A stretch of DNA of 64,000 nucleotides from Microbacterium paraoxydans (lineage in GTDB: Bacteria > Actinomycetota > Actinomycetes > Actinomycetales > Microbacteriaceae), in NCBI RefSeq assembly GCF_020524545.1, contig NZ_JAIVLG010000006.1:1-64000 (forward strand), in the 5' to 3' direction. Position numbers and translations under genes: made by a program. Below the pieces are notes generated by a model. The model saw nothing but the letters and a program-made list of their open reading frames with translations, did not search any database and was not told the DNA's origin. Shown here piece by piece: positions 1 through 64,000 of this stretch; the first letter of the stretch is position 1, and each line of letters begins with the position of its first letter.

Positions 1-118
1 GCGATCGGCCGTCTACCAGACCTGGATCCACGGCTACAATCACCACCGACCCCATACCGCTCTCGGAGGCCTCTCACCCATCGACCGCGTCCACAACGTC
101 CATGGGAAGAACACCTAG
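1..118 (+). mobile_element. Transposase C-terminal fragment (IS481/IS3-type integrase core), cut by window start
   Basis: Frame 2 is open from the window edge to a TAG at 116-118. It ends with a stretch containing W-x-x-x-YN-x-x-RPH-x-ALGG-x-x-P-x-x-R. That is the hallmark of the last part of the DDE integrase core in IS481 and IS3-like transposases, just after the catalytic Glu. Only about 38 residues are visible, so the family cannot be fixed and it is unknown whether the full element is intact upstream. The hairpin at 152-182 lies just after the stop and could be near the element's right end. Confidence 0.8.
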
Positions 119-151
119 GGTGCCGCGGGAGGATGACCGTCCTTCCTGCAC

Positions 152-182
152 AGGTGTGCACGCAAGCATCTTGTGCACACCT
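152..182. repeat. 10-bp inverted repeat after the transposase stop
   Basis: AGGTGTGCAC (152-161) pairs perfectly with GTGCACACCT (173-182) across an 11-nt loop. It may be a transcription stop or part of the end of the insertion sequence. There is no T-tract after it. Confidence 0.5.
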
Positions 183-184
183 TA

Positions 185-193
185 TGTGGATAA
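185..193 (-). promoter_or_regulatory. Perfect DnaA-box consensus (TTATCCACA on minus strand)
   Basis: The plus strand reads TGTGGATAA, the complement of the consensus DnaA box TTATCCACA. I saw no further perfect boxes beside it, and dnaA, dnaN and an AT-rich unwinding element are not visible. It is therefore not evidence for an origin. It may be chance or a DnaA-titrating site. Confidence 0.3.
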
Positions 194-249
194 GAAATGT
201 CCCCATATAAGGTCGTGACAATGGCTGTTACACGGGCAAGAATGGGGGC

Positions 250-465
250 ATGTACGTGTCGATGGAAATCATCACGATCTTGGCGACCGGGGCGACGACT
301 CTGGTGGCCACCATCAGCGGATTCGGCTGGATGATCAGTCGCATGGACGCGCGGTTCGCGGCAGTGGACGCGCGGTTCACACGCATCGAGCAGGAGGTCT
401 TCGAGGTGAAGATCGCGATCGCACGGCTGGAGGGACCGCCGCCGCGGCTCATCGCCGCGCGCTGA
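250..465 (+). CDS. Small protein with one membrane helix and a coiled-coil tail
   Basis: This is a 71-residue ORF starting at an ATG behind a G-rich stretch. Residues about 5-30 (MEIITILATGATTLVATISG) form one hydrophobic segment. It is followed by a repeated DARF motif (MDARFAAVDARFTRIEQEV) with heptad spacing, typical of a short coiled coil. The layout resembles small membrane-anchored hypothetical proteins common in Actinobacteria; I do not recognise a function. It lies between an IS remnant and the convergent nucS. A possible role in oligomerisation at the membrane is only an inference. Confidence 0.6.
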   Translation: MYVSMEIITILATGATTLVATISGFGWMISRMDARFAAVDARFTRIEQEVFEVKIAIARLEGPPPRLIAAR

Positions 466-475
466 CCGGGACGTC

Positions 476-1171
476 TCAGAACAGGCGGGGGATGCCCGAC
501 TCGATGCCCTTCATGTCGTCGTAGTCGAGCACCAGGCAGCGGATGCCCCGGTCCTCGGCGAGAACACGTGCCTGCGGTTTGATCTCCTGCGCGGCGAAGA
601 CGCCCTGGACGGGGGAGAGGTGGGGGTCGCGGCCCAGCAGCTCGAGGTAGCGGGTCAGCTGCTCCACGCCGTCGATGTCGCCGCGTCGTTTGATCTCGAC
701 GGCGATCGCGGCCCCGTCCGCATCGCGCACCAGAAGGTCGACCGGTCCGATCGCCGTGGGGTACTCGCGCCGCACCAGCGTCGCGCCCTCGGAAATACGT
801 TCGACCTGCTCGGCGAGGAGCCGCTGCAGGTCGGCCTCGACGCCGTCTTTCTGCAGTCCGGGATCGACACCCAGCTCGTGCGACGTGTCGTGGATGATCT
901 CGTAGATCTGCACGCGCAGCGCGTCGCCGGTCTTCTTGTGCGTGACGCGCCACACCTCGACGACGCCGGCACTCGCTTCTTCTTCGCCGGGAACCTCGCT
1001 CGACAGCGAGCACGGCGGACTCATCCAGTTCAGCGGCTTATAGCTTCCGCCGTCGGAGTGCACGAGCAGACTCCCGTCTCCTTTGTGCACGAGCAGACGC
1101 GTGGCGAGCGGGAGATGGGCGTTGAGTCGACCGGTGTAGTCGACCGAGCAGCGGGCGATGACGAGACGCAC
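476..1171 (-). CDS. nucS: Endonuclease NucS (EndoMS), mismatch-specific
   Basis: NucS cuts both strands at mismatches and gives non-canonical mismatch repair in Actinobacteria and Archaea that lack MutS/MutL. The 231-residue protein begins [16 protein letters not shown] and carries the N-terminal DNA-binding signature KPLNWMSPP (residues 45-53). The restriction-like core shows Asp145 in GPVD and Glu159-x-Lys161 in VEIKRRG. The extreme C-terminus GIPRLF resembles the tail that contacts the beta clamp in actinobacterial homologues. The start is GTG at 1171, with TAGGCT at 1178-1183 placed 6 nt before it, so the mRNA is probably leaderless. Family assignment is very secure. Confidence 0.96.
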
Positions 1172-1177
1172 CCGTCG

Positions 1178-1183
1178 AGCCTA
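1178..1183 (-). promoter_or_regulatory. -10 box TAGGCT of nucS, leaderless
   Basis: TAGGCT ends 6 nt before the GTG start, so transcription should begin at or next to the start codon. No Shine-Dalgarno is visible. Confidence 0.6.
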
Positions 1184-1244
1184 CTTCGTCGGGAAGGTGC
1201 CTCGTCGCACCTCCGGCGACACAGGCCGCGAACGAGTCGATCGA

Positions 1245-2069
1245 CTAGAAGAGCCCGAGCTCGGTGGCGGCGGAGCGCGCGATCAGGAATCCGATGATGC
1301 CGATGATCCAGGCGGTGTTCTCGGCGCCCGTGCGCTGCATCCACGCGGCGAAGCGTTCGAGCGGTCGCTGCACCAGGGGCGCGGCGACGAGGCGGAGCAG
1401 GAGCAGGATGATCGCGGGCAGGATCATCAGTACGCAGTATCCGGCGAGCGACATCACACGAAGTGGGGTGTCGATCCCGGCGTCCGCGAGCATCGTCATC
1501 GCGACGATGTACGGGAGCATCGTGGCGATCTCCACGACGCCTGCGGCGATCGCCACCGCCATCACGGCGGTTCCACGAGTGCGCGGATCGAGCAGACGGT
1601 CCCTCCACCGCGTGATGCGTCCGGGGCGGGTGCCGGCCGTGGTCGTCGTGGTGGGTGGGTCGGGTGTCATCGGCGACCGGCCGCCGGGCTCCTCCTGCGC
1701 TGCGGGCACGCTCTGTCGAGCGATCCTCTCGGTGGAACGGTTCTTCGTCGTCTTCTCGCCCGTCGGCATCACGAAGGCAGTGATCAGGAGCCCGCCTCCC
1801 ACCAGGAGACGGAGGATGAGTCCGGCCGGAGACGCGAGGAAGGCCGAGGCGACGTCGACGAGGTTCACCAGTCCCCACAGGAACAGGAGGCCGACGAGCA
1901 GATAGAACGTGGCGATCGTCGCGAGGTAGAGCAGAATGCGCCCGGCACGGATGCGCCCCGGATGCAGGAGGAGGAAGACCGGGATGAGGAGGGTGCCGAC
2001 GCTCAACCCGTCGATCAAAGCCAGAATCGCGAGGGAAAGGGGCAGCGGCAGCCCACCGAAAAGTTCCAT
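1245..2069 (-). CDS. GAP-family (Sap-like) six-helix membrane protein
   Basis: The predicted 274-residue integral membrane protein has three N-terminal helices, a cytoplasmic Thr/Pro/Arg-rich loop (TPDPPTTTTTAGTRPGR) and three C-terminal helices. This fits the GAP family. Known members include the mycobacterial sulfolipid-1-addressing protein, which helps move lipids to the cell surface. I chose ATG 2069 because the helices start just after it and the longer ORF adds a Cys/Pro-rich non-hydrophobic tail. The gene is divergent from the sensor kinase at 2173. Substrate is unknown; a lipid-transport role is inferred from the family. Confidence 0.75.
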   Translation of the reverse strand: MELFGGLPLPLSLAILALIDGLSVGTLLIPVFLLLHPGRIRAGRILLYLATIATFYLLVGLLFLWGLVNLVDVASAFLASPAGLILRLLVGGGLLITAFVMPTGEKTTKNRSTERIARQSVPAAQEEPGGRSPMTPDPPTTTTTAGTRPGRITRWRDRLLDPRTRGTAVMAVAIAAGVVEIATMLPYIVAMTMLADAGIDTPLRVMSLAGYCVLMILPAIILLLLRLVAAPLVQRPLERFAAWMQRTGAENTAWIIGIIGFLIARSAATELGLF

Positions 2070-2172
2070 GCCTTCACGCTCGCTGAAGTGGAGCCGCGAT
2101 GGATCGGGCGAAAGTACCGATCTCCACGCGCTCTTCATCCCTTCGACGGATGCGTCGGCGAGCGCAGCGTGA

Positions 2173-3381
2173 TTGCATGAGGGCATGCACGAGCAGGTCG
2201 ACGGTGGATTCGGCACCTGGTATCGCCGTCACCGCTGGTGGGCCGATCCGGTCGGCATGGCCGTTCTCGCGATCGTGATGGCCGCGCTCGGATTCCGCGG
2301 CATCTGGGGGCCATTCTCGATGCTTCCCGAGCCGGTCTCACCCTGGTGGGCTCTGGTGCTCGCGCTGCCCGCCTGCGCGCTCGCGCTCGTCAAGAGGCGG
2401 ATGCCGATGACGGCGCTCGTCCTGGTCACGGTGCTCTTCGTGATCGATCTGCTCACCGTCGGCGGCCTCGGCACCCTCGTCGTGCTGCTGGACGTGCTGT
2501 GGACGGCGGCGTTCCTCGCAGGACCGCAGGGGCGCCGCGTGCTGCTCGTGCTGTTGGGGGTGTCGACGGTCTTCCTCTTCCTGGCAGCCTGGTTCTTCAC
2601 CGACGTGCGATTCCCCGTCGCGTTCCTCATCGGCGTGCAGTTCGGCGCGATCTTCGGCACGGACTACTGGTGGGCCGTCGCCGTTTCCCAAGCCCATGAG
2701 CTCGCAGAACTGCACCGCCAGCGCGCAGAGGACGCCGCTGCGGTCGCCGAGAGGGACCGCGTCGAGGCCGTGCAACGGGAACGGGAGACGATGGCACGGG
2801 AGCTGCACGACGTCGTCGCCGGTCATGTCATGGCGATGGCGATCCGTGCCGAGGCAGCGCTGTCGATGGAACCCGACCGCACGACGGACCGGGATGCGCT
2901 TCAGGCCGTCCGCGATGCAGGCCTCGATGCTCACGGTGCTCTGCGGACCATGATCTCGGTCCTGCGCCGCGGAAACGGAAGTCTCACTCCGACGCCGCGC
3001 TGGTCCGATCTTGCAGGAATCGTGCAGGAGGCGGAACGGACGGGATTGGTCGTCCGATTCGCCTCCGCCGATCTTCCCGACCTCGGTGCGGGCCCGGAGC
3101 AGGCCGTCGTCCGCATCGTGCGTGAGGCCCTGACGAACTGCATCCGACACGCGAGCGGCGCCGAGGTCGATATCACGATCGAAGGGGACGACGCCGGAGT
3201 CCGCGTCGTGGTGCGCTCGCGAGGAGGGATCGCCAGTGCCGCAGCAACGCACGGCGATGAGGGATGGGGACTGCAACTGCTGCGGGAGCGTGTCGGGGCG
3301 CTCGGCGGTGACTTCTCAGCCGGCCGGGTCGCGGACGGATGGTCCGTCGAAGGCAGGATCCCGGTCGAGGTACGAGCATGA
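2173..3381 (+). CDS. Two-component sensor histidine kinase (HisKA_3, NarL-type partner)
   Basis: This membrane kinase autophosphorylates on His and passes phosphate to the regulator encoded directly downstream. Four to five hydrophobic segments occupy residues about 25-172. The dimerisation/phospho-acceptor helix follows, with His212 in ARELHDVVAGH. The ATPase domain has an N-box (REALTNCIRHA) and a G-rich lid (EGWGLQLLRERV). There is no separate extracellular sensor domain, so the signal is probably sensed within or near the membrane. The start is TTG 2173 or ATG 2185. Its stop overlaps the regulator start (ATGA), so the two are translationally coupled. Confidence 0.9.
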   Translation: MHEGMHEQVDGGFGTWYRRHRWWADPVGMAVLAIVMAALGFRGIWGPFSMLPEPVSPWWALVLALPACALALVKRRMPMTALVLVTVLFVIDLLTVGGLGTLVVLLDVLWTAAFLAGPQGRRVLLVLLGVSTVFLFLAAWFFTDVRFPVAFLIGVQFGAIFGTDYWWAVAVSQAHELAELHRQRAEDAAAVAERDRVEAVQRERETMARELHDVVAGHVMAMAIRAEAALSMEPDRTTDRDALQAVRDAGLDAHGALRTMISVLRRGNGSLTPTPRWSDLAGIVQEAERTGLVVRFASADLPDLGAGPEQAVVRIVREALTNCIRHASGAEVDITIEGDDAGVRVVVRSRGGIASAAATHGDEGWGLQLLRERVGALGGDFSAGRVADGWSVEGRIPVEVRA

Positions 3382-4019
3382 CGGCCCCGACCGTCATGCT
3401 GGCCGATGACCACGGGGCGATCAGAGCCGGCCTGCGCATCATGCTCGAGGCGCACGGGGTCACCGTGGTCGGGGAGGCGGCGGATGGCGACGTTGCCGTC
3501 CGCAACGCAGCAGCGTTGCGCCCCGATGTGGTGCTCATGGACCTGAGGATGCCGGGTCGCGACGGGATCTCCGCGACCCGGGAGATCGTCGAGCGCGGCT
3601 TCGGAGACGTCCTGGTCCTGACGAGCTTCGACGAGGACGAGCTCGTGATCGGGGCGATCCGTGCCGGTGCCGTGGGCTTCCTCCTCAAGACCGTCGACGC
3701 GCCGACTCTCGTCCAGGCCGTGCGCTCTGTCGCTGCGGGGGAGGGGGCGCTGGATCCGCGGGTGACTAGAAGAGCGCTCGCCGCGGTCGCCGGGAGCGCG
3801 GACACGCCGGCGCCGGCCGGACAGGCTCAGTACGACCTGACCTCGCGTGAGCAGCAGGTGCTCGACGGCATCCTCCACGGGTGGTCGAACGCTCAGCTCG
3901 CGGTGCGACTGTGTATCTCGGTGCCGACCGTCAAGACGCACGTGTCGAACGTGCTCACGAAACTCGGCGCGCGCAGCCGTTCCCACGCGGCCGCCCTGGT
4001 GCGCGGGTGGGAGGCCTGA
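3378..4019 (+). CDS. NarL/LuxR-type response regulator
   Basis: This DNA-binding regulator of 213 residues is the partner of the kinase it overlaps by four bases. The receiver domain (1-120) has acidic residues Asp10 and Asp11, phospho-acceptor Asp55 in LMDLRMPG, Thr near 83 (VLTSF) and Lys near 104 (FLLKTVDA). A linker leads to a LuxR helix-turn-helix (about 150-205) with LTSREQQVLDGI and VPTVKTHVSNVLTKL. Targets are unknown. The divergent GAP-family gene is the nearest candidate, by position only. Confidence 0.92.
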   Translation: MTAPTVMLADDHGAIRAGLRIMLEAHGVTVVGEAADGDVAVRNAAALRPDVVLMDLRMPGRDGISATREIVERGFGDVLVLTSFDEDELVIGAIRAGAVGFLLKTVDAPTLVQAVRSVAAGEGALDPRVTRRALAAVAGSADTPAPAGQAQYDLTSREQQVLDGILHGWSNAQLAVRLCISVPTVKTHVSNVLTKLGARSRSHAAALVRGWEA

Positions 4020-4022
4020 GCC

Positions 4023-5261
4023 TCAGCCCTGGTCCCTGCGCGCGACCGGTGACTTCTCGTCGTCTCGGAGCGGACGAGCGGCACCGGAGAACAGCCCCGA
4101 CAGCACGACGAGCGCGACCAGGATGAACAGCGTGTTCAACAGGCCGATGTGCTCGCTGATGACCCCGAGGACGGGCGGGCCGCCCAGGAAGGCGACGTAG
4201 CCGATCGTCGCCGCGGCGCTCACCCGTGCGGCGGCCTTGGCGGGATCGTCTGCCGCCGCGGACATTCCGAGCGGGAAGCCGAGCGACGCGCCGACTCCCC
4301 ACAGTGCCGCGCCCACGAGCACGAGAGGGAACGTCGGCGCGAGGATGAACAGCAGGATGCCCGACGCCGCGGCGACCGCGAGGATGCGCAGCACCGTGAC
4401 ACGCCCGAACCGGTCGACCAGCGGTCCTCCGAACAGCCGCACCGACGTCATCCCGATGGAGAACACCGCGAGGGAGACCGCGCCCGTGCCCTCCGCGAAG
4501 CCGTGGCCCTGCTCGGTGCCGAGCGCGATCCAGTCGTTCGCACCGCCTTCGGCGAACGACATCCCGAGCATCACCATGCCGAGGAGATACGTCCGTGACT
4601 CGCGCCACGCCTCCAATGCGGTGTGCATCCGTGCGCGGAACGGGGGCTTCTCGTGATTCGTCGGATCGAGGGTCGCTTCGCGCGCCGGCACCTGGAAGAA
4701 GCAGGCCACGGCGATGACGGCGATCAGCACGCCCATGACGGTGGCGTGCGTGGCGACGTCGATCCGGAGTTGGGCGGCCAGCGCGCCGATCCCGGCGCCG
4801 ATCACGGTGCCGAAGCTGAAGAACGCATGGAACACGGGAAGGATCGTGCGACCCATCTGCTGCTCGATCGCGGTCGCCTCGACGTTCATCATCACGTCCA
4901 CCGAGCCGTTGCCGAAGCCGAACAGCGCCATGCCGATCAGGACCAGCGTGACGGAGCCGAAGACGTTCGCCCCGAGTCCGACGAGCACGATGCCGGTGGC
5001 GAAGGTCAGCATCGTCAGCAGCATCCCCCGGCGTGCGCCCGTGCGCGCCATCACGGCGGGGCCTGTCGAGATGCCGACGATCGAGGCGACGCCCATGCCG
5101 AGCAGGATCAGCCCGACCTGCGCGTTGTCGAGATCGAGTGCCTGTTTGATCCCGGGCACACGCGACGCCCAGGTCGCGATCGAGAGGCCGCTCGCCAGGA
5201 AGACGGCGAAGATCGCGGCGCGCCAGCGGACGAACTGCGATCGGGTGAGGGCTGCATCCAT
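4023..5261 (-). CDS. MFS transporter, probable sugar-type permease/exporter
   Basis: The 412-residue protein has about 12 predicted helices. It has MFS landmarks such as ASRVPGIK after helix 1 and DRFGR between helices in the second half. It is divergent from a LacI-family repressor across a 61-bp gap holding a perfect palindrome (5275-5288). This strongly suggests that LacI controls it. The ATG at 5261 has TAGGCT (5269-5274) 7 nt upstream, a leaderless start. LacI control suggests a sugar or nucleoside ligand, but the substrate cannot be read from sequence. Confidence 0.88.
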   Translation of the reverse strand: MDAALTRSQFVRWRAAIFAVFLASGLSIATWASRVPGIKQALDLDNAQVGLILLGMGVASIVGISTGPAVMARTGARRGMLLTMLTFATGIVLVGLGANVFGSVTLVLIGMALFGFGNGSVDVMMNVEATAIEQQMGRTILPVFHAFFSFGTVIGAGIGALAAQLRIDVATHATVMGVLIAVIAVACFFQVPAREATLDPTNHEKPPFRARMHTALEAWRESRTYLLGMVMLGMSFAEGGANDWIALGTEQGHGFAEGTGAVSLAVFSIGMTSVRLFGGPLVDRFGRVTVLRILAVAAASGILLFILAPTFPLVLVGAALWGVGASLGFPLGMSAAADDPAKAAARVSAAATIGYVAFLGGPPVLGVISEHIGLLNTLFILVALVVLSGLFSGAARPLRDDEKSPVARRDQG

Positions 5262-5268
5262 GCCGCAC

Positions 5269-5315
5269 AGCCTATCGAATCGATTCGACCATCGGGAAGC
5301 GAAGCGAGCTATCCT
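5269..5315. promoter_or_regulatory. Divergent promoter with LacI-type operator
   Basis: The perfect palindrome TCGAATCGATTCGA lies at 5275-5288 with the central CG pair usual for LacI-family sites. It abuts the minus-strand -10 TAGGCT (5269-5274) of the MFS gene. It also lies where the -35 of lacI would be, whose -10 is TATCCT at 5310-5315. One bound repressor could shut both leaderless promoters. Confidence 0.75.
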
Positions 5316-5321
5316 CGAAGT

Positions 5322-6383
5322 ATGAGCAGTCAGGAGACGCCGCGCCGGCCCACGATCGCCGACGTCGCACGCGAGGCGGGTGTGGCGACGTCCACCGCCT
5401 CGGTCGTCTTCAGCGGCAAGGCGAAGGTGGCCCCCGCCACTCGGGAGCGGGTGCTCGCCGCGGCAGCCGAGCTCGGGTACACCGGCCCCGATCCTCGCGC
5501 AGCCTCCTTACGTCGAGGGCGCAGCGGCATCGTCGCCGTCGTGCTCGAAGGTCATCTCCGTGCAGCCTTCCTCGACCCGGTCACGACCGCCATGATGGAC
5601 GGACTCACGGACGGGCTGGCCGAGCTCAGCGCCGGGATCCTGCTGATGCGCGATGAGCCCGGGGAAGAAGGGGCGGGCATCGCCGATGCTCCCGTGGACG
5701 CGGTCGTGCTGATCGGCTGCTCGGGGCGCACCAGGTCCTCACTCGAGATCGTCGTGGGGCGGGGTCTTCCCGTGGTCGTGATCGAGGGGGACGCGGGCGA
5801 GTCGATCCCGCGCATCACGTTGGACAACGCGGCAGCCTCCGCCGATATCGCGCGCCATGTGCGGGAGCTCGGCCACCGCGATGTCGCTGTCGTCACGCTT
5901 CCCCTCGACACCGACCGCGAACGGACAGCGATCACGCCCGACCGGCTCGCGAACGCCACCGTCGACGTCACGATCCATCGGCTCGCAGGGACGCGCGAGG
6001 TCTTCCCCGATGCGCTCGCGATATCTGCGGCCGGAAGCCTCATCGACGAAGGCGTGCTGGTGGGACGCATGCTCCTCGCCGATCCGGCCACCCGGCCGAC
6101 AGCCGTGCTCGCGCAGAGCGACCTGCTCGCGGTGGGCGTGATCCGCGCCGCGGAGGAAGCGGGGCTCCGGGTGCCGGAGGACCTCTCCGTCGCCGGCTTC
6201 GACGGGATCGCGCTCGACGGTCTCGGAGACCTCAGGCTCACGACCAGTGTGCAGCCGGCGGTCGAGAAGGGGCGGGCAGCGGGGGAGCAGATCGCGCGCA
6301 TGCTCCGGGGCGAGCCCGGTGTGACGCAACATCTCACCTGTCGCTTCCACGCCGGCACGACCACGGGTCCAGCCCCGCGCTGA
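5322..6383 (+). CDS. LacI-family transcriptional repressor
   Basis: This 353-residue repressor has an N-terminal helix-turn-helix (RRPTIADVAREAGVATSTAS, residues 7-26) and the hinge helix around LRRGRSG. A periplasmic-binding-like effector domain follows, with SVAGFDGIALDGL near the C-terminus. ATG 5322 was chosen over the longer frame because the HTH starts right there and TATCCT lies 6 nt before it. It most likely represses the divergent MFS gene and itself through the 14-bp palindrome. The effector is probably a carbohydrate, but this is an inference. Confidence 0.93.
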   Translation: MSSQETPRRPTIADVAREAGVATSTASVVFSGKAKVAPATRERVLAAAAELGYTGPDPRAASLRRGRSGIVAVVLEGHLRAAFLDPVTTAMMDGLTDGLAELSAGILLMRDEPGEEGAGIADAPVDAVVLIGCSGRTRSSLEIVVGRGLPVVVIEGDAGESIPRITLDNAAASADIARHVRELGHRDVAVVTLPLDTDRERTAITPDRLANATVDVTIHRLAGTREVFPDALAISAAGSLIDEGVLVGRMLLADPATRPTAVLAQSDLLAVGVIRAAEEAGLRVPEDLSVAGFDGIALDGLGDLRLTTSVQPAVEKGRAAGEQIARMLRGEPGVTQHLTCRFHAGTTTGPAPR

Positions 6384-6394
6384 CCAGGCGCGGA

Positions 6395-7891
6395 TCAGCT
6401 GTGCTGCGGTCCCAGCGGAAGCGCGGTCTCACCGAAGTCGAGAATGCGATAGCGGCCGCAGTCGACCACGTCTTCGGGAACGGCAGGCACCGGCAGGCTC
6501 CACGGCACCGTCTGCGCGTCCTCGACGAGGAAGGACACCTCGCCGGCGTCGAAGTCATGACGGTTCACCAGCCAGGCATAGCCCCGCAGCTCGTGATCCA
6601 CCTGCACGAGTCGGGCGGGGTCCTGCAGCTGCAGTTTCGGGAGGCGAACGGTCCAGAACTGTCCGGCGCCGGTGCGGCCCGAGGCGTCGACCCAGTCGGT
6701 CACGCAGGCCAGGTCCGGGTCGGCGACCTGCGCGGCGGCGGAGAGTCGAGGTGCACTCACCGCGCCGCCCGCCACCAGCAGCGCGATGGTCGCTGCGGCG
6801 AAGGTCCTGCGAGCCCGTGGGCTCATCCGCACGATGCGAGGCGACGCGACGAGCGCGAGCACGGGGGCGAACGCGAGAGGTTGCAGGTAACGGGCGGCGT
6901 GGGTGCCGACCGCGATCGCGCCGACGGCGACGAGGACCGGCATGAGCCAGGCGCTCGTGGCGACGAAACGGGCGCCGACTTCTGAGGCTCGTGCCGTGCG
7001 GAAGCCCGCGAGCACGAGGAGGGCGAGGACGATGAGCCCGGCGATCATCCCGGTGGGCGCGGACAGGCGATCGGTCAGCAGCGCGCCGTAATACTCCAGC
7101 GACTCGGCCCACCGCTCCGGCTGCACGTAGCCGGCCCCCGTGTTGGCGATCCATGCCGCTAGTGGAATGCGCCCGAAGACCCCGAGCGTCGTGCCGCCGA
7201 GGACGACAGCGAACAGAGTCCCGACCCGGCCCCTCTGCGTGCTCCGGATCAAGAGGACGAGGAGCAGCAGGGCGAGCGGAGCCGTCGCCCACACCGCATA
7301 CAGAGGATTCGACAGGGTCGATACGAGAGACGTGACCCCGAGGGCGATCAGAGGGACGGGGCTGCCCGCCTCCCGGTCCAGCACGCGCCGGACCAGTCCG
7401 ACCGAGAGCACGACGGCGACGACCGTCGCCGCGTAGTACGTCGTCGTCAATGACAGGGACGCGAGCTCGAGCGCATCGCGAGACGCCGACACTTCGGTGA
7501 GGGCGAGCAGGCAGAACGCGGCGAGGCTCAGCAAGGACCACGTCACGGGAGCCGAACGGTCGGTCCGACGCCCCGCGACCACACGGATCGCTCCGTACAG
7601 GGCGAGCAGGTTCACCAGGGCGTTCGCAGCCAGCAGACCTTCCACGGCGAACGGCAGGGTCGCGTCGAGGCCGACGAACACCGCGGTCTCGGGGAGGAAG
7701 AGCACGCTCGACATCGCCCAGTCCATCAGCTGTCCGGAGAGGATGGAGCGCGCGAACATGGCGACGACCAGGGAATCCCCGTCGCGGAACAACAACTCCG
7801 AACGCGCCGTCGAGGCGACCTGCGCGGCGGTGATCAGCGCCAGCGCGAGGGCGCCGACCCCTCCAGCCAGCTCCCGCACCCACGCCCGCAT
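6395..7891 (-). CDS. Large polytopic membrane protein, unknown function (GT-C-like layout)
   Basis: The 498-residue protein has about 11 hydrophobic helices followed by a soluble C-terminal domain of about 110 residues (from LACVTDWVDASG). Near the N-terminus, after helix 1, lies RDGDSLVVAMFARSI, an acidic loop in the position of the catalytic loop of GT-C glycosyltransferases. The overall plan (many helices, acidic first loop, soluble tail) resembles membrane glycosyl- or mannosyl-transferases. I do not recognise a named family, so function is left open. It converges with lacI and diverges from the mrp operon. Confidence 0.6.
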   Translation of the reverse strand: MRAWVRELAGGVGALALALITAAQVASTARSELLFRDGDSLVVAMFARSILSGQLMDWAMSSVLFLPETAVFVGLDATLPFAVEGLLAANALVNLLALYGAIRVVAGRRTDRSAPVTWSLLSLAAFCLLALTEVSASRDALELASLSLTTTYYAATVVAVVLSVGLVRRVLDREAGSPVPLIALGVTSLVSTLSNPLYAVWATAPLALLLLVLLIRSTQRGRVGTLFAVVLGGTTLGVFGRIPLAAWIANTGAGYVQPERWAESLEYYGALLTDRLSAPTGMIAGLIVLALLVLAGFRTARASEVGARFVATSAWLMPVLVAVGAIAVGTHAARYLQPLAFAPVLALVASPRIVRMSPRARRTFAAATIALLVAGGAVSAPRLSAAAQVADPDLACVTDWVDASGRTGAGQFWTVRLPKLQLQDPARLVQVDHELRGYAWLVNRHDFDAGEVSFLVEDAQTVPWSLPVPAVPEDVVDCGRYRILDFGETALPLGPQHS

Positions 7892-7902
7892 GCGACCACT
7901 CT

Positions 7903-7916
7903 TGCACGTTCGTGCA
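7903..7916. promoter_or_regulatory. Inverted repeat TGCAC-N4-GTGCA between divergent genes
   Basis: A perfect 5-bp inverted repeat with spacer GTTC lies 11 bp before the membrane-protein start and about 95 bp before mrpA. It is short and could be an operator or chance. Confidence 0.3.
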
Positions 7917-7948
7917 GACGGAGAACCGCGCGGGGCCCCTGGCGCCGG

Positions 7949-8002
7949 TAAACTGGATGCGAGACCCCCGCGAGAGCTGGGGGCCGACGACCCCCGAGGG
8001 AG
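7949..8002 (+). promoter_or_regulatory. mrp promoter and leader with alternative hairpins
   Basis: A -10-like TAAACT lies at 7949-7954. The leader holds CCCCC (7965-7969), GGGGG (7979-7983) and a second CCCCC (7991-7995). The last touches the Shine-Dalgarno GAGGGAG (7996-8002). The G-run can pair with either C-run, but not both. Pairing with the second would lie next to the ribosome site. Confidence 0.4.
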
Positions 8003-8010
8003 CCGCGTAT

Positions 8011-10980
8011 ATGCTGACGCTCCTCGCCGTGTTCCTCCTCGGGTCGCTGTTGATGCCCGTTCTGGTGCGCTGGCTCGGGGCTCAGGCGTTCGCGATCGCA
8101 GCCCTCGTCCCGGCCGCCGCCTTCGTGCATGCGCTCGTCATGACGCCACAGGTACTCGACGGTCCGGTCCCGTTCGAGTCGGTCGCGTGGATCCCGCAAC
8201 TCGGACTCAACCTGTCCATGAACATGGACGTGCTCGGCTGGGTGCTGACGTTGATCGTCACCGGCGTGGGTGCCCTCGTGCTGCTCTACTGTCGGTGGTA
8301 CTTCCACGACGACACCGCGGGCATCGGGCAGTTCGCCGGGGTGCTGCTCGGCTTCGCCGGGGCGATGTACGGCCTGGTCCTCACCGACGACCTCGTGATG
8401 CTGGTCATGTTCTGGGAACTGACGAGCATCCTCTCCTACCTCCTCATCGGTCACTACCGGCGTCGAGCCGCGAGTCGACGCGCAGCGCTCCAGGCACTTC
8501 TGGTGACCACGCTCGGCGGACTCGTGATGTTCGTCGGAGTCGTGCTGCTGGTCGTCGACACCGGAACGTCGAGCATCCGCGAGATCCTCGAGATCGCGCC
8601 GACCGGACCGATCGTGGACGCGGCGATCGTCATGCTGCTGGTCGGAGCGATCAGCAAGTCGGCGCTGTTCCCGTTCCACTTCTGGCTTCCCGGCGCGATG
8701 GCCGCTCCCACTCCGGTCAGCGCTTATCTGCATGCGGCGGCGATGGTGAAAGCCGGCATCTACCTGATCGCCCGGTTCGCCCCGATCTTCGCGTTCAGCG
8801 CTCCGTGGCGCCCTCTCGTCATCACCCTCGGAATCCTGACGATGCTGATCGGTGGAATCCAGGCGTTGCGCGAGACCGACCTCAAGCGCATCCTCGCGTT
8901 CGGCACGGTCAGCCAGCTCGGCTTCTTCGCCGTGGTCGTCGGCTACGGCACCCAGGCGGCGGCGCTTGCGGGACTCGCCCTGGTCATCGGGCACGCGCTG
9001 TTCAAGTCGGCACTGTTCCTGATCGTCGGAGTCATCGACCGCCAGCTGTCCACACGAGACATCACAGAACTCTCCGGTGTCGGACGGCAGGCGCCGGTCA
9101 TGGCTACGGCGGCATTCATCTCCATCGCCTCGATGGTCGGCATCGCTCCGACCATCGGATTCGTCGCGAAGGAATCGACCCTCACCGCTCTCCTCGACGA
9201 TGCTCTCGGAGGATCCCCGTGGGGCCTGGTCGCGCTCATCGGGGTCGTCCTCGGGTCCATGCTCACTGCGGCATATGGGGCACGCTTCCTCTGGGGGGCG
9301 TTCTGGAAGAAGCGTGACGAGCAGGGTCGGCGGCTTCCGGACACCGTCTGGCCCGACCCCCCGGTGGGCTTCCTCTCGGCGCCGATCATCCTCGCCGGGG
9401 TCACCCTCGCCGCAGGCATCGGCGCCCCTGCGCTCGATGTCGCGCTGCAGGGCTACGCGCTCACTGCGAGCCCGGGGCTCGACCATGCGGGAGCAGCCGT
9501 CGAGGGCCCGGGGCACCTCGCACTCTGGCACGGCCTCGAACCCGCGCTGGGCATCTCGATCCTGTCGATCCTGTTCGGCATCGGGATCTTCCTCCTCAGC
9601 CGCAGGACCGGCTGGGATCGCAAGGCCCGCTTCCTGCGCTTCACGGCGGCGGACGTGTACTACTTCGTCATGCGCGGCGTCGACCGGCTGTCGGTCCTGA
9701 GCACCACCCTGACCCAGAGGGGATCGCTCCCCGTGTATGTGGGCACGATCTTCGTGGTCTTCGTCTCCGCGGAGGTGACCGCGCTCGTCGCGAGTGACAT
9801 CGATCGCTACAACCTGTCCGCCTGGCACACGCCCGCGCAGCTCGTGGTGGCCCCGATCATGGCGGCCGCCGGCGTCTTCGCCGTTCGTGCGCGCAAGCGC
9901 TACACGGGTGTGGTCCTGGTGTCGGTCACCGGATTGGGAATGGTGGTCCTCTTCGCCACGAGCGGTGCCCCCGATCTCGCGCTCACTCAGATCCTCATCG
10001 AGACCGTCACCATGGTCACGTTCGCGCTCGTGCTCCGGCGCCTCCCTGCGCGGATGGGCGAGCACAACGCCTCCGTCGGACGGGTTCCGCGCGCGCTCCT
10101 CGCGATCGGCGTCGGCGTGACGATGGCCTTCATCGCCGTCGTGGCGACCCAGTCCCGGATCGCCGACCCGATCTCGGAGATCTTCCCCGAGATCGCCTAC
10201 GAGATCGGCCACGGGAAGAACGTCGTCAATGTGGCGCTGGTCGACCTGCGCGGCTGGGACACGATGGGCGAGCTCTCGGTGCTCGTGCTGGCCGCGACGG
10301 GTGTGGCCTCGCTCGTGTTCGTCACGCACCGTGCCGACCTGCTGGCCGGCACCAAGAACCTGCCCAGGGCCACCCGCAAGGCTGCCCGCAGCCGTCCGCT
10401 CGTCGAGACGACCGAGGGCATCCGCTTCCAGACCTCCGAGAACGAGAGCAGTCCGCGCGCCTGGCTCGTCGGCGGACAGCGGATGAAACCCGAGAACCGT
10501 TCGATCCTGCTCGAGGTGATCGTCCGGATCCTGTTCCACACGATCATCGTGGTGTCGATCTTCCTGCTGTTCTCCGGTCACAATCTTCCGGGTGGCGGCT
10601 TCGCGGGCGGGCTCGTCGCCGGTATGGCCCTCGTCATGCGCTACATCGCCGGTGGCCGGTGGGAACTCGGTGCCGCGGCCCCCACCGACGCCGGACGGCT
10701 TCTGGGCACCGGGCTGATCCTGGCCGTCGGCACCGCGGTCGTGCCGCTCTTCTTCGGCCTTGCACCGTTGACCAGCACCTTCTGGGAATGGGAGATCCCC
10801 GGGATCGGGCACATGGAGTTCGTCACCTCGACGATCTTCGACGTGGGCGTGTACCTGGTCGTGATCGGCCTGGTCCTCGATGTGCTGCGCAGTCTCGGTG
10901 CCGAGGTGGACCGGCAGGCGGCCCTCCGGTCCACGCCGGGTCCCGAAGGTTTCCTCTCCCGTGAGGGGAGGACCCGCTGA
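8011..10980 (+). CDS. mrpA: Na+/H+ antiporter subunit A with fused MnhB domain
   Basis: This is the largest subunit of the Mrp multi-subunit cation/proton antiporter in the cytoplasmic membrane, 989 residues. Residues about 1-480 form the NADH-dehydrogenase-like proton-channel domain, with LVMLVMFWELTSILSYLLIGHYR and the Lys-containing helices. The MrpA C-terminal helices follow. Residues about 825-989, starting KPENRSILLEVIVRI and including GHNLPGGGFAGGL, are a complete MnhB domain. That explains why no separate mrpB gene is present. ATG 8011 follows GAGGGAG by 8 nt. The frame is open further upstream, but that part is hydrophilic and has no better start. Confidence 0.95.
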   Translation: MLTLLAVFLLGSLLMPVLVRWLGAQAFAIAALVPAAAFVHALVMTPQVLDGPVPFESVAWIPQLGLNLSMNMDVLGWVLTLIVTGVGALVLLYCRWYFHDDTAGIGQFAGVLLGFAGAMYGLVLTDDLVMLVMFWELTSILSYLLIGHYRRRAASRRAALQALLVTTLGGLVMFVGVVLLVVDTGTSSIREILEIAPTGPIVDAAIVMLLVGAISKSALFPFHFWLPGAMAAPTPVSAYLHAAAMVKAGIYLIARFAPIFAFSAPWRPLVITLGILTMLIGGIQALRETDLKRILAFGTVSQLGFFAVVVGYGTQAAALAGLALVIGHALFKSALFLIVGVIDRQLSTRDITELSGVGRQAPVMATAAFISIASMVGIAPTIGFVAKESTLTALLDDALGGSPWGLVALIGVVLGSMLTAAYGARFLWGAFWKKRDEQGRRLPDTVWPDPPVGFLSAPIILAGVTLAAGIGAPALDVALQGYALTASPGLDHAGAAVEGPGHLALWHGLEPALGISILSILFGIGIFLLSRRTGWDRKARFLRFTAADVYYFVMRGVDRLSVLSTTLTQRGSLPVYVGTIFVVFVSAEVTALVASDIDRYNLSAWHTPAQLVVAPIMAAAGVFAVRARKRYTGVVLVSVTGLGMVVLFATSGAPDLALTQILIETVTMVTFALVLRRLPARMGEHNASVGRVPRALLAIGVGVTMAFIAVVATQSRIADPISEIFPEIAYEIGHGKNVVNVALVDLRGWDTMGELSVLVLAATGVASLVFVTHRADLLAGTKNLPRATRKAARSRPLVETTEGIRFQTSENESSPRAWLVGGQRMKPENRSILLEVIVRILFHTIIVVSIFLLFSGHNLPGGGFAGGLVAGMALVMRYIAGGRWELGAAAPTDAGRLLGTGLILAVGTAVVPLFFGLAPLTSTFWEWEIPGIGHMEFVTSTIFDVGVYLVVIGLVLDVLRSLGAEVDRQAALRSTPGPEGFLSREGRTR

Positions 10981-11549
10981 TGGACGTCTCGCTCACCCTG
11001 ATCATCATCATGGCGGTGCTCTTCGCCTGCGGCGTGTACGCGATGCTGGAGCGCAGCCTGACCCGCGTGCTGATCGGCTTCCTGCTGCTCGGCAACGCGA
11101 CGAACCTGCTGCTCCTGATCGTGATGGGGGTGCCGGGCAACGCCCCGTTCTTCGGCACCGAGGGCGAGATCAGCGATCCGCTCCCGCAGGCGCTCACTCT
11201 CACCGCCATCGTGATCACTTTCGCGGTCTCGGCCTTCCTCCTCGCCCTCATCTATCGCTCCTGGCAGCTCGGCCAGGCCGACACGGTCGAGGATGACGAG
11301 GCGGACATCGCGCTGCGCGAGCGCACCGACGCCGACGAAGACCTCATGGACGACGAGTCCGAGACGGACGACGACGAGGCGACCACGGACTTCGTGGGCG
11401 TGCAGACATCGCCGATCACGGTGCTCCACATGCGCGATCACTCCGCCATCCACGATGACGCTCCGTTCGACGCACCCACCGACTGGGGCGGACAAACAGA
11501 CCACGACGAACGTCACGACCGCGGAGAGAACGAGGAGGGCAGGCCATGA
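10980..11549 (+). CDS. mrpC: Na+/H+ antiporter subunit C
   Basis: This NuoK-like small subunit of the Mrp antiporter has three predicted helices in the first 100 residues, with LIGFLLLGNATNLLLLIVMG typical of MnhC. Its start overlaps the mrpA stop (TGATG). At 189 residues it is clearly longer than the usual ~115. The extra C-terminal ~75 residues are strongly acidic (EDDEADIALRERTD, then repeated D/E), predicted disordered and cytoplasmic. An acidic tail here is seen in some actinobacterial MrpC proteins; its role is unknown. Confidence 0.93.
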   Translation: MDVSLTLIIIMAVLFACGVYAMLERSLTRVLIGFLLLGNATNLLLLIVMGVPGNAPFFGTEGEISDPLPQALTLTAIVITFAVSAFLLALIYRSWQLGQADTVEDDEADIALRERTDADEDLMDDESETDDDEATTDFVGVQTSPITVLHMRDHSAIHDDAPFDAPTDWGGQTDHDERHDRGENEEGRP

Positions 11550-13096
11550 CCGCCCTCGTCCCGCTCCTGGTCGCCCTGCCACTCCTGGGAGCCGCCGTCA
11601 CGCTCGTGTTCGGCCGGAACCCGCGGCTCCAGGTCGTCGTCACCGTGGCCACGCTCGCCGCGGTCTCCGTGATCGCCGCCGTCCTCCTCGTGGTGGTGGA
11701 CGGCGGCGAACCGCTCGCGGTCTCCGTCGGCGGCTGGCCGGTGCCGTTCGGCATCGTGCTCTACGTCGACCGCCTGGCTGCGCTCCTCGTGCTCATCTCG
11801 AGCGTCGTGCTGGTCGCGGTCCTGCTCTTCTCGATCGGCCAGGGCGCCGCCGACGGTACCGATGAGACGCCGATCTCGATCTTCAACCCGTCGTACCTGA
11901 TCCTCGCGGCAGGCATCTTCAACGCCTTCATCGCGGGCGACCTCTTCAATCTCTATGTCGGCTTCGAGATCCTGCTCGTCGCCTCGTACGTGCTGATCAC
12001 GCTCGGCAGCACGGAGTCCCGGATCCGCACGGGTGCGGTCTACATCGTCGTCTCGCTGGTGTCGTCGATCCTGTTCCTGGCGTCGATCGCGATGATCTAC
12101 GGTGCGCTCGGCACGGTCAACATGGCGCAGATCGCCGAGCGGATGTCGGAGCTCCCGCAGGAGACGCAACTGGTGCTGCACCTGATGCTGGTGGTGGCCT
12201 TCGGCATCAAGGCGGCGATCTTCCCGGTGTCCTTCTGGTTGCCGGACTCGTACCCGACCGCACCCGCGCCGGTCACGGCGGTGTTCGCAGGGCTGTTGAC
12301 CAAGGTCGGCGTGTATGCGCTGATCCGTACCGAGACGCAGCTCTTCGCCTCGAACAGCATCGACACCCTGCTGCTCATCATCGCTCTCGCGACCATGATC
12401 GTCGGAGTGCTCGGTGCGGTCGCGCAGGCGGAACTCAAACGAATCCTGTCGTTTACCCTGGTCAGCCATGTCGGCTATATGATCTTCGGTCTCGCGATAG
12501 CGACCCCGGCAGCGATCGGTGCGACCGTGTACTACATCGTCCACCACATCGTCGTGCAGACGACGCTGTTCCTCGCGGTCGGTCTCGTGGAACGTCGAGC
12601 GGGGAGCACATCGATCCTGCGGGTGAAGGGACTCCTGAAGGTCGCGCCCGTGATCGCCGTGCTCTACTTCGTGCCGGCGATCAACCTCGGCGGCCTTCCC
12701 CCGTTCTCGGGGTTCATCGGCAAATTCGCGCTGTTCGAGGCCGCGGCATCCGTTGGCACACCGCTCATGCTTGTGCTGATCTTCGGTGGCATCATCACCT
12801 CGCTGCTCACGCTGTACGCCCTCATGCGTGCCTGGAACCTCGCGTTCTGGCGGGAGGAGGAGGACTCCACGGAGACCGAGGGACGCATCTCCTACCTCGG
12901 CAACGCCCCGGCAGCCGATGAGCAGCAGGAGCGTCGCCGCATCCCGAAGATCATGACCGTCGCGACCGGGGGGATGGTCGCGGTCACCCTCGCCCTCACC
13001 GTCTTCGCCGGTCCGCTCTATGCGCTCTGCGACCGTATCGGTGCCGCCCTGCTGCAACCCGTGAGCCTGGTGCAGCTGGAAGAGGAGGTGGGCTGA
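11546..13096 (+). CDS. mrpD: Na+/H+ antiporter subunit D
   Basis: This 516-residue NuoN/M-type proton-translocating subunit overlaps mrpC by ATGA. It has about 14 helices and the family signature around GDLFNLYVGFEILLVASYVL. Conserved charged residues include Lys in FGIKAAIFPVSFWLPDSYP and in QAELKRILSFTLVSHVGYM. It works with MrpA as the ion-translocating core. The C-terminal loop is extended and charged (EEEDSTETEGRIS) before the last helix. It is tightly coupled with mrpE by TGATG. Confidence 0.95.
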   Translation: MTALVPLLVALPLLGAAVTLVFGRNPRLQVVVTVATLAAVSVIAAVLLVVVDGGEPLAVSVGGWPVPFGIVLYVDRLAALLVLISSVVLVAVLLFSIGQGAADGTDETPISIFNPSYLILAAGIFNAFIAGDLFNLYVGFEILLVASYVLITLGSTESRIRTGAVYIVVSLVSSILFLASIAMIYGALGTVNMAQIAERMSELPQETQLVLHLMLVVAFGIKAAIFPVSFWLPDSYPTAPAPVTAVFAGLLTKVGVYALIRTETQLFASNSIDTLLLIIALATMIVGVLGAVAQAELKRILSFTLVSHVGYMIFGLAIATPAAIGATVYYIVHHIVVQTTLFLAVGLVERRAGSTSILRVKGLLKVAPVIAVLYFVPAINLGGLPPFSGFIGKFALFEAAASVGTPLMLVLIFGGIITSLLTLYALMRAWNLAFWREEEDSTETEGRISYLGNAPAADEQQERRRIPKIMTVATGGMVAVTLALTVFAGPLYALCDRIGAALLQPVSLVQLEEEVG

Positions 13097-13683
13097 TGGC
13101 GCCTGACACCCGACGGCACCTCTGGCGCGACCTCCGCGTGCAGCTGCCCTTCCTGGCGTGGCTCGTCGTGCTCTGGATGCTGCTGTGGGCGCAGTTCACC
13201 GTGCTGTCCTTCCTGACGGGGCTGATCGTCGCGATCTTCGTCACCCGCGTGTTCCGGCTGCCGACCGTCGCCCTCTCCGGCCGCGTCAACCTCTGGTACG
13301 CGGCGCTCTTCATCGTGCAGTTCCTCTTCGCCGTGCTCAACGGAGCGCTCTCGGTCACGGTCCAGGTGTTCGACTTCCGTCGGCAACCGGGCACGGCGAT
13401 CATCGCGGTGCCGTTGCGCTACGCGGATGACCTGGTGATGACGCACGTCGCCGTGGTGTCGTCTCTGATCCCCGGATCGCTGGTCGTGGAGACCGACCGT
13501 GACCGGCGGATCCTCTACCTCCACGTGATCGGCGTCCGGACCATGGACGATGTGGAGAAGCAGCGCGCCGGCGTGCTCCGGTGGGAGCGCAGGATCGTGC
13601 GTGCGCTCGGCGACCCCGCGCAGTACCGTGCACTCAGGGCCGACGAGCGTGCCGGACTCGGAGCGAAGGGCGGTGTCCGATGA
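13096..13683 (+). CDS. mrpE: Na+/H+ antiporter subunit E
   Basis: This 195-residue MnhE protein has two to three N-terminal helices (LPFLAWLVVLWMLLWAQFTV) and then a cytoplasmic domain. The domain has the family features GTAIIAVPLRYADDLVMTHVA and SLIPGSLVVETD. It is an accessory subunit needed for assembly of the antiporter. It overlaps mrpD and mrpF by start/stop sharing, so the operon is translated as one coupled unit. Confidence 0.93.
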   Translation: MAPDTRRHLWRDLRVQLPFLAWLVVLWMLLWAQFTVLSFLTGLIVAIFVTRVFRLPTVALSGRVNLWYAALFIVQFLFAVLNGALSVTVQVFDFRRQPGTAIIAVPLRYADDLVMTHVAVVSSLIPGSLVVETDRDRRILYLHVIGVRTMDDVEKQRAGVLRWERRIVRALGDPAQYRALRADERAGLGAKGGVR

Positions 13684-13949
13684 ACATCCTGCTGCTGCTG
13701 ATCATGGTCGTCTTCGGCCTCGCCGCGATCCTCGCCCTGGTCCGGATCGTGCGCGGGCCGTCGATCCTCGACCGCGCCGTCGCCTCCGACGTGCTCCTCA
13801 CCGAGGTGATGTGCGTGATCGGTGCGGAGATGGCGATCAACGGGCACACCCGGAACATCCCGGTCCTCCTCATCATCGCGGCCATCGGAGTGTTCGGGTC
13901 GATCGCGGTCGCCCGGTTCGTCGCGAGAAGGGACAACACGACACCATGA
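13680..13949 (+). CDS. mrpF: Na+/H+ antiporter subunit F
   Basis: The 89-residue MnhF protein has three short helices. It carries the conserved VRGPSILDRAVASDVLLTE motif after helix 1, typical of the family. ATG 13680 overlaps the mrpE stop by ATGA, and its own stop overlaps mrpG by ATGA. The longer frame upstream is Arg-rich and overlaps mrpE, so it was not used. Confidence 0.92.
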   Translation: MNILLLLIMVVFGLAAILALVRIVRGPSILDRAVASDVLLTEVMCVIGAEMAINGHTRNIPVLLIIAAIGVFGSIAVARFVARRDNTTP

Positions 13950-14335
13950 ACGTGTTCGGTCTCATGATCCCGGATGCCGTCATCGACGTGGCGGTCCTGG
14001 TGCTCATCCTGCTCGGCGCCGTGCTGTGCCTGTCCGCAGCGGTCGGACTGCTGCACTTCCGGGACGTGCCCTCCCGTCTGCACGCGGCCACCAAGCCGCA
14101 GGTGCTCGGGCTCCTCCTCATCTGCATCGCCATCGCGCTGTCGCAGCGGTCGGTCGGCGGCATCCTGCTCGGGTTGGTGCTGGTCGCTCCCGTCGTGCTG
14201 ATGCAGTTCGCGACCGCTCCGCTCTCGGCGCACATGGTCGGACGGCAGGCCTATCGCAACGGCACCATCGAGCAGCGCGGCCTCGTCGTGGACGAGCTCG
14301 CCGAGTCGAAGCAGACCCCACCCGCTGCCGGCTGA
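13946..14335 (+). CDS. mrpG: Na+/H+ antiporter subunit G
   Basis: This is the last gene of the operon and encodes a 129-residue MnhG subunit with three helices. The signature FRDVPSRLHAATKPQVLGL follows helix 1. With it, all seven Mrp functions (A with B fused, C, D, E, F, G) are present, so the operon looks complete. The complex exports Na+ (or other monovalent cations) in exchange for protons and supports pH and salt tolerance. Confidence 0.93.
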   Translation: MNVFGLMIPDAVIDVAVLVLILLGAVLCLSAAVGLLHFRDVPSRLHAATKPQVLGLLLICIAIALSQRSVGGILLGLVLVAPVVLMQFATAPLSAHMVGRQAYRNGTIEQRGLVVDELAESKQTPPAAG

Positions 14336-14449
14336 TCCTCCGCCCAGGGTCGCGACACCGGGGCTGAGAAGCGGTTCGTGATCATAACTCCCTAGATCCG
14401 AGCTCAGAGGGGTCGGATTCGCCGTAGTTCCTGCTGAACCGTCATGCTG

Positions 14450-14466
14450 TTGAGGAGTTGTGAACG
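14450..14466 (+). repeat. 17-bp repeat, copy 1 (TTGAGGAGTTGTGAACG)
   Basis: This exact 17-bp sequence recurs at 15522-15538 in the same orientation. The next bases (SCGA) also match. An inverted, slightly shorter copy lies at 15455-15468. The three copies bracket the AbiEi/DUF559-like gene. Confidence 0.85.
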
Positions 14467-14592
14467 GCGAGACTGCCGTCACCGCGGCCCTGACTGTTCC
14501 TCCCCAGCGACGGCATCGGGAAAGAACATCCCCATCCCGTGAAACCGGCCCCGCCCTTCGCGCCGATCCGTCAGGCTTCCCGGATGCGCCAC

Positions 14593-15474
14593 ATGACCAT
14601 CCGCCAACGCGCTGCCCAGTTCTACGCCGCTACCGTCTTCTCGCGCGCCGACCTGACGGCGTCGGGAATGACCTCGCGCGACATCACTCGCGCCATCGAC
14701 AGCGGTCGGCTTCGGCGACTGCGGCGAGACCGGTACGCCATCGAACCGGTGTCTGCCGCGGTGGCCGAAGCTGTACGGATCGGAGGGCGCCTGTCGTGCG
14801 TCTCGCTTCTCGTCGAGATCGGGGTCTTCGTCCATCTGCGAGATGTCCTGCATGTGCATGTGCGACCAGGATCCTCTCGGGTGCGACGACCTCAGTCGAA
14901 GCACACGCTCCTCCACTGGAACACATGGTCAGGCGACCCCGAACCGCTGCACGCGGCAGCGCTCGCCGATGCGGTGGCACAGGCGGTCCGGTGTCAGCAA
15001 CCGCGTGCGGCCGTCGCGACGCTCGACAGCATCATGCACCACGGTCTGATGTCGTGGGACGAGGTCCTGCGCGTCTTCGAGTGGTTGCCCAAGCGCTATC
15101 GGCCGCTTCTCGCCCTGGTCGATTCGTCGGCGGAGTCGGGACCGGAGACGTTCATGAGGCTCCTCCTGCGTGCACTGGGAGTCACGTACGAGACCCAGGT
15201 GGTCATCGACGGTGTGGGACGGGTGGACTTCCTTGTCGAAGGGTGGCTCATCATCGAGTGCGACAGCAAGGAGTTCCACGAGGGCTGGGAGAAACAGGTC
15301 GACGATCGTCGGCGCGATCTGGCTGCCGCGACGAAGGGGTACATCACCATCCGTCCCCTTGCCTCAGACATCTTGCGCAGGGATTCCGCCCTGCGCGAGA
15401 CAGTCGACGCCGTCATTCGGAGCCTGGGCCCGCACTTCCGGAACGGTGCGCGTGCACAACTCCTCAAGAAGTGA
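14593..15474 (+). CDS. AbiEi-like N-terminal domain plus DUF559/Vsr-like nuclease-fold protein
   Basis: A predicted 293-residue soluble protein. The N-terminus (FSRADLTASGMTSRDITRAI, then GRLRRLRRDRYAI) matches the winged-helix start of AbiEi-type antitoxin-like proteins. The C-terminal ~100 residues look like a DUF559/Vsr-like restriction fold, with GRVDFLVEGWLIIECDSKEF (Asp, then Glu-x-Asp-x-Lys) followed by DDRRRDLAAATKGY. Such genes are frequent in Microbacteriaceae, without a proven role and with no partner toxin here. In-frame starts are GTG 14539, ATG 14584 and ATG 14593; I chose the last as closest to the domain. The final codons carry an inverted copy of the flanking 17-bp repeat. 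Confidence 0.7.
   Translation: MTIRQRAAQFYAATVFSRADLTASGMTSRDITRAIDSGRLRRLRRDRYAIEPVSAAVAEAVRIGGRLSCVSLLVEIGVFVHLRDVLHVHVRPGSSRVRRPQSKHTLLHWNTWSGDPEPLHAAALADAVAQAVRCQQPRAAVATLDSIMHHGLMSWDEVLRVFEWLPKRYRPLLALVDSSAESGPETFMRLLLRALGVTYETQVVIDGVGRVDFLVEGWLIIECDSKEFHEGWEKQVDDRRRDLAAATKGYITIRPLASDILRRDSALRETVDAVIRSLGPHFRNGARAQLLKK
15455..15468 (-). repeat. Inverted copy of the 17-bp repeat inside the gene end
   Basis: CACAACTCCTCAAG is the reverse complement of CTTGAGGAGTTGTG, which is present at 15521-15534. It encodes part of the last residues of the preceding protein (QLLKK) and forms a 14-bp stem with the downstream copy across 52 nt. It may act as a transcription stop. Confidence 0.8.
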
Positions 15475-15521
15475 GCGAAATCCAGCTGCGCAGCGTTCAG
15501 ATGCGGCAGGCTGCACCGAAC

Positions 15522-15538
15522 TTGAGGAGTTGTGAACG
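15522..15538 (+). repeat. 17-bp repeat, copy 3 (TTGAGGAGTTGTGAACG)
   Basis: Identical to 14450-14466. It lies 47 bp after the stop of the bracketed gene and just before the convergent hydrolase end. Confidence 0.85.
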
Positions 15539-15556
15539 CCGACGACGGGTGAGGGG

Positions 15557-16318
15557 TCAGAGACGGGCGGCGAACTCGTGGATCAGCCGGGCCGCGGGCT
15601 CGGAGTCGCTGATCAGGGTTCCGTGACCGTGGTCGGGGATGACTTCGAGAGCGGCCCCGGGAATGGCGTCGAGGATCTCGCGGCACCAGCTCAGCGGCGC
15701 CAGGGGGTCGCTCTCCCCGCGAAGCACCAGCACGGGGCACTCGATACGGACGAACGCGTCTTCGGGTTCGTGGACGATGGTCGCGCGCATCTTCCGGATC
15801 AGGTGCGGTCCTCCGCGCAGGTACTCCCTGGCCCCGCGCCAGAGGACCAACGGCCGCTCACCGATCAGGTCGAGCAGCAGGTACCGCGCTTGGGAGGCGA
15901 CATTGCGGGCCGCCTTGTTCACGGTGGGGCCGGCGAGCACGGCACCCTCGACGAGAGAGGGATGCCGCGCCGCGAGCTCGGCCGCGATCTGACTTCCCAT
16001 CGAGTGGCCGATCACGATGACCGGACCCGCCCCCGCGTGCTCCAGGTAGGCCGCGACCAGGTCGGCGTGCCGCTCCATGGTGAGGGTCCGCGTCGGCTCG
16101 GGCGCTTCGCCGAATCCGGGGAGGTCGAGCGCGATCACACGCCCCTCGAGGCGCTGCACGATGTCGAGGTAGACGCTACGGCCCATGCCGATGCCGTGCA
16201 GGAGCAGGTAGGTGTGAGGGCCCTCCCCGAACGTCTCGGCGATGAGGGTCGCACCTCCGTGTTCGAACTCCAGGAGCGTGGCGGGGGTGCCCTTCGGGGC
16301 GAGGTAGCTGGATGGCAC
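15557..16318 (-). CDS. Alpha/beta hydrolase
   Basis: A 253-residue cytoplasmic hydrolase. The visible triad is Ser in GHSMGS, Asp in LRGESDPLAP and His in PDHGHGTLI. The oxyanion motif LLHGIGMG follows strand 3. Substrate is not predictable; homologues include esterases, C-C hydrolases and lipases. The start is GTG 16318 with TAGCGT at 16325-16330, 6 nt upstream, giving a leaderless mRNA. It is transcribed in the same direction as the acylase gene upstream, but the TAGCGT box suggests its own promoter. Confidence 0.88.
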   Translation of the reverse strand: MPSSYLAPKGTPATLLEFEHGGATLIAETFGEGPHTYLLLHGIGMGRSVYLDIVQRLEGRVIALDLPGFGEAPEPTRTLTMERHADLVAAYLEHAGAGPVIVIGHSMGSQIAAELAARHPSLVEGAVLAGPTVNKAARNVASQARYLLLDLIGERPLVLWRGAREYLRGGPHLIRKMRATIVHEPEDAFVRIECPVLVLRGESDPLAPLSWCREILDAIPGAALEVIPDHGHGTLISDSEPAARLIHEFAARL

Positions 16319-16324
16319 CCACCT

Positions 16325-16330
16325 ACGCTA
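16325..16330 (-). promoter_or_regulatory. -10 box TAGCGT of the hydrolase, leaderless
   Basis: TAGCGT is placed 6 nt before GTG 16318, and no Shine-Dalgarno is present. This supports the GTG as the true start. Confidence 0.55.
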
Positions 16331-16373
16331 GCCCAGCGCCCTGTGCCCCCGCGCCCTCCGCCGCAGGCGAATG

Positions 16374-19025
16374 TCAGCCGGCCGGGGTCAGTATCAGGGT
16401 GTCGACGGTGGCCGCTGTGACAGCCTTCTCGGAGAAGGCCCAGGGGGTCTGCACGCCCGCGGCCCAGTCCTCCGTCTGGTCGGTGTAGTTCGCGTGGAAG
16501 GCGTGGCCGGACGCGCCTGTGAGGTGGTTCCAGGTCGACGCGTCGAAGTCCGACAGGTCGACGACCATGCGCATCGAGGGCACCGTCGTCGTGGCGTACG
16601 AGACGCCGAGAGCCCATCCGGTCGCGTTCACCACGGACGCTCCGCCGCCCACGGGGAACGGGCCGCGGTTGAAGAGCGCTTCGATCGGCGCGATCCCGGA
16701 GGAGCCGAGCGTGTCACTGGTGAGGGTGATCGCGTGGAGGTCGCCCCAGTTCCACCGCGACACGTCCTCACCCTGCAGGTCGGCGAGCTCCTCGTATGCC
16801 TCTTCCGCCGACAACTGCAGCATGGAGTCCATTCCGTCGACCTCGAGCTTCTCGTTGGTCCACAGCGGGTCGGACGGATTCTCGAACATGTCGGCCACGA
16901 CCGTGAAGAGTCGGCCTTGTCCGTCGATGGGAAGTGGGTGCTCACGGTCGGCGAAGATGTTCTGCACGAGGTTCGACCAGAGCACGTTGGCGTAGGCGGC
17001 CGCGGCCGAGGATGCCGAGTTCTGGGCGTCCCATGTGGCCAGCAGCGCCACGGCCTCCTCCGGGCCGGAGCCGCTGACCCGGATGTCGCCCATCACCGTC
17101 GCGAGCTGCTTGCCGATCCACATCTCGTTGTCCATCTGGATGTCGCGCATGTCTTGGGCGGTCAGCGGAGCGGCGGCGGCCCGTCGTTCGATCAGGTGCG
17201 CGATGCGTGCCGCGCGGTACCCGTAGTCCCAGTCGCGGGAGAGGAAGTAGGAGTAGTCGTCCGTCACGATCGCGTTGTTGGCGGTCACGATGTACCCCGA
17301 GTTGGGGTTGTACGACACCGGAAGGTCCTCGAAGGGGATGTAGCCCGTCCAGTCGTAGCTGCTGTCCCATCCGGGTTGAGGCATCCAACCGTCGCCCGCG
17401 CCGCGGACCGGGAGTCGGCCCGGAGTCTGGTAGCCGATGTTGCCCTCGGTGTCGGCATAGATGAGGTTCTGGGCCGGCACGTCGAAGAGGGATGCCGCGT
17501 AGCGGAAGTCCTCGAAGTCCTGCGCGGTGCCCAGGGCGAAGATCGCGGTCGCCGTCGTGCCGGGGTCGAGGGCGGTCCAGCGCAGGCTGACCGCGTACTC
17601 GGCGTCGTCCCCGGCGCCGGGGACGGGAGCGGTGGCACCACCGGCATCGAGGGCCGGTGCGGGGTCCGCGGCGATCGCCGTGAAGTCATCCGTGAGGCCC
17701 GAGATGATCGGCCCGTGCACGGTCGACCGGATCGTCAGCTCGATGTCGTCGGAACCGGCGACCTTGATCGTCTCGGTGCGCTGATCGAGCGGGACGAGCT
17801 CCCCGTCGCGCCAGTACTCGTCGCCGACGACACGCTCGACGTACAGGTCGGTCACGTCCGTCGTCAGGTTCGTGAATCCCCAGGCGACCTGTCGGTTGTG
17901 CCCGATCACGATGCCGGGCAGCCCCGAGAACGAGAACCCGCTGACATCGAACGGACAGGCGTCGTTCACGGTCGAGCACGTGAGCTGCACCTGGTACCAG
18001 ACGGAAGGAAGGGACGCGCCCAGGTGCGGGTCGTTCGCGAGCAACGGCATGCCGCTCTCGGTGAGGTCCCCGGAGACCACCCAGGAGTTCGAGCCGATTC
18101 CCTCGCCCACATCGCCCACGAGTTCGCTCGCCGCTTCGATGACGCTCGATGTCTCGGTCCACTCGATCGTCGTGGTCGCCTGCTGGATCTGTCCCTCGGT
18201 CCCGGGAGAGGTGTAGGCGGCGGGCTCCGCACCGGTGTCGAGGGCGGGCACGGTGGAGATCTTCGGGACGATCACCGGATTCTCATCGAACGGGTAGTCA
18301 GGGTAGAGCTGCGCCAGCAGTTCGCTGGTATCGGCCGGCGTCTCGCCGGCCTCGTTCGAATCGGCGGCGAGGAGCGATCGCTCGGTCTCGTTCTCGATGT
18401 TGCCCCGGAGATCCCAGGCCATCGCCTTGAGCCAGGCTACGGAGTCGGCGGGTTCCCAGGGCTCGGGGGCGTAGTCGGGATTCTGTATGCCGAGAACTGC
18501 ATATTCGAGCGAGAGCTCTGCTCCGGAGCGGGACGCGAGGTAGGCGTTGACCCCCTCGGCGTAGGCGTCGTAGTAGCCGAGGGTGGTGTCGTCCATCGCC
18601 TCGACCTCGGCCTCGGCGACGTCGCGCCAGCCGAGGGTGCGCAGGAACGCATCGGTCGCCGCCTGCGACTCGCCGAACATCTCGGCGACCCGACCAGCGG
18701 TCACGTGGCGGCGGAAGTCCATCTCGAAGAAGCGGTCCTGGGCGTGCACGAAACCCTGGGCGTAGAAGAGGTCATCCGTGGAGTCCGCCGTGATCGTCGG
18801 GATTCCGCGCACATCTCGCTGCACGGTGACCTCGGACTCGAGGCCATCCAGCTCCAGCGTGCCGGACGTCTGCGGGAAGGAGCGCTGGATCGTCCAGGTG
18901 ACGAAGAACGCCGCGGCCACGGCGACCACCACGATCGCGGCCACCACCAGGAACGCGATACGTCCGATCCGGACGCCCACCGAGGGGCGCGTGCGTGTGG
19001 CGGAAACCTGCGAATCGGTCGTCAT
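16374..19025 (-). CDS. Penicillin-acylase-family Ntn hydrolase, membrane-anchored
   Basis: An 883-residue precursor that cleaves itself to expose an N-terminal Ser, then hydrolyses amide bonds (acyl-homoserine lactones, beta-lactam side chains or other N-acyl compounds). Residues 18-45 form a single N-terminal helix after a cytoplasmic start, so the enzyme is likely extracellular and tethered. The alpha chain contains ARGFVHAQDRFFEM-like RGIPTITADS...FVHAQDRFFEMD. The nucleophile is Ser312 in G-S-N-S-W-V. Beta-chain features include LANDPHLG and PGIVIGHNRQVAWGFTN. Length and order fit the family. The real substrate is unknown; quorum quenching is one possibility, not shown by the sequence. 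Confidence 0.93.
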   Translation of the reverse strand: MTTDSQVSATRTRPSVGVRIGRIAFLVVAAIVVVAVAAAFFVTWTIQRSFPQTSGTLELDGLESEVTVQRDVRGIPTITADSTDDLFYAQGFVHAQDRFFEMDFRRHVTAGRVAEMFGESQAATDAFLRTLGWRDVAEAEVEAMDDTTLGYYDAYAEGVNAYLASRSGAELSLEYAVLGIQNPDYAPEPWEPADSVAWLKAMAWDLRGNIENETERSLLAADSNEAGETPADTSELLAQLYPDYPFDENPVIVPKISTVPALDTGAEPAAYTSPGTEGQIQQATTTIEWTETSSVIEAASELVGDVGEGIGSNSWVVSGDLTESGMPLLANDPHLGASLPSVWYQVQLTCSTVNDACPFDVSGFSFSGLPGIVIGHNRQVAWGFTNLTTDVTDLYVERVVGDEYWRDGELVPLDQRTETIKVAGSDDIELTIRSTVHGPIISGLTDDFTAIAADPAPALDAGGATAPVPGAGDDAEYAVSLRWTALDPGTTATAIFALGTAQDFEDFRYAASLFDVPAQNLIYADTEGNIGYQTPGRLPVRGAGDGWMPQPGWDSSYDWTGYIPFEDLPVSYNPNSGYIVTANNAIVTDDYSYFLSRDWDYGYRAARIAHLIERRAAAAPLTAQDMRDIQMDNEMWIGKQLATVMGDIRVSGSGPEEAVALLATWDAQNSASSAAAAYANVLWSNLVQNIFADREHPLPIDGQGRLFTVVADMFENPSDPLWTNEKLEVDGMDSMLQLSAEEAYEELADLQGEDVSRWNWGDLHAITLTSDTLGSSGIAPIEALFNRGPFPVGGGASVVNATGWALGVSYATTTVPSMRMVVDLSDFDASTWNHLTGASGHAFHANYTDQTEDWAAGVQTPWAFSEKAVTAATVDTLILTPAG

Positions 19026-19120
19026 CGTCGAGAACTCTTTCGGGTAGACAGGTGGAACTCAGTCCCGTCGAGCCCCAGTGCGCGTGTCAGGGTCGCGCCT
19101 TCGCATCCTATCCGGGATCG

Positions 19121-20956
19121 TCAGCCGATCAAGCTCGGTTGCAGGTCGCGCAGGGTGCGGCGATGGGTCATGCGCGTCACGCCGATCATCGCCAGCAACA
19201 GCGCTCCGGCGAGCCAGGCCCCCAGGACGGCCAGATCCCATCCGGCGCGCGCGTAGTCGCCACCGTACATGAGCTGTCGCATCGCGTCGACGACGTACCC
19301 CAGGGGGAGGACGTGGTGGAGAGCGGCGAGCGGGCCGGGCAGCGTCTGCCACGGGAAGGTCCCTCCGGCGGTGACCAGCTGCAGCACCATCAGCACCAGG
19401 CCGAGGAACTGGCCGACCGACCCGAGCCAGACATTGAGGGCGAGGATGATCGCCGCGAAGGTGGCCGAGGCGAACATCAGCACGCCCAGGGTGCCGAGGG
19501 GGTGGTCGAAGCTGAAGCCGAGAGTGATGGCCAGGATGCCCATGAGCCCGAGCATCTGCACGGCGCCCAGCATCGCCGGGGTCAGCCACCCGGCGAGGGT
19601 GATGCGGATGGGGGAGTGCAGGGCCGTGATCGCGCGCCGCGAGATCGGCTTCACGATCAGGAACAGCGCGTAGATGCCGATCCATGCCGAGAGAGCGGCG
19701 AAGAACGGGGCGAGTCCGGCGCCGTAGTCCTCGGCGGAGGCGACCTTGTCGCTCGACACCTTCACGGGGTCCGCGATCGTGTCGGCCTGCAGGCTCCGCA
19801 GCTCCGGGGTGGAGGACGGAATCGCCTCGACGCCGGCGGCCAATCCGTCCCGCAGCTCGGTCGTTCCGGATGCGAGTGTCGCGAGACCGTCTCGCAGCTG
19901 GACGGCACCGCTGTTCGCGGCAGAGGCTCCGGTCGCGACCGTGCCTGCGCCCGTGGCGAGATCGGCCGCACCGGAGGCGAGGGATGCGGCGCCGTCGGCG
20001 AGCTGGTCGACCTTGCCGACCGCGCTCTGCACCTGGGCGTTGCCTTCTTGCAGCCGTGAGCCCAGCGGGTCGAGGGTGGCGAGGACCTGGTCGATCTCCT
20101 CCGAGGTGAAGCCCCGCTCCGTCAGGGCGTTCGTGATGTCGGTGCGGACTTGCGGGAGTGCGTTCGTGGCTTGCTGGACCGCCGCTCCGGCGCGGTCGGC
20201 GACCTCCGCCAACTGACGGTTCCCCGCGCTGACCTGCTGTGCGCCGTTCGCGAGGGTCTGCGCTCCTGCCGCGAGTTGTGCCGTGCCGTCCGCGAGCTGA
20301 GCGGTGCCGTCCGCGAGCGTGGAACTCCCCGTCGCGGCGGTCCCTGCGCCGTCGGCGAGCTGCGTCGCCCCGTCCGTAGCTGTGACGAGCTTGTCGCGCA
20401 CCTCGCTGAGTCCGGTGAGCAGCCGCTCTGCGGCCTCGCTGCCGACCATCTCGGCCACCGAGCTGCGGATCTTCTCCACGGCCTGCGTGCCCATCGACGA
20501 CGCGAGGTAGTTGTTCGCGTCGTTCGTCTCGAGTTCGATCCTCGCCTGATGCGGATCGTCCCCGGCGGCTGAGGTGAGCGCTGCGGAGAAGTCCGCAGGG
20601 ATGGTCACGGTGAAGTCCACCGTGCCGGTCCGCAGTGCCTCGGACGCCTCGTCCGCGCTCATCCGCTGCCAGTCGAAGGCGTTGCCGTCGATGAGATTCT
20701 CCGCGACGTCCTCGCCGTAGTTCACCTCGTCGTCGGTGGCCGGCTCCGCGCCGGTGGTGGGGGCGGGGGCGCCCTCGTCGTCGACGACCAGGGCGACGGG
20801 AACCTCGGGGAACTTGGCGTACGGATCCTGGTTCGCCCAGAGGTACAGCCCGCCGTAGAGGATCGGCACGCAGATCAGGGCGACCAGGGCGAGGATCCCC
20901 ATCCTGCTCGCAGTCAGTCGCCGTAGTTCGGCAGCGATCATGGCGGGAACTTTCAT
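19121..20956 (-). CDS. YhgE/Pip-type ABC-2-like membrane protein
   Basis: A 611-residue membrane protein of the YhgE/Pip family, related to ABC-2 exporters and phage-infection proteins. One helix lies at about residues 20-40. A long extracellular region follows, with a YadG-type repeat-rich coil (LADGTAQLADG, LAAGAQTLANG, LASGAADLATG). Five to six helices fill the last 200 residues (from SAEDYGAGLAPFFAALSAWIG). ATG 20956 overlaps the stop of the ATPase-like gene by ATGA. Together they make a two-gene export module with its TetR regulator. Cargo is unknown. Confidence 0.88.
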   Translation of the reverse strand: MKVPAMIAAELRRLTASRMGILALVALICVPILYGGLYLWANQDPYAKFPEVPVALVVDDEGAPAPTTGAEPATDDEVNYGEDVAENLIDGNAFDWQRMSADEASEALRTGTVDFTVTIPADFSAALTSAAGDDPHQARIELETNDANNYLASSMGTQAVEKIRSSVAEMVGSEAAERLLTGLSEVRDKLVTATDGATQLADGAGTAATGSSTLADGTAQLADGTAQLAAGAQTLANGAQQVSAGNRQLAEVADRAGAAVQQATNALPQVRTDITNALTERGFTSEEIDQVLATLDPLGSRLQEGNAQVQSAVGKVDQLADGAASLASGAADLATGAGTVATGASAANSGAVQLRDGLATLASGTTELRDGLAAGVEAIPSSTPELRSLQADTIADPVKVSSDKVASAEDYGAGLAPFFAALSAWIGIYALFLIVKPISRRAITALHSPIRITLAGWLTPAMLGAVQMLGLMGILAITLGFSFDHPLGTLGVLMFASATFAAIILALNVWLGSVGQFLGLVLMVLQLVTAGGTFPWQTLPGPLAALHHVLPLGYVVDAMRQLMYGGDYARAGWDLAVLGAWLAGALLLAMIGVTRMTHRRTLRDLQPSLIG

Positions 20957-21771
20957 CGCCCGCCTCCGTTCTCTGTGGAGTCCTCGTGGTGTGTGGTGTT
21001 GGGGGGTTCGTTGGGGCTCGTGGTGTCCGCCGACACGCCAGATGCAGGACCATCGGTGTCGTTCGGTCCGACATCTGGCGTGTCGGCCACCGTATTGGCC
21101 ACGGCCACGGCCTCGGGGGTGGGGGAGGGGAGCGGGGGAAGCGGCTCGACGGGACCGGAGGCGTTGATCGCCTCGAACTCGTGCATGCGCTCCAGGGCCA
21201 CGGCCGCCGATCCGCCGACGATCACGAGCATCGCGTAACCGCGGTCGGCGAACTCCCCGGCGATGCGCCACCAGCCGTCCGGGCTTCCGCCGTGACGGTC
21301 GGGGGAGACGAGGACCAAGCCCTCGACCCCTTCACGCAGCACGGCGAGCTCGCACAGGATGCGCACGCGGGCAGCCGGGTCGATGTTGCCGATGGGGACC
21401 GAAGCGAGCTCGCTGAAGCCCAACCGCGCCAGCCAGCGCCGTGCGTGCAGGGGCGTGGCGCCGACGCCGGCGAACATGAGCTCCTCCCCCACGACACCGG
21501 CCAGGGTGATGTCCGGATGCGGATCGCTCACATCGGGGGCATCGACCAGCGCGATGCGTCGGCGCAGCGCTTTCGGATCGGCCGAGCCGTCGATGCTCAC
21601 TCGCCCGGTGTCGGTGCGCATGCGGCCGCTCGCGATCAGCCCGAGCACGGTCGGGCGCTGCTCCGTCTCGGAAAGGGCGAACCGCACGGCGCCGGTGTGG
21701 AACTCCAGCGACGTCAGCGGAAGTGCCTGACCGCCACGTCCTTTGCTCACGTCCAGCAGGGTGACCTTCAT
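20953..21771 (-). CDS. Degenerate ABC-ATPase-like protein paired with the YhgE/Pip permease
   Basis: The 272-residue protein follows the order of an ABC nucleotide-binding domain. However, the Walker A region (FALSETEQRPTVLGLIASG) lacks G-x-x-G-x-G-K-S/T and no LSGGQ motif is visible (IDPAARVRILCELAVL at that place). The Walker B-like strand is EGLVLVSPD, without the DE pair. It probably cannot hydrolyse ATP and may act as a binding or assembly partner. The C-terminal ~60 residues are Pro/Thr/Ser-rich and disordered and contain an in-frame palindromic repeat (21029-21087). It sits between tetR and the permease with ATGA overlaps on both sides. Confidence 0.75.
   Translation of the reverse strand: MKVTLLDVSKGRGGQALPLTSLEFHTGAVRFALSETEQRPTVLGLIASGRMRTDTGRVSIDGSADPKALRRRIALVDAPDVSDPHPDITLAGVVGEELMFAGVGATPLHARRWLARLGFSELASVPIGNIDPAARVRILCELAVLREGVEGLVLVSPDRHGGSPDGWWRIAGEFADRGYAMLVIVGGSAAVALERMHEFEAINASGPVEPLPPLPSPTPEAVAVANTVADTPDVGPNDTDGPASGVSADTTSPNEPPNTTHHEDSTENGGGR
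21029..21087. repeat. In-frame palindromic element, copy 1
   Basis: GCCGACACGCCAGATG (21029-21044) is the exact reverse complement of 21072-21087. Inner bases GGAC/GTCC also pair. Read on the minus strand it encodes ADTPDVG...ASGVSA in the disordered tail of the ATPase-like protein. The same arms and reading frame occur in the lactonase gene at 40063-40121. Confidence 0.9.
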
Positions 21772-22400
21772 GCGCGAGTCGTCCTCTCCGCCGGGGCAAC
21801 GGCGATGTCGGGGTGGGCGGTGAGGAGATCGTCGGCTTCACGCCAGGAGAGGCCGGCGATGCTCAGCACGGTCCGCACCGCGACGTCAGCAGCCTCGGAG
21901 CTGGGGGTATCCGCGCGTGCGACGACGGTGCGTGCCATCTCCTCGATCAAGCGTGCCAGCGTCGGCGTGGAGAGGTCGGTACGGAAACTCCCGTCTTCCT
22001 GGCCGCGGCGCACGAGGTCGGCGACGGTGCGGCGCAGCGGTGCGAGTGCCGCCGCGGTGTGTTCCACGTGGGTCTCGTCGAGCGCGAGTGCTGCCGCGAG
22101 GTGCACGTGCGCGGCTTCGTGCCAGAGCCGGGCGGCGAGGCGGGCGAGCGTGATCCGGGCGTCCTCGTCATCGATCGACGCGGCGATGGCGTTGAAGCGC
22201 TGTGCTCCGGTCGAGATGAGCTCACGGATGAGGGCGTCGCGATCGTCGAAGTGTCCGTAGAGCGTGCGGCGGGAGAGGCCTGCGTTGCGCGCGATGACAT
22301 CGATCGAGGCATAGGGATCGACCGCAAGAGTCGAACGCGCGGCGGCCAGGATGACGGCACGATTCTCGACGGCGTCGCGACGGGGTGCACGGGTTGTCAT
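21768..22400 (-). CDS. TetR-family transcriptional regulator
   Basis: A 210-residue regulator with an N-terminal TetR helix-turn-helix (residues about 13-55: NRAVILAAARSTLA, then SIDVIARNAGLSRRTLYGHF) and an all-helical ligand domain. ATG 22400 was chosen because TATTCT lies 6 nt upstream and the longer frame is not domain-like. The stop overlaps the ATPase-like gene start by ATGA, so the regulator leads a three-gene operon with the export module. The TGCACA-N4-TGTGCA site in its promoter suggests autorepression. The ligand may be what the module exports, an inference. Confidence 0.9.
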   Translation of the reverse strand: MTTRAPRRDAVENRAVILAAARSTLAVDPYASIDVIARNAGLSRRTLYGHFDDRDALIRELISTGAQRFNAIAASIDDEDARITLARLAARLWHEAAHVHLAAALALDETHVEHTAAALAPLRRTVADLVRRGQEDGSFRTDLSTPTLARLIEEMARTVVARADTPSSEAADVAVRTVLSIAGLSWREADDLLTAHPDIAVAPAERTTRA

Positions 22401-22406
22401 GAGTCC

Positions 22407-22436
22407 AGAATACGTATCATGCACACCATTGTGCAA
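22407..22436 (-). promoter_or_regulatory. tetR operon promoter with operator TGCACA-N4-TGTGCA
   Basis: On the minus strand TTGCAC (22431-22436) is separated by 18 bp from TATTCT (22407-22412), which is 6 nt before ATG 22400. The perfect inverted repeat at 22420-22435 covers the -35 and spacer, the usual place for an autorepressor site. Confidence 0.65.
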
Positions 22437-22608
22437 GATAGTGGCACGGATTCGAAGTCGGCTCACAGAGTCCATGCCGCGCAGGCAGGACTCGCCCACG
22501 GAGGAATGAGCGACCCGGATGGATCAGCCATGCATCCGTGGGCGGATCATGCAGCTGCGCGGCAGGCTCGCGTGCGTCGCGGGCCGGTGCGAGTGGTGAG
22601 GCTCGGGG

Positions 22609-24117
<1,509 letters not shown>

Positions 24118-24534
24118 TCAGGCGAGGAGGACCTCCACCCGGAGCGCGGCATACGTGCCCAGGGCGCGACGGTCGCACGTGAGTAGTGGGACGGCGGCAT
24201 CCCGTGCGGCCAGGCCCACGAGTCCGTCGTACACCGAGCCCCCTGCGATGCCCGCCTCGGCGAAGGTGGTGGTCGCAGCCGCCGCCGTTGTCGGCGAAAG
24301 CGGTGCGGAGGCGGGGAACGACCGGTCGATGATCTCCTGCGCGCGACCGGGACTGACGCGGGCGGCGCCCGGCATGCGCGTCAGCACCGAGTAGGTCTCG
24401 ACGGCCACGTGCCCGGCGAGCCCGATGACGCGACCGCGGGTGAGTTCGAGCATCCGTTCGTGTGCCGGGTTCCGGTCATGGACCAGCGCGATCGCGGCAC
24501 TGGTGTCGAGGAGGAGATCAGCGCTGATCGGCAA
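24118..24534 (-). CDS. vapC: VapC-type PIN-domain toxin
   Basis: A predicted ribonuclease toxin of the PIN family, 138 residues from TTG 24534. The acidic cluster is visible: Asp in LLLDTSAAIAL, Glu in HVAVETYSVL, Asp in GGSVYDGLVGLAA and Asp in LLTCDRRALGTY. It would use Mg2+ and be held inactive by the upstream antitoxin. The TTG start gives a 17-nt overlap with the antitoxin, typical of coupled pairs. A longer frame opens at 24597 but would overlap the antitoxin by 80 nt. Target RNA unknown. Confidence 0.85.
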   Translation of the reverse strand: MPISADLLLDTSAAIALVHDRNPAHERMLELTRGRVIGLAGHVAVETYSVLTRMPGAARVSPGRAQEIIDRSFPASAPLSPTTAAAATTTFAEAGIAGGSVYDGLVGLAARDAAVPLLTCDRRALGTYAALRVEVLLA

Positions 24535-24748
24535 GTCGGAGCTCCCGGACCTCGTCCACGGTGAGTGTCGGGCCGCCTGTGATGATGAGACGGCCATCCT
24601 TCTCGATGAGGTTGTCCGGAGCGTCGATCTCGATCCGGATGCCGTTGCCGTCGAGCAGGAGATCGACCGGGCCGGGGATCAATCCCACGCGCTCACGGAG
24701 CGCGGCCGGGATCACTATCCGCCCTGCCTTGTCCATGGTTGCTCGCAT
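24518..24748 (-). CDS. vapB: AbrB/MazE-fold antitoxin (VapB-type)
   Basis: A 76-residue swapped-hairpin AbrB protein. The N-terminus MRATMDKAGRIVIPAALRERVG is the classic MraZ/AbrB DNA-binding motif. The C-terminal half (DNLIEKDGRLIIT, then VDEVRELRLADQR) would wrap the PIN toxin. It precedes and overlaps vapC, the standard antitoxin-first order. TACTGT at 24755-24760 lies 6 nt before the ATG, suggesting a leaderless, probably autoregulated transcript. Confidence 0.88.
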   Translation of the reverse strand: MRATMDKAGRIVIPAALRERVGLIPGPVDLLLDGNGIRIEIDAPDNLIEKDGRLIITGGPTLTVDEVRELRLADQR

Positions 24749-24754
24749 GCCATG

Positions 24755-24760
24755 ACAGTA
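24755..24760 (-). promoter_or_regulatory. -10 box TACTGT of vapBC, leaderless
   Basis: TACTGT lies 6 nt upstream of the antitoxin ATG. No separate ribosome site is visible. Confidence 0.5.
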
Positions 24761-24817
24761 CTATTCGAATGGTGGCAACGGAGTGCTTCCTCTCGGCGGC
24801 ATTCTCCTGGGCTTCCA

Positions 24818-24905
24818 GAGGCGAAAACGGAGGCGCGGTGGGCGCGGGGCGGCGTGTCGAGGTGCGACTCGCCGATGGGCGCACGACACGTCTCCGTTTT
24901 GGCCG
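24818..24905. repeat. Intergenic nested imperfect palindrome
   Basis: AAAACGGAG on the left pairs with CTCCGTTTT (24892-24900). Inside, CGTGTCG...TGCG (24853 on) pairs with CGCA-CGACACG. It contains GGCGGCGTGTCG (24848-24859), shared with the repeats at 24074 and 62911. It occupies the gap between vapB and the ZIP gene. Confidence 0.55.
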
Positions 24906-24963
24906 AAGTCGGAGCGGCGGGGAAGCCCACCGAGGTGGGAGAGTGGGCCCACGGAGGTACGAC

Positions 24964-25671
24964 ATGGGTGGAGCGATCCTGTGGGGTGCGGTCGCGGCGG
25001 CACCGCTGTTCGTCGGCGCGGCGCTCGCGCTGCTCCGGAAGTGGCCGCCGCGGTGGCTCGGTATCGTCCTGGGCTTCGGTGCGGGCGCGCTGATGGCGTC
25101 GATCGCCTTCGAGCTCTGGGAGGAGGGGCTCGATCTGGCGGGCCCCATCCCCCTGGTGATCGGCGTCGCGGCCGGAGCGATCAGCTACTACATCGCCGAC
25201 CGCATCCTCGACGCGCGTGCCGCGAAGACCACGGCGAAGGCGGGCGGAGGTCAGCTCGCGGTGGGGGCGCTGCTCGACGGCATCCCGGAACAGCTCGTGC
25301 TCGGGATCGGCCTCGCTTCGGGGGAGCCGGTCAGCATCGCCCTCGTGGTCGCCATCCTGGTCTCGAACCTCCCCGAATCGATCGGTTCGGCCGCTGACCT
25401 GCTCGACGGGGGCATGGCGAAGTCGCGGGTGCTGCTGCTGTGGGCCGGGGTCGCCGTGCTCTGCGCCCTCGCGACGGTCGCGGGATTCGGGCTGGCGAGC
25501 ATGACCGGGAACGAGTTCCGGTCGGCGGCGAGCGGCTTCGCGGCCGGGGCGCTGCTGGTGATGCTCGTGGACTCGATGATCCCCGAGGCGCAGTCGAAGG
25601 CGAAGGAGTCCACCGGGCTCGCGACCGTGCTGGGCTTCGCGCTCGCCGCGGGTCTGGCGCTGGCGAGCTGA
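24964..25671 (+). CDS. ZIP-family divalent metal transporter
   Basis: A 235-residue membrane protein with about eight helices. The metal-site helices read GALLDGIPEQLVLGIGLASG and VSNLPESIGSAADL, corresponding to the HNxPEG-like motifs of ZIP proteins with Asp/Pro/Glu in place of His/Asn/Pro. The usual ZIP His residues are missing, so specificity may differ from zinc. Homologues of this subtype are annotated as ZIP transporters in Actinobacteria. ATG 24964 follows a GGAGGTAC-like ribosome site (GGAGGTACGAC). Confidence 0.82.
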   Translation: MGGAILWGAVAAAPLFVGAALALLRKWPPRWLGIVLGFGAGALMASIAFELWEEGLDLAGPIPLVIGVAAGAISYYIADRILDARAAKTTAKAGGGQLAVGALLDGIPEQLVLGIGLASGEPVSIALVVAILVSNLPESIGSAADLLDGGMAKSRVLLLWAGVAVLCALATVAGFGLASMTGNEFRSAASGFAAGALLVMLVDSMIPEAQSKAKESTGLATVLGFALAAGLALAS

Positions 25672-25674
25672 CGA

Positions 25675-26082
25675 TCAGGTCGCTCCGTGCTCCTGGTCTC
25701 GTCGGACGACACGACCGGTGATGTGCTCGATGTGGAACGCCAGGGGGAGATCACGATCGCTCCCGGCCCACGGGGTCACACGAGCGCCGGCACCCGCCGC
25801 CTTCTCCTCGGGCACTCGGGACAGGGAGCCGTGCAGCAGCACGCTCCAGGCGGTGCTGCCGAGAGGGTCGTGATAGTCCACCTCGAACGAGACGTCGGCC
25901 GGCTCACGCGTCAATTCGGCCAGCAGCCCGTCGGGTGCGGTGCGCAGGAGGAGATCGCGGCCGGAGACGACGTAGTTGACGGGCAGGATCTGCACGCGGT
26001 CGTCGTGGACGAAACCGATGCGGCCGATCGTGGTGGTGCGCAGCAACTCGGAGGACTGCTGTTCATCGAGCACTCGGATCAT
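25675..26082 (-). CDS. Pyridoxamine 5'-phosphate oxidase-like split-barrel protein
   Basis: A 135-residue flavin- or F420-type split-barrel protein. It begins with the family motif LDEQQSSELLRTTTIGRIGFVHDDRVQILPV, in which L...GRI/L and the following beta strand bind the cofactor. Proteins of this sort reduce or oxidise small molecules or bind heme. ATG 26082 is chosen because AAAGGAGG lies 6 nt upstream and the longer frame is not domain-like. It is divergent from the esterase at 26287. Substrate unknown. Confidence 0.85.
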   Translation of the reverse strand: MIRVLDEQQSSELLRTTTIGRIGFVHDDRVQILPVNYVVSGRDLLLRTAPDGLLAELTREPADVSFEVDYHDPLGSTAWSVLLHGSLSRVPEEKAAGAGARVTPWAGSDRDLPLAFHIEHITGRVVRRDQEHGAT

Positions 26083-26286
26083 CCGCGCCTCCTTTCCCTG
26101 TGGCGCCAGGCTATCCACGGCGGGAGTCGCGTTCAAGGGACACCTCGACCGAGGTGCGGAACGCACCCGCCATTCGGCGGACGGAACGCGTCGGATCGGC
26201 CTCGGCTGGCGGGTTATCCTCGGGTGCCGCGTGCGCGAGGCTGGCGAGACGCCGCCGCGACGGCGGCCGAGGACAAAGGAGTTCTG

Positions 26287-27258
26287 ATGACGGACACGAC
26301 CCTGGCACGACCGCCCTTCGATCCCGAGCTCGAAGCCGCGCTCGCCCTCGTCGGCGACCAGCTGCCATCCACGCTGACGCCCGAGATGATCCCGCTGCTG
26401 CGGCAGTCGCCCGTGAGTGGGGACGAGGAGATCTTCGCGGTGCTCGCGGAGCGGGGCTTCACGCGGCGCGACGTCGCGATCGCGGGCCACGGGGGCGACG
26501 AGATCGTCGTCTCCGTGGTCGAGAAGGAAGGACGCACCGGTACGGGTCCCGGCTTCTTCCACACACACGGCGGCGGCATGATCATCGGCAACCGCTGGCT
26601 CGGCGTGGTCGGATTCCTCGACTGGGCGGAGAGTTTCAACGGCGTCATCGTCACGGTGGAGTACCGACTCGCTCCGGAGTTCCCCGACCCGTACCCGGTG
26701 GAGGACTGCTACGCGGGGCTGCTGTGGACCGCGGAGCATGCCGACGAGCTCGGCATCGACACATCACGGCTGCTGATCGGCGGAGGCAGCGCCGGTGGCG
26801 GGCTGGCTGCGGGCACCGCCCTCCTCGCGCGTGACCGGCAAGGCCCCGCGCTGATCGGGCAGTTGCTCATCTACCCGATGCTCGACGATCGCGATGCATC
26901 GGTGTCGACGCAACAGATCGACGGGATCGGTGTCTGGGACCGGGGATCGAACGTCACCGGATGGTCGGCGCTCCTGGGTGACCGGAGGGGCACGGAGGAC
27001 GTGTCGATCTACGCTGCGCCTGCGCGTGCGACCGACCTCTCGGGCCTCCCGCCCGCCTTCATCGACTGCGGCAGCGCCGAGGTGTTCCGCGACGAGGATG
27101 TCGCGTACGCCACGAAGCTCTGGGAGGCCGGCGTTCAGGCCGAACTGCACGTCTGGGCCGGAGGATTCCACGGCTTCGACATGTTCGCCCCGCACGCCGC
27201 CGTCGCGCAGGCCATGCTCGCGGCCCGCGACGACTGGGTGAGGCGCCTGCTCTCCTGA
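26287..27258 (+). CDS. Alpha/beta hydrolase of the hormone-sensitive lipase family
   Basis: A 323-residue esterase-type enzyme. HTHGGGM (about residues 96-102) is the oxyanion-hole HGGG motif. The nucleophile Ser lies in GGGSAGGGLA. Asp (SAEVFRDED) and His (GGFHGFDMF) complete the triad, and EYRLAPEFPDPYPVEDCYAGL is typical of HSL family IV. ATG 26287 sits 7 nt after AAAGGAG. Such enzymes hydrolyse short acyl esters; the natural substrate is unknown. A strong inverted repeat (27263-27314) follows the stop. Confidence 0.9.
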   Translation: MTDTTLARPPFDPELEAALALVGDQLPSTLTPEMIPLLRQSPVSGDEEIFAVLAERGFTRRDVAIAGHGGDEIVVSVVEKEGRTGTGPGFFHTHGGGMIIGNRWLGVVGFLDWAESFNGVIVTVEYRLAPEFPDPYPVEDCYAGLLWTAEHADELGIDTSRLLIGGGSAGGGLAAGTALLARDRQGPALIGQLLIYPMLDDRDASVSTQQIDGIGVWDRGSNVTGWSALLGDRRGTEDVSIYAAPARATDLSGLPPAFIDCGSAEVFRDEDVAYATKLWEAGVQAELHVWAGGFHGFDMFAPHAAVAQAMLAARDDWVRRLLS

Positions 27259-27262
27259 GTTC

Positions 27263-27314
27263 GGATTCCACGCCCGACGGGGTCGAGGCCGATCGACCCC
27301 GTAGGGTGGAATCC
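27263..27314. terminator. Long imperfect stem-loop between esterase and PucR-like gene
   Basis: The outer arms GGATTCCAC (27263-27271) and GTGGAATCC (27306-27314) and the inner arms ACGGGGTCGA (27277-27286) and TCGACCCCGT (27293-27302) pair perfectly around a 6-nt loop. It could end the esterase transcript or be an operator for the next gene, whose ATG is 7 bp away. No T-tract. Confidence 0.5.
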
Positions 27315-27321
27315 CCGTGCG

Positions 27322-28329
27322 ATGGAGCCCGACATGCAAGACCTGCTGGGGCGGCTCACCGCCCTCGACCCGGATGCCAGCGAGACGCTCAAGGTCGTCG
27401 CGTACTTCGATGCCCTGGTGGCCCGTTCCGTCGGCGTCGAGAGCATGCTGCGCGGAGCCGCGGTGCTCAGCGGCGCGACCGCCGGGCACCGTGACGGACG
27501 ACAGATCGTTCGGGTGCGCGCGGACGGGGTGCGCATCGACCCCGTCGAGCCGTCGCCCACCTGGCCCGTTCGGGAGAGCGGCCAGGACGCGATCGCCTGG
27601 ATCGAGCGCGACGGGGACCCGCACACCAATGACGCGATGATCCTGGAACGGCTCAGTCTCGCACTCGGCATCATCCGCGCGCGTCGTGCGGTCGGTCCGG
27701 AGAGCGCGGTCGAGCTGGCGATCAGCTCCTACGCCGGCGCCGATGAGAGGGCCGCCGCACTGCCGCGCCTCCGACTCTCCGCGGACACGCTGCGGATGGT
27801 CGCCTCCCCTCCCGACCCGGCGCCCCTGCCGCAGCATCCTTCCGCCGTGGTCGCCACGAGGCACGGACTCACGCGCGCGACGATCCTGGATGCCTCCGCC
27901 GGGGTGCGGGGCGCCTGGCCGGACGACGCGGAGCTGCGGCTGGGCCTCGGGGTCGTCGGCACGGGGGAGCAGCTACCGCGATCGTGGTCATCCGCTCTGG
28001 TGGCGGTCCGGCTGACCGATCCCGCGGAACCGGTCGTCGATGCCGCCGACCTCGGAGCGCTCCTGCTGGTCGCGGAGGCCGCGGACACCAGCCCCCTCCA
28101 TCCGGATGCCGCCGCGCTCGCGGCCCTCGACGACCGAAGCCGGGGATTGCTCGACGCCGTCTCCGAGGAGCAGAGCATCCGGGCGGCGGCGGTGCGCCTG
28201 GGAAAGCACCACTCCAGCGTGCAGGAGCGGATGGCGGCGCTCGTGGGGATCCTGGGCTACGACCCGCGCACCTCTCGCGGGCACGCCCGTTACGTCCTCG
28301 CCCGCATGCTGCTGACCCTCAGCGGCTGA
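27322..28329 (+). CDS. PucR-type C-terminal helix-turn-helix regulator
   Basis: A 335-residue soluble protein. The C-terminus LLDAVSEEQSIRAAAVRLGKHHSSVQERMAAL is a PucR/CdaR-type helix-turn-helix, in which LGKHHSSVQERM would be the recognition helix. The N-terminal 260 residues show no clear catalytic or ligand motif but keep the low-complexity Ala/Arg style of actinobacterial regulators. It could control the upstream esterase, which lies 63 bp away on the same strand. That link is only positional. Confidence 0.72.
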   Translation: MEPDMQDLLGRLTALDPDASETLKVVAYFDALVARSVGVESMLRGAAVLSGATAGHRDGRQIVRVRADGVRIDPVEPSPTWPVRESGQDAIAWIERDGDPHTNDAMILERLSLALGIIRARRAVGPESAVELAISSYAGADERAAALPRLRLSADTLRMVASPPDPAPLPQHPSAVVATRHGLTRATILDASAGVRGAWPDDAELRLGLGVVGTGEQLPRSWSSALVAVRLTDPAEPVVDAADLGALLLVAEAADTSPLHPDAAALAALDDRSRGLLDAVSEEQSIRAAAVRLGKHHSSVQERMAALVGILGYDPRTSRGHARYVLARMLLTLSG

Positions 28330-28344
28330 GGCCACCCGTGCGAC

Positions 28345-29442
28345 CTACTCGTAGCCCGGGTAGTCCTGCAGTCGCGTCTCGAACTCCTCCCGGTCGGCGT
28401 CGCTGAGCACCCCGCTCGCGAGCACGAACAGCTGGAGCCCTTCGAGCGGCTCGCCGGTGCGGGCGTGCTGCGCTTCGCGCGCCGCGAGGAATCCGCCGTC
28501 CTGATCATTCGAGAGGTCGTAGATGTCGGCGTAGAAGCGCAGCGGATCCGGGTAGTTCTCGGTGTAGTACTCCCACGTGTGCTGCGAACGCGGATCGTCG
28601 CTGCCGTACAGCTTCGTGATCATCCCCGGGTCGATGCCGGAGACGGCAGGGTCGTTGAACGAGTACAGGTTCCACAGCCCGTGCTCGACCACCACGTCGT
28701 CGATCACGGCCATGACCGCATGTTTGCGCTCGTCGTCCTGGACGGGCTGCTCGGTGGCCCAGCCCTGCGAGGTGTATTCGACGAGCATCGACTCCCCGCC
28801 GTATCCGTTGCGCTCGGGGCGCAGGTCCTCGTCGCCCACCGCGACCCAGGTGTACCCGAACTCCTGCGTGAGCCGCGCGCGGATGTCGGCGAAGAGCGCC
28901 TCCGACTGTGCGCGCACTTCCTCCAGGGACTGCTGCGCGAGAGTCTGCTGCGGATCCGTGCCCTTGATCCCCGGATACGCCTCCGCATGCTTCTGCTCGG
29001 CCGATTTCATGCCCTCGTAGTTGCCCGAGGCCGACGTCTGCAGGGCGCTCATGCCGCCGACGGTGGCGACGTTGAACAGGATCGTGACGATCAGGGCGAT
29101 CGCCCCCAGCAGGCGCCCCCGGGGCGAGAGCAGAGCGGCGATGACGGTGGCGACCACGACGAGCTGCGCGGTCACCATCGTGACGCTGTAGAGGATGTCG
29201 GTGCTGCCGGCCAGCAGTGTGCCCAACAGCGACAGGGCGAACAGGACCGCGATGGCGAGGGCCGTCCACCCGAGTGCGTTGGCGGGCTTCTTCGGGTCTT
29301 CCTCGATCGCGACGGAGACCACAGCGGGGGCGGAGGGGACGAAGGCCTCACGACGCGCGCCGCGGTAGCCGCCGGGAGGGGGCACCGGGGGCGCGCCCTC
29401 GGTCCCCGCGAGGTAGCGGGCCCGCTGCTTCTCGTGATCCAT
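28345..29442 (-). CDS. Membrane protein of unknown function, last gene of MoxR operon
   Basis: A 365-residue protein starting MDHEKQRARYLAG. After a Pro-rich cytoplasmic N-terminus come three to four helices (about residues 57-140). A soluble domain of about 220 residues follows, rich in Asp/Glu/Tyr (AVIDDVVVEHGLWNLYSFNDPAVSG). I do not recognise a family. The TGA of the preceding gene overlaps its ATG (TGATG), so it belongs to the same operon. Its job is probably linked to the VWA/MoxR complex or the cell envelope, by context. Confidence 0.65.
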   Translation of the reverse strand: MDHEKQRARYLAGTEGAPPVPPPGGYRGARREAFVPSAPAVVSVAIEEDPKKPANALGWTALAIAVLFALSLLGTLLAGSTDILYSVTMVTAQLVVVATVIAALLSPRGRLLGAIALIVTILFNVATVGGMSALQTSASGNYEGMKSAEQKHAEAYPGIKGTDPQQTLAQQSLEEVRAQSEALFADIRARLTQEFGYTWVAVGDEDLRPERNGYGGESMLVEYTSQGWATEQPVQDDERKHAVMAVIDDVVVEHGLWNLYSFNDPAVSGIDPGMITKLYGSDDPRSQHTWEYYTENYPDPLRFYADIYDLSNDQDGGFLAAREAQHARTGEPLEGLQLFVLASGVLSDADREEFETRLQDYPGYE

Positions 29443-30188
29443 CACCACGGCTTGTCCGTTCCCGACCCGCCGGGGTCATCGCCCAGCTGCTGGTCGCGCT
29501 CCTGGGTGCCCTGCTCGAGCTTGTCCTGAAGATCCTGCAGCTTGTCCTCGGACGGTTGCTCGTCCTCGTCCGGCTGCGAAGGCGGGGGCTGCTGCTGCTG
29601 ATCCTGCTCCTGTTGCTTCTGCTTCAGGCGGTCCTCGGCGCCGTCGAGCGTGTCGGACATGTCGCGCTGCGGATCGGACGACTGCTCCTGAGCCCCTTCG
29701 CTGTGGCACTCCTCGGGCGTCTCGGCGATGATCGTCAGTGCCTCACCGTAGAGCTGGGTCGCGGTCACACCGTCGCCGTCGGCGCGTGCGGCGTCGCCCA
29801 TCCGCTCGACGACGAGAGCCAGGTTGATCCGCACTCCGCACACTTCGAGCCCCGTGGCCAGGGAGAGTGCTTCCTCGAGCTCCGCCCTCGCCTGCGGCAG
29901 CTGCTCGGCCGCTCCGAGAGCCGTGCCGATGTTGAAGGGCGCCTTGTACGGCTCGAACCAGTTGAGGAAGTCCTGTCCGCGCGCCGCCGCTTCCGAGCCG
30001 GCGAAGTCGTCGACCACGTAGGCGGTGATCGCCTGGTGCGCGAACGCGTACATGCTCAGCAGCTTGCCCACGAAGAACAGCGCGGCGAGAGTGAGGGGGA
30101 GCGTGCCGATGGCGACCCATCGACGGACACGGCGGCGTCGCCGGTTGGACCGCAGGAGCGCGGCGGCGGCATCATTCGACATCGTCAC
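29442..30188 (-). CDS. Membrane-anchored repeat/Gln-rich protein of MoxR operon
   Basis: A 248-residue protein. An Arg-rich N-terminus (RSNRRRRRVRRW) precedes a single helix (residues about 25-45). A TPR-like helical region follows (FNIGTALGAAEQLPQARAELEEALSLATG). The last ~90 residues are Gln/Asp/Pro-rich and coiled-coil-like (DRLKQKQQEQDQQQQ). A TPR-bearing protein next to VWA genes is common in Bacteroides-like BatE and actinobacterial operons, which points to a protein-interaction scaffold. The GTG start at 30188 overlaps the upstream stop (GTGA); the next ATG is 30182. Confidence 0.72.
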   Translation of the reverse strand: MTMSNDAAAALLRSNRRRRRVRRWVAIGTLPLTLAALFFVGKLLSMYAFAHQAITAYVVDDFAGSEAAARGQDFLNWFEPYKAPFNIGTALGAAEQLPQARAELEEALSLATGLEVCGVRINLALVVERMGDAARADGDGVTATQLYGEALTIIAETPEECHSEGAQEQSSDPQRDMSDTLDGAEDRLKQKQQEQDQQQQPPPSQPDEDEQPSEDKLQDLQDKLEQGTQERDQQLGDDPGGSGTDKPW

Positions 30189-31237
30189 GAGGCGGCTCCC
30201 GGTCCCCGGCGGGATTCCCGGGGTGCGCGCAGTCGCCGGAGCTGTGCGATCAACATCGTGGCGCGCGCGAGCTCGACGCCGAGGATGAGGAGGATGACGA
30301 GCGCCGCGACCCAGTACAGCTCGATGACGTTGCCGACCTCTCCGGACTCGGCGTAGTCGGTCGTCGTCGACGGTGCTTCGGGCAGCACGGGTTCGCCATC
30401 CGCGGTCCGATGCTGGTAGTCCACCCCGAGCTGGTCGGCGATCCTCTCCAGGTTCCCTTCGTCGATCACGGACAGGGCGTCGGATCCCTGGTATTGGATG
30501 TAACCGGTCCCGCTGTCGGAGAGGTCGCCGGTGGTGATGCGCATCGGTCCGCCCTCGGCCGTGCCGTAGCCGAAGACGCCGCCCGCGTCGGTGTACTTCT
30601 CGCTCCCGCTGAACGGCTCCGGCGGGGTGTCGACGGTCTGCTCGCCGTCACCGAGGTAGAACACCATCCGCGACCGGTCGGGCGAGGACTCGGCCGCCGA
30701 GGCGAGCGTCTCGGCGAGCAGCGGCGCGGCGAGGCCGATCGAACTCCCGCGGGACTGGCTGGTGACCTCGGGTCGCAGCACGTCCAGCGAGCCCAGGAGA
30801 GACGTGGTGTCGGTGGTGAGCGGCATCCGCAGCTCGGCCGCGGCGTCCGACGTGATCAGGGCGAAGCGCGCGCCCGGATACTCCTCGACGAGCGCGCGCA
30901 CGTCTTCGCGGATGCCGTCGAGTCGAGGCTCTCCCTCGCCCCAGTCCTCGGCGACGATGCTGGCCGTCGTGTCGACGACCAGCACGATGTCGGTGTCCGT
31001 CGCGAGGGTCTGGGTGGCACCGCCGGGGATGCCGGGGCGCAGCAGCATCGCGACGCAGGCGAGCACCAGCACCAGGCGCATGGCCCAGAGGGCGCGGCGT
31101 CCGGCGAGGGAGCCCGCTGCGGACGCGGCAGAAGCCGTCGACGTCGCCGGTCGCACCAGGATCCAGAAGACCAGGGCGATGATCGGGAGGCAGATCAGGG
31201 CGATCAGCAGCGGGGCGAGGACGGGATGGAAGATCAC
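30185..31237 (-). CDS. VWA-domain membrane protein (second of two)
   Basis: A 350-residue protein with two N-terminal helices, a von Willebrand A domain and a C-terminal helix. The MIDAS is atypical: DIVLVVDTTASIVAED has D-T-T-A-S instead of D-x-S-x-S. The later Thr/Asp ligands around VFYLGDGEQ are partly kept. The GTG start at 31237 overlaps the stop of the first VWA gene (GTGA). It is BatA/BatB-like by layout. Metal binding may be weakened because of the altered MIDAS. Confidence 0.82.
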   Translation of the reverse strand: MIFHPVLAPLLIALICLPIIALVFWILVRPATSTASAASAAGSLAGRRALWAMRLVLVLACVAMLLRPGIPGGATQTLATDTDIVLVVDTTASIVAEDWGEGEPRLDGIREDVRALVEEYPGARFALITSDAAAELRMPLTTDTTSLLGSLDVLRPEVTSQSRGSSIGLAAPLLAETLASAAESSPDRSRMVFYLGDGEQTVDTPPEPFSGSEKYTDAGGVFGYGTAEGGPMRITTGDLSDSGTGYIQYQGSDALSVIDEGNLERIADQLGVDYQHRTADGEPVLPEAPSTTTDYAESGEVGNVIELYWVAALVILLILGVELARATMLIAQLRRLRAPRESRRGPGAAS

Positions 31238-32220
31238 AGTCGCACCCTCCACAGCACCACGACGAAGGCCAGGAGGCAGATCGACAGCAGCGCGATCCAG
31301 ACGTCGGGGGTGTCGGTCCAGACCACCTGCGCCTCCCCGCGCAGCTCGGTGGCCTCCTGCTCCTGCACCTGGGTGACGATGTCGGAGACGGTGGTCGTGT
31401 CGCGCAGGCCGAACGCGGCGCCGCCGGTGGACTCCGCGGCCGAGGTGAGTTCGGCGCTCACCGTGGCGTCCTTGCCCTGCACCGGATTCAGGGCGAACAC
31501 GCGCACGCCCTTGGACGCCGCGTAGGCGGCCGCTTCGTCGAGCGTGACGATCGATGCGCCGTTGATCTCGTTGTCGGTGGCGAAGATCACCGAGCGTGAC
31601 CGGTCGTCGTCCGGGTGGTCGAAGCCCATCGTGCAGGCGGCGAGTCCGTCGCCGATCAGCGAGGCGCCGTCGCCGTTGAGCGTGCCGAGCCAGTGCTCCG
31701 GGATCTCGTCGCCGTAGTCGAAGCTCCGGGTCATGCTCTCGAGGTGCTCGCGGATGAAGTCGTAGTCGTCGGTGAGCGGGAAGATCTGCACCGGTGAGCT
31801 GTTGAAGATCGTCAGGCCGATCCGTTCGCCCTCGAAGCCGTCCAGCAGCTCGTCGAACACCGTCAGCACTTCGACGTCGACCTCGGTCATGGATCCCGAG
31901 ACATCGAGGCACAGCATGATGTCTCGGCTCGTGTTGACCGGCTGGACGGTCTGCGCCGACATCGGTCGGGCGGACACCACCCCGGCCACGAGCGCCGTCA
32001 CCGCGCCCAGGGCGAGGATGCCCGAGAGCGCCACCGCTCGCTTCGCCAGGGCCTGACGGAAGGTGGGCAGCGCGCGGAGCCGTTCGGCGCGGGCGATCCG
32101 TGCCGTGTCCCCTGCGCGACTGCGGCTGCTCCGGCGCAGACCCAGGACGAGGCCGATCGCCACCGCGATCAGCACGAGCGCCGCTGCCGCGAACAGCACC
32201 CAGGTATTCGCTAGTGCCAT
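31234..32220 (-). CDS. VWA-domain membrane protein (first of two, complete MIDAS)
   Basis: A 328-residue protein with helices at about 10-30 and 60-80 and a C-terminal helix (WIALLSICLLAFVVVLW). Between them lies a VWA domain with the full MIDAS DVSGSM (IMLCLDVSGSMTEVD) and VIFATDNE. It binds a divalent cation and, with MoxR, probably assembles a metal- or stress-related complex. It is BatB-like by arrangement. ATG 32220 overlaps the preceding gene. Confidence 0.88.
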   Translation of the reverse strand: MALANTWVLFAAAALVLIAVAIGLVLGLRRSSRSRAGDTARIARAERLRALPTFRQALAKRAVALSGILALGAVTALVAGVVSARPMSAQTVQPVNTSRDIMLCLDVSGSMTEVDVEVLTVFDELLDGFEGERIGLTIFNSSPVQIFPLTDDYDFIREHLESMTRSFDYGDEIPEHWLGTLNGDGASLIGDGLAACTMGFDHPDDDRSRSVIFATDNEINGASIVTLDEAAAYAASKGVRVFALNPVQGKDATVSAELTSAAESTGGAAFGLRDTTTVSDIVTQVQEQEATELRGEAQVVWTDTPDVWIALLSICLLAFVVVLWRVRL

Positions 32221-32702
32221 GAGCGCACCACCGTCCTGGCGGCCTCGGCACCGGCGACGGGATCGATCGCGGGACCCTGTCGGAAGATGCTCGGGTAGTA
32301 GTGCCTGCCCATCGCATCGATGAGTGCGGGATGGACGCCCCGCGCCACGAGGTCATCGAGCGCGAGGACGGGCGCCTCCAAGCCGCTGTACTCGTTGACG
32401 AAGGTCCGCACGACTCGGCTCAGTTCGAGGTTCGCCTGTCGCGGGGAGAGGCGGCGCTCGCGGTAGTCGGTCTCGATCTGCTGGATGCGCGTCAGGTACT
32501 CGGTGCGCAGCTGCGACAGTACGTCGACGATCAGCGGTGCCTGTCCGGCGCTCTGCTCGCCGACGGACAGGGTGTGCCGCGGGCGGGTGAGGAGGATCAG
32601 GAGCCAGGCCGCCGCGATCAGCACGAGCAGGATGCCGAGCGCGAGCAGCATCCATCCCCAGCCGTACTGCGCGGGAGGGTAGAGCTCGTCAGAGCCGGGC
32701 AT
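32211..32702 (-). CDS. DUF4381-like membrane protein of MoxR operon
   Basis: A 163-residue protein with one helix near the N-terminus (WGWMLLALGILLVLIAAAWLLILL), then a cytoplasmic helical domain. It occupies the position between the DUF58 and VWA genes held by DUF4381-like genes in Bat operons. It overlaps the DUF58 gene by 14 nt and the first VWA gene by 10 nt. The family match is from position and layout rather than a strong motif. Confidence 0.7.
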   Translation of the reverse strand: MPGSDELYPPAQYGWGWMLLALGILLVLIAAAWLLILLTRPRHTLSVGEQSAGQAPLIVDVLSQLRTEYLTRIQQIETDYRERRLSPRQANLELSRVVRTFVNEYSGLEAPVLALDDLVARGVHPALIDAMGRHYYPSIFRQGPAIDPVAGAEAARTVVRSWH

Positions 32703-33576
32703 TCGACCTCCGATTCAGCAGCTGCAGGAGCTGCGTGACGGCGTCGTCCTGCCCGTCCAGGGAGGCGTGGCTGATCTCCATCCGCGTGAGGAGTTCGGCG
32801 AGACGCGCGGCGTCGGCCTCGCGCTGCGCGGTGAGCTCTCGCACGATCCCACGGTCGCCCTGCACGAAGGCCGGCACCTGCCAGCGGCTGTCGACGTCGC
32901 TGCGGATGCGCCCGGTCGCGTGGTCGAGCACGGGCTCGGCGTCGCGCAGAGTGAGCCACAGGACATCGTGCTGCACGCGCAGGCGGCGCAGCATCCGTTC
33001 GGTCTCGTCGGTGATCGGTGCCTCATCGGTGACGAGGACCACGATCATCCGGCGGGAGATCGTGCGCGTGATGAACGACAGCAGGGCATCGCGGTCGCTC
33101 GGCGCGGAGCTCTCGTCGATCGCGTGGTCGATGGTGCGAAGGGCGTGTTCGAGCGCCCCCTCGCTGCGGCCCGGCGCGAGCCGACGCACCTTCGCGGAGT
33201 CGCCGTAGACCGTGGTGAAGTCGTCGCCGTGGCGCAGCGTCAGCACGCCGAGCACGCCCGTGGCGAGGATCGCCAGCTCCTTCATCGAGCGTTCATCGGC
33301 GGCGAGGGCCGACATCGAGCGGCCGGTGTCGACGGCGAACAGGACGGTGTGCATCCGCGTCGCGCGCGAGCGCTTGACCAGAGGAGTGCCCAGTCGTGCC
33401 GTCGCCCGCCAGTCGATGTCGCGCACCTGATCGCCGTACTCGTACTTGCGCAGGTCTTCGAAGTCGAGGCTCCGCCCGCGCAGGAGCGATGCGTAGGCAC
33501 CGTCCAGTGCGTGCAGCGACTTGCGCGTCGAGTGGATGAAGAGCTTGCTCTTCACCTGCGTGATCAGGCTGGCCAT
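32689..33576 (-). CDS. DUF58 domain protein
   Basis: A 295-residue cytoplasmic protein with the DUF58 core: GRSLDFEDLRKYEYGDQVRDIDWRATARLGTPLVKRSRATR (DIDWRAT signature). It carries a VWA-like fold start FAVDTGRSMSAL, with D-x-G-x-S instead of D-x-S-x-S. It lies 7 bp after moxR and overlaps the next gene. DUF58 proteins accompany MoxR ATPases in nearly all such clusters. The biochemical role is unresolved. Confidence 0.9.
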   Translation of the reverse strand: MASLITQVKSKLFIHSTRKSLHALDGAYASLLRGRSLDFEDLRKYEYGDQVRDIDWRATARLGTPLVKRSRATRMHTVLFAVDTGRSMSALAADERSMKELAILATGVLGVLTLRHGDDFTTVYGDSAKVRRLAPGRSEGALEHALRTIDHAIDESSAPSDRDALLSFITRTISRRMIVVLVTDEAPITDETERMLRRLRVQHDVLWLTLRDAEPVLDHATGRIRSDVDSRWQVPAFVQGDRGIVRELTAQREADAARLAELLTRMEISHASLDGQDDAVTQLLQLLNRRSNARL

Positions 33577-33583
33577 GGACGGG

Positions 33584-34663
33584 TCAGGGGGTGGGGACCG
33601 ACGCGAAGATCTGGTCGATGATCTCCTCGCTGCGGATGCCCTCGGCGTCGGCCTCGAAGGTCAGGAGCACGCGGTGACGGAGCACGAGGTGCCGCAGCTC
33701 GCGGATGTCTTCGGGGAGCACGTGCGCGCGCCCCTTGAGCAGAGCCAGGGCCCGGGAAGCCTGCAGGAACGCGATGCTGGCACGGGGACTCGCCCCGTAC
33801 TTGATGAAGCGCGCGCGTTCCTCGCCGATGTACGGCGCCGGGTTCCGGGTGACATAGGCGATCGACACGATGTAGTTCCGGATCGCGGGGTCGACGTAGA
33901 TGCGGCTCGCGACGTCCTGCAGCAGGTGCACATCGTCGAGGCTGACCGTGCTGCTCACATGGCGGTCGGGGTCGAGCACACCGGAGTCGATGCGGCTGAG
34001 GACCTCGAGCTCTTCGGCGGGGCTCGGGTACTCGACGATCTCCTTGAGCAGGAAGCGGTCCATCTGCGCTTCGGGCAGCTCGTACGTGCCCTCCTGCTCG
34101 ATCGGGTTCTGCGTCGCGATCACGAGGAAGGGCTTCGGCAGGTGGTGGACCTCGCCGCCGATGGTGGTCTGGTGCTCCTGCATCGCCTCGAGCATGGCGC
34201 TCTGGGTCTTGGCGCTGGAGCGGTTGATCTCGTCGAGCAGCACGAAGTTCGCGTGCACCGGACCGAGCACGGTGCGGAAGGAACCGGTCGCGGCGTCGTA
34301 GATCTGGTTGCCGGTGATGTCGCTCGGGAGCAGATCGGGTGTGCACTGGATGCGCTTGAACTGTGCCTTGACGGTGTCGGCGAGGGTGCTGGCGGCCGTG
34401 GTCTTCGCGAGCCCAGGGACGCTCTCCAGCAGGATGTGACCGCCGGCGATGAGCGAGACGAGCAGGCTCGTGCGCAGCCGATCCTGACCGACCATCTTCG
34501 CGGAGTAGGAGGCGGAGATGATCCGCAGCACCTCCGCGGCTCGGCTGAGCTCGGCGTCGGTCGGCGCCGCGCTCGCCGGAGCCGGAGCCGGTTCGTGGGC
34601 GGGGGCGGGCGGAGGCGGCGGAGCGGCGATCGTCCGCGGGTCGGGCGTGGAGGACTCGGTCAT
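33584..34663 (-). CDS. moxR: MoxR-type AAA+ ATPase
   Basis: A 359-residue chaperone-like AAA+ ATPase that starts the operon. After a Pro/Ala-rich tail come Walker A (ESVPGLAKTT), Walker B with DEINR (FVLLDEINRSSAKTQSAMLEAM), sensor 1 (VIATQNPIEQEGTY) and the arginine-finger/sensor region PEAQMDRF. These are the standard MoxR signatures. ATG 34663 follows GAGGGAG by 7 nt; the longer frame adds Arg/Gly residues outside the domain. It probably remodels or activates the VWA proteins downstream. Confidence 0.94.
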   Translation of the reverse strand: MTESSTPDPRTIAAPPPPPAPAHEPAPAPASAAPTDAELSRAAEVLRIISASYSAKMVGQDRLRTSLLVSLIAGGHILLESVPGLAKTTAASTLADTVKAQFKRIQCTPDLLPSDITGNQIYDAATGSFRTVLGPVHANFVLLDEINRSSAKTQSAMLEAMQEHQTTIGGEVHHLPKPFLVIATQNPIEQEGTYELPEAQMDRFLLKEIVEYPSPAEELEVLSRIDSGVLDPDRHVSSTVSLDDVHLLQDVASRIYVDPAIRNYIVSIAYVTRNPAPYIGEERARFIKYGASPRASIAFLQASRALALLKGRAHVLPEDIRELRHLVLRHRVLLTFEADAEGIRSEEIIDQIFASVPTP

Positions 34664-34911
34664 CTGTAGGCTCCCTCGTTCAGGGACGCGCGTCGCAGCC
34701 ATCCCCCGCGGACCAGCGTAATCGCATCCGTCCGCGTCGCTCTCAGCGGGAGGGCGGGCGCGACCCTCGGGTGCCGGTGACCGACACTGCTAACGTCGAA
34801 GGGCAGCCGCTTTCCGGGCAGGTCGAGCTTCTCCGCTCCCACCGGGACAGAACTGTTCCTCGCTCGGATGCGGCCGTGCCGATACATGACAGAAGAGTAT
34901 GAGGACGATAC

Positions 34912-36336
34912 GTGACGAGTAGAGAACGAGTAGCGATCATCGGCGCCGGCCCCTCGGGGATGGCGCAGCTGCGGGCCTTCGAATCCGCGGCCCGTGCGGG
35001 GGCGGACATCCCCGACCTGGTCTGCTTCGAGAAGCAGGCCGACTGGGGCGGACAGTGGAACTTCACGTGGCGCACCGGACTGGACGAATTCGGCGAACCG
35101 GTGCATTCCAGCATGTACCGCAACCTGTGGTCGAACGGTCCGAAGGAGGCGCTGGAGTTCGCGGACTACAGCTTCGACGAGCACTTCGGCCGCCCGATCT
35201 CGTCCTACCCGCCGCGCCCGGTGCTGTGGGACTACATCGCCGGTCGGCTGGAGAAGACCGATGTGCGCGACCTGATCCGCTTCCAGACCGTGGTCCGCTG
35301 GGTGGAGTTCGACGACGAGCGCGAGGTCTTCACCCTCACCAGCGAGCACCTGCCCTCCGGCGAATCGTCCGTGGAGGAGTTCGACCGCGTGATCGTCGCC
35401 AGCGGGCACTTCTCGTTCCCGAACGTGCCGGAGTTCTCCGGTATCGAGACGTTCCCGGGGTTCATCAGCCATGCCCACGACTTCCGAGGCGCCGAGGCCT
35501 TCGAGGGCAAGGACGTGCTGGTGATCGGCGCGAGCTACTCCGCGGAGGACATCGGCAGCCAGGCGTTCAAGATGGGGGCCCGTTCGGTGACGGCGAGCTT
35601 CCGCTCCGCGCCGATGGGGTACGACTGGCCCGAGGGCATCGAGGAGCGTCCGGTCCTCGAACGCTTCGAGGGCAGCACCGCCTTCTTCGCCGACGGCACC
35701 TCGAAGCAGGTCGACGCGGTCATCCTCTGCACCGGCTACCTGCACAAGTACCCGTTCCTGCCGGACGACCTCGCCCTCTCGTCGCCGAACAACGTGTACC
35801 CCGACGGTCTGTACCGCGGTGTGCTCTGGCAGGGCAATCCCCGGCTGGCCTACCTCGGCGCGCAGGACCAGTGGTTCACGTTCAACATGTTCGATGCGCA
35901 GGCCTGGTACGTGCGTGACCTGATCCTCGGTCGCCTGTCCCTGCCCGACGAGCAGGAGCGGGCGGCATCCATCGCCGAGTGGCGCACGCGCTTCGGGCAG
36001 ATCGACTCGGCCGCGGCGGAGATCCGCTTTCAGGCGGACTACATCCGCGATCTGCTGCAGCTCACGGACTACCCGGAGTTCGACATCGACCGGGTCGTCG
36101 AGATCTTCCTCGCGTGGAAGCGCGACAAGAAGGACGACATCATGGGCTACCGCGACCGCACGTACGAGTCGGTCATGACAGGAACCCTCGCGGTCGTGCA
36201 CCACACGCCGTGGCTGGAAGAGCTCGACGACTCGCTCGAGCGCTACCTCGACGTGGACCCGGATGCCACCGAGACCGCGCGGATCATCGAGGGCCGGCCG
36301 CGTGACGACGACCGTGAGGCGCTCGCCGCTAACTGA
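34912..36336 (+). CDS. tmm: Flavin-containing monooxygenase, trimethylamine-monooxygenase-like
   Basis: A 474-residue FAD/NADPH enzyme that oxidises nucleophilic N or S atoms. FAD site GAGPSGMAQLRAF (residues 11-23), FMO signature FPGFISHAHDFR (F-x-G-x-x-x-H-x-x-x-F) and NADPH site IGASYSAEDIGSQ are present. Sequence runs such as CFEKQADWGGQWN, SSMYRNLWSNGPKE and YKxDWPEG-like MGYDWPEG match bacterial trimethylamine monooxygenase (Tmm) closely, from memory. That enzyme turns trimethylamine into its N-oxide. No TMAO demethylase or methylotrophy genes are nearby, so the substrate could be another amine or sulfide. The start is GTG 34912 after a GAGGACG site. The gene name is by similarity only. 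Confidence 0.85.
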   Translation: MTSRERVAIIGAGPSGMAQLRAFESAARAGADIPDLVCFEKQADWGGQWNFTWRTGLDEFGEPVHSSMYRNLWSNGPKEALEFADYSFDEHFGRPISSYPPRPVLWDYIAGRLEKTDVRDLIRFQTVVRWVEFDDEREVFTLTSEHLPSGESSVEEFDRVIVASGHFSFPNVPEFSGIETFPGFISHAHDFRGAEAFEGKDVLVIGASYSAEDIGSQAFKMGARSVTASFRSAPMGYDWPEGIEERPVLERFEGSTAFFADGTSKQVDAVILCTGYLHKYPFLPDDLALSSPNNVYPDGLYRGVLWQGNPRLAYLGAQDQWFTFNMFDAQAWYVRDLILGRLSLPDEQERAASIAEWRTRFGQIDSAAAEIRFQADYIRDLLQLTDYPEFDIDRVVEIFLAWKRDKKDDIMGYRDRTYESVMTGTLAVVHHTPWLEELDDSLERYLDVDPDATETARIIEGRPRDDDREALAAN

Positions 36337-36344
36337 GCCTCTGT

Positions 36345-36393
36345 TGACGCCTCCGCCCCTCCACCCGTTCGGGTGCGAGGGGCGGTGGCGTCA
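36345..36393. terminator. Bidirectional terminator-like stem between tmm and Pr6Pr gene
   Basis: TGACGCC (36345-36351) pairs with GGCGTCA, CCGCCCCT with AGGGGCGG, and CACCCG with CGGGTG at the tip. That is one long stem with two small bulges, placed 9 bp after the tmm stop and just before the convergent gene's end (36402). It lacks a long T-tract. Confidence 0.7.
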
Positions 36394-36401
36394 GAGGCAG
36401 A

Positions 36402-37103
36402 TCAGGAGTCGATCGGGGTGGTGCCGCGGCGCCTGCCGATCCAGACGACGCCGGCGGCCACGGCGAGGATCGCGATCGCGATGCCGACGATGTAGGCGGA
36501 GACCCCGAGGTAGCCGCCCGGGACGGTGTGGGGGTTCAGGAACGGATACGGGTACCAGTACGGCTGCCCGGTCGCCGGCGAGATCACCAGGTTCGCGCGG
36601 ATCATCGTGTAAGCCACCCACACGAGGGGGAAGACGGCCGTGACCGCCACGGCGCTCCAGCCCAGAGCACGTCGTCGCGGCGCGAAGAGTAGGTCGAGGA
36701 GCATGATCAGCGGCACGATCACATGCAGTACCTCGTTGGACCAGGGGACCGTCGCCCCCTGCGGCAGCTCGATCCCGCGGAGCAGCGTGTTGTAGACGAT
36801 ACCCGTGACGATGGCGTAGGTGCTCGCGCAGACCAGCGTCAGAGCGAGCCAGCGCGGTTCGGAGCTCGTGGTCTTCCGGGCGAGGACGCCCCAGAGGCCG
36901 CCGGCAACGAGCGCGACGGCCGCGAGGACGTTCGAGAGGATCGTGAAGAAGCTGAAGAAGTTCACGATCACCGTGGGGAGGTGAGACCCCCACTCGGTCT
37001 CCGAGGTGACAGCGATCTCGAGTGTCCGCACCAGTTGGGCGACGATGGCGGCCACCGCGAGAACGGATGCCGCGAGTCGCGCGTAGGGCCACCAGGTCGT
37101 CAT
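36402..37103 (-). CDS. Pr6Pr-like six-helix membrane protein
   Basis: A 233-residue integral membrane protein with about six helices. It contains WNFF-like VIVNFFSFFTILSNVLAA, in the conserved position of the Pr6Pr/FAR-17a/AIG1-like family, and the conserved EVLHVIVPLIMLLD helix. Function in bacteria is unknown. ATG 37103 follows GGGAGGCG by 3 nt, a short but acceptable distance. It is convergent with tmm and lies on the same strand as the DMT exporter. Confidence 0.75.
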   Translation of the reverse strand: MTTWWPYARLAASVLAVAAIVAQLVRTLEIAVTSETEWGSHLPTVIVNFFSFFTILSNVLAAVALVAGGLWGVLARKTTSSEPRWLALTLVCASTYAIVTGIVYNTLLRGIELPQGATVPWSNEVLHVIVPLIMLLDLLFAPRRRALGWSAVAVTAVFPLVWVAYTMIRANLVISPATGQPYWYPYPFLNPHTVPGGYLGVSAYIVGIAIAILAVAAGVVWIGRRRGTTPIDS

Positions 37104-37152
37104 TTCGCCTCCCGTCCGCAACTGTAGTCATCCATCCGGAAGGTTGGCGGCA

Positions 37153-38085
37153 TCAGGTGCGGCGTCGCCACCGCAGCCGTGTGATGAGGACGCCGAGCAG
37201 GCAGAGTGCTCCACCGAGGAACATCAGCGGCGTCGGCACCTCGCCGAGAATCGCCCAGGACATCAGGATCGCGATCGCCGGTACGACGTAGGTGGTGGCG
37301 GAGGTCTGCCCCGCGGTGCTGCGCTGCAGGACATAGGCCCAGGTGGTGAAGGCGACCGCCGTGGGGAAGATGCCGAGGTAGACGACCCACAGCGTCGCGT
37401 CCGGCGGTGCGGTCTGCAGCGAGTCGATGAGGCTGCCGACCCAGGGCAGCAGCGCGATCGTGCCCACGCCCGCACCGAGCCAGGTCAGGGTGGTCGGATC
37501 GACGCCGGAGGTGAGCAGGCGCTTCTGCACGAGCGTGCACCCGGCGTACATGACGGCGGCGAGGAGGGCGAGCAGCAGGCCGGTGATGTCGGGGCCGGCG
37601 CTGGTGGTGGAGTTCATGCCGATCAGCACCACCCCGAGGAACGCGATCGGGGCGCCGATGATGAGGGGCTTCGGGAAGCCTTCGCGCAGGAAGAGTCCGC
37701 TGAAGACGACGACCATGAGCGGTGCGAGGTTCACCACCATCGCGGCCGTCCCCGCATCGAGCGTCAGCTCGGCGCTGTTGAGGGCCAGGTTGTAGACGCA
37801 GAACCAGCCGACGCCCCACACCGCCACGAGGAGCCAGTGGCGACGGGCGGGGATGCGGATCCCGTGCCGCACGGCGATGATCGTCAGGACGACGGTGCCC
37901 ACGGCCATCCGCAGCAGCGCCAGAGCGCCCGGGTCGTAGTGCGGGCCCGCACCACGGATGCCGATGAACGCCGAGGCCCACAGCACCACCGTCACCAGCG
38001 CGGCGACGAGCACGAGCACGCCCTGACGCTTCGGCGCCTCGGTGCTCATGCGGATACCGGACTCGCCGGATGCTGCTCGTGACAT
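37153..38085 (-). CDS. EamA-family DMT transporter
   Basis: An inner-membrane exporter-type protein of about 310 residues with ten helices in two EamA repeats. The repeats are visible at LWASAFIGIRGAG (first, with conserved Trp/Ala/Phe) and ALLAAVMYAGCTLVQKRLL (second). Members export amino acids, sugars or drugs; the cargo here is unknown. Starts ATG 38085 (AGGA 8 nt upstream) and ATG 38049 are both possible; helix 1 follows the second. The gene's 5' side carries an inverted repeat (38184-38225). Confidence 0.85.
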   Translation of the reverse strand: MSRAASGESGIRMSTEAPKRQGVLVLVAALVTVVLWASAFIGIRGAGPHYDPGALALLRMAVGTVVLTIIAVRHGIRIPARRHWLLVAVWGVGWFCVYNLALNSAELTLDAGTAAMVVNLAPLMVVVFSGLFLREGFPKPLIIGAPIAFLGVVLIGMNSTTSAGPDITGLLLALLAAVMYAGCTLVQKRLLTSGVDPTTLTWLGAGVGTIALLPWVGSLIDSLQTAPPDATLWVVYLGIFPTAVAFTTWAYVLQRSTAGQTSATTYVVPAIAILMSWAILGEVPTPLMFLGGALCLLGVLITRLRWRRRT

Positions 38086-38183
38086 CCCTCGATCCTGGCA
38101 GGGGCTTCCGACACCCGACGAGCCGCCGGAGCGACACGCTCCGCACGTTTTCGGCCACCGCCTCCCCCCCGCCCCTGCAGAGC

Positions 38184-38225
38184 GCGATATGTCACCTCCA
38201 GACGCCTCCGGAGGTGACATATCGC
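38184..38225. repeat. Perfect 16-bp inverted repeat before purA leader
   Basis: GCGATATGTCACCTCC (38184-38199) pairs exactly with 38210-38225 across a 10-nt loop. It lies between the divergent DMT exporter and purA, about 30 bp before the purA -10. It is AT-richer than its surroundings and has no T-tract, so it is more like an interspersed repeat or operator than a terminator. Confidence 0.75.
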
Positions 38226-38254
38226 ACTCGGAGGGCGGGCCGAAACCCTCCCGA

Positions 38255-38319
38255 TAGGATGGGACCGCCCGAAGAGGGCCAGCTCATCGGCCGGTGCAAA
38301 CCCGGCGAAAGCCAGGGGG
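38255..38319 (+). promoter_or_regulatory. purA promoter and structured leader
   Basis: TAGGAT (38255-38260) is a -10-like box. The leader of about 59 nt forms two stems, GCCC-GAAGA-GGGC (38267-38279) and GCCGG-N7-CCGGC (38290-38306). They precede the Shine-Dalgarno AGGGGG (38314-38319). Sequence between and after the stems (GAAAGCC) is purine-rich. It matches no riboswitch I can name. Confidence 0.45.
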
Positions 38320-38325
38320 TTACCC

Positions 38326-39612
38326 ATGCCAGGAATCGTTATCGTCGGCGTGCAGTGGGGCGACGAAGGAAAGGGCAAGGCCACCGATCTGCTCGGTGAG
38401 CGCACCGACTGGGTGGTGAAGTTCAACGGCGGGAACAACGCCGGGCACACGGTCGTCGTGGGAGACGAGAAGTACGCACTGCACCTGCTGCCCTCCGGCA
38501 TCCTCTCTCCTGGCGTGACTCCCGTGATCGGCAACGGCGTCGTCGTCGACCTCGAGGTCCTGTTCTTCGAGCTGGAGGCGCTCGCCGCCCGCGGCATCGA
38601 CGTCTCGCGTCTCAAGGTCAGCGCCAACGCGCACATCATCACGCAGTACCACCGCACGCTCGACAAGGTCACCGAGCGCTTCCTCGGCAAGCGCATGATC
38701 GGCACGACCGGTCGGGGCATCGGTCCCGCCTACGCCGACAAGATCAACCGCGTCGGCATCCGGATCCAGGACATCTTCGACGAGAACATCCTGCGCCAGA
38801 AGGTCGAAGGCGCTCTGGATCAGAAGAACCACCTGCTGGTGAAGATCTTCAACCGTCGCGCGATCACCGCCGACGAGGTCGTCGAGGACCTGCTGTCGTA
38901 CGCCGATCGCCTGCGCCCCATGGTCGCCGACACCGGCTACCTGATCGCGGAAGCTCTCGATCGTGGCGAAGTCGTCGTGTTCGAAGGCGGTCAGGCGACG
39001 ATGCTCGACATCGACCACGGCACCTACCCGTTCGTGACGTCGTCGTCGGCGACCGCGGGTGGAGCGGCGACCGGTGCGGGCGTCGGCCCCGGTGCGCTCG
39101 ACCGCATCGTCGGCATCGTCAAGGCGTACACGACCCGCGTCGGATCGGGCCCCTTCCCGACGGAGCTCTTCGACGAGCAGGGCGACTGGCTGCGCAAGCA
39201 GGGCTTCGAGTTCGGCACCACGACCGGCCGTCCGCGTCGGGTCGGCTGGTACGACGCGCCCATCACCCGGTACGCGACGCGCATCAACGGCATCACCGAC
39301 CTCGTGCTCACCAAGCTCGACATCCTGACCGGGCTCGACAAGATCCCGGTGTGCGTCGCCTATGACGTCGACGGCGAGCGGTTCGACGAGGTTCCCGTCA
39401 ACCAGACCGACTTCCACCACGCGAAGCCGATCCTGGAGTACTTCCCTGGCTGGAACGAGGACATCTCCGTCGCCCGCACCTTCGAGGACCTGCCGCAGAA
39501 CGCGCAGGACTACGTGCTGGCGCTTGAGAAGATGAGCAACACCCGCATCTCGGTGATCGGTGTCGGCCCCGAGCGCGACCAGGTCATCGTCCGCCACGAC
39601 CTGCTCGACTGA
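38326..39612 (+). CDS. purA: Adenylosuccinate synthetase
   Basis: Joins IMP and aspartate using GTP, the first committed step to AMP. The 428-residue protein has the GTP P-loop [16 protein letters not shown] (residues 8-23), [13 protein letters not shown], the IMP-binding stretch [23 protein letters not shown], and RPRRVGWYD near the C-terminal third. Length is normal. It stands alone, without other pur genes, which is common. The leader may fold and could control translation. Confidence 0.97.
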
Positions 39613-39621
39613 TCCCTCTCG

Positions 39622-40788
39622 ATGACACGCTTCTGGCTCGGCGGCTACGGCCCCGGCATGGGTGGCTCCGCCGACGGCATCGGCCTGCTCGCGGGGGATG
39701 AAGGCCGGGAGGCCAGCACGCTCGCGTACCGAGGCGCGGTCGCGGAGGTTCCTTCGCCGTCATGGCTGGCGCAGCATCCGACGCTCGACGTCGTCTACGC
39801 GGCGCTCGAAGGGGATGCCGCCGTGCAGGCGTACGTCCGTACGGGGGACGGTGCCCTCGCCCCGATGGGCGCACCGGCGGCGGTCGGCCAGTACGTGTGT
39901 CACGTCGCGGTCGCCCCGAACGGCTCCGCCCTGGTCGCCAGCTGCTACGGGGACGGGCGCGTGGTGCGGCTCGGCCTCGATGCGGACGGGCGGATCGTGC
40001 CCGCACGGCCGGATGCGGCGGCGGAACTCCGCGCGGCGCTGTTCGGGGAGCTCACGGATCCCGCCGACACGCCAGATGTCGGACGCCCTGGAGCCTTCCG
40101 TCCGACATCTGGCGTGTCGGCCTCCGCAGTGCCGCCCACACCCGGTGACGGCATCGCTGCGGTCGACCCGTACGGGGTGGGCGGTGACCGGGTCTCGCAC
40201 GCGCATGCCGCCGTGTTCCTTCCCGACGGTCGCATCGCCTCGACGGACCTCGGGTTCGACCTCGTGCGGTTCTGGAGGCAGAGCGGCAGCGGGCTCGCGC
40301 TCGACCACGAGGTCGTGCTCCCGCTCGGCACGGGCCCGCGGCACATGGTGCTGCACCCCAGCGGGCACCTGCACGTGGTGACCGAGTACTCGTGCGAGGT
40401 GTTCACGCTCGCCGAGGCGTCCGATCGCACGTGGAGTGTCGTCTCCTCGACACTGTCGAGCCCGATCGCCCAGGTGGGGACGGACTTCCCCGCCGAGCTC
40501 GCCCGCACGCGCGACGGCCACTTCCTCTACACGGCCCTGCGCGGAAGCAACACGATCGCGGCGCTGCGTGTGCGTGGCGGCGGTGAGGCTCTGGAGTCCG
40601 TGGCGCTCGCCGAGGCGGGCGTCGACTGGCCGCGCCACCACCTGGTGCACGAGGGCAAACTGCTGGTCGCGGGGCAGCGTTCCGACACCATCACCCTGCT
40701 CGACCTCGACGAGCGCACGGGCGCGCCCCTCGGCATCCGCCATGAGGCGCAGGTCCCGACGCCGACGCACTTCCTGCCGGTGCGCTGA
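39622..40788 (+). CDS. Lactonase-family beta-propeller protein (6-phosphogluconolactonase-like)
   Basis: A 388-residue seven-bladed propeller of the Pgl/lactonase family. HVAVAPNG, GPRHMVLHPSGHLHVVTEYS, FLYTALRGSNTIAALRV and FLPVR follow the typical blade repeats. It would open sugar lactones or act as a related hydrolase. It starts 9 nt after purA with no clear ribosome site, so it may be translated from the purA transcript. About residues 147-168 (PADTPDVGRPG...TSGVSAS) are encoded by a perfect 23-bp palindrome (40063-40121). This looks like an insertion between blades that preserves the frame. Confidence 0.85.
   Translation: MTRFWLGGYGPGMGGSADGIGLLAGDEGREASTLAYRGAVAEVPSPSWLAQHPTLDVVYAALEGDAAVQAYVRTGDGALAPMGAPAAVGQYVCHVAVAPNGSALVASCYGDGRVVRLGLDADGRIVPARPDAAAELRAALFGELTDPADTPDVGRPGAFRPTSGVSASAVPPTPGDGIAAVDPYGVGGDRVSHAHAAVFLPDGRIASTDLGFDLVRFWRQSGSGLALDHEVVLPLGTGPRHMVLHPSGHLHVVTEYSCEVFTLAEASDRTWSVVSSTLSSPIAQVGTDFPAELARTRDGHFLYTALRGSNTIAALRVRGGGEALESVALAEAGVDWPRHHLVHEGKLLVAGQRSDTITLLDLDERTGAPLGIRHEAQVPTPTHFLPVR
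40063..40121. repeat. In-frame palindromic element, copy 2
   Basis: The 23-bp arms at 40063-40085 and 40099-40121 are exact reverse complements with a 13-nt loop. The first 16 bases, GCCGACACGCCAGATG, equal those of the element at 21029. It encodes ADTPDVG...TSGVSA in a loop of the lactonase. The shared frame means the repeat was tolerated as protein in both genes. Confidence 0.92.
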
Positions 40789-40814
40789 TCCGCGGCCCGA
40801 CGTCTGGCCCGACT

Positions 40815-40903
40815 GCGGACCATCTGTCGGGAGGATGCACGGATGCCGGGAACACGCCGCGTCCGCGCCCGACATCCGTTCGGGCTCCCGACAGGTGGTC
40901 GGC
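40815..40903. repeat. Intergenic nested palindrome, family A
   Basis: The outer arms GCGGACCATCTGTCGGGAG (40815-40833) and 40885-40903 pair in 17 of 19 positions. The inner arms ACGGATGCCGGG and CCCGACATCCGT (ending 40879) pair in 11 of 12. The core 40838-40879 aligns with the reverse complement of 62894-62936: both start CACGGATG, contain ACACGCCGC and end CCCGACATCCGT. Confidence 0.75.
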
Positions 40904-40911
40904 ACGTCCGC

Positions 40912-40942
40912 TTGACCTCAAGATAACTTGAGGTTCTAGCGT
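40912..40942 (+). promoter_or_regulatory. SoxR/MerR-type promoter with 19-bp spacer
   Basis: -35 TTGACC (40912-40917) and -10 TAGCGT (40937-40942) are separated by 19 bp, the distance that MerR-family activators correct by twisting DNA. The spacer holds ACCTCAAG-N4-CTTGAGGT (40915-40934). It equals the E. coli SoxR site CCTCAAGTTAACTTGAGG in 17 of 18 positions. The ATG follows the -10 by 7 nt, so the mRNA is leaderless. Confidence 0.85.
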
Positions 40943-40949
40943 CGTCTTC

Positions 40950-42347
40950 ATGACTTCGGAGACCGAGCAGGTGTCGACGCCGGCCGCGGCCGCACCGCGC
41001 ATCATGAGCAGCGACTACCTGTGGATCACGATCGGCGCCTGTGCGCTCGTGTTCCTGGGGGCGTTCGAATCCCTGGCGGTCACCACCGTGATGCCGACCG
41101 TGAGCGCCGAGCTCGGCGGAGAACGGCTGTACGCGCTCGCGTTCGCCGGACCCCTTGCCACCGGGGTCATCGGCATGGTGATCGCCGGGAACTGGGCCGA
41201 CCGTCGAGGACCGGTGGCTCCGCTGTACACCGCGGTCGCCATGTTCGTCGTGGGACTGCTCATCTCGGGTCTTGCGCCGACCATGGAGGTTCTGGTGGCC
41301 GGACGGTTCGCTCAGGGGCTCGGCAGCGGCGGCCTGATGGTGGCGCTGTACGTCGTGGTGGCTCGCGTCTACCCGCAGGAGCTCCATCCGGCGATCTTCG
41401 CAGGCTTCGCGGCGGCCTGGGTCATCCCCTCGCTGATCGGTCCGACGATCGCGGGTGCCGTGACCGAGATCTGGAGCTGGCACTGGGTCTTCCTCGGCGT
41501 GGTCATCCTGGTGCTGGTGGCACTGCTGATGGTCGTGCCCGCACTTCGCACCCTGGCGAACCACGGCGATGCGACGACTCCCTGGGCGTTCGGGCGACTC
41601 GGATGGTCGGTGCTCGCGGCGGTGGCCGTGCTGGCGCTGAATCTGGTCGGCGACATCCCCGGTTACGGTCCGGCTCTCGCCGTCCTTGCCGTGGTGGTCG
41701 CCCTCATAGCCGTGCGGCCGTTGGTCCCGCGCGGGACGCTTCGGGCGCGCCGCGGACTGCCGTCTGTCATCCTCGTCCGCGGGGTCGCGGCCGCCGCGTT
41801 CTTCGGGGCGCAGGTCTACCTGCCCTACCTGCTCACTGATCGGTACAACCTGTCGCCGACAGTGGCGGGGCTCTCTCTGACCGGCGGTGCGCTCGCCTGG
41901 TCTCTCGCCGCGACCGTCCAGGGGCGGCTGGGCGCACGCCTCTCGAGCGTGACGGCCGTGAGGATCGGGACGGGTCTCGTGTTCGCCGGCATCGTGCTGA
42001 CCGTCGCGACCGCGGGACTCCGCGGGGACGCCCTGCTGGTCGCGGTGGCGTGGGTCTTGGCGGGGATGGGAATGGGGCTCATGAGTCCGCGCACCAGCGC
42101 CCTCACGCTCGCGATGTCCACGCCGGAGAATCAGGGCTTCAACAGCGGCGCGATGACGGTCGCCGACTCGTTCGGAAGCGCCATGGCCCTGGCTGTCACG
42201 GGAACGTTGTTCACCGCGCTCGCGGACACCGACCCGTTCCTCGGGGTGTTCGTGCTGGCTGCGGTCGTCGCCTTCGCCGCGGCGATCCTCTCGTCGAGGA
42301 TCCGTGTCGATGGCGTCACGGAAGCACGAGAACAGGAGGTCGTATGA
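40950..42347 (+). CDS. MFS multidrug-type transporter under a SoxR-type promoter
   Basis: A 465-residue, 14-helix (DHA2-like) drug:proton antiporter by layout. FESLAVTTVMPTVSAEL in helix 1, GNWADRRGP in loop 2-3 (motif A) and GLGSGGLMVALYVVVARVYP follow the family pattern. Its promoter carries a near-perfect SoxR box, so expression probably rises with redox-cycling compounds such as phenazines. No MerR/SoxR regulator gene lies in the window. The start is leaderless. Efflux of redox-active or antibiotic molecules is inferred from the promoter plus family. Confidence 0.9.
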   Translation: MTSETEQVSTPAAAAPRIMSSDYLWITIGACALVFLGAFESLAVTTVMPTVSAELGGERLYALAFAGPLATGVIGMVIAGNWADRRGPVAPLYTAVAMFVVGLLISGLAPTMEVLVAGRFAQGLGSGGLMVALYVVVARVYPQELHPAIFAGFAAAWVIPSLIGPTIAGAVTEIWSWHWVFLGVVILVLVALLMVVPALRTLANHGDATTPWAFGRLGWSVLAAVAVLALNLVGDIPGYGPALAVLAVVVALIAVRPLVPRGTLRARRGLPSVILVRGVAAAAFFGAQVYLPYLLTDRYNLSPTVAGLSLTGGALAWSLAATVQGRLGARLSSVTAVRIGTGLVFAGIVLTVATAGLRGDALLVAVAWVLAGMGMGLMSPRTSALTLAMSTPENQGFNSGAMTVADSFGSAMALAVTGTLFTALADTDPFLGVFVLAAVVAFAAAILSSRIRVDGVTEAREQEVV

Positions 42348-42429
42348 GTCCGAACGCGGCGAAGGCTGATGAGAGGTGCGCGTTCGCGATGCCGAGGCCG
42401 AGCCTACCGATGACACCAGGTCGGGTGAT

Positions 42430-42488
42430 TTGCGCGCGTAGAGGTGCGTCCGTACCCTGGTGAACGGTGTTCAGGTGAACACCGTTCA
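42430..42488 (+). promoter_or_regulatory. bioY promoter with two BioQ-like operator boxes
   Basis: -35 TTGCGC (42430-42435), 17-bp spacer, -10 TACCCT (42453-42458). Then two palindromes, TGAACGGTGTTCA (42461-42473) and TGAACACCGTTCA (42476-42488). They are mirror copies separated by GG and cover the predicted start of transcription. Both fit the TGAAC-N3-GTTCA/GTTAC motif of the actinobacterial TetR-type biotin repressor BioQ. Confidence 0.8.
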
Positions 42489-42501
42489 GGAAGGATGAGC
42501 G

Positions 42502-43083
42502 ATGACCGCCTCGACCCGTGACTCCAGTGCGACCCTCGGCCGGGTGGCCGTGTTCGCCGCTCTCATCATCGTGTTGGGCACGGTCGTCGTGCCGCTGCCC
42601 GGCGGCGTTCCCATCACCGGGCAGACGCTCGGTGTCATGCTCGCGGGGCTCGTGCTCGGTCCGCGAGTCGCGCCCTGGTCGATCGCTCTCGTGCTGGCGC
42701 TCGCCGCTGTCGGACTCCCGGTGCTCGCGGGGGGACGCGGCGGCCTGGGCGTCTTCGTCGGTCCGACCGTGGGCTACCTGATCGGCTGGATCGCGGGGGT
42801 CGTGGTGATCGGGCTGCTCATGCGCACCGGACGGTTCGCCTTGTGGCGCTGCGCGGCGGCTGCGCTGGTCGGCGGGGTGCTCGTCGTCTACGCATTCGGC
42901 ATCCCGGTCCAGGCGCTCGTGACGGGGGTTCCGCTCGACCTCACCGCCCTGTCGAGCCTGGCCTTCCTCCCGGGTGACCTCGTCAAAGTGACCGCGGCCA
43001 CCCTGATCGTCGTCACCCTGCGCCGCGCCTATCCCCGCGCCTTCGCCGACGTCCGCCGGGGACGGGAACTCGCGACGGCCTGA
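42502..43083 (+). CDS. bioY: Biotin transporter substrate-binding subunit BioY
   Basis: A 193-residue membrane S-component of the biotin ECF transporter with six helices. It has the BioY signature GVPITGQTLGVMLAGLVLGPR and the second-half motif GPTVGYLIGWIAG. No EcfA/EcfT (BioM/BioN) genes lie nearby, so it would work alone or share modules encoded elsewhere. The ATG at 42502 follows AGGAAGG. Two BioQ-like boxes over the promoter indicate repression when biotin is plentiful. Confidence 0.93.
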   Translation: MTASTRDSSATLGRVAVFAALIIVLGTVVVPLPGGVPITGQTLGVMLAGLVLGPRVAPWSIALVLALAAVGLPVLAGGRGGLGVFVGPTVGYLIGWIAGVVVIGLLMRTGRFALWRCAAAALVGGVLVVYAFGIPVQALVTGVPLDLTALSSLAFLPGDLVKVTAATLIVVTLRRAYPRAFADVRRGRELATA

Positions 43084-43190
43084 GCTTTCACCCCTCCTCC
43101 GCCACGCCGGAGGGAACAACTCACCCGTGACTCGGCGTTGGTCTTGAGCGAGACTGGGCGACGGAACCGGCCGACGGAGAGGTGCCAGGC

Positions 43191-44627
43191 ATGAACGCAG
43201 CGCAGAAGACCGACGAATACGACCTGATCGTGCTGGGCGGAGGTCCGGTGGGCGAGAACGTCGCCGATCGCGCCGTGCAGGGCGGACTCACCGCGATCAT
43301 CGTCGAGAGTGAGCTCGTCGGAGGTGAGTGCTCCTACTGGGCGTGCATGCCGTCGAAGGCGCTGCTCCGCTCGGCACAGGCGTTGCGGGCAGCGCAGCAC
43401 GTGGCGGGCGCCTCGCAGGCGGTGACCGGAAAGCTCGATGTGCGGGCGGTCTTCGAACGACGTGACTCCTTCACCAGCAACTGGTCCGATGACGGTCAGG
43501 TGAAGTGGCTCGACTCCGCCGGGGTCGATCTGGCACGCGGGCACGGTCGACTGACGGGCGAGCGGGAGGTGACCGTCACCGATGCCGACGGCACTGAGCG
43601 CGTCCTCCGTGCACGGCACGCGGTGGCGATCAGCACCGGATCAGACGCCGTCATCCCGCCCATCGACGGTCTCCGTGAGTCCGCACCCTGGACGAGTCGA
43701 GAGGCGACCAGTGCCGAGGAGCTGCCGGAGAGCCTGGCCGTGATCGGCGGAGGCGTGGTCGCGGTCGAGATGGCCACGGCATACGCGGCGCTCGGCTCGA
43801 AGGTCACCGTCATCGCCCGCAGCGGTCTGCTCGGGGGGATGGAGTCGTTCGCCGGGGAGCGCGTCGCGGCCGGCCTCAAGGAACTCGGCGTCGACGTGCG
43901 CACCGACACGGGAACGGCATCCGTGCGCCGTGGTGCAGATGGCGTGACCGTCACGCTCGACGGCGGCGAGGAGATCACCGCGACCGAGGTGCTCGCTGCG
44001 ACGGGTCGTTCGCCGCGCAGTGGAGACATCGGTCTCGATGTCGTGGGCCTGGAGCCCGGCCGTTGGATCGAGACAGACGACACCCTCCGGGTCCCCGGAT
44101 CCGCGTGGTTGTATGCGGTCGGCGACGTGAACGGGCGCGTGCTCCTCACCCACCAGGGCAAGTACCAGGCGAGGGCGGCGGGTGACGTCATCGTCGCCCG
44201 TGCCCAGGGCGACGACGTGGATGACGCCCCGTGGGGTCGTCACGTCGCGACGGCGGATCAGGCGGCGGTCCCGCAGGTCACCTTCTCGATCCCCGAGGTC
44301 GGCTCCGTCGGTCTGACCGAGGCGCAGGCGGTCGAGGACGGAATCGCCGCGAAGGCGATCGACTACGACCTGGGGTGGATCGCGGGGGCGAGCCTCTACG
44401 AAGACGGTTTCGAGGGGCAGGCGCGGCTCGTGATCGACACCGACCGCGATGTCGTGATCGGCGCGACCTTCGTCGGTCCCGAGGTGGCGGAGCTCGTGCA
44501 CGCCGCCACCGTGGCGATCGTCGGCGAGGTGCCGATCGCCCGTCTCTGGCATGCGGTGCCGTCGTACCCGACCGTCAGCGAGATCTGGTTGCGACTCCTG
44601 GAGGGCTACGGGCGCGATTCCGCTTGA
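43191..44627 (+). CDS. FAD-dependent pyridine nucleotide-disulfide oxidoreductase
   Basis: A 478-residue flavoprotein of the dihydrolipoamide dehydrogenase/mercuric reductase class. FAD motif GGGPVGENVADRA, redox pair C-x4-C in GGECSYWACMPSK, NAD(P) site VIGGGVVAVEMATAYAALG, second FAD motif LYAVGDVNGR and C-terminal HAVPSYPTVSE. CSYWAC replaces the usual C-x-N-x-G-C, so the partner substrate may differ from lipoamide. ATG 43191 was preferred to GTG 43182 because of GGAGAGG spacing. No lipoamide-complex genes are next to it. Confidence 0.9.
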   Translation: MNAAQKTDEYDLIVLGGGPVGENVADRAVQGGLTAIIVESELVGGECSYWACMPSKALLRSAQALRAAQHVAGASQAVTGKLDVRAVFERRDSFTSNWSDDGQVKWLDSAGVDLARGHGRLTGEREVTVTDADGTERVLRARHAVAISTGSDAVIPPIDGLRESAPWTSREATSAEELPESLAVIGGGVVAVEMATAYAALGSKVTVIARSGLLGGMESFAGERVAAGLKELGVDVRTDTGTASVRRGADGVTVTLDGGEEITATEVLAATGRSPRSGDIGLDVVGLEPGRWIETDDTLRVPGSAWLYAVGDVNGRVLLTHQGKYQARAAGDVIVARAQGDDVDDAPWGRHVATADQAAVPQVTFSIPEVGSVGLTEAQAVEDGIAAKAIDYDLGWIAGASLYEDGFEGQARLVIDTDRDVVIGATFVGPEVAELVHAATVAIVGEVPIARLWHAVPSYPTVSEIWLRLLEGYGRDSA

Positions 44628-44774
44628 ACCCGACGGTCGCGCCCGCAATCCGTTTTCGCGGGCAGGCCGAACAGATGCGGGATTGTTTCTCACATTGACG
44701 GCCCGCGCGCAACCCTCGAGCCCGATGTCCCCACCGTCTTATACGCTCGAACCCACATCCGAGGAGGCAGGACC

Positions 44775-45077
44775 ATGAAGGCTGTACTCGCAGGAACCGT
44801 CATCGCCGAGGCCGACGAGAGCGATCTCGCCCGCATCGAAGGGAACTGGTACTTCCCGCCCGCATCCATCACACCCGGAGTCCTCGTCGAGAGCCCCACG
44901 CCCTACACCTGTCCCTGGAAGGGCGCGGCTCAGTACTACTCCGTGCAGACCGACGGCGAGCTCCACACCGACTACGCCTGGTCGTATCCGAATCCGTATC
45001 CGTCGGCCTTCGATCGCGTCGGCAAAGACTTCTCCGGATTCGTGGCGTTCGATCCGCGCGTCGAGGTCGGCCCGTAG
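44775..45077 (+). CDS. DUF427 domain protein
   Basis: A 100-residue small protein with the DUF427 core: NWYFPPASITPGVLVESPTPYTCPWKG and AWSYPNPYPSAFDRVGKDFSGFVAFDP, in which CPWKG and SGFVAFDP are typical. Folds of this family are of unknown function. The ATG follows a strong GAGGAGG. A TATACG -10-like box lies about 37 nt upstream. It is transcribed toward the solute ABC operon but seems separate from it. Confidence 0.92.
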   Translation: MKAVLAGTVIAEADESDLARIEGNWYFPPASITPGVLVESPTPYTCPWKGAAQYYSVQTDGELHTDYAWSYPNPYPSAFDRVGKDFSGFVAFDPRVEVGP

Positions 45078-45136
45078 CCCTCTGAAGAGCCAAGACCCGT
45101 CCGCTCGCACATCGATCGACCGACTGGAGACCAGCC

Positions 45137-46009
45137 ATGATCGAGTTCCGCAACGTCACCAAACGCTTCCCCGGCGGTGCGCTCGCCGTCGATGACTTCA
45201 GCCTCGTGCTGCCGTCGCGCAAGACCACCGTGTTCGTCGGCTCGTCCGGCTGTGGCAAGACCACTCTGCTCCGCATGATCAACCGCATGGTCGAGCCCAC
45301 CTCCGGCGACGTCGAGATCGATGGGGAGAGCGTGCTCGAGGGCGACCCGGTGGCCCTGCGCCGGCGCATCGGCTATGTGATGCAGAACTCCGGACTCATG
45401 CCGCACTTCACCGTCATCGACAACGTGGCCACGGTGCTGCGTCTCACCGGGGTGAAGCGAGCTGCGGCCCACGAGCGGGCGCGCGACCTGCTCGACACGG
45501 TCGGCCTCGACCAGGCGCTCGCCGACCGCTACCCGAGCCAGCTCTCCGGCGGCCAGCAGCAGCGTGTGGGCGTCGCCCGCGGACTCGCCGCCGACCCGAA
45601 CATCCTGCTCATGGACGAGCCCTTCGGAGCGGTCGACCCCATCGTGCGGGCCGACCTGCAGCAGGAGACCCTGCGGTTGCAGCACGAGCTCGACAAGACC
45701 GTCGTCTTCGTCACGCACGACATCGACGAGGCGTTCCTGCTCGGCGACCAGGTCGTGATCCTCGACAAAGGTGCGCGCATCGTGCAGGTCGGCAGCCCGA
45801 GCGAGATCATCGAGAACCCGGCGGACGACTTCGTCTCGGCGTTCATCGGCGCCGATCGCGGCCGTCGCGCCCTGCACCTCAAGCAGACCCCGCGGGGCAC
45901 CGTGGTGGTCGACTCGGAGGGGCGCACGCAGGGCTCGATCGTCGACGTGCCCGATGCTGTCAGCGACGCACTCCTGAGCGAGGAGAGCGTGACGAAGGGC
46001 GCTCCGTGA
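45137..46009 (+). CDS. opuCA: Compatible-solute ABC transporter ATPase (OpuCA/ProV-type)
   Basis: A 290-residue ATPase of the glycine betaine/choline/proline-type importer. Walker A GSSGCGKTT (residues 36-44), Q-loop in VMQNSGLMPH, signature QLSGGQQQRVGVA, Walker B ILLMDEPFGAVD, then TxxDxxEA-like FVTHDIDEAFLLGDQ. It is shorter than ProV and has no visible CBS pair, so ionic-strength sensing through CBS is unlikely. It overlaps the first permease by GTGA. The substrate specificity is set by the binding protein. Confidence 0.92.
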   Translation: MIEFRNVTKRFPGGALAVDDFSLVLPSRKTTVFVGSSGCGKTTLLRMINRMVEPTSGDVEIDGESVLEGDPVALRRRIGYVMQNSGLMPHFTVIDNVATVLRLTGVKRAAAHERARDLLDTVGLDQALADRYPSQLSGGQQQRVGVARGLAADPNILLMDEPFGAVDPIVRADLQQETLRLQHELDKTVVFVTHDIDEAFLLGDQVVILDKGARIVQVGSPSEIIENPADDFVSAFIGADRGRRALHLKQTPRGTVVVDSEGRTQGSIVDVPDAVSDALLSEESVTKGAP

Positions 46010-46689
46010 ACTGGATCGCTGACAACGTCGGCCTCATCCTCGAGCTGACCGCCATCCACCTGCAGCAGAGTGCGATCGCGATCGTGCTCGGCTTCGTGCT
46101 GTCGGTTCCGCTCGGGTGGGTCGCCTGGCGCTACCAGCTGGTCAAGGGGCCGGTCATCGTCCTCACCGGCCTGCTCTACACGATTCCGTCGCTCGCACTC
46201 CTCATCCTCCTGCCGTCTGTCGCGGGGTATCCGGCCCGGAGCCCGATCAACCTCATCGTCGGTCTCACCATCTATGCGGTCGCGATCCTGGTGCGTGCGG
46301 TCTCGGATGGTCTCGACTCGGTCGATCCCGCCATCCGGCAGTCGGCCACCGCGATGGGCTACGGCGGGTTCCGCCGGTTCTGGACCGTCGACTTCCCGCT
46401 CGCCGGACCCGTGGTGCTCGCCGGGCTGCGTGTGGCGGCCGTCAGCACGATCTCCCTCGCCACGGTCGGCATCCTGGTGGGCGTGACGAATCTCGGCTAC
46501 CTGTTCGAGAACGGCCTGCAGCGCCGTATCCTCGCCGAGGTGTTCGCCGGCGTCATCGCGGTCGTGGTGATCGCCCTGGTCATCGATCTGCTGCTCCTGC
46601 TCCTCGGCCGCGCACTGATGCCGTGGACGCGCGCCGCCAAGACGCCGTCGGCCGCACGACAGGCAGCCACACTGAGGACCGCCGCATGA
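46006..46689 (+). CDS. opuCB: Compatible-solute ABC transporter permease
   Basis: A 227-residue permease with five to six helices. The EAA-like loop appears in DSVDPAIRQSATAMGYGGFRRFWTVDFPLAGPVVLAG, followed by the G-x3-G packing motif AVSTISLATVGILVGVTNLGYLFENGL. Start and stop overlap the neighbours (GTGA, ATGA). With its sister permease it would form the membrane channel. Confidence 0.92.
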   Translation: MNWIADNVGLILELTAIHLQQSAIAIVLGFVLSVPLGWVAWRYQLVKGPVIVLTGLLYTIPSLALLILLPSVAGYPARSPINLIVGLTIYAVAILVRAVSDGLDSVDPAIRQSATAMGYGGFRRFWTVDFPLAGPVVLAGLRVAAVSTISLATVGILVGVTNLGYLFENGLQRRILAEVFAGVIAVVVIALVIDLLLLLLGRALMPWTRAAKTPSAARQAATLRTAA

Positions 46690-47411
46690 ACGTGTTCACC
46701 GACGCCATCGCCTGGCTCTTCTCCCCCGACCGGTGGGAGGGGCCGTATTCGTTGCCGATCCTGTTCGGCCAGCACATGTACTACACGCTGATCTCGGTGC
46801 TGATCGCCGCCATCATCGCGGTGCCGATCGGATGGCTCATCGGCCACACCGGCCGCGGCCGCGAGATCGCCGTCGCCGTCTCCGGCGCGGCCCGCGCGAT
46901 CCCGTCCTTCGGACTCCTCGTGCTGCTCGTGCTGCTGCTCGGCGTGCTCCGCATCCCCGAAGCCGCGATCATCACGTTCGTCCTGCTGGCCATTCCCTCG
47001 CTCCTCGCGGGCGCCTACACCGGGCTCGAGGCCATCGACCGCCGTGTGCTCGACTCGGCGCGCGCGATGGGGATGACCGAGTGGCAGGTGTTCTGGAAGG
47101 TCGAGGTGCCCCTCGGGCTGCCCCTCCTGGTCGGCGGCATCCGCGCGGCTCTCCTGCAGGTGATCGCGACGGTCACGATCGCCGCCTACGTGAACCTCGG
47201 TGGTCTCGGCTGGCCGATCATCCAGGGCATCCCGCTGCGCAAGTTCGACCAGGTGCTCGGCGGTGCGATCCTCGTCGCCCTCCTGGCGCTGGCGGTCGAC
47301 CTGATCTTCGCCCTCCTCCAGCACGCCGCCGTCCCCGCCGGGGTGCGAGCGCCGACCACGACCCGTCGGTCGCGTGCCGCCGCCGCCTCGCCCGCTCCGG
47401 CCACCGCCTGA
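46686..47411 (+). CDS. opuCD: Compatible-solute ABC transporter permease
   Basis: A 241-residue permease with about six helices. The EAA loop is DRRVLDSARAMGMTEWQVFWKVEVPLGLPLLVGGIRAALL, and VNLGGLGWPIIQGI follows. It starts at ATG 46686 overlapping the first permease. The C-terminus is Arg/Thr-rich. In this gene order (ATPase, permease, permease, binding protein) the operon matches the OpuC/OsmU layout. Confidence 0.92.
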   Translation: MNVFTDAIAWLFSPDRWEGPYSLPILFGQHMYYTLISVLIAAIIAVPIGWLIGHTGRGREIAVAVSGAARAIPSFGLLVLLVLLLGVLRIPEAAIITFVLLAIPSLLAGAYTGLEAIDRRVLDSARAMGMTEWQVFWKVEVPLGLPLLVGGIRAALLQVIATVTIAAYVNLGGLGWPIIQGIPLRKFDQVLGGAILVALLALAVDLIFALLQHAAVPAGVRAPTTTRRSRAAAASPAPATA

Positions 47412-47476
47412 CACGTCCACAGCCCCTCACCGTCCTACAGCACCCATCCCGTTGTCCCAGAGAAGAGGAACTCCCC

Positions 47477-48391
47477 ATGTTCACAGCACGTAAGTCACGA
47501 CTCGCCCTCGCCGGTGGCGCCGCGCTCGCCGCGGTGCTCGTCCTCGGCGGCTGCGCCAGCAGCAACCCGCTCGACGCTCCGACCGATGACGCGGGCTCCG
47601 GCGGCGACACGATCGTCATCGGCTCGCAGGCGTACTACTCGAACGAGATCATCGCCGAGATCTACGCACAGGCGCTCGAAGCCGCAGACTTCGACGTCAA
47701 GCGCGAGTTCAACATCGGACAGCGCGACGCCTACATGCCCGACGTCGAGTCCGGCGCGATCGACGTGTTCCCCGAGTACACGGGCAACCTGCTCGAGTAC
47801 CTCGACGACAGCGCGACCGCCACCAGCCCGGAAGACGTCTACGCCGCGCTGCAGGACGCGCTGCCCGACAGCCTGACCGCTCTCGACTACGCCGAGGCCT
47901 CGGACCAGGACACCTACACGGTGCTCAAGAGCTTCGCCGAGGAGAACGGCCTCACCTCGATCGGCGACCTCTCGAAGGTGACGACCCCGGTCACGATCGG
48001 TGCGGCACCGGAGTTCGAGCAGCGCCCGTACGGTCCCGCGGCCGCCAAGGAGGTCTACGGCGTCGACCTCGCGTTCTCGGCCACCGGCCCGACCACGCTG
48101 GAGTCGCTGCTCGCCGGCGAGATCCAGGTCGCTGACATCTACTCGGCCGACCCCGCGTTCCAGACCGAGGACATCGTCGCGCTCGAAGACCCGGAGAACA
48201 TCATCCTGGCCTCGAACGTCGTGCCGATCGTCTCGAGCGATGTCGCGGACGAGGTCGCCGACGTGATCAACGCCATCAGCGCCAAGCTCACCGCCGAGGA
48301 GCTGGTCGGTCTGAACGTGCAGAGCACGGTCGACCAGAAGTCGGCGAGCGACATCGCCGAGGCCTGGCTGACCGACAACGACCTCATCTGA
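47477..48391 (+). CDS. opuCC: Compatible-solute ABC transporter binding lipoprotein
   Basis: A 304-residue lipoprotein, lipobox LVLGGC (Cys near residue 26). The mature domain matches the QAC/OsmF binding-protein family: IVIGSQAYYSNEIIAEIYAQAL at its start and ESGAIDVFPEYTGNLLEYL. Aromatic Tyr residues in these segments cage the cationic solute in the family. Ligand may be glycine betaine, choline or a related cation. It ends the operon before a strong terminator (48404-48435). Confidence 0.92.
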   Translation: MFTARKSRLALAGGAALAAVLVLGGCASSNPLDAPTDDAGSGGDTIVIGSQAYYSNEIIAEIYAQALEAADFDVKREFNIGQRDAYMPDVESGAIDVFPEYTGNLLEYLDDSATATSPEDVYAALQDALPDSLTALDYAEASDQDTYTVLKSFAEENGLTSIGDLSKVTTPVTIGAAPEFEQRPYGPAAAKEVYGVDLAFSATGPTTLESLLAGEIQVADIYSADPAFQTEDIVALEDPENIILASNVVPIVSSDVADEVADVINAISAKLTAEELVGLNVQSTVDQKSASDIAEAWLTDNDLI

Positions 48392-48403
48392 GTCGGATCA
48401 CAG

Positions 48404-48435
48404 AAGCGCCCGGACCCTCAGGGGTCCGGGCGCTT
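48404..48435. terminator. Strong terminator after the solute ABC operon
   Basis: AAGCGCCCGGACCC (48404-48417) pairs perfectly with GGGTCCGGGCGCTT (48422-48435) around a 4-nt loop. It is short-looped and GC-rich with TT at the end. Convergent genes lie on both sides, so it may serve both. Confidence 0.85.
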
Positions 48436-48451
48436 CGTCGTTGCACGAGAG

Positions 48452-49672
48452 TCAGATGCGGGCGTCCTGTTTCGGTACCAGCACCTGCTTGATGATGATG
48501 AGGATGGAAGCGGTGACCGGCACGGCCACGAGCGCCCCGAGGAGGCCGAGCAGCGTGCCGCCGGCGAGGGCGCCGATCACCACCAAAGACCCCGGGACCG
48601 CGACCGCGCGGTTCATCACCCGCGGCGTCAGCACGTAGGCCTCGATCTGCATGTAGATGAGGTAGATCGCCGCGAAGATCAGCGCCGAGACCGGGTTGGT
48701 GAAGAGCGCGAGCCCGGTGCCGATGATCCAGAACAGCACCGAGCCGACCAGCGGGATCAGGGTGACGCAGAAGGCGATCGCGGCCATCAGCGGGGGGAAC
48801 GGCAGACCCAGGATGGAGTAGAGAGTCAGGGCGAGGATCGCGTTGCAGAAGGCGAGAACCACCATCCCCATCACGTATCCACCCACCGAGTCGGTGATCT
48901 GCTCGGTGATGTCGCTCGCACGAGCGCGGTCGCGGGCCGGGGCGAGACGCAGCAGGCCCTGCTTCATGCCGGGAAGGGTCGCGAGGAAGTAGAGCGTGAG
49001 CACGAGCACGACGATGGCGCCCGAGATGCCGGTCGCGATCGACGCTCCGACGGCGAGAGCACCGCCGCCGATCGTCGCCAGGTTGCCGAAGTCGGTCAGG
49101 AACTTCTGGACCTCGGCCACGAGGTCTTGGAACTGATCACCGAACTGCGCGTCGAGTGTGGCGTAGAGGTCGCTGGTGGTGAAGTCCTGGATCATCCCGG
49201 GGACGGAGCGCACGAAACCGGCGATCTGCTCGATGACGATCGGGATGACCATCCACAGGACGAGGGCGAACACCGCGATGAGCGCGAGGATCGTGATCAC
49301 CACCGCGATCGCCCGCGACAGGCCGCGGCGTTCGAGGAAGCGCACGGCGGGGTCGAGGCCGAGTGCGCCGAACAGGGCGAGCGCGATGTAGATGAGCACG
49401 GTGGACAGGCTCGTGAGGGCGAGGCCGATCACCAGCGCGCCGAGTCCGCCGAGAGTCAGGAGGAAGCCGAACACGAACGGGCGGTCGATGCGCGTCCAGA
49501 ACGAGCGGCTCGGCGTCATCGGCTCGATGACCACCGGGCGCGGTGCGGCGGTCGTGGCAGGGGCCGCCGAGGGAGAGTCGGCGCTCGGTTCCGAGGTGTC
49601 CGTGCGTGAGGCTCTCCGGGCGGGCGCGATGTCATCGAGGGGAGCGGACTCGGGCGACTCTTCGTTGCTCAT
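48452..49672 (-). CDS. AI-2E-family transporter
   Basis: A 406-residue membrane protein of the AI-2E (YdiK/PerM) family. After an N-terminal disordered, Pro/Ser-rich tail of about 60 residues come eight helices. Family features are visible in GLDPAVRFLERRGLSRAIAV and in the late conserved run MQIEAYVLTPRVMNRAVAVPG. Members export AI-2, or Na+/H+ in the case of a few halotolerant relatives. Starts with ATG 49672, TATCGT 6 nt upstream (49679-49684), leaderless. Confidence 0.9.
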   Translation of the reverse strand: MSNEESPESAPLDDIAPARRASRTDTSEPSADSPSAAPATTAAPRPVVIEPMTPSRSFWTRIDRPFVFGFLLTLGGLGALVIGLALTSLSTVLIYIALALFGALGLDPAVRFLERRGLSRAIAVVITILALIAVFALVLWMVIPIVIEQIAGFVRSVPGMIQDFTTSDLYATLDAQFGDQFQDLVAEVQKFLTDFGNLATIGGGALAVGASIATGISGAIVVLVLTLYFLATLPGMKQGLLRLAPARDRARASDITEQITDSVGGYVMGMVVLAFCNAILALTLYSILGLPFPPLMAAIAFCVTLIPLVGSVLFWIIGTGLALFTNPVSALIFAAIYLIYMQIEAYVLTPRVMNRAVAVPGSLVVIGALAGGTLLGLLGALVAVPVTASILIIIKQVLVPKQDARI

Positions 49673-49678
49673 GTGCTC

Positions 49679-49728
49679 ACGATAGCGGTGCCGCGGCTCC
49701 GAATCCCGGCGTTCGACGGCTCTAGAGT
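49679..49728. promoter_or_regulatory. Divergent leaderless promoters (AI-2E transporter and chorismate mutase)
   Basis: The minus-strand TATCGT (49679-49684) lies 6 nt before ATG 49672. The plus-strand TAGAGT (49723-49728) lies 6 nt before ATG 49735. Both starts lack a Shine-Dalgarno. Confidence 0.6.
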
Positions 49729-49734
49729 AGGGGC

Positions 49735-50034
49735 ATGACCGCCGCCGAGGACCCGAAGGCCGAACTGCTCCGACTTCGCGCCACCATCGACAACATCGAC
49801 GCCGCACTCATCTTCATGCTGGCCGAACGCTTCCGCGCGACCCAGCAGGTCGGACATCTGAAGGCGGAGCACGAGATGCCTGCGTCCGACCCTCACCGGG
49901 AGGAGCAGCAGGTCGCCCGCCTGCGTGCTCTCGCGGAGGAAGCGCATCTCGATCCCGAGTTCGCGGAGAAGTGGTTCAACTTCGTGGTGGCGGAGGTGAT
50001 CCGTCACCACACCGAAGCGGCGGAGAGCCGCTGA
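49735..50034 (+). CDS. Chorismate mutase (AroQ type)
   Basis: A 99-residue all-helical AroQ-fold enzyme that turns chorismate into prephenate for Phe/Tyr. LRLRATIDNIDAALIFMLAERFRATQQVGHLKAEHEMPASDPHREEQQVARL carries the family's Arg (near 14), Lys (near 43) and Glu/Gln positions. A longer N-terminus is not present and there is no signal peptide, so it is the cytoplasmic type. Not linked to other aro genes here. Confidence 0.92.
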   Translation: MTAAEDPKAELLRLRATIDNIDAALIFMLAERFRATQQVGHLKAEHEMPASDPHREEQQVARLRALAEEAHLDPEFAEKWFNFVVAEVIRHHTEAAESR

Positions 50035-50107
50035 GAGAGGTGCCGGACGGGCGACGGTGTGTGCAGCACTCGCCCGTCCGGAGCTTTTGTGGGATTCATC
50101 GACCAAC

Positions 50108-50128
50108 TAAGTTCAATGAATAAACTTA
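50108..50128. promoter_or_regulatory. AT-rich inverted repeat upstream of ROK repressor
   Basis: TAAGTT (50108-50113) and AACTTA (50123-50128) are inverted with a 9-bp spacer, in an AT-rich island 70 bp before the start. ROK repressors often bind sites of the form TTA-N-TAA with this spacing. It may be the autoregulatory site. Confidence 0.5.
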
Positions 50129-50197
50129 CGGAGAGACTACGGATCACGCCACGATCTGTCAACCGCTCGCCGCGGGCGAGCTCCGGAACGGACGCAC

Positions 50198-51364
50198 ATG
50201 CTCAGCACGGATGAGGGCCTCGACACCCAGGCGTCGGTGCGGCGCGCGAACCTCCGACGTGCGCTCCAGCTGGTGTTTCGCAACCCGGGCACCCAGACGC
50301 GCGCGGGCATCGCGAGAGCGACGGGTCTGACCGCAGCCACCGCGTCGTCCCTCGTCGCAGAGCTCATCGAGAACCGACTGATCGTCGAAGGTGAGCAGGC
50401 CGCGAGCACGGGGGGCAAGCGGGCGACCACGCTGAGCGTCGACGCGAGTCACCACGTGATCCTCGTCCTGGTGATCCAACCCCTGCACGCGCACGTCGCC
50501 CTCGTGGCGCTCGACGGCACCGAGGTCGACGTCCGTCGCGCGGACTACACCCCCGAGACCCGTGACCGCGCACTCGACGACGCCGTGGCCGCGGTGGCTG
50601 CCGAGTTCGGTCCGCGGGTGCTCGCTGCGGGGGTCCAGCTCCCCGGCACGACGGACGGGCGCTCGGTGCTCGAGAGCGTGCAGCTGAAGTGGGAAGACGT
50701 GCCACTCGCCGAGAGGTTCGAGCGCGTGCTGGGCGCGCCCGTGCTGCTCGTCAACGACGTGGATGCCGAGGCCATCGCCGAAGCCGGAATGGAGGAGTCG
50801 CCGTCCGGGTACCGGCTCTTCCTCCACCTCGGTGGGGGCGTGGGCGCTGCGGTCACCCTGAACGGCGAACTCGCGCCCGGTCCGCGCGATCGTGCCGGTG
50901 AGATCGGGCATGTGCAGGTCGTCTTCGGCGAGTCGGCGCGTGCGTGCCGGTGCGGACGGCGCGGCTGCCTCGAGTCCGCGGCAGCCCTGGGCGCCATGAT
51001 CGGGGACGAGTTCACCGATGCGATGGACGCGTCCGAGATCCGTGCTCTCGCAGCCCGCGCGGACGAACGTCACCTCGACGAGGGGGCCCGCGCGCTCGCG
51101 AGGGCCGTCAAGCTCATCAGCGCCCTGCTCGACCCGACCGAGGTCGTGATCGGTGGCCCGGCGACCGAGCTCGGGCCGCGCTTCCTCGACCGGGTCCGCC
51201 GTGAGACGGAGTACCCCTCCCGCGGTACGGCGCAGGTCCCGGTCCGCTACGCGGATCCTCGGGTGTCGCTCGCGGCCGGCGCCGCTCAGGCCGCGCTCAC
51301 GTCGGTGCTTGGCGTGCGCTGGAACCCCGAGCAGCTGCGCGCCGCCTCCGCGTCGAGCCGCTGA
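50198..51364 (+). CDS. ROK-family transcriptional repressor
   Basis: A 388-residue regulator with an N-terminal winged helix-turn-helix (residues about 14-65; AGIARATGLTAATASSLVAELIE, then STGGKR) and a ROK sugar-binding domain. It keeps the zinc motif C-x-CG-x2-GC (CRCGRRGCLE) and EIGHVQV. The kinase-type phosphate motif is poor (GDG/GTT absent), so it is probably a repressor only. It is divergent in function from the sugar ABC genes that follow convergently. It likely regulates them, with sugar or sugar phosphate as effector. Confidence 0.9.
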   Translation: MLSTDEGLDTQASVRRANLRRALQLVFRNPGTQTRAGIARATGLTAATASSLVAELIENRLIVEGEQAASTGGKRATTLSVDASHHVILVLVIQPLHAHVALVALDGTEVDVRRADYTPETRDRALDDAVAAVAAEFGPRVLAAGVQLPGTTDGRSVLESVQLKWEDVPLAERFERVLGAPVLLVNDVDAEAIAEAGMEESPSGYRLFLHLGGGVGAAVTLNGELAPGPRDRAGEIGHVQVVFGESARACRCGRRGCLESAAALGAMIGDEFTDAMDASEIRALAARADERHLDEGARALARAVKLISALLDPTEVVIGGPATELGPRFLDRVRRETEYPSRGTAQVPVRYADPRVSLAAGAAQAALTSVLGVRWNPEQLRAASASSR

Positions 51365-51399
51365 ACGCCCCGCGGCGTCAGCCCGCCGCGCGGAATGAA

Positions 51400-51460
51400 G
51401 GAGTTCTCACGGAGTGAAGGAGTGCATGTGGATTCCGCTCCTTCACTCCGTGAGAACTCC
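51400..51460. repeat. 23-bp perfect hairpin between ROK and sugar permease ends
   Basis: The stem 51400-51422 (begins GGAGTTCTCACGG) pairs exactly with 51438-51460, loop of 15 nt. It lies between two convergent stops. It is AT-richer than its setting with no T-tract. Either a bidirectional terminator or an interspersed palindromic repeat. Confidence 0.85.
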
Positions 51461-51506
51461 GTCAGTCCAGGAGGACCCTTCCGCCGCGGCGACCTCGCCG
51501 GGGCTC

Positions 51507-52427
51507 CTACTTCACACTGCCGGCGGTCAGGCCGCCGACGAGGCGCTTCTCGATGAGCATGAACAGGATGACCACGGGCAGGATCGCGACGATCGAGACG
51601 CCGAACACGTACTGCCAGCTGGTCTCGTACTGCCCGACGAATTTGGTGAGGGCGACCGACAGCGGCTGATTCTTGTCGGTCGAGAGGATCACGAGCGAGG
51701 CGGCGAACTCGTTCCAGCAGGCGACGAACGTGAACACGATCGCCGTGACGATGCCCGGCCACACGAGCGGCAGGTTGATCTTGAAGAGCACGGTGAAGCG
51801 TCCGGCGCCGTCGATCTGGGCGGCTTCGTCGACCTCCTTGGGGATGCCCGCGAAGAAGGAGTGCATGATCCACACCGCGAACGACAGGTTGAATGCGGCG
51901 TTGATGAAGATCATCGCCGCCCAGGTGTCGCCGAGTCCGAGCACCGTGAACTGACGGAACAGGCCCGACGTCAGCACGGCGGGCTGCAGCATCTGCGTGA
52001 TGATGACCAGGAAAAGGAACACCATGCGGCCCGGGAACTTGAAGCGGGCCGTGTAGTACGCCGCGGGCAGGGCGACCAGCAGCACGAGCAGCGTTGCGAA
52101 CACGGCGATGATGATCGTCGAGATCAGGTTGTACGGCAGCGGCGTTTCAGGAGTGGACCACATCGTGATGTAGTTCTCCCAGTGCCACTCGGTCGGCAGG
52201 TAGGTCGGGTCGACGGAACGGATCTGCGGCTTGGTCTTCACGGAGCCGAAGAACATGATCAGATACGGCAGCACGAAGATCGCGAGCACGAGGAAGCCGG
52301 CGACGGTGCGGAGGACGACGCGGGGGAGCGTGACCTGGTCTTCGGTGTAGCGGCGCTTGCGACCAGGGATGCGCGGCGCGGGCGAGGACCCGGCGGTGGT
52401 GACGAGGGCAGTCTCGGTCACGGTCAT
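51507..52427 (-). CDS. Sugar ABC transporter permease (second, MalG/LacG-type)
   Basis: A 306-residue permease with about six helices, carrying the EAA loop FAGIPKEVDEAAQIDGAGRFTVLFKINLPLVWPGI typical of the CUT1 carbohydrate class. It follows the first permease by 2 bp, and ATG 52427 precedes the start of the helices. It works with the partner permease, the binding protein and an ATPase not encoded here, probably the shared MsiK-type ATPase. Confidence 0.92.
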   Translation of the reverse strand: MTVTETALVTTAGSSPAPRIPGRKRRYTEDQVTLPRVVLRTVAGFLVLAIFVLPYLIMFFGSVKTKPQIRSVDPTYLPTEWHWENYITMWSTPETPLPYNLISTIIIAVFATLLVLLVALPAAYYTARFKFPGRMVFLFLVIITQMLQPAVLTSGLFRQFTVLGLGDTWAAMIFINAAFNLSFAVWIMHSFFAGIPKEVDEAAQIDGAGRFTVLFKINLPLVWPGIVTAIVFTFVACWNEFAASLVILSTDKNQPLSVALTKFVGQYETSWQYVFGVSIVAILPVVILFMLIEKRLVGGLTAGSVK

Positions 52428-52429
52428 GA

Positions 52430-53401
52430 TCAGACCTCCTTCATGGGCTTGACGATCTTCACGTAGGCCGCGACGATCACGATGACGATGAGGAAGGCCA
52501 CGACGGAGAGGGCGCTCGCGACATCCACCTTCTTCTGCAACTCGATGTACTTGAAGATCAGCGTCATGATCGTGTCGGCGCCGTAGCCGGGGATCGAACC
52601 GGTCATCACCTTCAGGATCGGCAGCGAGTTGAACACGTTGATGATGTTGATCAGCACAGCGACCGCGAGTGCGCTGCGCAGCTGCGGCAGGACGATCGAC
52701 CAGTAGGTGCGCGCGGGGCCGGCTCCGTCCATCTTCGCCGCCTCGATCGCGTCGGCCGGGACCGACTGGAGCCCGGCGAGGATCGTGTAGGTCGTGAAGG
52801 GGAGCGACACGAAGATCGCGATCACGATCGACCAGAGGAACGCCGTCGTGGGGTTCTTCGTCCAGCCGTACCCGACGGCATCGTCGGAGAGCCCGATGTC
52901 GTAGAGGAACTTGTTGAAGACGCCGAAGTACGGCTCGAGGCTGTAGTAGAACACCATCGTCGTCATGACGACGGAGGCGGCCCACGGCACGATGACGGCC
53001 ATGCGCACGAGCTGGCGTCCGGGGAAGGCCTTGTTCAGGATCTGCGCGAGTCCGAGCGAGATGACGACCGTGAACAGCACGACCGACACGACCCAGACGA
53101 TCGTGCGGAAGAAGATCGGCCAGAACTCGGCGAACGTGAAGACGGTGACGAAGTTGTCGAAGCCGACGGATCCCTTGTCCAGTCCGGACAGGGAGATGTC
53201 GCGCGTCGAGTTGAAGAACATCACTCCGGCGGGGAAGAAGACCACGCCGATGATGAGGAGCAGTGCGGGGGCGATCCAGGGCAGCGCCTGGAGGAGATCC
53301 TTTCCACCCGGCCTGCCGCGGAAGGCATCCGGGGTCTTCCGGGGGCGGGGGCGGCCTGTGGCCGCCCCCGCGAGGTTCGAGGACTCTGTCTTCTGGCTCA
53401 T
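52430..53401 (-). CDS. Sugar ABC transporter permease (first, MalF/LacF-type)
   Basis: A 323-residue permease with an N-terminal cytoplasmic tail and six helices. The EAA motif lies in VPADAIEAAKMDGAGPARTYWSIVLPQL. Typical partner of MalG-type permeases in CUT1 systems. Located directly between binding protein and second permease, all on the minus strand. An ATPase gene is absent, which suggests a shared ATPase elsewhere. Confidence 0.92.
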   Translation of the reverse strand: MSQKTESSNLAGAATGRPRPRKTPDAFRGRPGGKDLLQALPWIAPALLLIIGVVFFPAGVMFFNSTRDISLSGLDKGSVGFDNFVTVFTFAEFWPIFFRTIVWVVSVVLFTVVISLGLAQILNKAFPGRQLVRMAVIVPWAASVVMTTMVFYYSLEPYFGVFNKFLYDIGLSDDAVGYGWTKNPTTAFLWSIVIAIFVSLPFTTYTILAGLQSVPADAIEAAKMDGAGPARTYWSIVLPQLRSALAVAVLINIINVFNSLPILKVMTGSIPGYGADTIMTLIFKYIELQKKVDVASALSVVAFLIVIVIVAAYVKIVKPMKEV

Positions 53402-53432
53402 TCGGGTACCCGAACCTCTCCGATCAGCGGGC

Positions 53433-54677
53433 TCAGCCCGCGTCGACCTGCGCCTGGATCTCGGTCAGCACGTCCTGTGCCGGCTTCGTCTGAAGCTGGC
53501 CGAACAGTGACTTGAACGCACCGTCGGCGGCGGACCACTGCGGGTTGGTCGACGGGTAGAACTGGGCGTCGGGCAGCACGTCGAGGAACGGCTTGAGCGC
53601 CTCCTCGCCGGAGAGCTGCTCAGCACCCGACTTGGTGACCGGAAGGAAGCCCTCGGCCTGCACCCACGGCACGTACACGTCGGCCGAGTAGTAGTAGTCG
53701 AAGAACTTGGTGATCGCGTCCTTCTTGTCGTCGTCGTTCTGGAACGCCATCAGCTGGTCCATGACGCCGAGCGTGAACGGCGAGCCGTCCTTGGTCGGGA
53801 TCGGGACGATCGAGTAGTCCAGGTCGGGGTTGCCCTCGGCGATCTGACCGACCGTCGGCGGGAGGCCGACCTGCATTCCGATCTTGCCCTGGATGAAGAT
53901 GTCCATCAGCGGCGAACGCTGCGTCGAGCCGGGGTCGGCCTGTGTCGCACCGGCGTCGATCATCTTCTTGATCTGCTCGGCGCCGACCAGGTTCTCCGGA
54001 GTGTCGATCGTGATCTCCGACGCATCGCCGAAGGATCCGCCGCCACCCCACAGCCAGACGGCCGCCTCGGCCTGCGCCTCTTCGGAGCCGAGCGGCATTC
54101 CGTACCCGGCGACGCCGCCGCCGAGTGCGGACACCTTGGTCGCGGCATCCAGCAGCGAGTCCCAGTCGGTGGGAGCCTCGACGCCGGCCTGGTCGAGAAG
54201 CGCATTGTTGACGAACAGGGCACGCGCCGAGGCGATCAGCGGCAGAGCGTACGCGGTGCCGTCGACCTCGGCGTTCTTCAGGAACGACTCCTGGAAGTCG
54301 GAGTAGGTCTCCTCCGAGACGACGTCCTGGACGGGGTAGAGCAGCTCATCGCCCACGAATCCGGCGAACGGACCGCCGTTGTAGATGTCCGGTGCCTCGC
54401 CGGCCTGGATCTTGGTGGAGACGACCTTCTCGAGGTTGTCCCACGACTGCACTTCGAGCTTGACCTTGATGTCGGGGTTGGCCTTCTCGAACCCGTCGAT
54501 CACCGTCTCCCAGTTCGCCTTGGTGCCGTCGGAGTAGCTCGGGACGAGGAGGTCGAGAGTGGTGGATCCGTCTCCGCCTCCGCTGTCTCCGGACGATCCG
54601 CCGAACCCGCACGAAGCGAGCGAGAGCGTGGCGACGGCCGCAATGGCGGCGGCGCCGAACCGCAGTGACTTCTTCAT
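53433..54677 (-). CDS. Sugar ABC transporter solute-binding lipoprotein
   Basis: A 414-residue lipoprotein: signal ending LSLASC (Cys about residue 23), then a Gly/Ser-rich linker and an extracellular SBP1 (maltose-binding-type) fold. ANWETVIDGFEKANPDIKVKLEVQSW and YPSTNPQWS resemble the MalE family start and end. It delivers a sugar or short oligosaccharide to the two permeases. The divergent SIS/ROK/PfkB/aldolase operon suggests an amino sugar or hexose. Specificity is not proved. ATG 54677 follows GAGGAA at some distance. Confidence 0.9.
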   Translation of the reverse strand: MKKSLRFGAAAIAAVATLSLASCGFGGSSGDSGGGDGSTTLDLLVPSYSDGTKANWETVIDGFEKANPDIKVKLEVQSWDNLEKVVSTKIQAGEAPDIYNGGPFAGFVGDELLYPVQDVVSEETYSDFQESFLKNAEVDGTAYALPLIASARALFVNNALLDQAGVEAPTDWDSLLDAATKVSALGGGVAGYGMPLGSEEAQAEAAVWLWGGGGSFGDASEITIDTPENLVGAEQIKKMIDAGATQADPGSTQRSPLMDIFIQGKIGMQVGLPPTVGQIAEGNPDLDYSIVPIPTKDGSPFTLGVMDQLMAFQNDDDKKDAITKFFDYYYSADVYVPWVQAEGFLPVTKSGAEQLSGEEALKPFLDVLPDAQFYPSTNPQWSAADGAFKSLFGQLQTKPAQDVLTEIQAQVDAG

Positions 54678-55000
54678 GTGTATTGCATTCCTCACTGTGA
54701 GTGTCCCTCCCTGGCGGCGGGCCGCTTCGGGAGGGGGTGTGGTGCACAGTCGCAAGCACATCACGCGACGGTGCGTGGTGACCGCTTCGCCGGATGGCAG
54801 CGCGATCGTTCAAGCCGGGGCTCGGGGTTCTCGACATCGACGGGAATCGACGCCGAGGCGTTGGAACTTTTCCGATTATTTGTCAGGGGAACAAACAAAT
54901 CAAGCAGAACCTGTAGTTGATGTTCCTATGCGCCATACTATGATCGGATCAAGCATCAAACAATCACAAGTAAGCAACTTCTCTCCAGGAAGGCACCTCG
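54678..55000. promoter_or_regulatory. Divergent control region between sugar importer and catabolic operon
   Basis: A 323-bp gene-free region, clearly AT-richer near its right end. For the plus-strand operon, -35 TTGATG (54917-54922), 16-bp spacer and -10 TATGAT (54939-54944) are visible. AAACAAATCAAG upstream and GGATCAAGCATCAAACAATC around 54946-54965 hold repeated ATCAA units, a plausible DeoR site. TTTGT-N8-ACAAA near 54880-54897 is another inverted repeat. AGGAAGG precedes the SIS start. I see no small gene or RNA in it. Confidence 0.55.
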
Positions 55001-55897
55001 ATGACTGCATCACTGCCCGGCGCCCACATGCGCGAAGAGCTCCACTCCCAGCCGCAGACCTGGGCCACGGCCGCGGATCTGAAGGCCGAGCAGGGCCTGC
55101 TTCCCGCCACCGGTGCACGCGTCGCCGTCGTCGGATGCGGCACGTCCTGGTTCATGGCGCAGTCGTATGCCGCCCTCCGTGAGACCGCAGGACACGGCGA
55201 GACCGATGCGTTCGCCGCCTCGGAAGCCTTCATCGATCGCGGGTACGACGCGGTCGTCGCCCTCACCCGTTCGGGCACGACCACCGAGGTGCTCGAGCTC
55301 GTTGAGCGCATCAAGGGGCGCATTCCCACGATCGGCGTGATCGGCGACCCGACGTCGCCTCTCGTCTCCCTCGTCGACGAGGCGATCCTGCTCCCCTTCG
55401 CGGACGAGGAGTCGGTGGTGCAGACGCGCTTCGCGACCACCGCGCTCGCGCTCTTCCGCGCCTCGCTCGGCGAAGACCTCACCGGAGCGATCGCCGACGC
55501 GACCGCCGTGCTGGCCGAACCCGGCGATGACGAGCTGCGCGACGCGGAGCAGTACACGTTCCTCGGGCGGGGGTGGACGATCGGTCTCGCCCATGAGGCG
55601 GCGCTCAAACTGCGCGAGTCGTCGCAGTCGTGGACCGAGGCGTACCCGTCGATGGACTACCGGCACGGCCCGATCGCGATCGCCGCACCCGGACGCGTGA
55701 CCTGGCAGTTCGGCGCGGCCCCCGAGGGACTCTCCGCCCAGGTGGAGGCCACGGGAGCCCGTTTCGAGCAGCGTGCGATCGACCCGCTCGCCGACCTCGT
55801 GCGTCTGCACCGCACCGCTCTCGATCGTGCCGTCGCGCGGGGGCTCGACCCCGATCAGCCCCGCAACCTCACGCGATCCGTCATCCTGGATGCATGA
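55001..55897 (+). CDS. SIS-domain sugar isomerase/deaminase (AgaS/GlmS-type)
   Basis: A 298-residue protein with two SIS halves. VVGCGTSWFMAQSY starts the first, with the phosphosugar loop LTRSGTTTEVLEL. The second has LKLRESSQSWTEAYPSMDYRHGPIA, where Glu and RHGP are the catalytic elements of GlmS-isomerase and AgaS-like deaminases. It probably converts an amino-sugar 6-phosphate to a ketose 6-phosphate plus ammonia. Neighbours (ROK kinase, PfkB, aldolase) fit galactosamine or glucosamine use. No NagA-type deacetylase is present. Confidence 0.85.
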   Translation: MTASLPGAHMREELHSQPQTWATAADLKAEQGLLPATGARVAVVGCGTSWFMAQSYAALRETAGHGETDAFAASEAFIDRGYDAVVALTRSGTTTEVLELVERIKGRIPTIGVIGDPTSPLVSLVDEAILLPFADEESVVQTRFATTALALFRASLGEDLTGAIADATAVLAEPGDDELRDAEQYTFLGRGWTIGLAHEAALKLRESSQSWTEAYPSMDYRHGPIAIAAPGRVTWQFGAAPEGLSAQVEATGARFEQRAIDPLADLVRLHRTALDRAVARGLDPDQPRNLTRSVILDA

Positions 55898-55918
55898 CGC
55901 ACGCCGCCGGAGCCGACC

Positions 55919-56911
55919 ATGACCCGAGCTGACGGGGCCGCAGCCGTCCCCGACGTCGAACGCGACGCCACGGGCGAGGCGCTCGCCGCCGTGCGGACGT
56001 TGGGCCCGGGAGCGCCCGTACTGGCGTTCGACGTCGGCGGCACCGACATCAAGTCGGCGCTCTTCGACGCGGACGGCTCGGCTCTCGGACTCCGTCGCAC
56101 GTCCACGCCGATCGCGGACGGCGATCGCACCGAGGTGCTGCTCGCGCGTCTGGAGGTGCTCGCGGCGGAGCTGCGTGCTGCGCATCCCGACGTGGTGCCG
56201 CAGGCGGTGGGGCTCGTCGTCCCCGGGATCGTCGATGCGGAAGCCGGGCTGGGCGTGTTCGCGAGCAACCTCGGCTGGCACGATTCCCCGTTGCGCGATC
56301 TCGCGGCCGCTCGCCTCGGCATGCCCGTGGGGTTCGACCACGATGTCCGTGCGGCGAGCTGGGCAGAGCGTCGGCTCGGCGGTGCCCGCGACTACGCCGA
56401 TGCGGTCGTGCTCGTGATCGGCACGGGGATCGCCGGTGCGTTGCTGATCGGAGGGGTCCCCCACACCGCCGGCGGATACGCGGGCGAGATCGGCCATTCG
56501 CCGATCGCCGACGGCCCGATCTGCGCCTGCGGCGCGCGCGGATGTCTGGAGGCCGTCGCCTCCGCCGGGGCGATCGCCCGACGCTACCGTGAAGCGACCG
56601 GCGTCGCGCCCGACGGTGCGAAGGACGTGATCGCCCGAGCCGCGGCCGGAGACGAGGTCGCGGCGGAGATCTGGGACTCGGCGCTCGATGCGCTGACGAT
56701 GTCGCTCGCGCAGCTCACCGCCGTGGTCGCCCCCGAGGCCGTGGTCATCGGCGGCGGGCTCTCCCGTGCCGGTGGGGCCCTGTTCGACGAGTTGCGCACC
56801 CGCCTGGCCGCACGTCTCAGCTTCCACCGCCTCCCCGTCCTCGTCCCCGCCGAGCTCTCCGGGAACGCCGGTCTGCTCGGCGCCGGTCTGCGCGCCCGGG
56901 AGCTCACGTGA
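55919..56911 (+). CDS. ROK-family sugar kinase
   Basis: A 330-residue ATP-dependent kinase. LAFDVGGTDIKSALF (residues 35-49) is the DxGGT phosphate loop, EIGHSP the catalytic region and C-x-CG-x2-GCLE the zinc site. VVIGGGLSRAGG ends the fold. It would phosphorylate a free hexose or amino sugar at C6 after import. It is 21 bp after the SIS gene and overlaps the PfkB gene by GTGA. Specificity cannot be read from the sequence. Confidence 0.9.
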   Translation: MTRADGAAAVPDVERDATGEALAAVRTLGPGAPVLAFDVGGTDIKSALFDADGSALGLRRTSTPIADGDRTEVLLARLEVLAAELRAAHPDVVPQAVGLVVPGIVDAEAGLGVFASNLGWHDSPLRDLAAARLGMPVGFDHDVRAASWAERRLGGARDYADAVVLVIGTGIAGALLIGGVPHTAGGYAGEIGHSPIADGPICACGARGCLEAVASAGAIARRYREATGVAPDGAKDVIARAAAGDEVAAEIWDSALDALTMSLAQLTAVVAPEAVVIGGGLSRAGGALFDELRTRLAARLSFHRLPVLVPAELSGNAGLLGAGLRARELT

Positions 56912-57852
56912 TCCTGACCGTCACCCCCAATCCCGCCCTCGATCTCACCTGGCGGGTCGACCGCCTGGTCGAGGGCGGCACGCACCGTGCGGATGCCGGT
57001 GCGGCCCGCGCGGGAGGCAAGGGGCTCAATGTGGCGCGTGTGGCGCACGCCGAGGGGGCGTCCGTCGTCGCCGTCACCACGGCCGGCGGCCGGGTCGGCG
57101 AGGAGTTCGCGGCCGAACTCGACGCCAGCGGCGTGCCGCACGTCCTCGTTCCCGTCATCGCCGAGACCCGGCGCAGCATCGCCGTGGTCGATGAGTCGCT
57201 CGGCGACACCACGATCATCAACGAGCGCGGCAGCAACCCCGCCGACCCCGAGTGGGCCGCCCTGCTCGCGGAGGTCGTCGAACGGCTGCCCGGAACGCGG
57301 GTGCTGGTCGTCTCCGGGAGTGTGCCGCCCGGAGCTCCGGAGTCCCTGCTGCCCATGCTCATCGGGGTGGGGAGGGATGCCGGGGTGCCGGTCATCGTCG
57401 ACACGTCCGGACCCGCGCTCCTGCGGGCCGCGGATGCCGGCGCCACCGTGCTCAAGCCCAACGCGGCAGAACTCGTCGAGGCCACCGGGATCACGGACCC
57501 TGTGGCCGGAGCGCGGTCGCTGATCGCCCGCGGCACCGAGCTCGTGCTGCTCTCGCTCGGCGCGGCGGGGATGCTCGCCGTCACGGCATCCGCGCTCGTG
57601 CATGCGCGCCTCGACGCACCTCTCGCCGGCAACCCGACCGGGGCCGGTGACGCAGGGGTCGCCGCCTGCGCTGTGCTGTACGCCGAGGGCGTGCGCGATC
57701 CCGAGCAGATCCTGCGCCGCGCCACCGCGTGGTCCGCCGCCGCCGTGCTGACACCTCTCGCCGGGGACATCTCGCCCCGCTGGACCGAGCTCGAGCAGCA
57801 GCTCCTCCTCTCGCATCCCGACCCCGCATCCTTCCGGAAGGACCCTTCGTGA
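56908..57852 (+). CDS. PfkB-family 1-phosphofructokinase/tagatose-6-phosphate kinase
   Basis: A 314-residue ribokinase-fold kinase of the LacC/FruK group. It starts ILTVTPNPALDLTW and has GGKGLNVARVA (residues 36-46), NERGSNPA and the anion-hole/catalytic base NPTGAGDAGVA. It phosphorylates a ketose phosphate (tagatose 6-phosphate or fructose phosphate) to the bisphosphate. Together with the aldolase next door it suggests a tagatose-bisphosphate-like route, though fructose is possible. The GTG start overlaps the ROK kinase stop. Confidence 0.9.
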   Translation: MILTVTPNPALDLTWRVDRLVEGGTHRADAGAARAGGKGLNVARVAHAEGASVVAVTTAGGRVGEEFAAELDASGVPHVLVPVIAETRRSIAVVDESLGDTTIINERGSNPADPEWAALLAEVVERLPGTRVLVVSGSVPPGAPESLLPMLIGVGRDAGVPVIVDTSGPALLRAADAGATVLKPNAAELVEATGITDPVAGARSLIARGTELVLLSLGAAGMLAVTASALVHARLDAPLAGNPTGAGDAGVAACAVLYAEGVRDPEQILRRATAWSAAAVLTPLAGDISPRWTELEQQLLLSHPDPASFRKDPS

Positions 57853-58703
57853 CCCTCGTCTCCGCTCGCGACCTCGTCTCCGCGGCAGCCGCCGCCGGGA
57901 CCGGCATCGGCGCCTTCAACGTGATCCACCTCGAGACGGCCGAGGGACTGGTGCGCGCCGCCGCGCTCGCTCAGCTGCCCGTCATCCTGCAGATCTCGCA
58001 GAACTGCGCCGACTACCACGGAGGGCTCGAGCCGATCGCGCTGGCCACGCTCGCGGTGGCGCGGCGCGTCGAGACCCCCGTGGCGGTGCACCTCGACCAC
58101 GCCGAGCGACCTGAGCTGGTGGACGAAGCCATCGCGCTGGGCTTCGGGTCGGTCATGTTCGACGGCGGTGCGCTGCCCTACGACGACAACGTTGCGCTGA
58201 CAGCCGCGGTCGCCGCTCGCGCCCATGCGGCCGGAGTGTACGTCGAAGGCGAGCTCGGCGAGGTGGGCGGCAAGGACGGTGCGCATGCTCCGGGAGTGCG
58301 CACGGATCCCGACGAGGCGCGGGCGTTCGTCGCGGCGACCGGGGTGGACGCGCTCGCCGTCGCGGTGGGGTCTTCGCATGCGATGACCGATCGCACGGCC
58401 TCGCTGGATCTCGACCTGATCGGCCGGCTGCACGAGGCACTGGCCGTCCCTCTGGTGCTCCACGGATCGTCCGGAGTCGCGGATGCCGTGATCGCCGACG
58501 CCGTGCGCGCGGGGATGACCAAGATCAACGTGTCCACGCACCTGAACGGGTTCTTCACCCGCGCCGTGCGCGAGAAGCTGGCCGCGGATGCGCGGCTGGT
58601 CGATTCGCGCAAGTACCTCGCCCCCGCCCGCGACGCGCTCGCGGACGAGGCCGCGCGCATGCTTCGGCTGTTCGCGCTGCAGCCCGCCGGCGCGGTGGCG
58701 TGA
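57849..58703 (+). CDS. Class II ketose-bisphosphate aldolase (GatY/KbaY-type)
   Basis: A 284-residue metal-dependent aldolase. GAFNVIHLETAEGL at the start, zinc His in VHLDHAE and in LVLHGSSGV, and GELGEVGGKDG give the class II signature. INVSTHLNGFF near the end replaces the family's INxxT/S motif as expected. It splits tagatose 1,6- or fructose 1,6-bisphosphate to dihydroxyacetone phosphate and glyceraldehyde 3-phosphate. The GTG start overlaps the kinase stop, so the pair is coupled. Confidence 0.9.
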   Translation: MTLVSARDLVSAAAAAGTGIGAFNVIHLETAEGLVRAAALAQLPVILQISQNCADYHGGLEPIALATLAVARRVETPVAVHLDHAERPELVDEAIALGFGSVMFDGGALPYDDNVALTAAVAARAHAAGVYVEGELGEVGGKDGAHAPGVRTDPDEARAFVAATGVDALAVAVGSSHAMTDRTASLDLDLIGRLHEALAVPLVLHGSSGVADAVIADAVRAGMTKINVSTHLNGFFTRAVREKLAADARLVDSRKYLAPARDALADEAARMLRLFALQPAGAVA

Positions 58704-59479
58704 TGAAGCGCGCCGCCCGGCTGAACGCGATCCTCGATCTCCTCGCCGCGAGCGGAGAGGTCACGGTCGATGAGCTCGTGGAGCGGTTCGGCGCGTCGTC
58801 GGCCACGACCCGACGCGACCTCGACTCTCTCGCCGAGCAGCGCCTGCTCACCCGCACGCACGGCGGCGCCGTGGCGCAGACCGTCGCCTACGAGCTGCCC
58901 ATCCGCTACAAGAGCCACCTGCGCACGCACGAGAAGGCCAGCATCGCGCAGGCCGCCGCCGGTCTCGTCGCGCCCGGCATGGTCGTCGGGCTCTCGGGTG
59001 GCACCACCACGACGGCCATCGCCGCCGCACTCGCCGCCCGCGACGAGCTGTCGGGGAACGGGGGCATCACGGTCGTCACGAACGCCGTGAACATCGCCGC
59101 CCAGCTGGCCACGCGGCCCGACATCAAGGTGGTCGTGACCGGAGGGGTGATCCATTCACGCAGCTACGAACTCGTCGGGCCGTTCGTCGAGCAGCTGCTT
59201 CGGGGGGTGCGCCTCGATATCGCGTTCATCGGCGTGAACGGGATGGACGCCGTCGCCGGTGCGACCACGCAGGACGAGCGCGAGGCCGCGGTGAACCGGA
59301 TGATGGCCGAGCGTGCACGCCGCGCGGTCGTGGTGACCGATGGCAGCAAGCTGGGTGTCGAGGCCTTCTCGAGCATCGGCGGCGTCGACCTCTTCCCGAC
59401 CGTGATCACGGATGCCGGTGCCGATGCCGAAGTGCTCGCGGGCCTGCGAGCCGCCGGGTACGCGGTGCTCGTCGCCTGA
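58703..59479 (+). CDS. DeoR-family transcriptional repressor
   Basis: A 258-residue regulator with the DeoR helix-turn-helix near the start (RLNAILDLLAASGEVTVDELVERFGASSATTRRDL) and a sugar-phosphate-isomerase-like effector domain with GLSGGTTTTAIAAAL and VTNAVNIAAQL. It closes the catabolic operon, TGATG overlap with the aldolase. It probably represses the operon and the importer and is released by a sugar phosphate of the pathway, as known for GlpR/AgaR relatives. Confidence 0.92.
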   Translation: MKRAARLNAILDLLAASGEVTVDELVERFGASSATTRRDLDSLAEQRLLTRTHGGAVAQTVAYELPIRYKSHLRTHEKASIAQAAAGLVAPGMVVGLSGGTTTTAIAAALAARDELSGNGGITVVTNAVNIAAQLATRPDIKVVVTGGVIHSRSYELVGPFVEQLLRGVRLDIAFIGVNGMDAVAGATTQDEREAAVNRMMAERARRAVVVTDGSKLGVEAFSSIGGVDLFPTVITDAGADAEVLAGLRAAGYAVLVA

Positions 59480-59502
59480 GGCTGCGGTTCCCAGCGGGCC
59501 GG

Positions 59503-59508
59503 TATACT
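59503..59508 (+). promoter_or_regulatory. -10 TATACT of the RHH/MazF pair, leaderless, with palindrome
   Basis: TATACT is 6 nt before ATG 59515. ATACT-CAA-AGTAT (59504-59516) forms a small palindrome over the start of transcription, a plausible autoregulatory site for a ribbon-helix-helix antitoxin. Confidence 0.6.
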
Positions 59509-59514
59509 CAAAGT

Positions 59515-59751
59515 ATGACAACGACCATCAAGGTGAACGATGACCTCCGCGACCGGTTGAAGGAGCAGGCGGCACGTGACGGTCTCACTCTCGGAGCGCA
59601 TCTCGCTCACCTTGCCGACGCAGAGGATCGTCGTTGGAGATTGCAGTCGTTGAAGCGAGCGATCGAACGGACGGCGACGGCGGAGACGGAATCGCATGCC
59701 GCAGAGGCTGCCGAATGGGAGCGGGCCGACCTGACCGACGCGACCGCATGA
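59515..59751 (+). CDS. Ribbon-helix-helix antitoxin (MazE-like partner)
   Basis: A 78-residue protein: MTTTIKVNDDLRDRLKEQAARDG is a typical RHH beta strand and helix A. The C-terminal ~30 residues are Glu/Ala-rich and likely unstructured until bound to toxin. Its stop overlaps the toxin ATG (ATGA), the usual order of type II systems. The family match is by motif; a transcription-factor-only role is less likely given its position. Confidence 0.85.
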   Translation: MTTTIKVNDDLRDRLKEQAARDGLTLGAHLAHLADAEDRRWRLQSLKRAIERTATAETESHAAEAAEWERADLTDATA

Positions 59752-60095
59752 GTTCCTCCTCAGCGCTCGCACCGGGACGAGTCGCCTGGGCCGCACTCGA
59801 ACCAGTGCGAGGGAGGGAGCAGGGGGGACATCGTCCCGTTCTCGTCGTGGCCTCGGCCGGATATCTGGATGCCGTGACCACGCTGGCCATCGTGCTGCCG
59901 ATCACGACGACCGACCGAGGCTGGCCGAATCACGTCGTCGTGGAGGGGCCGAGCGGACTCGATCGTCCGTCGTGGATCATGACCGAGCAGCCTCGCACGC
60001 TTTCGCGTGATCGCCTCACCGGGACGGCAGGTGAGGTCACGGAGGAATGCCTGGCGTCGGTGCGCGCCTGGCTGGGGGACTTTCTCGACCTCTGA
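59748..60095 (+). CDS. MazF/PemK-type toxin endoribonuclease
   Basis: A 115-residue protein with the PemK/MazF fold: GRVAWAALEPVRGREQGGHRPVLVVA (the RGxEQxG/KxRPVLV start), VVLPITTTDRGWPNHV (PxT/S stretch) and SWIMTEQPRTLSRDRL (conserved Q-x-R-x3-RL). Such toxins cut mRNA at short motifs and are held inactive by the upstream antitoxin. ATG 59748 overlaps the antitoxin stop. It looks intact. Confidence 0.93.
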   Translation: MSSSSALAPGRVAWAALEPVRGREQGGHRPVLVVASAGYLDAVTTLAIVLPITTTDRGWPNHVVVEGPSGLDRPSWIMTEQPRTLSRDRLTGTAGEVTEECLASVRAWLGDFLDL

Positions 60096-60356
60096 GCAAA
60101 GCTGCCTGAACCCCGGACATCCCGAGGGCCCCGACGTCCCCAGATCGTCGAGGCCCCTTGAGGGTGTCGCGGCGGCGTGCCGCGTCATCCTCGAGTAGAT
60201 GGTGTCCGTGTCGTGATTCGCGCTCCCCAGCGCGCGTGATTCCCCAGATCCGACTGCGCCTCCCTCGCGCCTCTCCCTTCGAGGCCCTTCGCATGGCACC
60301 TTCCGAAGAACAGGAGCACGCGGCATCCGTTCTGATACACCGATTTGAGAAAAAGG
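60096..60356. other. 261-bp gene-free stretch between mazF and the CHAT gene end
   Basis: Both neighbouring genes end here (convergent). I see no promoter, tRNA or strong stem-loop, only short GC-rich inversions such as GCGGCGTGCCGC. Small frames on both strands have no start signal or domain and look like chance. Confidence 0.4.
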
Positions 60357-62807
60357 TCAGAATCCGTCGCCGTGGCACTGGAACGGGGCGGTGTGGCCGG
60401 TGTCGAGGGCGGCCCGCCTGAGGGCGTCCGCGGGTGCAGCGCCGGCGGAAAGGCCGGTGTGGAGGGCACTGAGCAGTTCACCGGCGACCTCATCCGGGAC
60501 CGCCACCGGAGCGGCGATGACGCAGTCGGCCCCCGCATGCAGCCAGACGCGGGTCATGCCCAACGCCTCTTCGCCCCAGCGCACCGAGGAACGGCCGAGC
60601 TCGCACGCCGACAGGATCACCGTCGCGGGGACACGGGGGATCAGGTCGACGTCGTAGCCGAAGAGGGCGCCGTCGGCGAGCTCGAAACCCGAGAACAGCG
60701 GATTGTCCACCGCGTGCTTGCCGTGCGCCGCGATGTGCAGCACGTCGGTGTGCGCAGCGAGTTCGGTGACGGCTGCGACCGTCGCTTCCGTTCCCTCCAG
60801 GATGTCCGGCATCAGGTCTGCGCCGCGCCAGGCTGCGGCGGCCCGGGCCACCTCGTCTCCCGCCCGAGCGACCCGTGGGCCGCTGGCGAACCCGATCGAC
60901 GTCGGAGGCGAGCCGACACGGACGCGCCCGCCCAGCAGGCGGGACACCGAGGTCGCGAGCGTGAACGGCACGCCGATCATGCCCGGCAGCATCGCCCAGG
61001 GCACCCCGGCGAGAGCGCCCGGTGCGGTGATCGCCAGTCGATCCGCCGGAGGAGCGGCCCGGAGCAAGGGCGCGAGCAACTCCGCATCGAGGAGGGCCAG
61101 CCGAGACGCGAGAACCCGCTCCGTCACCGCCCCCATCCGTCCGCCGCGAGTCAGGGCGGCCATGTCGAGGTCGGCGCGGAGGCCGTCGAGCGCCGTACTC
61201 ACGCGACTCCAGGAGAGGTCGACGACGGTGGCTCCGGAGGATGCCACGACGATCCCGTGGAGTGCGGAGCCCGTGAACACGTACGACAGCACCGCGGTTC
61301 CCGGGGCGAGTCGCGCCGTCGCCTCCGCGAGGCCGAGTCGTTCGCGGGTGCCACCGGGCCCGGTCGTGGCCCACTGGCGCTCTCGCATCCGGTCGCGAAG
61401 GGCCTGCACCCGGGCATCCCTCGTCCAGTCGGCACCCGCGAGCTCGGCGCGCAGCATCCGCAGCTCTGCCAGATCCACGGCGAGGGATTCGTCATGCGGA
61501 GGTCGGACGGGAGCGACTTGCTGGCTGAGATGTCGTGCGCGCTCCGACCACTCGAACAGGATCTCCGGATCCTTCTGGCGTGCTGCGGCCGAGAGCCCCG
61601 CGAACATCAGATCGCTGCCGTGCATGGCGACCGATGCCTGCAGGTCGAGCGCACCGAACGACTGCTGCCAGGTGGTGAGGAGGTCGAGTCCGGCCGCGGC
61701 AGCACGCAGCGCCTCCCGGTCGCGTCCGGCCGAGGCAGCGCGGGCGGCGCGCACCTCCTGGGCGCGCAGGCGGAGGGGGGTCGGAGCGTTCTCGTCGAGC
61801 CGGGGCAGGCGTCCGCGACCGTCTCGCCGCGCGCTCAGCCGCAGACCGGTCGCCTCGGTGCGGAATCCCCAATGGTCGAGAGCTCTCGCGACGCGGTCGA
61901 ACTCCTCCGCGTCGATCGCGCGATGCGGTCTGGCGCGCTGCCCTGCCTCCAGTCGCACGGCGTCAGCGCGGGCCGCCCACCCGTGGTTGCCGAGCGCCGC
62001 GAAGCGCCGGGACGCCGTCCGAGCCGCTCGTTCCGCGGCGGCGGGGTCATGGCGCAGGAGCGACCGGGCGAGGTGGAACTCGGCCTCGCCTCGGGTCTGC
62101 CTCATCCGCTGCGCCCCGAACTCGGCGGCGACCTGGCCGAGCAGCGTCTCCGCCTCGGTGGTGAGTCCCGCATCGCGGAGCACCTCGGCGCGGTCGAGGT
62201 CGCTGATCGCCGCGGCGAGGTCGCTGATCGCGGCGAGCTTCGGACGCGAACGGGTCATCAGCGTGAGGGCGGTGACCAGGTCGCCGCCGAGGAGTGCCGC
62301 GTAGCCGAGGTTGTGCCGTGCCTCGGCGAGCGGACCCTCGTCGTCGTTCGCCTCGTACACCACGATCGCGCGACGCAGATCCTCGATGCAGGCCTCGAGC
62401 TCTCGCTGCTGCATCCGCACCACCGAGCGGTTCATCAGGCAGTTCGCGAGCTCGGTCGTCTCGTCGCCGATCGCCGTGAGCGTGTCGATCGCTCGGGTGA
62501 GCATGGCTTCCGCGTCGGTCAGGCTTCCGCCGTGCATGAGGAGCGTGCCGCGCTGGCCGCTGAGGACGGCGATCGTCTCGGGACGCAGCCCTGAGCGGCC
62601 GAGCGCCTCCCGGCACAGCTGCTCGGCCGCGGCGGGCTGCCCCTTCTGGGCGAGGACGTAGGCGATCGTGCCGTCGATCCGTGCGCGCAGGTCGGGGTCG
62701 TCGGTGCGCGCCGCGGCGGTGTCCAGCGCGCGCCGCGCCTGGGTGAACCTCCTCGCGTTCGCCGCCTCGACGCCGCGACGGTGCAACTCGGTGGCGGACA
62801 GGGGCAT
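60357..62807 (-). CDS. TPR-CHAT caspase-like protease
   Basis: An 816-residue protein. The N-terminal ~450 residues are helical tetratricopeptide-like repeats (AEQLCREALGRSGL, EARHNLGYAALLGGDL). The C-terminal ~300 residues form a CHAT (caspase-fold) domain. The catalytic His is near residue 695 (LHIAAHGKH) and Cys near 735 (ILSACELGRS), both kept, so it is probably active. TPR-CHAT proteins cut partner proteins in defence and signalling systems. It lies 206 bp after a subtilase gene, on the same strand. No other partner is visible. Residue numbers are counted from the stop. Confidence 0.92.
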   Translation of the reverse strand: MPLSATELHRRGVEAANARRFTQARRALDTAAARTDDPDLRARIDGTIAYVLAQKGQPAAAEQLCREALGRSGLRPETIAVLSGQRGTLLMHGGSLTDAEAMLTRAIDTLTAIGDETTELANCLMNRSVVRMQQRELEACIEDLRRAIVVYEANDDEGPLAEARHNLGYAALLGGDLVTALTLMTRSRPKLAAISDLAAAISDLDRAEVLRDAGLTTEAETLLGQVAAEFGAQRMRQTRGEAEFHLARSLLRHDPAAAERAARTASRRFAALGNHGWAARADAVRLEAGQRARPHRAIDAEEFDRVARALDHWGFRTEATGLRLSARRDGRGRLPRLDENAPTPLRLRAQEVRAARAASAGRDREALRAAAAGLDLLTTWQQSFGALDLQASVAMHGSDLMFAGLSAAARQKDPEILFEWSERARHLSQQVAPVRPPHDESLAVDLAELRMLRAELAGADWTRDARVQALRDRMRERQWATTGPGGTRERLGLAEATARLAPGTAVLSYVFTGSALHGIVVASSGATVVDLSWSRVSTALDGLRADLDMAALTRGGRMGAVTERVLASRLALLDAELLAPLLRAAPPADRLAITAPGALAGVPWAMLPGMIGVPFTLATSVSRLLGGRVRVGSPPTSIGFASGPRVARAGDEVARAAAAWRGADLMPDILEGTEATVAAVTELAAHTDVLHIAAHGKHAVDNPLFSGFELADGALFGYDVDLIPRVPATVILSACELGRSSVRWGEEALGMTRVWLHAGADCVIAAPVAVPDEVAGELLSALHTGLSAGAAPADALRRAALDTGHTAPFQCHGDGF

Positions 62808-62832
62808 CCCCCCAGGATGCCGTGCCCGCGGT

Positions 62833-62965
62833 CATCCCGCTACGGAGGTCGGGAGAGCTGGCCGCACATCTGTCCCAGATGTCGGAAGAAAAGACGGATG
62901 TCGGGCGTGCGGCGGCGTGTCGCTCCGCCATCCGTGAATCGCTCCGACCTCCGTATGGCGGGATG
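62833..62965. repeat. Intergenic nested palindrome, family A, copy 2
   Basis: The outer arms CATCCCGCTACGGAGGTCGG (62833-62852) and 62944-62965 pair with one 2-nt insertion. Its core 62894-62936 is homologous, in reverse, to 40838-40879: CACGGATG, then ACACGCCGC, then CCCGACATCCGT. It fills most of the gap between the subtilase stop and the CHAT start. Confidence 0.75.
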
Positions 62966-63013
62966 GTGCGCGGGATGGTGCGCGGGGCGGGGCGGCGCAG
63001 GGTGGGCCGGGCG

Positions 63014-64000
63014 TCAGCCCGGGTCGACCGGGGTCGGTAGGGACTTCAGGACGGCGGCGACCGCTTTCGCGGCGGCGCTCGGGGTGACGCCCCCGAGCGG
63101 CACGGTGCCCAGCTGGGCGGCGATGCGTCCCGCGACGTACGGCGCCGAGAACGAGGTTCCGCTCCACACCGCGAACCCACCCCGGTAGTCGTCGGGGTCG
63201 ATCGTCTCGCGGCGGAGGCCGTCGACGTCCGCGCGGGAGGTCGCCTGGGTGCCGCCGACGAACGCGGGCGAGGTGCTGACCACGGCCGCGCCCGGCGCAT
63301 AGGCCTGCACCCACGGGCCGATGTTCGAGAACAGCGCCACCGATCGCGCGGAAGGGTTGAGCGCACCGACCGACACGAGCGGTGCGTTCCGGTCCGTGGG
63401 GATGCCGTTGTCCGCGCCCGGCCAGGGCCACAGCGACGCGGGGAAGGAAGGCCGGTCGATCGCGTCGTTGCCGGCGGAGCAGACGACCACGCAACCGAGC
63501 TCCCTGGCCTTGGCGAGCAGCTGGAACAGGGTGAGGCTGAACAGCCCGTCGGTCGGCGTCTCGTGGTAGTAGCTGAGCGAGAGGTTGAGGACATCGATCG
63601 GGAAGCCGGTCTTCGGGTCGTCCCGGTGCCGGCTGAGGAGCGTGACGACCTGTGCGATCGTCTCCAGGAGCGTGCTCTCGTCGATCACCCCGAGCGCACC
63701 GGCCACGCGGACCGACAGGATGTCGGCATCCGGCGCGGTCTGGCGCACGAGTCCCGCGATGAAGGTGCCGTGGCCGGCGACGGCGTCGATCTCGCCGTCG
63801 AGCTGCCCGTACAGGTCGGGGTAGCGTTCCGGGTCGGCATCGTCCGTGAGGCCCACGGGCACGCCGTCGAGGTCGACCTTCCGGGTGACGATATCGGCGG
63901 GAAGCCAGTCATGCTCCCCGCATCCGGTGTCGAGCACCGCGACGACGGGTCGACGCCCGCGTTTCGGGGCGGCACCGCGCACGGGCGCCGGACCCAGCCA
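63014..64000 (-). CDS. S8 subtilase-family serine protease, 5' end beyond the window
   Basis: The frame is open to the window edge, so at least 328 residues are seen and the N-terminus is missing. The triad is complete: Asp in VVAVLDTGCGEHD, His in VAGHGTFIAGLV and Ser in FAVWSGTSFSAPYVAG, with Asn of the oxyanion hole in VVVCSAGNDAID. No C-terminal extra domain or membrane helix follows. Whether it has a signal peptide cannot be seen. It lies immediately upstream of the TPR-CHAT gene. Two proteases in a row is noteworthy. Confidence 0.93.
   Translation of the reverse strand, partial: WLGPAPVRGAAPKRGRRPVVAVLDTGCGEHDWLPADIVTRKVDLDGVPVGLTDDADPERYPDLYGQLDGEIDAVAGHGTFIAGLVRQTAPDADILSVRVAGALGVIDESTLLETIAQVVTLLSRHRDDPKTGFPIDVLNLSLSYYHETPTDGLFSLTLFQLLAKARELGCVVVCSAGNDAIDRPSFPASLWPWPGADNGIPTDRNAPLVSVGALNPSARSVALFSNIGPWVQAYAPGAAVVSTSPAFVGGTQATSRADVDGLRRETIDPDDYRGGFAVWSGTSFSAPYVAGRIAAQLGTVPLGGVTPSAAAKAVAAVLKSLPTPVDPG

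Follow-up and report, generated by a model that had tools for sequence, protein, structure and literature searches.

Subtilisins cut off their own prodomain at its junction with the catalytic domain, and CHAT and subtilase proteins both occur in defence and cell-death systems. Subtilisin zymogens such as pro-subtilisin E, Tk-SP and PCSK9 carry an I9-type prodomain ahead of their S8 catalytic domain, and mycosin, the subtilase of T7SS, is an actinobacterial S8 protease. In type III-E Craspase (the TPR-CHAT protein Csx29, Csx30 and CASP-sigma), TPR-CHAT architecture and an ECF sigma factor share one locus, and the accessible part of PMC10028731 reports that the TPR-CHAT protease cuts an ECF sigma inhibitor. 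Under the name ECF54, the accessible part of a review (PMC8999054) describes a neighbourhood of sigma factor, carboxypeptidase, subtilase and CHAT protein, and names a Geodermatophilus member.

We analysed a 64,000-nucleotide stretch of Microbacterium paraoxydans (the window), at the end of which an S8 subtilase adjoins a TPR-CHAT protease, and followed the contig past position 64000. The locus probably is an ECF54-like sigma-factor module: its ECF sigma factor, subtilase and CHAT protein match that description, and its small fourth protein may correspond to the carboxypeptidase-named neighbour. Because the review already describes such a neighbourhood as ECF54, the protease pairing is not new. 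Features that its accessible part does not mention are a peptide array in the subtilase, the covariation of this array with TPR residues, a shared promoter-like motif and an RNA; in addition, the window's carboxypeptidase-named partner carries a weak regulatory-like domain without a peptidase family. The flanking ORFs scanned at the window locus include no Cas gene, and a 20 kb stretch showed no CRISPR-like direct repeats; unlike Craspase, the locus instead has a subtilase, and its partner recognition seemingly runs through tandem peptides. Its subtilase differs from the subtilisin zymogens in a disordered linker with species-specific tandem repeats and in the lack of a visible export signal. 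It matches mycosin only partially (65.8 bits, cut-off 278.75) and differs from it in having no membrane segment by hydropathy. The subtilase zymogen looks cytosolic.

Two intact proteases and their upstream partners

Both proteases are encoded on the minus strand. The TPR-CHAT protease (60357..62807, 816 aa) matches Pfam CHAT at 91 bits and is the one CHAT match in the window genome. Its catalytic His695 and Cys735 are kept in 84/84 aligned repeat-class relatives with sequence there, the other 7 of 91 being gaps. The sole Pfam match of its TPR region, TPR_2 at residues 121-151, is weak and under its cut-off; in the AlphaFold model (mean pLDDT 91), a long helical solenoid resembling TPRs precedes an alpha/beta domain. 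Searching PDB by sequence with CHAT alone returned no match, whereas a fold search with Foldseek placed Csx29 complexes and separase first, with low overall TM-scores of about 0.4.

The subtilase (524 aa in full, over which Pfam Peptidase_S8 scores 76 bits) occupies 63014..64000 and overruns the window end, its gene continuing to contig base 64588. The catalytic domain lies inside the window; the I9-like prodomain and an array of three NPFTRT units lie past its end, the array at residues 152-171 (contig about 64076-64135, minus strand, about 76-135 bases beyond the window end). We read D220, H273, N374 and S479 directly in the protein. For both proteases we relied on alignments instead of crude motif patterns, which recovered the CHAT catalytic residues in 35/61 loci and the S8 triad in 49/53. 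In a structural model of the subtilase, an I9-type beta-alpha-beta prodomain is joined to the catalytic domain by a disordered linker bearing the repeats; PDB matches of this model include PCSK9 and unprocessed pro-subtilisins, at modest TM-scores (0.36-0.43 over the query). The preliminary description had reported a complete S8 triad beside a same-strand CHAT protein with intact His/Cys and a TPR front end, and it was right on each point.

The same description suspected a missing partner upstream of the window. We found two genes there on the same contig: a small soluble protein upstream of the subtilase (about 64639-65094) and, upstream of that, an ECF sigma factor (about 65091-65717; TIGR02937 65.5 bits, cut-off 42.9). 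Of the gene types it suggested looking for past position 64000, the sigma factor was present; there was no recognised anti-sigma domain in the small protein and no gasdermin among the flanking ORFs scanned, where the ATPases were of ABC-transporter type only, with AAA_21/22/15 side matches.

A four-gene set among ordinary neighbours

The pairing is conserved in relatives. All four genes (sigma factor, small protein, subtilase and CHAT) occur in 76 of the best 80 of 418 S8-anchored loci, three of the remaining four sitting on short contigs, and in 44/61 CHAT-anchored loci, though order and strand vary. The comparison regions (n=60) were hand-picked from match lists, mostly by score, without hits on very short contigs. 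Two loci from Klenkia, a member of the Geodermatophilaceae, carry the quartet.

The small gene directly follows the sigma gene on the same strand in 47/51 and 74/78 of the loci having both, so the small protein would fit a sigma partner. Its only domain match is CarboxypepD_reg (13/40 members at E up to 0.01; 18.9 bits for the window protein, under the cut-off of 32.3), a regulatory-like domain. This match suits the published ECF54 proposal, given in the accessible part of PMC8999054, that the system is held off, without an anti-sigma factor, by proteases whose target for degradation is the sigma factor itself. The position of the small gene speaks for a sigma partner instead, and we regard sigma degradation as unlikely here.

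Flanking ORFs that we scanned encode sugar metabolism, ABC and MFS transporters, regulators, a methyltransferase and a PemK/MazF-like toxin. The absence of a gasdermin among them sets the locus apart from CHAT-gasdermin defence. We found no conserved fifth protein neighbour, the widest cluster covering 28/139 loci, with 5 outside the Microbacterium-like set. With PADLOC, CHAT had no match and S8 had only weak ones, to subtilase/IetS. We found no evidence for the defence context raised in the preliminary description. A phage-defence or cell-death module would be in keeping with the patchy presence in the genus (139/247 genomes) and with the known occurrence of both protein families in such systems, but the ordinary genes among the flanking ORFs scanned, with no gasdermin and no conserved fifth protein, and the PADLOC results make it quite improbable.

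A tandem peptide array in the subtilase linker

In all of the best 80 of 418 S8-anchored loci, the subtilase carries a short peptide of 5-8 aa in 2-9 tandem copies between prodomain and catalytic domain. Elsewhere in the wider family such an array is mostly lacking, and a DNA pattern search of the window genome found the exact peptide motif in this array only. The unit varies between species and is almost uniform inside one array, its codons nonetheless differing: within-array pN/pS is 0.022 at pS 0.49, with edge units excluded and with pN biased downwards by an array finder that favours identical units. The weakest arrays (L173, L156 and L162; about 2 copies, scores 7-8) come close to the top scores of shuffled sequences (mostly 4-6, once 8). 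An LDHV-like motif was not found in L169 and matched elsewhere in L132 and L139. We set the register of L152 and L227 by hand to NPYPRT; L169 (TPSPYH) allows two registers, of which the one used gives a mismatch at residue 3 and the other would fit.

A codon test on orthologous copies gave no signal across all pairs with different units (466/500 permutations as high) or at catalytic identity of at least 0.84 (347/500). The closest 8 pairs, 7 of which share L104, did give a signal (0/500), which we treat as a hint.

Repeat units covary with TPR residues of CHAT

We compared unit features with 3,849 and 4,007 column features from S8, prodomain, CHAT, small protein and sigma factor. Among all proteins compared, the top column for unit residue 3 was residue 202 in the TPR solenoid of CHAT (rank correlation 0.72-0.87 for F/C, F/G and Y/G pairs; family-wise 95% null about 0.44). 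Tyrosine pairs with G in 21/22 cases, phenylalanine with C, S or A in 58/60, and leucine with V in 3/3. On a tree of 180 branches each site changed 13 times, 10 of them on the same branch. Exceptions are F with G in L106 and L197, Y with S in L050 and L213, and F with N in L148 and L248; the distant L052 (unit VPFGSG), with V at 202, departs from the F rule. Permutations shuffled contrasts on a single tree, itself built from these proteins; ties in parsimony were resolved arbitrarily, and Fisher values ignore relatedness.

The rule carried over to unseen loci. This set joined 60 regions hand-picked among lower-identity matches to 29 further loci; 78 of the 89 had a readable array and 52 lay under 95% identity to any training protein. 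The residue 3 rule fitted 51/52, and CHAT 202 was G in 11/12 loci with Y units and 0/40 others.

Further unit features point to the same solenoid. For unit charge, CHAT 162 was the top of 764 columns (0/3000 permutations), and T at unit residue 4 went with V at CHAT 129 (0.67/0.77, null 0.42), also in unseen loci (11/13 vs 1/29). CHAT 122 is the weakest covarying residue (rank 0.51, Pearson 0.34) and ties with a small-protein column. Units gained or lost R/K 10 times and CHAT 122 changed 15 times, with 5 shared branches, or 2 when residue 122 is coded as basic or not; L241 combines a basic unit with R122, and L202, L203 and L124 combine non-basic units with N122. For R at unit residue 5, neither CHAT 122 nor 162 is in the top four columns. 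Hits for unit length and for the last residue were weak or confined to clades, and copy number gave nothing clear. S8, sigma or small-protein columns exceed the threshold for other unit features, sometimes with higher values, as for unit length 5 (r 1.00, six loci) or S at unit residue 4 against an S8 column (0.81/0.79); these we take as probable clade marks.

In the AlphaFold model, CHAT 122, 162 and 202 are the 5th to 7th residue of alternate helices (118-133, 157-173 and 196-212). By Pfam alignment, residues 122 and 129 correspond to TPR positions 2 and 9, which the accessible part of PMC1261162 assigns to the concave, ligand-binding face. The covariation points to a contact or a shared constraint between the CHAT TPR and the array, and it is silent on cleavage and direction. 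We think it likely that the TPR-CHAT protease docks on the linker of the subtilase zymogen.

The array also sits where subtilisins remove their prodomain, and the repeats might be an element of subtilase self-cleavage or self-assembly only, their covariation with the TPR being indirect. Since the catalytic region is strongly conserved, the subtilase may indeed process its own array. As a full account this has little probability, however, given that a TPR residue is the strongest column for unit residue 3 and that the covarying CHAT positions match the known peptide-binding face.

Docking remains our preferred reading, and a recognition code that matches a species-specific repeat to a TPR groove looks new. 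We offer more tentatively its detailed form, in which the TPR groove of a caspase-like protease would read the tandem hexapeptide in the subtilase pro-linker at roughly two peptide residues per TPR step, both sides co-changing between species. If true, this code would unite proteases of two unrelated classes in a single bacterial switch, account for an otherwise odd protein repeat and supply dozens of natural peptide-receptor pairs from which TPR specificity could be read and redesigned. It would also move ECF54 from a genome-context guess to a testable mechanism with a binding site, a promoter-like motif and an RNA product.

A proposed route to sigma release

We propose that the CHAT TPR groove binds the tandem repeats in the linker, as the covariation suggests. 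Docking would place the CHAT active site close to the linker, which makes it most likely that CHAT cleaves or releases the linker and thereby activates the subtilase, a direction that we infer. The active subtilase would then target either the small protein or the sigma factor, and the tandem repeats could load several CHAT proteins per subtilase, switching these CHAT proteins on by proximity. Once freed, the sigma factor may drive transcription of the operon that encodes it and also, in many Microbacterium, of a small structured RNA lying just beyond that operon. We lean towards this whole scheme, from ECF54-like module through TPR docking to sigma release. The two-protease cascade that the preliminary description had put forward as new is plausible, the interaction being supported by covariation; the gene neighbourhood itself is already in print as ECF54.

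The order may also be reversed, with the subtilase or its array acting as a scaffold that gathers and activates CHAT, which would cut the small protein or another target and free the sigma factor, much as Csx29 acts on Csx30. The fold matches of CHAT to Csx29 complexes and separase, the cleavage of a sigma inhibitor in type III-E and the suitability of many copies of one docking peptide for clustering all favour this order. Yet the array is positioned at the pro/catalytic junction, and catalytic D, H, N and S are kept in 91/91 aligned repeat-class subtilases; their retention makes a role beyond scaffolding probable. We consider the reversed order rather unlikely, and CHAT acting on the subtilase the better reading.

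A promoter-like motif and a candidate structured RNA

A promoter-like motif lies upstream of the sigma gene (65743-65770), and a matching copy, TGTATC-N17-CTCCT, occurs just past the CHAT stop codon (60312..60339, minus strand). The motif has 109 sites in 141 loci, compared with 2, 3 and 1 for three control patterns; its use by this sigma factor would underlie both transcripts proposed above. In the window genome we considered the three exact matches only, setting C5:56006 aside as probably chance. When up to one mismatch was allowed, the genome contained fewer matches to the motif than to its backwards control (31 vs 56), and we rejected a wider regulon on this ground.

The motif copy past CHAT is followed by a structured non-coding RNA candidate (60163..60310, minus strand). 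Rfam returned no match for it, and we rejected a small protein as its product, the longest frames varying in length and sequence across Microbacterium. The candidate spans 147 model positions and carries TGGGG motifs, counted after 8/49 loci had been excluded by hand as protein-coding.

A conserved four-gene locus

The preliminary description read a subtilase (S8) and a TPR-CHAT protease gene, adjoining on one strand, as a possible two-protease defence cascade whose missing partner might lie upstream of the window. Both genes are confirmed, on the minus strand: CHAT at 60357-62807, and the subtilase at 63014-64000, continuing past the window to contig base 64588. Catalytic residues are intact. 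Beyond the window edge, the contig carries two upstream genes that overlap by ~4 bases, one for a small soluble protein (about 64639-65094) and one for an ECF sigma factor (about 65091-65717). Partners thus do lie upstream. Other genes scanned in the flanks are unremarkable: a sugar operon (SIS, ROK, PfkB, aldolase and DeoR), solute-binding, ABC and MFS transporters, ArsR-like and GntR-like regulators, and a methyltransferase. There is also a PemK/MazF-like toxin gene (window 59634-60095, plus strand), convergent to the structured RNA described below. No CRISPR-like direct repeats were found in the 20 kb examined, and no stretch with hydropathy above 1.6 over 19 residues in any of the four proteins. 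Nothing in the present data shows a defence role for the module.

Passages of a review (PMC8999054) give ECF54 sigma factors a neighbourhood of carboxypeptidase, subtilase and CHAT proteins; the quartet of sigma factor, small protein, S8 and CHAT therefore belongs to a type of locus already described. The same passages raise proteolysis, with no anti-sigma factor involved, as a possible means of ECF54 control.

CHAT is patchy in Microbacteriaceae: in a draw of 150 genomes across genera, 6 have it, counting the window genome. Within the genus it occurs in 139 of 247. At class level, 114 of 296 genomes gave matches, of which the weaker may be other TPR-CHAT proteins. Pairing of S8 and CHAT is conserved in relatives. 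Among 61 CHAT-anchored loci (60 hand-picked plus the window locus), 44 carry all four genes within the stretch fetched; within that stretch, eight have S8 and CHAT only, seven lack S8, one lacks sigma and one has CHAT alone, and gene order and strand vary. We also anchored on S8 and kept the 80 best of 418 loci from named genomes; Microbacterium predominates, with Nocardioides, Cellulomonas, Klenkia and others also represented. The full quartet is present in 76 of these best 80, and 75 of the 76 read sigma, small protein, S8, CHAT on one strand. In L037, a relative of the same genus, S8 and CHAT lie ~4 kb apart (4733-8810). In L060, a divergently oriented locus, the S8 protein has an apparent twin-arginine-like export signal by eye, unlike the window type.

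A species-dependent repeat array in the subtilase

All of the best 80 S8-anchored subtilases carry a tandem peptide repeat between prodomain and catalytic domain, with units of 5-8 residues in about 2-9 copies, in nearly all cases shortly past a conserved LDHV-like motif. The unit depends on species (NPFTRT in the window genome; NPFSRT, NPFHST, NPYGST, NPLHDS, NPVWDG, NPFTG and many others elsewhere); 97 arrays yielded 57 spellings, some being the same unit in a different register. Copies within an array have near-identical amino acids encoded by differing DNA. Pooled within-array divergence is pS 0.49 and pN 0.011; nonsynonymous differences are absent from 79 of 97 arrays, and 71 of 806 unit pairs match exactly at the DNA level. 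In L104 (of the NPFSRT clade) and in L119/L120, all three copies changed residue together while seemingly keeping copy-specific synonymous codons, which suggests, from few independent cases, parallel change rather than re-amplification.

The AlphaFold model of S8 (mean pLDDT 74) has an I9-like prodomain (~41-145), a low-confidence linker containing the array (148-199) and the catalytic domain; its nearest folds, at modest scores, include PCSK9 and unprocessed pro-subtilisins. This layout puts the array at the site at which prodomain and enzyme normally part in subtilisins. Most S8 proteins of other lineages lack such an array; one (L062) has four spaced GHKPM motifs, not a perfect tandem array. 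A DNA-pattern search for the exact unit found the array as its sole occurrence in the window genome, so the subtilase looks, from sequence, like the only partner carrying the motif.

Repeat units covary with the CHAT TPR

Using independent contrasts on a 91-locus tree, we compared unit features with alignable columns of S8, prodomain, CHAT, small protein and sigma factor (CHAT numbering in part of the scripts runs 11 below the residue numbers given here). The clearest covariation joins unit residue 3 to CHAT residue 202: Y goes with G (21/22), F with C, S or A (58 of 60 with sequence) and L with V (3/3). Each position changed 13 times over 180 branches, and in ten cases both changed on the same branch. 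For unit charge, CHAT 162 was the top tracking column of 764, and none of 3,000 permutations was as strong. Unit residue 4 covaries with CHAT 129; in unseen loci, V129 occurs with 11 of 13 units having T at this residue and 1 of 29 others. At CHAT 122, N accompanies 47 of the 50 units (with sequence) having R or K before the last residue, and R accompanies 24 of 34 other units of at least six residues; by phylogeny this link is weak (10 and 15 changes, 5 shared), and 122 falls outside the top columns for R at unit residue 5.

The rules for 202 and 122 extended to 52 loci kept out of rule finding, each <95% identical to a training protein. There, G202 occurred with 11 of 12 Y units and 0 of 40 others. 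For units of at least six residues, N122 accompanied 31 of 33 basic ones and R122 9 of 10 non-basic ones.

In the CHAT model (mean pLDDT 91, pTM 0.89), consecutive helix pairs lead into an alpha/beta domain. Helices 118-133, 157-173 and 196-212, which we read as the first members of three successive pairs, hold residues 122, 162 and 202, respectively. The Pfam TPR match begins at residue 121 (profile position 1), making 122 position 2 and 129 position 9. In the portions consulted of a TPR study (PMC1261162), variable concave positions are 2, 5, 9, 12, 13, 33 and 34, and peptide contacts in HOP are at 2, 5, 6, 9, 12 and 13. The covarying residues are placed as expected for a peptide lying in the TPR groove, and the CHAT TPR probably docks on the subtilase repeats. 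Our literature search, with most subscription papers beyond its reach, found no publication on the repeats or the TPR code.

Once docked, CHAT might act on the subtilase linker, a step to which we give slightly less than even odds; the repeats could bring about clustering, and sigma would be released via the small protein. As a working system, Csx29 offers the closest parallel: the portion available of its description (PMC10028731) has this TPR-CHAT protease cleaving an ECF sigma-factor inhibitor. A PDB fold search with the CHAT model placed Csx29 complexes on top, then separase and DdvA, a transmembrane anti-sigma factor (ranks 8 and 12).

A promoter-like motif and a structured RNA

Of 129 loci, 48 have a two-part motif ahead of the sigma gene; the best shuffled dyad reached 6. 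As GTATC-N17-CTCCT it has 109 sites in 71 of 141 loci searched, many being close relatives; the reversed pattern has 2 sites and two wrong-spacing patterns 3 and 1. Sites lie upstream of the sigma gene (48) and of S8 (5); with the pattern slightly relaxed, 50 of 139 loci also have it no more than 250 nt past CHAT.

In Microbacterium, the post-CHAT motif is followed by a structured RNA with TGGGG motifs (2.02 per 160 nt vs 0.59 in shuffles; at least two in 35 of 41 loci; mean folding z -2.5). Predicted folds leave only 31 of the 83 TGGGG motifs clearly unpaired. For 12 of 32 consensus pairs, at least one sequence has both sides changed with pairing kept. Searching the 247 genus genomes with a covariance model recovers the RNA in 45, each of them CHAT-positive, and in none of the 108 without CHAT; the remaining 94 CHAT-positive genomes have no match at the threshold used. 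The RNA lies <100 bases from the CHAT match in 40 genomes. In the other five (G441, G314, G445, G550 and G661) the distance is 1.5-10 kb within one contig, which may reflect insertion of genes between the two.

In five loci (L149, L154 and L155 (Nocardioides), L045 and, by eye, L047), the post-CHAT motif instead precedes a ~100 aa protein. A Pfam scan of three of these proteins gave one weak match, below cut-off, and none above; the protein might be a further output of the sigma factor.
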